23,199 nucleotides of DNA. It comes from Gemmatimonadota bacterium (GTDB lineage Bacteria; Latescibacterota; UBA2968; UBA8231). This document shows positions 1 through 23,199 of the stretch, piece by piece (the stretch's first letter is position 1; each line of letters opens with the position of its first letter). Where the stretch lies: the NCBI GenBank assembly GCA_002712305.1, contig PATE01000051.1:27644-50842 (forward strand), written 5' to 3'. The position numbers and the translations under genes are program-made. The notes under the pieces are model-generated. The model had not been told where the DNA came from and searched no databases. It saw only the letters and a program-made list of their open reading frames with translations.

Positions 1-918
1 GGACTGGGCGAAGGCATGGACCGACGACACGATGCCGGAGCGCGTCAGAAAGGTCCCGAAGATCGTCATCCCGAAGGTGAAGAATAGCAGAACCATATTC
101 CACACCTTGAGCATACCTTTGCGCTCCTGAATCATAACCGAATGGAGCAGCGCCGTGGCGGCGAGCCAGGGCATGAGAGATGCATTCTCTACAGGGTCCC
201 ATCCCCAATAACCACCCCATCCCAACTCAACGTAGGCCCACTTTCCTCCCAGCAGCAGACCAGCTCCCAGGAAGGTCCAGGGGATCAGTAGCCACCGACG
301 CATCGCCCGCAACCAGGTGTTGTCGAGAAGGCGCGAGGCGAGGGCCGCGATGCCGAAGGCAAAAGGAACGGTCATCCCCACCATTCCTGCATAGAGCAAG
401 GGAGGATGGATGGCCATATAGGGATGTTGGAGGATGGGGTTGAGGCCCCGTCCGTCGGCGGGTGTGAAAGACAGCCGCGTGAACGGATCAGCGGAGAAGA
501 TGTTGAGCATGGCGAAGAAGAAGCAGCTCGCCGCCAACACGGCCACGACGTAGGGCATCAACTCGCGATAACGGTGTCGATTAAAGGCGACGGCTGCACC
601 CGTATAGATGGCCAGAACCCAACCCCAGAACAAGATCGAGCCATTCTGCCCACCCCAAAGGGATGCGAGCACGTACTGAGTCGGCATCGCCAGATTCGTG
701 TTCTCGGCGACGTACTGTACCTGGAAGTCCTTTGTAAAAATCGCGTACCAGAGACTCAGTGCGGCCACTGAATAAAGGGCACAAACGGCAAGCACCGCGT
801 TCTCACCCGAACGAATCAGACCTTCGTGATGTCGATGGGCACCCAAAAGAGACGCGACGGTAGCATAGCCGGCGGCTGCCAGCGCAAGGCACAACGCGAA
901 GTAGCCAACATCGACCAT
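1..918 (-). CDS. ccmF: Cytochrome c maturation heme lyase subunit CcmF (partial, N-terminal 306 residues)
   Basis: The reverse strand is open from ATG at 918 to the window edge, so the 3' end is missing. CcmF is the integral membrane heme lyase of System I cytochrome c maturation; it takes heme from CcmE and attaches it to apocytochrome CXXCH motifs on the outer face of the inner membrane. The translation shows many membrane helices, the NPILQHPYMAIHPPLLYAG segment (about residues 160-178) containing the conserved histidine region, and the tryptophan-rich WWD signature WGGYWGWDPVENA (about 234-246). Family members are usually around 600-700 residues, so about half is present. It lies 43 bp downstream of ccmE on the same strand, the expected pairing. 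Start choice: ATG begins directly before the first hydrophobic helix; no strong ribosome binding site is visible. Confidence 0.95.
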   Translation of the reverse strand, partial: MVDVGYFALCLALAAAGYATVASLLGAHRHHEGLIRSGENAVLAVCALYSVAALSLWYAIFTKDFQVQYVAENTNLAMPTQYVLASLWGGQNGSILFWGWVLAIYTGAAVAFNRHRYRELMPYVVAVLAASCFFFAMLNIFSADPFTRLSFTPADGRGLNPILQHPYMAIHPPLLYAGMVGMTVPFAFGIAALASRLLDNTWLRAMRRWLLIPWTFLGAGLLLGGKWAYVELGWGGYWGWDPVENASLMPWLAATALLHSVMIQERKGMLKVWNMVLLFFTFGMTIFGTFLTRSGIVSSVHAFAQS

Positions 919-961
919 GGCAGAAAAATCCAGTTAAGAGACTGATGAGGGCGGAGGCAGA

Positions 962-1405
962 TCAGGAACCGGTGGTCTCGACTGCAGGTTCGTCGAGGGC
1001 TTCCACATGGTCTTCGTAACTCTGACCCTCATACTTGGACGGGCACTTGGCGAAGACGATCTCAGCATCGAAGCGGCCATCCTGGTAATGCCCTTCAATG
1101 ACAACTTGCGCGCGATCCTGAAACGTGTCGGGAAGCACGGCGTTGCCCGTGTAGCGAACGGCAATCTCGTTCTCGCCATCCGTGATCTGGAACTCCGGGC
1201 GGTGGCGATACTCATCCCACTCGATCGTCCCTGGAACGACCACACAGCCTCCAAGCTGGATCCGACGATCCGCCACGCTGTCGGCTTCCACAAGCAGCAC
1301 GTCGAGCGTCATATGGCGCGCCGATGACTGGCGCACACCCATGATCAACAGGGCGACGATGCCCAGCGCGACGACGACCGAACCGATAGCAAACTGACGT
1401 CTCAT
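962..1405 (-). CDS. ccmE: Cytochrome c-type biogenesis heme chaperone CcmE, CXXXY variant
   Basis: CcmE is a membrane-anchored periplasmic heme chaperone that carries heme from CcmC/CcmAB to CcmF. One N-terminal helix (about residues 6-24) is followed by an OB-fold beta domain. The classical proteins bind heme covalently through His in an HXXXY motif. Here the corresponding site reads FAKCPSKYEG, so Cys121 and Tyr125 form the CXXXY variant known from some deltaproteobacteria, archaea and other lineages. The start at 1405 is preferred over an in-frame ATG at 1411 because AGGA lies 5 nt before it, while 1411 has no usable ribosome binding site. The C-terminus is acidic and probably disordered. 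Genes on either side are co-oriented: a methyltransferase upstream and ccmF downstream. Confidence 0.9.
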   Translation of the reverse strand: MRRQFAIGSVVVALGIVALLIMGVRQSSARHMTLDVLLVEADSVADRRIQLGGCVVVPGTIEWDEYRHRPEFQITDGENEIAVRYTGNAVLPDTFQDRAQVVIEGHYQDGRFDAEIVFAKCPSKYEGQSYEDHVEALDEPAVETTGS

Positions 1406-1463
1406 TGGCATCCTACGAAGGGTGAAAGCGGGAATGACCTCATTGCCTGTCGTACCACACAGG

Positions 1464-2636
1464 TTAACGTGCTGATTCCGTCACAGAGGCGCAAATGAGA
1501 ATCGTTCGTTTTCCATCGATGCGAGTGCAGACCAGCTCAACCGGCAAAGAGTCTGTGTCGAAGGCACCCAACTGCTGACGCAACGTCTCCGGCTCGATGG
1601 GAAAATGGCGTCGGCGGATCACGCCAGGGCGCCAACCATTGAGACGCAGAACACGCTGCAGCCGGTTCAACTGAAAAGGCACCTGCTCCAGCAGGGGCAA
1701 CGTCTTGGCCCACGGTGTATGGTGGACGTCGTCACTACTCAAGTAGGCCACATCCTCGACAATGGACCAGGCGCCAAGCTGCGCGGCCAGTTCGCCGATC
1801 AGGTGAGAGCGCACCAAAGCGGGGTCGGGGTCGTAGAGAACGCGACCCACAGGCTGCACCGGCGGGCGCAGGATCTCGTCCGACGCCGAGGCGAGGCTGA
1901 TGGTTTGCTCACCGATCTGGGTTGCCCGTCGACGACAGTCGTCCCCTTGGCCGAACCACAGCACCGCTTCGCGGCACTGCCCCTGCCAGGACACATACTC
2001 CACCTCCTCCCGTACAGGTAGTTCGCCGAGGTCCAGGGCCGGTGAGACCTTCACCGCCAGCAGGTCGAACTGCTGCTGCCACTCCGGGATGTAGGCGAGA
2101 CTCGGTTCATAGTCGCTGCCAGATCGGGCACGTTTGCCCCCCTGGCGACGGGCAGGGTCTGCTGTGGCGGCATCAGCCTTCACCGGTGCAAACCGGCTGT
2201 CCCCAGCGATGAGGGCCGCCGTATTCCGCTCATGTGCTCCGAGATTGACACGGGCCATCTGCAGTCGTGCCGTGTCCAGGTCGACGCCGATACATGGGCC
2301 TCGTTCAGCCAGCGCCATCAGGTCACCGCCGATGCCACAACACAGGTCAGCGACCCATGTGTCGCCAAATCGTTGAGCTCTGTGGCGGGCGACGGTCAGA
2401 CCGCTGGCCATCTCGAGGCCATCCCGATCCGCAAACAGTCGATCTGCAGCATCGCCAAACTTCCCATGAGCGCGTTCGCGCTGGTCCCACACGTACAGAG
2501 CGGCTCGCACTCGATCCGAGGCGTCGATGTTGAGTTGCTGGATCTGCAGGGAGGAGTCGCCAGCGGCTCGTCGCTGGCCGATCTGTTCCAGCACCGCGCT
2601 TCCTGCAGTGCCGCTCAGATACAGGACGGCATCCAC
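1464..2636 (-). CDS. Class I SAM-dependent methyltransferase with THUMP-like C-terminal domain
   Basis: Predicted 390-residue methyltransferase. A Rossmann-type SAM-binding site is visible: motif I DLCCGIGGD (about 97-105), the acidic loop GVDLD (about 117-121) and a DPARR segment (about 160-164) typical of this family. The C-terminal part, with RVLRLNGWRPGVIRRRHFP (about 328-346), matches the THUMP-like domain found behind this methyltransferase core, which suggests an RNA substrate; the actual substrate is unknown. The reading frame stays open far upstream into the M24 peptidase gene, but that part overlaps a well-supported gene and looks like shadow coding, so GTG at 2636, 32 bp after the peptidase stop, is chosen. 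No clear Shine-Dalgarno sequence precedes it and the start could be off by several codons. Confidence 0.85.
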   Translation of the reverse strand: MDAVLYLSGTAGSAVLEQIGQRRAAGDSSLQIQQLNIDASDRVRAALYVWDQRERAHGKFGDAADRLFADRDGLEMASGLTVARHRAQRFGDTWVADLCCGIGGDLMALAERGPCIGVDLDTARLQMARVNLGAHERNTAALIAGDSRFAPVKADAATADPARRQGGKRARSGSDYEPSLAYIPEWQQQFDLLAVKVSPALDLGELPVREEVEYVSWQGQCREAVLWFGQGDDCRRRATQIGEQTISLASASDEILRPPVQPVGRVLYDPDPALVRSHLIGELAAQLGAWSIVEDVAYLSSDDVHHTPWAKTLPLLEQVPFQLNRLQRVLRLNGWRPGVIRRRHFPIEPETLRQQLGAFDTDSLPVELVCTRIDGKRTILICASVTESAR

Positions 2637-2668
2637 AGACAGTGGATGGGAGATCTGCGTGCGGTTCC

Positions 2669-3805
2669 TCAGAGCTGCAGCGTCTTCGGGAAGGTGGTCA
2701 CGTTGCGGTAGCCATCCGTCTCGATGATGACGAGGTCTTCGATTCGCACGCCACCCAACCCGGCGTAGTAGAGACCCGGTTCCACGGTGAGGGTTTGGCC
2801 GGCGGCCAGCACATCGGTTCGACGGCCGAGCGAGGGGGCCTCGTGGATCTCGAGCCCCACCCCGTGCCCTGTGCCGTGGAAGTATCCTTGCATGCGCCCG
2901 TCGATTTCGCCGGAGCCATAACCGGCGTCGGCGAAGCGTTTCTGAACATTCTGGTGAATGGCGGCACCATCGGCACCGGCACAAACCGCCTCCAACGCCT
3001 CCAACTGTGCCGACAACACCGTGTCGTACAGTCGTTGAACGTCTTCGGAAACCTCACCACGTACGAAAGTGCGCGTAATGTCCCCAAAGTATCCGCTCGC
3101 ATCGGCCCGCGGGAAGATGTCGATGATGATGGGTGAATTCGCAGGCAACGGGCCGTGTCCGGCCTGGTGCGGGTCAATGGCCTGCTCTCCGCCGGCCACG
3201 ATCGTGTGGTGACCTGTGCAGTCATGATCGAGCAGGACGTGATGAATCGTGCGCCGTACACGTTCGGAGGTAAGTGGTTTGCCATCCAGCCACAGCTGCC
3301 CAGACTCGATGCGAGCCTGGGTGAGGGCATCTACGGCCGCTTGCATCGACGCCTCTGCAGCCTGTTGTGTGGTGACGACGGCTTCGATCTGCGCGGGGGT
3401 CTTGATTGCCCGCTCTACAAACAGAGGCGCACCTGCGACGCGGATCTGAAAACCTGCGTCGGTCAATCGGTTCGCTGTAGCGATTGGAAAGTCGGCGGGC
3501 ACGAGCAGGCACTTGAAGCCGAGTTCACGCAGGGCATTGTGCAGCGAATCGCCTGATTCTCCCTCACCGGGTTCATACGTGCTGAGTGCCAACACATCAC
3601 AGCAGGACTGGTCACGGGCACGATCCAGTTCGAGATCTTTGACCAACACCCACGATGTCGTTCCGTCACACAGATAGTGGAACGGATCGGGAGCCATGAA
3701 GTCTGTCGCCCAGTGCAGATCCGCACTGCCTTCACTGGCCGCGTAGAGCAAAAGAGCATCCGCTTCCTGCAGATCGAGGTTCGGGATGCGGAGTGTATCA
3801 CTCAC
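2669..3805 (-). CDS. M24 family metallopeptidase (Xaa-Pro aminopeptidase-like)
   Basis: A 378-residue cytoplasmic peptidase of the pita-bread fold, likely removing N-terminal residues before proline or acting on short proline-containing peptides. The N-terminal creatinase-like domain covers about 1-135. The catalytic domain carries all five expected metal ligands: Asp229 (IIIDIFPR), Asp242 (GDITRTF), His314 (GTGHGVGLEIHE), Glu342 (VEPGLY) and Glu356 (GVRIED). No signal peptide is seen. The GTG start at 3805 overlaps the 3' end of htrA by 8 bp, and a strong GGAGGA (3810-3815) lies inside the htrA coding sequence, so the two genes are translationally coupled. Protease plus downstream peptidase suggests stepwise peptide breakdown, although HtrA is periplasmic and this enzyme appears cytoplasmic, so the link may be only transcriptional. 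Confidence 0.93.
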   Translation of the reverse strand: MSDTLRIPNLDLQEADALLLYAASEGSADLHWATDFMAPDPFHYLCDGTTSWVLVKDLELDRARDQSCCDVLALSTYEPGEGESGDSLHNALRELGFKCLLVPADFPIATANRLTDAGFQIRVAGAPLFVERAIKTPAQIEAVVTTQQAAEASMQAAVDALTQARIESGQLWLDGKPLTSERVRRTIHHVLLDHDCTGHHTIVAGGEQAIDPHQAGHGPLPANSPIIIDIFPRADASGYFGDITRTFVRGEVSEDVQRLYDTVLSAQLEALEAVCAGADGAAIHQNVQKRFADAGYGSGEIDGRMQGYFHGTGHGVGLEIHEAPSLGRRTDVLAAGQTLTVEPGLYYAGLGGVRIEDLVIIETDGYRNVTTFPKTLQL

Positions 3806-5252
3806 GTCGTCCTCCCATTCTCAGTGCTCTCACATCGATTCCACGATCCTGGTGCCACAGCCAGAACAGGGCGGACTCACCACGCCTCAAGTCAGCTACG
3901 GACCGCACGAATACATCCACGGAACCGATCTTCTTGTTGTCGATCTCGGTGATGATGTCGTCGACATTCAGGCCTTTGGCCGCCGCTGGCCCCCGGGGGT
4001 CGACTTCGATGATGACGACGGCCTGCCTCTGATCTTGAAGTCCCAACTGCTCGGCGACGGACTCGGACAGCCCAAGAGCGGAGGCTCGTTCGCCCACGGT
4101 GGCCACCGTGATGCCCAACGCATCGAGACGATGCTCGCCCCGCGCCAGGCGTTGGTCGTCCTCACGCTCCCCCAAGGTGACGAGCACGTGGCGTTCAAGG
4201 CCCTCGCGGAACAGAACTAACTCGATGGTTTCACCTGGATCTCGATTGTAGATCCGGGTCTGTACCTGGTTGGGTACGTTCACAATCTCGCCATCGACGG
4301 AGAGGATCACATCATTGGAGTCGAGGCCACCAATTTCAGCTGCGGTCCCAGGTAGTACAGCCGTCACGAGCACACCACGCGGAGGATCAAGGCCCAACTG
4401 AAGTTCACGAACCCGGGCGTCATCCACCGCGGTCATCTCGATTCCCAGATACCCTCGTACGATCCTGCCATGGGTCAGCAGATCATCCACCGCCTCCCGT
4501 GCCAGGTCGATGGGCACGGCCAACCCATAGCCGATGTAGTAGCCGGTTCGTGTCGAGATCGCCGTGTTGATGCCGATGACACGGCCCTGCAGATCGAGCA
4601 GAGGCCCGCCAGAATTGCCCGGATTGATGACTGCATTGGTCTGGATGAAACTCTCGATGCCGGAGCGGCCGCCGATCACATTTGCATCGCGTCCCAGCGC
4701 GCTGACGATACCATGGGTCAATGTGGTCCCCATGCCCAGGGGATAACCGATAGCCACCACCCAATCGCCGATGCGCAGATGGCTGGACTCGCCCAAGCGC
4801 GCCACCGGCAGACCGGTGGCGTTCACCTTGAGCAGTGCGATATCGATGAGTGAATCGATCCCGACCACCTGAGCGGGCAATCGTCGACGGTCTCGGAATA
4901 CGACTCCGATCGTGTCAGCGTCTTTCACCACGTGGTGGTTTGACAGGATGTATCCATCCTCACTGATGATGACACCCGACCCCATGCCGGTGGGTGCTTC
5001 GCCATCCTCCGGAGGATCAATGCGCGGATGGAATCGCGGCATGATCCGGTCCCAGTCTCCGGAGGTTTGAATGAGCACGACCGCCGGGGTCGCTTCCTCA
5101 TGGACGGCACGGAACGCGTCGCTCAGCGCCTCCAACTGGGCCACAGCCGTTGTCTGTGTCTGGCCCGCTCGGGGATCGGATTCTGTCTGAGCCCGACAGA
5201 CACTGACCCACAGCGTGAGCACACAAAAAAGCACCAGGGGAAGTCGGCTCAT
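3798..5252 (-). CDS. Periplasmic HtrA/Deg family serine protease with two PDZ domains
   Basis: A 484-residue envelope quality-control protease/chaperone. Residues 1-21 form a Sec signal peptide (hydrophobic core, VCRA-Q type cleavage). The trypsin-like domain has the full triad: His107 in SNHHVV, Asp137 in SLIDIALLKV and Ser214 in GNSGGP. PDZ1 spans about 265-360 and PDZ2 about 378-470, the DegP/DegQ/DegS-group layout. The start ATG overlaps the stop of the upstream sigma-54 activator (ATGA at 5249-5252), which implies translational coupling and suggests the protease is made together with its likely regulator. The second PDZ is more divergent than the first. Whether it acts as DegP (general) or DegS (signalling) cannot be read from the sequence; two PDZ domains and no visible membrane anchor favour DegP/Q. 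Confidence 0.96.
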   Translation of the reverse strand: MSRLPLVLFCVLTLWVSVCRAQTESDPRAGQTQTTAVAQLEALSDAFRAVHEEATPAVVLIQTSGDWDRIMPRFHPRIDPPEDGEAPTGMGSGVIISEDGYILSNHHVVKDADTIGVVFRDRRRLPAQVVGIDSLIDIALLKVNATGLPVARLGESSHLRIGDWVVAIGYPLGMGTTLTHGIVSALGRDANVIGGRSGIESFIQTNAVINPGNSGGPLLDLQGRVIGINTAISTRTGYYIGYGLAVPIDLAREAVDDLLTHGRIVRGYLGIEMTAVDDARVRELQLGLDPPRGVLVTAVLPGTAAEIGGLDSNDVILSVDGEIVNVPNQVQTRIYNRDPGETIELVLFREGLERHVLVTLGEREDDQRLARGEHRLDALGITVATVGERASALGLSESVAEQLGLQDQRQAVVIIEVDPRGPAAAKGLNVDDIITEIDNKKIGSVDVFVRSVADLRRGESALFWLWHQDRGIDVRALRMGGRRE

Positions 5253-6790
5253 TTCAGACCGTATTCATCGAGTTTGCGATACAGCGTGCGCACACCGATG
5301 CCCAGAAGCTGGGCCGCCTTGCGCCGATTCTGCCCGACCTGGGAAAGGGCCTTCTCAATTGCCTCCCGCTCCATCTGTTTCAGCGAGGGAACCGCGTCAT
5401 CCACAATGGCCGCATCGCCGGCGTAGACCCCTTCCGCATCAATGGCCCGTGCCTCTCCCACATCGGCAGGCGTATCGACGTGGAATACGGGCCGAGGGGT
5501 CATGCTCGGATCGGTGCTATCAGCCTGTCCCTCCTCCACGACGCGTCGCAGGTCAGCCACCTCGCGTTTGAGGTCTAGCAGGGCGAAATAGATCAGCTCG
5601 CGCTCCGACTGATCCGGTGTTTTGCTCGTGACCACCGGCAGATGGCGAACCGTCGAAGGCGCACCCTCCAGATGGGGAACCAGATCCTCCGGCTCAACCT
5701 GGCCCTTGGGACCCAGGAAGACGAGACGTTCTACGAGGTTTCGCAATTCTCGCACATTGCCGGGCCAGTCGTACTCGTGGAGCAGGTTCAAACCGGCCTT
5801 CGACAGGCCGGAAAACTGAGCCGAAGCATTCGCCGTCATCATCTGCTGCACATAGTGCTCCAGCAGAAGTGGGATATCATCCCGCCGCTCCCGCAACGGT
5901 GACAGATGCAGCTCGACGACCTTCAGTCGGTAGTACAGATCTCGGCGGAACTCCCCCGCCGACACCGCCTCGAGCAGATTTCGATTGCTGGCGGCCAGAA
6001 CCCGCACATCCACGGGAATGGCGGTGTCGCCTCCGACGCGGGTGACTTTTCGTTCTTCGAGAACTCGCAGCAGCCGCACTTGAGCGGACAGGGCCATCTC
6101 ACCGATTTCGTCGAGAAAGACCGTGCCCCCGTCGGCCTGCTCGAAGATGCCGCGAAACTGAGATCGAGCATCCGTGAAGGCTCCCCGTTCGTGCCCAAAC
6201 AGCTCATTCTCCAGCAAATTCTCTGGGATGGCGGCACAATTGATGGCCTTGAAGCGGCCCTCTGCTCGATCCGAGTAGTGGTGGAGGGCTTGCGCCACCA
6301 CGTCTTTTCCGCTGCCACTTTCCCCCGTGATCAGAACCGTGACCGGTGTGGGTGCCACCAGCAGGATCTGTTCTCGCAACTGCTGGATGGCCTCCGACTG
6401 ACCCACCAGCCGTTCGTGCAGAAACCGGCTGCGATCCACCAGATCGTCGGCGACCTGGCTCAGTCTCTGTGCATCGAAGGGACCTACCAGGACGCGTTCC
6501 AGGGGACTGCCGCGGGAGGCTTTGTCCCAGGCGCTGGCATCATCGTCGGCCAGCACGATGATGGGGATCTCTCGTTTGAGTGCGAGTGTCTGCGCCAGGT
6601 CGGAAATGGTTCGTTCGGGTAGACGCAGGTCGACGAGTACCAACTGCGCGCCCCGATCGAGCAGCGCACTGAGATGGTCGCCATCCCGTACGTCGACGAT
6701 TTGACGAGAGCGGGTGCGCAGAGCACCGGTCACGTCAGCGCGAACATCAGGATTCTGGGTAACGAGGAGGAACCGACTGTCAGGGGCCAT
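5249..6790 (-). CDS. NtrC-type sigma-54-dependent transcriptional activator with degenerate receiver domain
   Basis: A 513-residue bacterial enhancer-binding protein. Residues 1-115 resemble a response-regulator receiver with the phosphoacceptor-type Asp54 (LVLVDLRLP), but the usual acidic pair is replaced by Thr11-Gln12 and the conserved Lys by Gly103 (LVGPF). The AAA+ domain has Walker A GESGSGKD (156-163), Walker B TVFLDE (223-228), sensor I region RVLAASNRN and the WPGNVRELRN box (342-351). The sigma-54 contact loop reads GAFTDA (203-208) instead of GAFTGA. A linker with SERELIYFALLDLKREV (395-411) precedes a Fis-type helix-turn-helix (about 488-508). It starts 6 bp after the crp-like gene and overlaps htrA by ATGA. 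No sensor kinase gene is nearby. Targets are not known; the operon context suggests envelope functions. Confidence 0.95.
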   Translation of the reverse strand: MAPDSRFLLVTQNPDVRADVTGALRTRSRQIVDVRDGDHLSALLDRGAQLVLVDLRLPERTISDLAQTLALKREIPIIVLADDDASAWDKASRGSPLERVLVGPFDAQRLSQVADDLVDRSRFLHERLVGQSEAIQQLREQILLVAPTPVTVLITGESGSGKDVVAQALHHYSDRAEGRFKAINCAAIPENLLENELFGHERGAFTDARSQFRGIFEQADGGTVFLDEIGEMALSAQVRLLRVLEERKVTRVGGDTAIPVDVRVLAASNRNLLEAVSAGEFRRDLYYRLKVVELHLSPLRERRDDIPLLLEHYVQQMMTANASAQFSGLSKAGLNLLHEYDWPGNVRELRNLVERLVFLGPKGQVEPEDLVPHLEGAPSTVRHLPVVTSKTPDQSERELIYFALLDLKREVADLRRVVEEGQADSTDPSMTPRPVFHVDTPADVGEARAIDAEGVYAGDAAIVDDAVPSLKQMEREAIEKALSQVGQNRRKAAQLLGIGVRTLYRKLDEYGLK

Positions 6791-6796
6791 GGCGAA

Positions 6797-7468
6797 TCAG
6801 TCGCTCTTGCGGTCCTGCTCATGAACGATCGTGATGGTCCGACCTTCGGTGGAGATGTATCCCTGCTTTTCCAAGCGCTTGAGGACACGGGAGACAGTCT
6901 CGCGTGTCGTGCCCGACATGTTCGCAATCTGCTGGTGGGTGGGGCGGCTCTTCAGCAACACACCGTCGTCGGTTTCGGTGCCGTGTTCGTCGGCCAGTTG
7001 CAGCAAGGTTTCCGAGATGCGACTAGTCACGTCGAGGAGAGCCAATCCCCCGATCTTGCGGTCTGTCTTGCGCAGCCGTGCGGCCAATTCTGCCAGCAGA
7101 CCTACAGCGATCTGAGGCACTTTGTACACCAACTGCAAAAAATCTGATCGCCGCAGCATATACAGATCAGTGTTCTCTGTGGCCACCACATTCGCGGAGC
7201 GCGGTTTCCCATCCAGCAGGGACAACTCACCGAATACCGATCCGGTGCCGAGCAAGGAGAGGATGACCTCTCGACCGTCTTCGCTGACGATACTCACCTT
7301 CACCTGGCCACTGGAGATGATGAACAACGCATCTCCTTCTTCCTCTGCGAGGATGATGACCTGGTGCTTGTCGAAGCGACGCGTGATCGTCACCAGAGCG
7401 ATGGCATCCAGTTGCTCGTCATCAAGCCCCTCAAACAGCGGTCCCTGCCGCAACAGGGAGATTTCCAT
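6797..7468 (-). CDS. Crp/Fnr family transcriptional regulator (Crp-like, no Fe-S cysteines)
   Basis: A 223-residue regulator. The N-terminal cyclic-nucleotide-binding beta barrel covers about 1-115, with a phosphate-binding-cassette-like segment FGELSLLDGKPRSA (79-92) retaining the Gly-Glu and Arg-Ser-Ala positions that contact cyclic nucleotide in true CRP, so cAMP or a related ligand is plausible but unproven. The dimerisation helix follows (about 116-140). The C-terminal winged helix has the recognition segment THQQIANMSGTTRETVSRVL (177-196). There are no cysteines at all, which excludes an Fnr-type oxygen-sensing cluster. It sits 35 bp after the TPR gene and 6 bp before the sigma-54 activator, giving two regulators in a row within one apparent operon. 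A palindrome at 11419-11434 is a candidate binding site for it. Confidence 0.94.
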   Translation of the reverse strand: MEISLLRQGPLFEGLDDEQLDAIALVTITRRFDKHQVIILAEEEGDALFIISSGQVKVSIVSEDGREVILSLLGTGSVFGELSLLDGKPRSANVVATENTDLYMLRRSDFLQLVYKVPQIAVGLLAELAARLRKTDRKIGGLALLDVTSRISETLLQLADEHGTETDDGVLLKSRPTHQQIANMSGTTRETVSRVLKRLEKQGYISTEGRTITIVHEQDRKSD

Positions 7469-7503
7469 GGGCCTGTCTCGGTTTCTGGTGATCGGCCTCG
7501 ACG

Positions 7504-10500
7504 CTACAACGCGTCGATGCGTTGTTGGGCGAGTCGCCCGAATTCGCTACTGGCGCCCGCTGTGCGAATGATCTTGTCGTACACGCTGCGTGCCTGTGCC
7601 GGTTCAGCGAGCTCTTCGTGACACCTCGCACGGGCGAAGTCGGCCGAGACGATCCAGTTCGTCGTCGCCTCGGCACCGTGATAACTCACCTCGTAGTAGA
7701 TCTTGATGGCGCCCCGATAGTCGCCACGCTTCTGATAGGCCTGGCCAATATGGTATCTGGCTTCAGCTGCGTCGTCGCCCTCCGCCCATTCGAGCACTTG
7801 GTTAAGGGTCTCAATCGCCTCTGAATAACGACCCGTCTCCTCATAGATGACCCCTACTTCGATCTCCGCACTATTGCGTTTTGGATGATCGGGGAATTGA
7901 CTCAGCAGTCGCCTGGAAAGCCGTAGAGACCCATCGTGTTCAGAAAGCTTCTGGTAGCACTGCAGCAGTTTCCAGATCGCTTCCTGCCGTTGCGACTGAG
8001 ATGATTGAGGGCCATCCAACACGTCGCGATAGGCGCCGGCAGACTGTCGATATGTGCCCAGCGCGAAATTGAAGTCGCCCAGCCGTAGCCGCACGGTCGG
8101 TGCGAAGGGACCCGCGCCGTGGGCGGACAGGAAATCACCCTGCAACTTGAGCGCGACCTGCGCCCCCTCCTCGCTCGGCTCGGCGCGCATCTGCTGCCAT
8201 CGTGTGGTGGCCGCGTAGTAGGCGGCAGCACCCACCGGATCGGCCACGGTCCGTGCCAGATCCACGGCCACCGCCGATCCGAGTGTGCTCTCATCGGCCA
8301 CGACTGCCGTCGCCTCGTCTTCGAGTTTGGCAAACAGTTCGAAGGCCTTGTCATATTCGCGTGCAGCCAAACGACGGCGTCCTTCGTAAAGCTCAAACAG
8401 GAACGCCCACGGCTGTTGGTCCTTGCCGAATCGTTTGCGGAACCGATCGCGCGCCTTTTTTGTCTGCTCGGCCTGCCCCTGTTCGAACAACGACAACACC
8501 CAGCGTCCGACCAACGCAGGTGGAGCCGACGTTTCTTCGGCCAAGGGGCCATAGGCCCGGGCGGCGGCTGTGTAGTCGCCCGTCGCAAACAACAGATCTG
8601 CTGCAAGCAAAGCAGCCGATGAAGTGAGGGGGCCCGTGCTCCGCACACGCCGGTAGGCCTCGATGGCTTCTTCGGTGCGGCCCAACCTGGATAGCGCTGT
8701 CCCTCGAGCCACATGAACACTGTCGCCGGCGGTAATGCCTTCTACCAGCAATCGATCGTAGACACTGAGACTCAGTTCGAATTGTCCCGCCCGGTCGTGG
8801 GCGCGTGCCAAACGCCGGCGCAAGGACCCATCAGTATCGCCCGACGGATCTGAATCACCAAGTTGGGTATAGAGCTCGGCGGCACGTTGGTGGTCGCCCA
8901 GTTCGAGGTAGGTGTCGGCCAGTTGTTCCTGGGCCAGGCGCTGACCCTCATACGTCGGAAAGGCCAGTAGCAGCTCGCTCAAACGGGATGCCGCTTCCCG
9001 GACCCTGCCCGCCCGACGGAGGGCGTCAGCCAACACGGCCAGGATCTGCGGCTGTAGCTGCGAACCAGGAACGTCCTGCAACAACGTCGTGAGAGAATCG
9101 ATGGCGCCTTCCGCGTTGCCACCTTCAAGGGCGTTGACCGCCAGCCCGAAGCGCGCGCGCTCAGCAAGTGGGTGGCCGGCGCGCTCCTTCAACAACAACG
9201 CGTAGGCCTCGGTCGCGGCCGATCGCAGTGAGTCATGGGTGGCCGATGCGGCCCGTCGTGCATCACCTAACAGCAACAGGGCCCGCGTGCGTGCATCGGC
9301 CGAGACCTCGTCTGCAGCCCCTTCGGCCACGATCGTGGCGTATCCTTGCTCTTCGATGCGATATCGTGCCGAATCGCTGGCTGCTTCTGCAGCAGCCCGT
9401 TCGACTTGCCTCAACTGTGCCAGCCTCGACCAACGCGTGACGGGGGTCGAGGCACCGAGGATTCGGTCTTCCTGACGCGCCAGGGCTTTCAGAGAGTCGG
9501 CGGCGGTTGGCTCGCCTTCCAACTGGCGCTGGCGTGCGAGCCGATACAAGCAGTCGGCCAGGTAAAATTGCGCCTCACGTGTTCCGGGATCTTCGGGGTA
9601 GGCAGCCACGTAGGCTTCCCAGGCGCGTACGGCATTCGGGAAATCCTGATGATGTCTGAGCGCGTCCGCCAGATTGTAGCGCACTTGGCGGCGAGAGCCA
9701 CCCGACAGTTCATCGATCAGCGCCTGCTGTACCGCCTTGGCAAGGCCCTCGGCGTCGCGAACCATGAATTCGCGCAGATACTCCACTCGATTGCGTACCT
9801 GAGTGGATCGCCGATGCCCTGGGAATCGTTCGAGGAAGTTCACATACTCGCGTATTGCAAGACGTCGTTCGCTGGACCCCTCGTAGGCGGTGGCCAGTCC
9901 GTACTGACCCTCTGCCTGAAGCGCGCTGTCATGACTCAGTTCGCCGAACAGCCGAATCGCTTCGTCGTGATAGCCGCTGGCGCCATACACTTCGGCCAGT
10001 TGCAGTCGAGCCAGATCTTGCTCGGACGCAGATTCAGGAAACTCGCCGCCGTGACGATGCGCCTCGTCCAGATAGCGTCGGAACCACGAAATGGCGCGGG
10101 CCAAATCGCCTTGCCGACGATACAGGGCACCCAATTCCCGTAAGGCCGCCGCATGGGCCGCCGCATGGGCAGGCGCCGGCGCTGCGTCGGATGTATTTAC
10201 CAGTTGGAACAATTCGCTCACGGCGGGACCCACCTGGCGCAGCCACCCCAGGCTGATGGCCATCCCCAATCGTGTTTCGTCGCGCATAGATCGAGCCGAT
10301 TTCGAAGACATCAGGTCTCGATACACGCCCAGTGCTTGCTCATGGCGACCTGCATCGCGCAAGGCATCGGCCCGGCCCAGCAGAGCCATGGCCTCCAACG
10401 TGGGACTGTTCGCTTTCTTGCCCGCCTCTTCATAGGCAGCCTCTGCCAGGTCGTACTGACCACGACCCCGATGGTGAGCGGCCATCGCCAGTCGGGAGCT

Positions 10501-11256
10501 ATCGGCGTGCAGGCTCGTCGCAAAAGAGCCCTGCAGTTGTTTGAAGCGTTCTTGTGCCGCGCTCGCACGGCCGAGGAAAAGCTCCAGCCGGCCCGTCAAC
10601 AACAGGGCATCTCTGGCTTCATCCGAGTCGGGTGCGCCGGCGGTGATGTGGCCCAACAATTCACGTGCGCCGCCCGGATCACCCGAGGCCACCTTCAGTT
10701 GGGCCAACCGATATCGCCCTCGACGAGCGGCCCCATGGCCGTCGTAAGCCTTCAACAGTTTGCCATAGGCTCGCAATCCGTTGGCCACGTCGCCGGCGCG
10801 AACGAAATTGGTCGCCGCCGACAGCAGCGATTCAGCGGCATACTCACTCTCGCTGTAGAGCCGTTGTACCTCTTCATAGATGGTTCCGGCGCGCGCCAAA
10901 TCACCAAGCGTCTCATAACACGTGGCCTGCTCGAGTCGGGCCTTGGCGGCGTCCAGGTGATTGGGGTGGGCTTCGTAAAAGTCCCGATACGCGCCGACGG
11001 CCTCCGTGCATCGGTTGCTGCGACCGTAGGCTTGGGCCAGCATCAATCGTGCGTCTGCTAAGTGCGGATCGGCGGGGTGATTGCGGATGAAATCACTGAA
11101 TAGTTGGGCTGCCGTGGCATAGTCGCCCGCATCACGGAAGAGATTGCGAGCCAAACTGAACTCGTCTTCCGCGTCTGCGTAAGTCTCATACGACCAGAGC
11201 AGCAAGAGACCGATGCACACAAGTCGGAGTGATGTTGGCTTCAGGAATGGACTCAC
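7504..11256 (-). CDS. Large exported tetratricopeptide-repeat protein
   Basis: A protein of about 1250 residues built almost entirely of TPR units: repeated segments of about 34 residues with A-x-x-x-Y/F-x-x-L-L/A patterns (for example AAQLFSDFIRNHP, AVGAYRDFYEAHP, AEELYTQLGD-like copies) from about residue 35 to the end. The N-terminus from GTG at 11256 gives a signal peptide: short basic part, core LVCIGLLLLW, then ADA cleavage at about residue 29, so it is exported to the periplasm or outer membrane. The frame remains open to TTG at 11415, but a near-consensus promoter covers 11387-11415, which puts that start upstream of transcription; hence the GTG. Such proteins act as scaffolds for envelope, secretion or gliding complexes; the exact role is unknown. 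It heads the minus-strand gene run with both regulators and HtrA. Confidence 0.88.
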   Translation of the reverse strand: MSPFLKPTSLRLVCIGLLLLWSYETYADAEDEFSLARNLFRDAGDYATAAQLFSDFIRNHPADPHLADARLMLAQAYGRSNRCTEAVGAYRDFYEAHPNHLDAAKARLEQATCYETLGDLARAGTIYEEVQRLYSESEYAAESLLSAATNFVRAGDVANGLRAYGKLLKAYDGHGAARRGRYRLAQLKVASGDPGGARELLGHITAGAPDSDEARDALLLTGRLELFLGRASAAQERFKQLQGSFATSLHADSSRLAMAAHHRGRGQYDLAEAAYEEAGKKANSPTLEAMALLGRADALRDAGRHEQALGVYRDLMSSKSARSMRDETRLGMAISLGWLRQVGPAVSELFQLVNTSDAAPAPAHAAAHAAALRELGALYRRQGDLARAISWFRRYLDEAHRHGGEFPESASEQDLARLQLAEVYGASGYHDEAIRLFGELSHDSALQAEGQYGLATAYEGSSERRLAIREYVNFLERFPGHRRSTQVRNRVEYLREFMVRDAEGLAKAVQQALIDELSGGSRRQVRYNLADALRHHQDFPNAVRAWEAYVAAYPEDPGTREAQFYLADCLYRLARQRQLEGEPTAADSLKALARQEDRILGASTPVTRWSRLAQLRQVERAAAEAASDSARYRIEEQGYATIVAEGAADEVSADARTRALLLLGDARRAASATHDSLRSAATEAYALLLKERAGHPLAERARFGLAVNALEGGNAEGAIDSLTTLLQDVPGSQLQPQILAVLADALRRAGRVREAASRLSELLLAFPTYEGQRLAQEQLADTYLELGDHQRAAELYTQLGDSDPSGDTDGSLRRRLARAHDRAGQFELSLSVYDRLLVEGITAGDSVHVARGTALSRLGRTEEAIEAYRRVRSTGPLTSSAALLAADLLFATGDYTAAARAYGPLAEETSAPPALVGRWVLSLFEQGQAEQTKKARDRFRKRFGKDQQPWAFLFELYEGRRRLAAREYDKAFELFAKLEDEATAVVADESTLGSAVAVDLARTVADPVGAAAYYAATTRWQQMRAEPSEEGAQVALKLQGDFLSAHGAGPFAPTVRLRLGDFNFALGTYRQSAGAYRDVLDGPQSSQSQRQEAIWKLLQCYQKLSEHDGSLRLSRRLLSQFPDHPKRNSAEIEVGVIYEETGRYSEAIETLNQVLEWAEGDDAAEARYHIGQAYQKRGDYRGAIKIYYEVSYHGAEATTNWIVSADFARARCHEELAEPAQARSVYDKIIRTAGASSEFGRLAQQRIDAL

Positions 11257-11386
11257 GAGGAGGCAGCGATGGTGAAGAGTGCCAAATCGACACGCCCGAG
11301 AGCGACCAGCGGTTGCGCGCGAGGCCGTGCTCTCCAGCTCAGGGCAGCGGTGGAGAACGCAGGTTATATTGTCGCGAGCGAAGTCG

Positions 11387-11415
11387 AGTATACGGGGCAC
11401 CTTCATAGAGGTCAA
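11387..11415 (-). promoter_or_regulatory. Sigma-70-type promoter for the minus-strand TPR-crp-ntrC-htrA gene run
   Basis: On the minus strand TTGACC (11410-11415) and TATACT (11387-11392) are separated by exactly 17 nt, matching the sigma-70 consensus at five of six positions in each box. Transcription would begin near 11380, leaving a leader of about 120 nt before the GTG start of the TPR gene. No comparable match is seen between this point and the later genes of the run. Confidence 0.7.
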
Positions 11416-11418
11416 GAC

Positions 11419-11434
11419 GTGACGGCGCAGTCAC
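11419..11434. promoter_or_regulatory. Palindromic operator candidate GTGAC-N6-GTCAC
   Basis: A perfect 5-bp inverted repeat with a 6-nt spacer lies between the minus-strand promoter and the ispE start codon (11445). Its centre is about 46 bp upstream of the predicted minus-strand start site, a position used by Crp-type activators. The half site resembles but does not equal the classical TGTGA, and the GTGA to TCAC spacing is 8 rather than 6. It could serve the Crp-like protein encoded in the operon; this is inference. Confidence 0.4.
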
Positions 11435-11444
11435 TTACGCACAA

Positions 11445-12353
11445 ATGAGCGGTTGTTCGGTAGTCGCTCACGCCAAGCTCAATCTGGGGCTGAGGGTGCT
11501 CGGCCGAAGACAGGATGGCTACCACGACCTGGCGAGTCTGTTCCAGACCGTGGATCTGGCAGATGACGTGACTCTGACCCCGAGTGCTCAACTGTCACTT
11601 CAGTGCGACGACGGCGATGTACCGCCCGAGACACAGAATCTGGCCTGGAGGGCGGCCGACCTGTATCTGCGAGAGGCCGGCGGGAAGCCCGTCCACATCG
11701 ACCTGGTCAAGCGAATTCCCATGGGAGCGGGGCTCGGTGGTGGCAGCGCTGACGCGGCGGCCGTCCTGCGAGGTCTGAATCGCCTTGCTTCCCGTCCCCT
11801 GGCGGCCGATCAACTCGGCCATCTCGGGGCACAACTCGGATCAGATGTCCCGTTCTCCATCCAGGGAGGCACGATGGTGGTCGAAGGTCGTGGCGACCGC
11901 TTGACCCCCGTCGAATGGGACCCAGAAGGCCTTGAACTGCATTACCTGCTGGTAGATCCCGGCACACAGGTCAACACCCCGTGGGCTTTCAGCCAACTGG
12001 GCAGGGGTATCTCTAGTCAAAACACGGTGTTGTCGAGTTCGGATCCGTACCTTAGCTTCTTGAACTCTGCACGCGGCGGGCGCGTCCCGGTACGCAGGCT
12101 GCTGGAGGTCATCGTCAATGACTTTCAGCCTGTCGTCGAACGAGCCAAACCCATCGTCGCACGTGCCAGCCAAGCGCTGGCTGCCTTGACGCCTTCGGCT
12201 TGCTCCATGACTGGGAGTGGGTCAGTCGTCTACGGTATCTACGTCGACCGGATCGCCGCGCGCCACGCAGCCGAACAGCTGCGCCGGCAAGGTTATCCGG
12301 TTTTCCTTTGTACGCCGGTGCCGGAACCGGTCAGCACCCACTGCGGCGAATGA
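11445..12353 (+). CDS. ispE: 4-diphosphocytidyl-2-C-methyl-D-erythritol kinase
   Basis: IspE phosphorylates the 2-hydroxyl of CDP-methylerythritol with ATP, the fourth step of the MEP isoprenoid pathway in the cytoplasm. The 302-residue translation is typical for the family. Seen: substrate-binding Lys11 in HAKLNLGLRVLG, the DGYH box (24-27), the GHMP ATP loop PMGAGLGGGSADAAA (92-106), the catalytic Asp134 in LGSDVP and the C-terminal SMTGSGS motif. The start ATG lacks a clear Shine-Dalgarno sequence, so translation may be weak or leaderless-like; a promoter on this strand is not obvious (only a TATATT at 11365-11370 without a good -35). It is followed after 7 bp by tRNA-Gln, a conserved gene pairing in many bacteria. 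Confidence 0.96.
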   Translation: MSGCSVVAHAKLNLGLRVLGRRQDGYHDLASLFQTVDLADDVTLTPSAQLSLQCDDGDVPPETQNLAWRAADLYLREAGGKPVHIDLVKRIPMGAGLGGGSADAAAVLRGLNRLASRPLAADQLGHLGAQLGSDVPFSIQGGTMVVEGRGDRLTPVEWDPEGLELHYLLVDPGTQVNTPWAFSQLGRGISSQNTVLSSSDPYLSFLNSARGGRVPVRRLLEVIVNDFQPVVERAKPIVARASQALAALTPSACSMTGSGSVVYGIYVDRIAARHAAEQLRRQGYPVFLCTPVPEPVSTHCGE

Positions 12354-12360
12354 GGTCAGT

Positions 12361-12435
12361 TGCCCGGTCGTTCAATTGGTAGGACAACGGATTTTGGTTC
12401 CGTCTATCGAGGTTCAAATCCTCGCCGGGCAGCCA
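12361..12435 (+). tRNA. tRNA-Gln (anticodon UUG)
   Basis: A full cloverleaf can be drawn: acceptor TGCCCGG pairs with CCGGGCA, the D arm is GTTC/GGAC, the anticodon stem ACGGA/TCCGT encloses loop TTTTGGT with anticodon TTG, and the T arm CGAGG/CCTCG encloses TTCAAAT. Discriminator G and an encoded CCA end the gene. It lies between ispE and rplY, as in many genomes, and is probably cut from a longer transcript. Confidence 0.97.
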
Positions 12436-12446
12436 ACTGCAAACTA

Positions 12447-12461
12447 CGGCAACTACTGCCG
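12447..12461 (+). other. Small hairpin between tRNA-Gln and rplY
   Basis: CGGCA/TGCCG forms a 5-bp stem with a 5-nt loop shortly after the tRNA CCA end. There is no T-run, so it is not a terminator. It may help tRNA 3' processing or set the 5' end of the rplY message. An overlapping CTACG/CGTAG pair (12444-12448 with 12467-12471) could compete with it. Confidence 0.3.
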
Positions 12462-12487
12462 AACCACGTAGGGAGAAAAGACAGGCC

Positions 12488-13213
12488 ATGGCGGTCAGCC
12501 TGAAAGTATACAAGCGCGAGACCATCGAACTAGACGTCAAACAGCGCGACGAGCGAGGCAAAGGCCCCGTGGGTCGTCTGCGTCGAGAGCAGGAAATGCT
12601 TCCTGGTATTCTGTACGGGCACCAGCAGGATCCGGCGGTCTTCAAGGTGGAGGCTCGCCGTCTCGAGCGGGCTCTAGCCGGCGGAGGACAGAATGCGATT
12701 TTTGTCCTCAGCGGTGCGGGCAAGGGCGAACGAGCTGTCGTGCGCGACGTGCAGTATCACAAAGTCCGAGGCGATGTGGTGCACGTCGATTTTCTGCGCA
12801 TCAATCCCGAAGAAGAGATCAGCGCCTCGGTGCCACTCACCACGGTGGGTAGCCCCGTTGGCGTGACCGTCAGTGGCGGTGCTCTTCAGCACAGTGTCAC
12901 GCACATCGACATGACCTGTGTCGCTGCCGAGATGCCGTCCCAGGTAGAGATTGATATCACCGATCTGGAGATTGGCGACAGCATTCACGTGAGTGATCTG
13001 CTGGAAACGGAAAGCCGGATAACGACCGACGCGGGTGTGACGATCGTGAGCGTGTTGCAGCCCCGATTGACTGTTGAAGAGGAAGAAGAAGCCGCCGCCG
13101 AAGCTCTCGCAGAAGCCGAGGGCCTGCCGCTGGAAGGCGAGGAAGGTGCAGAGGCTCCTGCCGAAGGGGCAGAAGGCGACGAGGCGTCTGCCGAAGGTGG
13201 CGACGGCGAATAG
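12488..13213 (+). CDS. rplY: 50S ribosomal protein L25 (Ctc form)
   Basis: L25 binds 5S rRNA in the central protuberance of the large subunit. The 241-residue product is the long Ctc (TL5) form: an N-terminal L25 domain (about 1-95, with GPVGRLRREQEMLPGILYG and the VHVDFLRI strand) followed by a C-terminal beta domain (about 96-195, PLTTVGSPVGV, VEIDITDLEIGDSIHV). The last 45 residues are extremely acidic (runs of Glu with Ala/Gly) and likely disordered. GGGAG at 12471-12475 and ACAGG closer to the ATG may serve ribosome binding. It sits between tRNA-Gln and pth, the usual L25-Pth coupling, but without the prs gene that often precedes it. Confidence 0.96.
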   Translation: MAVSLKVYKRETIELDVKQRDERGKGPVGRLRREQEMLPGILYGHQQDPAVFKVEARRLERALAGGGQNAIFVLSGAGKGERAVVRDVQYHKVRGDVVHVDFLRINPEEEISASVPLTTVGSPVGVTVSGGALQHSVTHIDMTCVAAEMPSQVEIDITDLEIGDSIHVSDLLETESRITTDAGVTIVSVLQPRLTVEEEEEAAAEALAEAEGLPLEGEEGAEAPAEGAEGDEASAEGGDGE

Positions 13214-13225
13214 TCGTCGGTTGTC

Positions 13226-13813
13226 GTGCGCATCGTTGTCGGTCTGGGCAATCCCGGTGCCCGCTACGAGCTCACGCGCCACAACATCGGTTTTCTTGTG
13301 GTCGAGCAGCTCGCCGAGGGTTCCGTGTGGCGCTCCTCAGCAAAAGCGCTCACGGCACGGGTCAGCGTAGGAGATCCACAGCACGAGGTGCTGTTGGTGA
13401 AACCGCAGACCTTTATGAATGGCAGCGGCGAAGTATTTGAGCCACTGCGCGATCAAATGGATGTCGAGCCCGAACATGTGCTCGTGATCCTGGACGACTT
13501 CCTCCTTGACTTTGGCCGCATGCGGCTGCGTCGAGGTGGCACTGATGGAGGCCACAACGGCCTGGCGTCGGTATTGCAGCATCTGGCGACCGAGCAGGTT
13601 CCTAGACTCCGTCTAGGCGTTGGTCCGGTTCCAGAGGACGTGGAAGACATCGACTACGTGTTGACTCGTTTCGCTCCATCGGACGACGTGGACGAGTTGG
13701 TACATCGCGGTTGCGCCGCCACGAGGTGTTGGGTGACGGAAGATGTGGAGGCGGCGATGAATCGGTTTAACGGATTCCCACCCTTGTCGCCCGGGGAGGG
13801 ACACACACCATGA
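13226..13813 (+). CDS. pth: Peptidyl-tRNA hydrolase
   Basis: Pth cleaves the ester bond of peptidyl-tRNAs that drop off ribosomes and is essential for tRNA recycling. The 195-residue product has every signature: [17 protein letters not shown] with Asn9 and the catalytic His19, [10 protein letters not shown] with Asn65, the ILDDF segment with Asp90, and GGHNGL with Asn111. The start is GTG, 12 bp after the rplY stop, and directly precedes the conserved [10 protein letters not shown]. The C-terminus (after about 180) is Pro/Gly-rich and variable. A short hairpin (CCTGT-TTAG-ACAGG, 13814-13827) follows the stop, before the pyrophosphatase gene. Confidence 0.97.
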
Positions 13814-13850
13814 CCTGTTTAGACAGGGACACGAGAGGGTAATTACTCCT

Positions 13851-15911
13851 ATGGAAGCGTGGATGACGGCGGCCCCTTACCTGGGTGTCGTGGGCCTGAT
13901 CATCGCTTTCGCCATCTATGGCCGCATTAAGAGTGCCGACCCCGGCTCGCCGGAGATCCAGGAGATCTCCGATGCGATCCACGAGGGGGCCATGGCATTT
14001 CTCAAGCGTGAGTACAGCATTCTGCTGATTTTCATCGCCGTGGTTTTTGTGGCACTCTGGCTGGGCGTCGACGAACGCACGGCCCTCGCCTTTCTCGCCG
14101 GCGCCGCCTGTTCCATCGTCGCGGGTTTCTCGGGGATGAAGGCGGCGACGCGGGCCAATGGTCGTACCGCGCAAGCTGCCAGCCAACACGGACAGGGGGC
14201 GGCGCTGTCGCTGGCCTTTTCCGGTGGAGCCGTCATGGGATTGGCCGTAGCCAGTCTCGGGATGATCGGCATTGGTGCGCTGGCCCAGGCGTACGGCGTG
14301 TGGGAGAATGCGGCAAATGCCAAACTCATCAACGGTTTCGCCATGGGTGCTTCGTCGATCGCACTGTTCGCGCGTGTCGGCGGCGGCATCTTCACCAAGG
14401 CTGCCGATGTCGGCGCTGACCTGGTAGGCAAGATCGAGCAGGGCATCCCCGAAGACGATCCGCGCAACCCCGCTGTGATCGCTGACAATGTGGGTGACAA
14501 TGTGGGCGACGTGGCCGGCATGGGGGCAGATATCTTCGAGTCCTATGTGGGGTCCGTCATCGCCACGATCGCGATCGCCGCAACCTCGTCGGCCGCCTTC
14601 CTGACGATGATCGCTCCAACCCTTGGCGAAGGCGAAGCACGCACGGCCGCCATGGCTTTCCCGCTCCTGGTCATCATGGTTGGTCTGGTGGCGTCCCTCA
14701 TCGGCGTCATCGCTGTTCGCTTGATGCAGAACAGCGATCCCGGGGCGGCCTTGCGTTACGCGACGTTCCTGTCGGCGGCGGTCATGCTCGCCGGGGCGTG
14801 GTGGCTCTGTGGCCAGCTGGGCTTGACCACGGGGCCCTTCTACGCTGTCCTGTTTGGCTCGCTCGTGGGAATCATCATCGGCTTGCTCACAGAGTATTAC
14901 ACGGCCGGCAAACCCATGCGGGATATCGCCGAAGCGTCGAAGACGGGAACGGCAACGAATATCATCAGCGGTCTGGCTGTGGGGATGGAGTCCACAGCTC
15001 TGCCCATTATCGGCATCGTAACCGCCATCGGGTTGGGGTATCACTTCTCCGGCCTCTATGGGATCGGTATCGCCGCCGTGGGTATGCTGGCCACCGTGGG
15101 TGTCACCATGGCGGTCGACGCGTATGGTCCGATCGCTGACAATGCCGGCGGCATCGCCGAGCAGGCCCACCTCGGGCCGGAGACGAGACAGATCACCGAT
15201 GGTCTCGATTCCCTCGGCAATACGACAGCAGCCATCGGCAAGGGATTTGCGATCGGCTCGGCAGCACTGACGGCGTTGGCCTTGTTCTCGGCCTATTCCT
15301 CCTCAGTTCGCGAGGCAATGGGTGGGGCTGAACTGGTGATCGATGTGAGCAGTCCTGGTGTGGTGATCGGCCTGTTCATCGGCGCCATGATCCCCTACCT
15401 GGGCGCGGCCATGACCATGACAGCTGTCGGTAAGGCGGCTTTCGCCATGATCGAAGAAGTGCGTCGCCAGTTCCGCGAGATTCCCGGTCTCATGGAGGGT
15501 ACCGGCAAGCCAGACACGCGCCGGTGTGTGGACATCTCCACGAATGCGGCGCTGCGTGAAATGGTGGTGCCCGGCCTGACTGCCGTCCTGGCTCCTGTGT
15601 TGGTTGGCTTTCTGCTTGGTCCCCGAGCACTGGGCGGCATGCTCGCCGGTGCTACGGTTAGCGGTGTTCTGGTGGCGCTGATGATGTCCAACAGTGGCGG
15701 CGCGTGGGACAATGCGAAGAAGTGGATCGAAGAAGGCAATCTCGGTGGCAAGGGGTCAGAGCCCCACGTAGCCGCCGTCGTCGGTGATACCGTCGGCGAT
15801 CCGTTCAAAGACACCTCCGGTCCGTCGATGAACATCCTCATCAAACTGATGTCGGTGGTCTCGCTGGTTCTGGCTCCCCTGTTCGTCCAGTACGGACTCA
15901 ACCTCTTCTAG
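13851..15911 (+). CDS. hppA: Membrane-bound ion-translocating pyrophosphatase, K+-dependent type
   Basis: A 686-residue, roughly 16-helix pump that couples pyrophosphate hydrolysis to export of H+ and/or Na+ across the inner membrane. The signature [11 protein letters not shown] lies at 186-196, followed by [20 protein letters not shown] (213-232), where Asp residues bind Mg-PPi and Glu230 lies in the gate region. The K+-dependence site reads [10 protein letters not shown] with Ala460 and Gly463, the pair of the K+-requiring class (K+-independent enzymes have Lys and Thr). Whether it moves Na+, H+ or both cannot be settled from motif reading. AGAGGG upstream of the ATG is a plausible ribosome binding site. 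The enzyme recycles pyrophosphate from biosynthesis, fitting its place among translation genes. Confidence 0.97.
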
Positions 15912-15956
15912 AGCTGGTCGCGATGCGATCGGAAACAAAGCTGAGGCGATAGACGC

Positions 15957-16499
15957 ATGGTCAAGAAGTACGAAATGGTAATCCTCATCGATCCACAGAT
16001 CGGCGACAGCCAGGTCGAGACGACGATTCAAGGCTACAAGCAACGTCTCGAAGAGGCGGGCGCCGAGGTCCTGCATGTCGACCAGTGGGGGTTGCGCAAA
16101 CTCGCCTACTCGTCGCCGGCACTGCAGGGACGACAACAGGCTTTCTACACCCTCTTTCAGTTCAGCGGCGACCCCGCTTTGATCCAGCCTCTCGAGGCGG
16201 TGATGAAGCTCGACGAGTCGGTGCTGCGCTATCTGTTTCTCTCGGTAGATGGCGAGTTTCTTCGTGTGCCTCAACTGGCGCCGGAGAACATCTACATCTT
16301 CAACCCGCCGGAGCGTCCCCGCGATCGTAGGGGACCGAGACGGGACCGAGATGAGGGTCGAGACGAGGGCCGGGAGGGTCGTTCTGATAGACCTCCAGCC
16401 AGCCACGAAAACGGCGATTCCGATGCGGAGCCCGTCGCTGCGGTTGCCACGGCCACTGACGACGCCGACGCCGGCGGCGACGGCGAGAGCGAGGAATAG
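15957..16499 (+). CDS. rpsF: 30S ribosomal protein S6 with long charged C-terminal tail
   Basis: S6 binds 16S rRNA with S18 on the platform of the small subunit. Residues 1-95 are the conserved fold: KKYEMVILIDPQIGD, the WGLRKLAY strand (about 43-50) and LDESVLRYLFLSVD. Beyond about residue 108 comes a 70-residue extension, first Arg/Asp-rich (RPRDRRGPRRDRDEGRDEG) and then acidic and Ala-rich, making 180 residues compared with about 95-135 in most bacteria. TGAGG precedes the ATG. Downstream, where rpsR (S18) is usually found, there is a hairpin and a DUF2232 gene instead. Confidence 0.95.
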   Translation: MVKKYEMVILIDPQIGDSQVETTIQGYKQRLEEAGAEVLHVDQWGLRKLAYSSPALQGRQQAFYTLFQFSGDPALIQPLEAVMKLDESVLRYLFLSVDGEFLRVPQLAPENIYIFNPPERPRDRRGPRRDRDEGRDEGREGRSDRPPASHENGDSDAEPVAAVATATDDADAGGDGESEE

Positions 16500-16506
16500 C
16501 GGCGCT

Positions 16507-16530
16507 GGTCTTCGGATGACTTCGAAGACC
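16507..16530 (+). other. Perfect 8-bp hairpin in the rpsF-DUF2232 gap
   Basis: GGTCTTCG (16507-16514) and CGAAGACC (16523-16530) form a perfect stem with an 8-nt loop just after the rpsF stop. There is no T-run, so termination is unlikely. It may be an mRNA processing or stability element separating the highly expressed ribosomal gene from the membrane protein gene. Confidence 0.45.
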
Positions 16531-16559
16531 ACGACCGTTGTCACGGGGCACGAATCCCG

Positions 16560-17408
16560 GTGCTGCATCTGCTCGCAAGTCTTGCGCTGGTCGCGGCAAC
16601 GCTGATCGGAGCACGCCGTTTCGGGGTTCGACGTGTGGCAGTGCCAGCTTGTGTGCCACTGCTACTGTCGATGGCAGGTCCCCTTCAGTGGGTCCTGGTC
16701 TCCGGCTTGGCACCGGCACCCATCATTGGGCTGTTGGCGGCGATCCAGGTCGAACGAGGACGTGAATTCGGGCAGATCATCGCCTTGGCATCGGTTCCCG
16801 GTCTCGCGCTGGCCCTCATGCTGATGATGACGATCGGCGGACCGGGTGAGCAACGGCAGGAACTGAGCGACCAGATTCAGGAATCGTTGTCCAGCATGGG
16901 CGCCCAGGTTCCCGATGCTGAGCAGTTACAGCAGGTGATCGATCTGATGTTGCAGTTGTTCCCCGGCATGGCCTATCTGTCGATGCTCTTTGTGGCCGTC
17001 GTCGGTTATCGCATCGCCAGCAGCGTGAGCGCAGCGATCAACATGAGTTTGCCTGTCCCTACGCCGATGCGGCAGTGGCGGCTGTGGGACGAGATGATTT
17101 GGGGCCTGGTGGGATCAATGGGTCTGTTGCTGGTCTTCGATGGAGGCCCGCGCACACTGGCTGCCAACGTCCTGCTTGTCATCGTAGCTCTCTACGTGGT
17201 GCAGGGCCTGGCTCTGGTGCGTTACGCACTCTGGCGGCTCGGAGTTCAACGTTTTCTTGAGCTTGTCATCTACGCTTTGCTGATGTTTACGTCGGGCATT
17301 TCCTTCGTCATTCTCGGAATGCTCGGCCTGATGGACACATGGTTCGACTGGCGTCGCCTGGGCCCCGCTCAGTCCGATGAGTCAGCCGACGACGACGAAC
17401 AGCAGTGA
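16560..17408 (+). CDS. DUF2232 family (YybS-like) integral membrane protein
   Basis: A 282-residue polytopic membrane protein, with about seven or eight hydrophobic segments: near 1-18, 28-62, 72-95, 135-158, 185-222 and 233-265, and a short polar section at about 97-130 (EQRQELSDQIQESLSSMG). Its location between rpsF and rplI and its overall pattern match DUF2232/YybS proteins, whose function is unknown. The start is GTG at 16560; no strong Shine-Dalgarno sequence is present. The C-terminal tail is acidic (QSDESADDDEQQ). The gene ends 21 bp before rplI and is likely co-transcribed with it. Confidence 0.8.
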   Translation: MLHLLASLALVAATLIGARRFGVRRVAVPACVPLLLSMAGPLQWVLVSGLAPAPIIGLLAAIQVERGREFGQIIALASVPGLALALMLMMTIGGPGEQRQELSDQIQESLSSMGAQVPDAEQLQQVIDLMLQLFPGMAYLSMLFVAVVGYRIASSVSAAINMSLPVPTPMRQWRLWDEMIWGLVGSMGLLLVFDGGPRTLAANVLLVIVALYVVQGLALVRYALWRLGVQRFLELVIYALLMFTSGISFVILGMLGLMDTWFDWRRLGPAQSDESADDDEQQ

Positions 17409-17429
17409 GAATTCAGGAGGCCGACAACG

Positions 17430-17873
17430 GTGAAGGTGATCCTACTCAGAGATATTGAAACCCTCGGACAAACGGGCGAGATCGTCCAGGTTGCCGCGGG
17501 GTATGCGCGTAATTTCCTCATCCCGAATCGCCAGGCGATCTTGGCCAGCGACACGAACGTGGCGCAGTTCGAAACACAACGACGTCAACACGAAGCGACG
17601 GCCGAACGCGAACAGCGCGGTGCGCACCAGCAAGCGGCTGAGTTGGAGAAAGCGTCGCTCACCGCGCAGGTTCGTGTGGGCGAAGGTGATCGTCTCTTCG
17701 GTTCGGTCACGACGCAGAATATCGTCGACCTTCTCAAGGAGCAGGGGCACGACATCGATCGGCGGTCGATTCAACTCGAAGAGCCGATTCGTGAGCTTGG
17801 GGTGTACAACATCAAAGTACAGTTGCATTCGTCGGTGAAGGCGACCGTCAAGCTCTGGGTCGTCAAGGAATAG
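17430..17873 (+). CDS. rplI: 50S ribosomal protein L9
   Basis: L9 binds 23S rRNA at the base of the L1 stalk and affects frame maintenance. The 147-residue product is full length: N-terminal domain MKVILLRDIETLGQTGEIV with the ARNFLIP segment (about 26-32), a long connecting helix rich in Glu/Arg/Gln (about 42-75) and the C-terminal domain with VGEGDRLFGSVTTQNI and the terminal VKLWVVKE. The start is GTG with an ideal AGGAGG at 17415-17420, 9 nt upstream. It closes the rpsF-DUF2232-rplI cluster. Confidence 0.97.
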   Translation: MKVILLRDIETLGQTGEIVQVAAGYARNFLIPNRQAILASDTNVAQFETQRRQHEATAEREQRGAHQQAAELEKASLTAQVRVGEGDRLFGSVTTQNIVDLLKEQGHDIDRRSIQLEEPIRELGVYNIKVQLHSSVKATVKLWVVKE

Positions 17874-17929
17874 CCCATCACCCGCGCCGGCGCCCTTTAC
17901 AGGCCGGCTGCGAGGAACCTGCGCGCACC

Positions 17930-18817
17930 ATGATCGGACGTGCTATGGGATGGGGGTTCGTCCTCCTCCTTGTCGTTGCCTGCGGGCCCGAAGAGGAGGG
18001 CCCGGGCCCTTACGAGCTGATCGAAGAGCAGACATGGCGGGCCGTAAACGCCAGTCACTCCGGCGAGGATGGCCTGTTCGTGCAAGCCACCTTCCACACT
18101 CTCGCCTACGAACTGAGTCGCCTCTACGCGCAAGCGGAGAAGTCAGAACTGGTTCACGACCAATTGCGAAGTCGACTCCAGCAGTTTGTCTATTCCTACA
18201 TCGATGGTCGCTATCCGATGGAGGATGGCACCGACATCAACAGTCTGTATCTGCAGTACCTCATCTACGTCAATCCGAGTTTCGACGCGGGCAACCCCAT
18301 CGAGAAATCCCAGTTCGATGTGTGGCGCTCCGAATATGTCAGACGGTTACTCGGAATCATCTACGACATCAAGTACCCCCTGTTGCGGGCTCAATACGAT
18401 GAGCGTTGGGGTAACACTCTGTACAGCCGCCTCGTATTCTCTGTGTATGTGAAAAATGAGGAATACGAAGGGCCACCGTTGTCGGTCGCCGATCTCGGAT
18501 CGCGCACGTTTCTAGTCGATGAAGATGGAAACCGTTACGCGTCCAGCGGCACGGCAGGCCCCTATCCGTACGAATACGATCGACCGGAAACAGAGCATCT
18601 CGGAAAGGAGACTGTCTACCGGCTGTATTTTCCGAATCGGAAAGCAGATAGACAAACTCCAATCGTCACAACATCAACGTCGAGACTGCATCTGGTCGTT
18701 GAGGACTTCGGCGGCGTCGACCAGAGGCAGATGACGTGGGATCTTCCTTTTGAGTACCCAGTCGTTCCCTATCGGCGATTGCCTGCACCAGCACCCGACC
18801 CGCCGTCTTCAAGGTGA
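17930..18817 (+). CDS. Predicted lipoprotein of unknown function
   Basis: A 295-residue protein with a type II signal peptide: hydrophobic core GWGFVLLLVVAC and lipobox VVAC with Cys18, followed by an acidic stretch (GPEEEGPGPYELIEE). The mature part contains no family motif I recognise; it has a helical, Tyr-rich middle (FVYSYIDGRYPMEDGTDINS, WRSEYVRRLLGIIYDIKYPLL) and a beta-rich C-terminal half (LYSRLVFSVYV..., VYRLYFPN, LHLVVEDFGG), ending in a Pro-rich tail. ATG at 17930 is taken as start; an ATG at 17945 would also keep the signal peptide. A palindromic GCCGGC pair (17886-17891 and 17903-17908) lies between rplI and this gene. It is the last host gene before tRNA-Sec. Confidence 0.8.
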   Translation: MIGRAMGWGFVLLLVVACGPEEEGPGPYELIEEQTWRAVNASHSGEDGLFVQATFHTLAYELSRLYAQAEKSELVHDQLRSRLQQFVYSYIDGRYPMEDGTDINSLYLQYLIYVNPSFDAGNPIEKSQFDVWRSEYVRRLLGIIYDIKYPLLRAQYDERWGNTLYSRLVFSVYVKNEEYEGPPLSVADLGSRTFLVDEDGNRYASSGTAGPYPYEYDRPETEHLGKETVYRLYFPNRKADRQTPIVTTSTSRLHLVVEDFGGVDQRQMTWDLPFEYPVVPYRRLPAPAPDPPSSR

Positions 18818-18846
18818 GGGGAGCAAGGAGAGTGCTGGGCACACAT

Positions 18847-18945
18847 GGGAGCGGATGGGAGCCTGGTGGCCTCCGCGGATTTCAAATCCGTTGCGGTGTC
18901 GGGAGACCGGCGCTGGGTGGGTTCGATTCCCACACGTTCCCGCCA
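18847..18945 (+). tRNA. selC: tRNA-Sec (selenocysteine, anticodon UCA)
   Basis: The 99-nt gene has the hallmarks of tRNA-Sec: an anticodon stem GCGGA/TCCGT around loop TTTCAAA with anticodon TCA, a long D arm (GGGAGCC with GGCCTCC, one mismatch), a long variable arm (GTC-GGGA-GAC core with GCG/CGC base) and a T arm GTGGG/CCCAC around TTCGATT. Seven acceptor pairs GGGAGCG/CGTTCCC are clear; the eighth pair expected in bacterial tRNA-Sec would be G-A. Discriminator G and encoded CCA finish the gene. It reads UGA as selenocysteine, so the host presumably has selenoproteins, although selA, selB and selD are not in this window. An integrase gene follows directly, so its 3' end is the probable attachment site. 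Confidence 0.95.
18921..18945 (+). other. Probable island attachment site (3' end of tRNA-Sec)
   Basis: Tyrosine integrases of the P4 type often insert at the T-arm/acceptor 3' end of selC and rebuild the gene. The integrase gene starts 164 bp downstream in the same direction, the standard layout. The partner direct repeat at the far end is not found in the rest of the window, so the exact core and the other boundary are undefined. Confidence 0.55.
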
Positions 18946-18978
18946 ATACTCATCCAGAGTCATCTGAGAAGGCTCTAT

Positions 18979-19004
18979 AACTCCTTAAGTTACAGGGGTT
19001 TTTT
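18979..19004 (+). terminator. Candidate intrinsic terminator after tRNA-Sec
   Basis: AACTCC (18979-18984) can pair with GGGGTT (18995-19000), with one G-U pair and a 10-nt loop, and is followed by a T-run through 19004. A second small stem, AGAGTC/GGCTCT (18956-18976), precedes it. Together they could end the selC transcript and insulate the integrase promoter. Confidence 0.45.
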
Positions 19005-19041
19005 CATGGAAGGTCGAACCGAGTAGATCCGAAGACATCCG

Positions 19042-19083
19042 TTGACATACCCCGCTTATCTGGGGTATCTTATTGGGGTATCT
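19042..19083 (+). promoter_or_regulatory. Integrase promoter overlapped by inverted and direct repeats
   Basis: TTGACA (19042-19047) and TATCTT (19066-19071) with an 18-nt spacer form a sigma-70 promoter upstream of the integrase GTG at 19109. ATACCCC (19047-19053) and GGGGTAT (19062-19068) form an inverted repeat over the spacer and -10, and GGGGTATCT is repeated exactly at 19062-19070 and 19075-19083. The arrangement is that of an operator where a repressor, the integrase itself or AlpA would block RNA polymerase. Confidence 0.55.
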
Positions 19084-19108
19084 GTAATTCGATTCCCAAA
19101 AGGTCACG

Positions 19109-20359
19109 GTGCCCAAGGTCAGCAGGAACAAGCTATCTGACCCAACTGTGAAGGCCGCCACATTCGACGGGCGACCCTTCAAGCTGCATGACGGCGACGG
19201 CCTGTTCCTCCACGTCAAGCGGGGCGGGAAGTACTGGCGCTTCCGCTTCTGGCTGGGTCTCAACGCCAAGGCGAAGCCGAAAGAGCGTCTCATGGCCCTG
19301 GGCGTCTACCCTGCCGTGAGTCTGAAGGAGGCCCGGAGGGCCCGCGACGATGCCCGAGCCCGGTTGGCTCAGGGCCTTGACCCCGTGGCTCACCGCCAGG
19401 AACAGAAAGCCCGCAAGAAGGTCGCCGGGGCCAATACCTTCGAGTCTGTGGCCCGCGAGTGGTGGGAGGATCTGCACCGCCACAAGGCAGCATTTGCGGA
19501 GCGCGACCTGCGCCGTCTGGAGATGTACATCTTCCCCCACATTGGCTCCGACCCTATCGTGGCGATCGATTCGCTGCGTCTGCTGAACGTCTTGCGGCGG
19601 ATCGAGCGAGCGGGCAAGACACCCACGGCCCATAAGGTGAAGGATGTGTGCTCCCAGGTCTTCAAGTACGCCATCCGCACCAATCGAGCAGATTCCAATC
19701 CGGCGACGGGTCTCGGTCTCGATACGCTCCGGCCCAAGAACACGGGGAAGCACCATCCCGCAGCCGAGACCCCCGAGCAACTGGCGCAGCTTCTTCGTGC
19801 GATCGATGGCTACGGCGGCGAGCAGACGACGATGGCGGCCCTCAAGCTATCTGCCATGCTATTCCCCCGCCCCGGAGAACTGCGGACGGCCCGGTGGGAG
19901 GAGTTTGACCTGATCGAGGGTACCTGGGATTTCAACCCATCGAAGGGCGGGCGGCCACTGCTGACCCCACTACCGACGCAGGCAGTTGACATCTTGTCCG
20001 GACTGCGCCCCGTCACGGGTCCGCAAGGCTACGTTTTTCCAGCGACCCAAGATGACAAGCCTATATCGAACGCCACGCTTGGCAATGCCCTCCGACGTGG
20101 CATCAAACGTCACGGCCTGGACTTCGACGCCGTGCCACATGGCTTCCGAGCGACAGCACGGACGCTACTCGTAGAAGCCCTGAACGAGGCCGAGGAGGTC
20201 ATCGAGCTGCAACTGACCCACACAGTGCGAGATCGTCTGGGAAGGGCATACAACAGGACAACGTTGCTCGACCAACGACGTGACATGCTGCAGCGATGGG
20301 CGGATTACCTCGACCGTCTGCGCGGAAGTGTCGTCTCCTTGGCTGAGGCAGCGGCATGA
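19109..20359 (+). CDS. int: P4-type tyrosine integrase
   Basis: A 416-residue site-specific recombinase that inserts and excises the island. The N-terminal arm-binding domain (DUF4102 type) is seen as KLSDPTVKAATFDG...KLHDGDGLFLHVK...YWRFRFW (8-48) and YPAVSLKEARRARDDARARLAQGLDP (67-92). The core-binding SAM-like domain is about 108-200. The catalytic domain has all active residues: Arg254 (FPRPGELRTARW), Lys279 (SKGGRP), His344 and Arg347 (PHGFRATARTLL), His371 (QLTHTV) and the nucleophile Tyr381 (AYNRT). The gene looks intact. GTG start with AAAAGG 5 nt upstream. Position directly after tRNA-Sec points to that gene as its target. Its stop overlaps the next start as ATGA. Confidence 0.97.
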   Translation: MPKVSRNKLSDPTVKAATFDGRPFKLHDGDGLFLHVKRGGKYWRFRFWLGLNAKAKPKERLMALGVYPAVSLKEARRARDDARARLAQGLDPVAHRQEQKARKKVAGANTFESVAREWWEDLHRHKAAFAERDLRRLEMYIFPHIGSDPIVAIDSLRLLNVLRRIERAGKTPTAHKVKDVCSQVFKYAIRTNRADSNPATGLGLDTLRPKNTGKHHPAAETPEQLAQLLRAIDGYGGEQTTMAALKLSAMLFPRPGELRTARWEEFDLIEGTWDFNPSKGGRPLLTPLPTQAVDILSGLRPVTGPQGYVFPATQDDKPISNATLGNALRRGIKRHGLDFDAVPHGFRATARTLLVEALNEAEEVIELQLTHTVRDRLGRAYNRTTLLDQRRDMLQRWADYLDRLRGSVVSLAEAAA

Positions 20360-21249
20360 CCGGAGCGCCCCTGCCCGAGAGCATCGCGAACGCTTGCATC
20401 GCCCTGGCGCAGACCAATGAACCCATCTTGTTGGTGGGCGCAGGTAGCGACCTGCTGGAGCGTGTTGCTCGCCGTATCCACGACCTGGCATCTGTGAATC
20501 GGACGTGGCCCCCTCGGTCGTATGTCGCGGAGTCCTGTCGCGGCAAGCTGCCGAACTGGGCTACTGGTACAACGCAGCGGGACATTTACGTGCAGAGCCG
20601 GTTGGAGGGCTACCTCTCGTACGTGGACACCGTCCACCTGTCAGACGTAGAATCTGTGAGCGACGAGGTGGGCAACGAGATCATGGCGAAGCTCTATAAC
20701 GTGGGGCCAGTCAGCGACTTCACGCAGAAGGAGATCATGGCGAAGCTGCATGAAGGCGGCCACATCCGGGCTCGCCTCATCTTCTCCTCGACAGTCGAGC
20801 CCGAGCAGTGGCCCGGAGGCACGCCCAAGGAAGCGCTGTTGGGTGTGCTTCGGAAGTGCAGGCGGTTCAACGTGGGAGCCGCGGTCAACGACTCGGTACC
20901 AGACCCGGCAGGGCTGACAGTCGAACAGGATGACAACGGGCGTTGGATCTTCGAGTTGAACGGCAAGCAGTCTTCCCCGGTCAGCGGGAAGGCGCACGGC
21001 TTCCGCTACCTCAAGATCCTTCTTGACTCACCTGGCAAGGAGTTTACGCCGAAGGAGTTGAGGGACCGGTTGAATCCGCGTCGGGAGCCTCCCAAGATTG
21101 CAGACTCTGACCGGGCGCGAGTGCGGAACGCGGTACATCTGGTCTTGGACCCGAAGAAGAATATCCCCTCTGACGTACGCAACCATCTGAACAGAAGCGG
21201 TCACCTCAAGATCGGGACTGTCTGCGTGTACCGGCCGGTACCCAAATAG
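20356..21249 (+). CDS. Island protein with eroded AAA+ activator-like N-terminus and winged-helix-like C-terminus
   Basis: A 297-residue protein of no family I can name with certainty. Residues 22-175 follow the outline of an NtrC-type AAA+ domain but lack catalytic residues: EPILLVGAGSDLLERVARRIH (22-42) stands where Walker A (G..G.GK) would be and has no Lys; TVHLSDVESVSDEV (92-105) stands in the Walker B place with Ser-Asp for Asp-Glu; ARLIFSST (139-146) resembles the sensor I strand without its Asn. Residues 211-295 (GFRYLKILLDSPGKEFTPKELRDRL, then a basic helix) resemble winged-helix domains attached to signalling ATPases. It starts within the integrase stop (ATGA), so it is translated with Int and may regulate integration or island genes. 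The family comparison is inference from motif reading. Confidence 0.7.
   Translation: MTGAPLPESIANACIALAQTNEPILLVGAGSDLLERVARRIHDLASVNRTWPPRSYVAESCRGKLPNWATGTTQRDIYVQSRLEGYLSYVDTVHLSDVESVSDEVGNEIMAKLYNVGPVSDFTQKEIMAKLHEGGHIRARLIFSSTVEPEQWPGGTPKEALLGVLRKCRRFNVGAAVNDSVPDPAGLTVEQDDNGRWIFELNGKQSSPVSGKAHGFRYLKILLDSPGKEFTPKELRDRLNPRREPPKIADSDRARVRNAVHLVLDPKKNIPSDVRNHLNRSGHLKIGTVCVYRPVPK
20677..20747 (+). repeat. 17-bp exact direct repeat inside the AAA-like gene
   Basis: GAGATCATGGCGAAGCT occurs at 20677-20693 and 20731-20747, exactly 54 bp apart, so EIMAKL is repeated 18 residues later in frame (EIMAKLYNVG and EIMAKLHEGG). It looks like an in-frame tandem duplication that has since diverged between the matching parts. 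Confidence 0.6.
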
Positions 21250-21284
21250 GTCCTCTCAGGCCGTCGAAACGGTACCCGCCCTGC

Positions 21285-21325
21285 CCCGACCTTCGGGTTG
21301 TTCATCCACAACAACCCATAGGAGG
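21285..21325 (+). promoter_or_regulatory. Mutually exclusive hairpins and AGGAGG before alpA
   Basis: GGGTTGTT (21295-21302) pairs perfectly with AACAACCC (21310-21317), loop 7 nt. An upstream alternative, CCCGA (21285-21289) with TCGGG (21293-21297), uses the same GGG, so only one can form. The stronger hairpin ends 2 nt before the AGGAGG (21320-21325) that serves the alpA ATG at 21332, so folding could tune translation. No T-run follows. Confidence 0.45.
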
Positions 21326-21331
21326 TCGGAT

Positions 21332-21559
21332 ATGCCCATCACTCACCCCACCCCACTTGCACCACGTCTGCTTCGCCTTCCTGCCGTTCTCGATCAAACC
21401 GGCATGCGCCGCAGTCTCCTCTATGAGGAGATGGCGAAAGGTCGATTCCCCACGCCTGTAAAGCTCTCCCAGCGCGCTATCGCCTGGCCGTCGGACGAGA
21501 TCGACGCCTGGATTGCCGCCCGCATCGAGGCCCGCGACACCGCGGAGGTGACCCCATGA
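21332..21559 (+). CDS. AlpA-family phage/island transcriptional regulator
   Basis: A 75-residue protein with the AlpA helix-turn-helix (MerR-like excisionase fold): RLLRLPAVLDQTGMRRSLLY (12-31), EEMAKGRFPTPVKLSQRAIAWPSDEIDAWIAARI (32-65), the standard order of HTH, GRFP turn, W-x-x-x-E-I-D-x-W helix. In P4-like elements AlpA activates integrase expression and so promotes excision; here it could act on the repeats at the int promoter. A strong AGGAGG lies 6 nt before the ATG. Its stop overlaps a possible next start (ATGA at 21556-21559). Confidence 0.93.
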   Translation: MPITHPTPLAPRLLRLPAVLDQTGMRRSLLYEEMAKGRFPTPVKLSQRAIAWPSDEIDAWIAARIEARDTAEVTP

Positions 21560-21930
21560 CGGTGCTCGCAGATGGCATGGATGGCCGCCGACCCGGCAGG
21601 CCCAAAAGGAGCAACAAGCGAAAGCCCAACCGACCCCGAGAAACGGGGGTCAATCGACCCCAGAATCGACGATCTCCCCATCGCCCGACCCAACACCCCC
21701 GGAGGCCATCGGACAGCAGATTCGTCCCGGCCCACGCGCACAAAGACACACATAAAAGGCAGCCTGTTACTTTCGAACCCGCCAGGGGGGCCCCGGGGGG
21801 TGTTGCCGATCTACGCACCCAAAATTGCAGGATTTCGAAACCGGCTGGTGGTGGGCTCTACTCATCTCCCTCACACAACCGAACACACACATCGTTGCCG
21901 AGACATCTTAGGGATGACTACGTGCCTTAA
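21556..21930 (+). CDS. Doubtful Arg/Pro-rich ORF after alpA
   Basis: A 124-codon frame starting in the alpA stop (ATGA), which is the only good argument for it. The product would be very basic and low in complexity in its first 75 residues (GRRPGRPKRSNKRKPNRPRE and following), then lose any pattern. The 3' part runs through the GC block at 21785-21800 and the 52-bp repeat copy at 21837-21888, which suggests that at least the end is not a conserved coding region. An overlapping frame (21572-21934) is just as long. A genuine short protein with a different end, or no gene at all, are both possible. Apart from these elements I see nothing in 21560-21991. Confidence 0.25.
   Translation: MTVLADGMDGRRPGRPKRSNKRKPNRPRETGVNRPQNRRSPHRPTQHPRRPSDSRFVPAHAHKDTHKRQPVTFEPARGAPGGVADLRTQNCRISKPAGGGLYSSPSHNRTHTSLPRHLRDDYVP
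21785..21800. other. G6-C4-G6 block
   Basis: Six G, four C and six G in a row contain nested GGGGCCCC and CCCCGGGG palindromes. The block can form a stable hairpin or a G-rich structure and is unlike its surroundings. Confidence 0.5.
21837..21888 (+). repeat. 52-bp direct repeat, copy 1 (left of membrane-protein gene)
   Basis: Begins GAAACCGGCTGGTGG and ends CAACCGAACACAC. It matches copy 2 at 22490-22541 at 48 of 52 positions, in the same orientation, 653 bp apart. Similarity stops sharply at both ends. The two copies bracket a single AT-rich gene on the opposite strand. Confidence 0.85.
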
Positions 21931-21976
21931 ATAGTTTCCTTAGCATTCCCAGGTCCGTGCCCCACCGGGCGTAGTC
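21916..21976. repeat. 7-bp inverted repeat GACTACG / CGTAGTC downstream of the membrane-protein gene
   Basis: Arms at 21916-21922 and 21970-21976 with a 47-nt interval that itself holds a small GCCC/GGGC stem (21959-21970). It lies between repeat copy 1 and the stop of the membrane-protein gene. It may be a folded 3' end of that transcript or part of a recombination site; a chance pairing is possible. Confidence 0.3.
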
Positions 21977-21991
21977 GCCAGTATATGTGAC

Positions 21992-22438
21992 CTATTTCTC
22001 CGCCTCTGTGATATCAATAGTCGCGCGGCTCTTCAATTCTCTTAGCTGTTTTCTATAGATGAAGATCGCCCTGCTAAAAATGGCGATCAGGAGAAGATTC
22101 ACAACAGATGTGATGGCCGTGGGTCCAAAGGAATCGGGAGAGCTGAAAACAGAGACCACATCAAGCCCGTCAAAGATGAGCACGAACCAGAACGCAATGG
22201 GAATGCACGCAAAATAAAAAGATGGTGCTTTTTTGAGTGCGAGTGTCCAGTAGAGCCACGTAAGATCCAAGGCAATACCTGGGATTGTCCAGTAAGTCAA
22301 TAAGGACCAATTGAGCAAGCAGCCCGCGCATCCGCTGATGGACAAAAGTGCTATGAACAATCGCAAGAAGCGTTGATTTTTTTGCGTGAGAGCAAAAAAC
22401 GCCGCTTTGTACTGCTCTCTGTTCAAGAAAAAAGCCAT
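21992..22438 (-). CDS. Small four-helix membrane protein, island cargo
   Basis: A 148-residue hydrophobic protein with about four membrane segments (near 25-43, 47-66, 73-92 and 107-126), a charged N-terminus (NREQYKAAFFALTQKNQRFLR) and a basic, then acidic C-terminal tail (YRKQLRELKSRATIDITEAEK). I recognise no family. The base composition is visibly richer in A+T than all neighbours, with codons such as TTT, AAA and AGA that the host genes avoid, so it has a separate origin. A good AGAGGG lies about 9 nt before the ATG. It is the only gene on the minus strand of the island seen here and is flanked by the 52-bp direct repeats, like a captured cassette. Role unknown; an accessory or immunity/defence function is possible but unsupported. 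Confidence 0.75.
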   Translation of the reverse strand: MAFFLNREQYKAAFFALTQKNQRFLRLFIALLSISGCAGCLLNWSLLTYWTIPGIALDLTWLYWTLALKKAPSFYFACIPIAFWFVLIFDGLDVVSVFSSPDSFGPTAITSVVNLLLIAIFSRAIFIYRKQLRELKSRATIDITEAEK

Positions 22439-22489
22439 GGATATTTCCCTCTATTCTTGGTCTAAGTCTGCTGTTGAGTTGGCATTCGT

Positions 22490-22541
22490 GAAACCGGCTG
22501 ATGGTGGGTCCTACTCGTCTCCCTCACACAACCGAACACAC
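22490..22541 (+). repeat. 52-bp direct repeat, copy 2 (right of membrane-protein gene)
   Basis: Differs from copy 1 at four positions, all transitions. It lies about 50 bp upstream of the membrane-protein start codon (which reads leftward), so in transcript terms one copy is upstream and one downstream of the gene. Confidence 0.85.
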
Positions 22542-22626
22542 GCTCCATCCTCGTAAATATCTTCGTACATAAACGTCACCACTCATAAGCCACTGCCTCG
22601 CAGTCATGAAGTCGTTCTGAGGACGA

Positions 22627-23007
22627 ATGATAGTTTCAGATGCTGACATCATCGAGGCGCTGCAGAAGTACCGGGGGATCGTTACGTCCGCCGCGAAGCA
22701 AGTGGGCATGACCCGCTCTTCCCTGAGTCGGCGCATCCATCGAACGAAGCATCTCGAAGAAGAGCTCCACGAGATCCGTGAAACGGCAGTGGACGACGCC
22801 GAGCACATGCTGTTTCAGAAGATCGAGGAAGGTCATGTCGCCTCCATCATCTTCTTCCTGAAGTGCTTTGGAAAGGATCGGGGCTATGTGGAACGTCCGG
22901 AGCGAACGAGCACACCGCCCATGGCTCAGGTCGTGATTCCCCGACGAGAATTGACCCTGGAAGAATGGAAGGCGAACAACCGCGCCTTAGAGCGTGGGGA
23001 GGATTAG
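22627..23007 (+). CDS. Small DNA-binding protein resembling phage terminase small subunit
   Basis: A 126-residue protein. The N-terminal helix-turn-helix is clear: DADIIEALQKYRGIVTSAAK (5-24), QVGMTRSSLSRRI (25-37), a Fis/terminase-type HTH. The following helices, with the pattern AEHMLFQKIEEGHVASIIFF (58-77) and LKCFGKDRGYVERPE (78-92), resemble the oligomerisation core of many phage small terminase subunits, which recognise pac/cos DNA and feed it to the large subunit. GAGGA precedes the ATG closely. No large terminase gene follows in the 190 bp left, so packaging function is not confirmed; a transcription regulator is the alternative. Confidence 0.65.
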   Translation: MIVSDADIIEALQKYRGIVTSAAKQVGMTRSSLSRRIHRTKHLEEELHEIRETAVDDAEHMLFQKIEEGHVASIIFFLKCFGKDRGYVERPERTSTPPMAQVVIPRRELTLEEWKANNRALERGED

Positions 23008-23111
23008 CGAAGGATCAGCCCTGCCTACTCCTCGCGGAACAGCCCTTCCATGAACATTGGCACCGAACGACTCCTACTCATCAGGTCGGCACGGCCATCG
23101 AGTAGGGGACA

Positions 23112-23135
23112 AATGTTCGCTGGGCAGCGAACATT
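23112..23135. repeat. Perfect 10-bp inverted repeat with 4-nt loop
   Basis: AATGTTCGCT (23112-23121) and AGCGAACATT (23126-23135) around GGGC. No T-run follows on either strand, so an operator, processing hairpin or recombinase/packaging site is more likely than a terminator. The remaining sequence from 23008 to 23199 shows no convincing gene. Confidence 0.6.
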
Positions 23136-23199
23136 CCGGCTTTGCGATGTCAGCGATAGAACCTCTGAGCCACTCGCCTCCTGCCGACATGGATTGCCC

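Follow-up and report, generated by a model that had tools for sequence, protein, structure and literature searches.

A P4-type integrase gene that directly follows the tRNA-Sec gene (selC), accompanied by alpA and by a gene resembling those for phage small terminase subunits (TerS), raises the question of whether such a locus is a phage satellite, an ordinary prophage, or a genomic island of another kind. The window, i.e., the whole stretch of DNA that was analyzed (23,199 nucleotides, G000:C72:27644-50842), presents these genes after selC in the order int, a 297-aa gene, alpA, a 148-aa minus-strand gene between 52-bp repeats, and terS (Table 1). Contig C72 ends exactly at window base 23199, and the island is cut at the end of the window because the contig stops there; the assembly (genome completeness 90.9%) contains only the left end of the island, on C72, and its right end, on C145, and lacks the middle. 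The assembled ends supply an integrase, AlpA and TerS, with no other phage parts seen in them, and long non-coding stretches surround alpA and the repeats. On balance, the island is probably a small integrated phage satellite that uses its own TerS to redirect the TerL of a helper phage.

Table 1. Features of the selC locus and of the assembled left end of the island (window positions).
Feature	Position	Strand	Evidence or remark
tRNA-Sec (selC), integration target kept whole	18847..18945	+	ARAGORN; Rfam RF01852, 66.6 bits
attL core, CCACACGTTCCCGCCA	18930..18945	+	Identical attR copy at C145:727-742 (L063), outside the window
Upstream region of int with TTGACA-like box and half-sites	19043..19083	+	Conserved ahead of the G002 integrase (69% identical)
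P4-type tyrosine integrase, 416 aa	19109..20359	+	Domain and family matches
297-aa protein, no family	20356..21249	+	4-nt overlap (ATGA) with int; placed like 'iolg' of PICMIs (PMC10803314)
AlpA regulator/excisionase, 75 aa	21332..21559	+	PF05930, E=1e-16; phrog_66, phrog_2790
52-bp direct repeat, copy 1	21837..21888	+	Flanks the 148-aa gene
148-aa putative membrane protein, cargo	21992..22438	-	About 3-4 hydrophobic stretches; G+C 46%
52-bp direct repeat, copy 2	22490..22541	+	92% identical to copy 1
Phage-type small terminase subunit (TerS), predicted, 126 aa	22627..23007	+	Profile relatives and gene context in phages

The chromosomal flank that relatives conserve led to the right end of the island. 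Genomes of the same family keep the order rplI, lipoprotein-like gene, selC, and an Ldh_2 gene lies downstream of selC in four of them (G001, G018, G020 and G021), joined by a GAPDH gene in G001 and G021; in the genome under study, the Ldh_2 and GAPDH genes are found near the start of contig C145. There, the last 16 bases of selC recur as an identical copy with chromosomal sequence after it, which provides the second att copy that the preliminary description had proposed to look for. The empty site that it had also suggested is found in G001, a genome of the same genus, of which a 20-kb stretch was compared: when the window up to 18945 is joined to C145 from position 743 onward, the composite matches the G001 selC locus at 75% identity with no interruption at the junction, and neither window 18946-19300 nor C145:1-741 has a match within that stretch. 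Taken together, this att pair and the continuous alignment of the joined flanks with an empty site show that the element is truly integrated in selC; attL lies in the window, attR on C145. No relative of the island integrase was found near selC in the loci of family relatives that were examined. The core is 16 nt long, and a longer selC 3' end (26 nt, with 3 mismatches allowed) gave no second copy; the 52-bp repeats were compared by eye with tRNA-Sec as degenerate att copies and matched too weakly. Just before int, at window 19088-19108, lies TTCGATTCCCAAAAGGTCACG, which is 81% identical to the end of the tRNA-Sec T-arm and is perhaps a relic att copy or a product of chance. Locating the missing end of a truncated island in this way, by a flank conserved among relatives, offers a direct route to closing this one.

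The genes next to selC make up a plausible integration and excision module. The integrase, of the PRK09692 type, is intact as initially described and full length, with arm-binding, central and catalytic domains, and the assignment of AlpA is likewise sustained by its Pfam match, so that the island pairs an integrase with an AlpA-type regulator in the manner of PICI-like phage satellites. Half-sites upstream of int (TACCCC/GGGGTAT/GGGGTAT) accompany the TTGACA-like box, and from their sequence these may possibly serve as promoter/operator elements or as arm sites. The start of the 297-aa gene overlaps the end of int at window 20356-20359; its product had been called AAA-like, a label to be withdrawn, since neither an ATPase nor any other family was matched in Pfam, PHROGs, NCBIfam or PADLOC. 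No homologs of this protein were found in the bacterial class, the genome contigs, IMG/VR, phages, plasmids or the PDB, and its AlphaFold model from the single sequence (pLDDT 37) is unusable. A 124-aa open reading frame at 21556-21930, which overlaps the alpA stop, is of low complexity and was not counted as a gene.

Further downstream, the minus-strand 148-aa gene stands out by its G+C content against 61% around it, and it looks as if it had been inserted, cassette-like, between the two 52-bp direct repeats. These repeats are the only two copies in the whole genome, and their core has no exact match in IMG/VR. At the opposite end of the island, on C145, positions 58-486 encode the C-terminal part of a rolling-circle transposase of the ISCR/IS91 type (Y2_Tnp, E=1.5e-7; ISCR clade Ia model, E=1e-24), which is cut by the contig start and runs into a CRISPR-like repeat. 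Two such palindromic repeats, AAGCCCCGC[G/A]CATGCGGGGATGGACCG, lie 61 bp apart at about 421-512, between the transposase fragment and attR, and look like the trailing end of a CRISPR array of type I-E; no further copies were found in the genome, and spacer and repeat have no exact match in IMG/VR.

The identification of the 126-aa protein, described initially as TerS-like, is central to the satellite reading. Direct HMM matches are modest (phrog_4044, E=5e-4; an N-terminal HTH_8 match, E=2.5e-7), and gene context in phages extends them. Relatives are encoded directly before TerL in phages ON245412 and KJ018210, the one in KJ018210 being annotated as TerS, and about 5 kb upstream of TerL in a Rhizobium phage. 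A profile built from five relatives matches 516 viral contigs in IMG/VR; in 59 of the 63 loci sampled, the next gene is TerL, its product falling within a single homologous cluster that includes the TerL proteins, and a scan of the downstream genes at the 63 loci gave matches to phrog_2 (43) and to the TerL family phrog_38 (20), among other TerL families. The closest relative, L091, aligns with the 126-aa protein over 115 aa (46% identity), with a conserved C-terminal strip (IVIPkRElTLeEW) in the aligned part; its gene is followed by TerL and then by a large gene resembling a portal gene by its size. The AlphaFold model (pLDDT 86) shows an HTH and, after it, a helical hairpin, and viral Foldseek matches of this model include named TerS proteins (E=1e-3); a PDB structure search returned nothing at E<0.001, and in a PDB comparison (VIA-align) Sf6 TerS (Z 5.4) was tied with unrelated HTH proteins, which agrees with the assignment and does not discriminate. 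This tie, together with the HTH_8 match, is what would speak for a regulator of the Fis/HTH type, belonging to a genomic island that is no satellite and taking no part in DNA packaging; such a role is highly improbable, however, as the homology extends past the HTH to the C-terminus and in nearly all relatives the gene immediately precedes that for TerL. Judged by homology and gene neighborhood, the protein belongs to a family of phage small terminases (phrog_4044/phrog_309/L091), with which it shares the HTH, the hairpin and the C-terminal strip; unlike most of the members sampled, the island gene has no TerL directly downstream. No TerS relative was found among the genome contigs scanned. 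A TerS-like gene is also found in another genome of the phylum (L089, G053:C226, 1283-1951); the short contig that bears it also encodes a DnaB helicase and replication genes and is probably a prophage.

The missing TerL bears on whether the island is an ordinary temperate prophage at selC, whose TerL, portal, capsid and tail genes would lie in the unassembled middle, more than 192 bp past terS. Genes for an integrase and AlpA-like proteins are common in prophages, terS of this family normally precedes TerL, and the called TerL start lies more than 140 nt downstream in 6 of 59 relatives; at the same time, the centre of the island is absent from both contigs. In the other 53, by contrast, TerL begins within 140 nt and would already show in the 192 nt present after the island terS, in which no frame resembles TerL. 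Moreover, no TerL was found by phrog_38 or phrog_2, two broad families, in the 91%-complete genome (phrog_2 gave matches in 11 of 14 control genomes), and terS follows directly on int, alpA and cargo with no room between them for the block of replication and lysogeny genes usually found there. The lack of TerL near terS and in the assembled genome argues against a prophage, which we regard as rather unlikely; it falls short of a decision because the island centre is missing. Alternatively, int, alpA and terS could be the leftovers of a decayed genomic island or prophage remnant that no longer moves with a phage. The long non-coding stretches, the truncated transposase with its two CRISPR-like repeats at the right end, and the seemingly inserted 148-aa gene are compatible with decay, whereas none of int, alpA and terS is truncated, terS retains the conserved C-terminal strip, and both att cores are identical; a relic thus seems less probable still than a prophage. 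Against the satellite reading itself stand the unassembled centre, with its room for TerL and structural genes, the lack of any primase or replication gene in the assembled ends, and a right end with nothing beyond CRISPR-like repeats and a broken transposase. The preliminary description had proposed a small satellite with no capsid or replication genes visible; this holds for the assembled ends, in which no structural gene and no primase or replication gene was seen (the DUF5906 primase family is absent from the assembled genome), and does not carry over to the island as a whole because its middle is unassembled.

If the island is a phage satellite, its parts suggest a course of events resting on AlpA- and Int-mediated excision and on TerS selecting the element's DNA for the helper's TerL. 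Infection by a helper would lead AlpA, perhaps with the 297-aa protein whose gene overlaps int, to turn Int towards excision; the excised element might then be amplified by its own genes from the missing part or by the helper. The island TerS would mark a pac-like site of the element and recruit the helper's TerL, and the element, packaged in helper particles, could re-integrate at selC of a new cell. The type of TerS carried by such a satellite would also point to a type of TerL and hence to the kind of helper phage. We know of no described satellites in this bacterial class, and an island closed without structural genes would add a lineage represented mainly by draft assemblies to those in which satellites carry terS.

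Enterobacterial islands at selC share with the present one a P4-type integrase directly after tRNA-Sec and an att core at the tRNA 3' end; to our knowledge, these islands are large and without packaging genes of their own, whereas terS and alpA accompany int here. The island further resembles two described groups of satellites, each in part. In Gram-negative PICIs, int and alpA are joined in some cases by terS (PMC6092414), and the likeness covers an att-flanked chromosomal island with the integrase at one end, AlpA, terS as in some members, and no structural genes seen (here in the assembled ends). The present island differs in having an int-overlapping gene before alpA, in showing no pri-rep replication gene in its assembled ends (the middle being missing), and in a host outside the Gram-negative species characterized there. 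Since satellites with int, alpA and terS are thus already a known kind, the suggestion of a new satellite family is not established. PICMIs contain int, often a gene overlapping it by ATGA, alpA and a primase, and they lie beside fis and lack terS; the overlap is a frequent rather than universal trait, and the int-overlapping gene of PICMI115 is needed for excision (PMC10803314). The order of int, an ATGA-overlapping gene of unknown function and alpA is the same here, but the island is located in selC rather than next to fis, it carries terS, and no primase is seen in its assembled ends; it is not filed as a PICMI because site and terS differ. A distinct lineage of minimal satellites, joining an excision module like that of PICMIs (int, the gene overlapping it, alpA) to TerS as the sole virion-related gene, is conceivable and for now doubtful.

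Outside this genome, the 69%-identical integrase of G002 (L087, G002:C138, 2-1078), from another genus of the same family, is preceded by the same GGGGTA half-sites; it lies directly after a PhyH gene rather than selC and is cut by the contig end. On the strength of this integrase and its shared half-sites, related elements exist in the genus of G002, at a different site.
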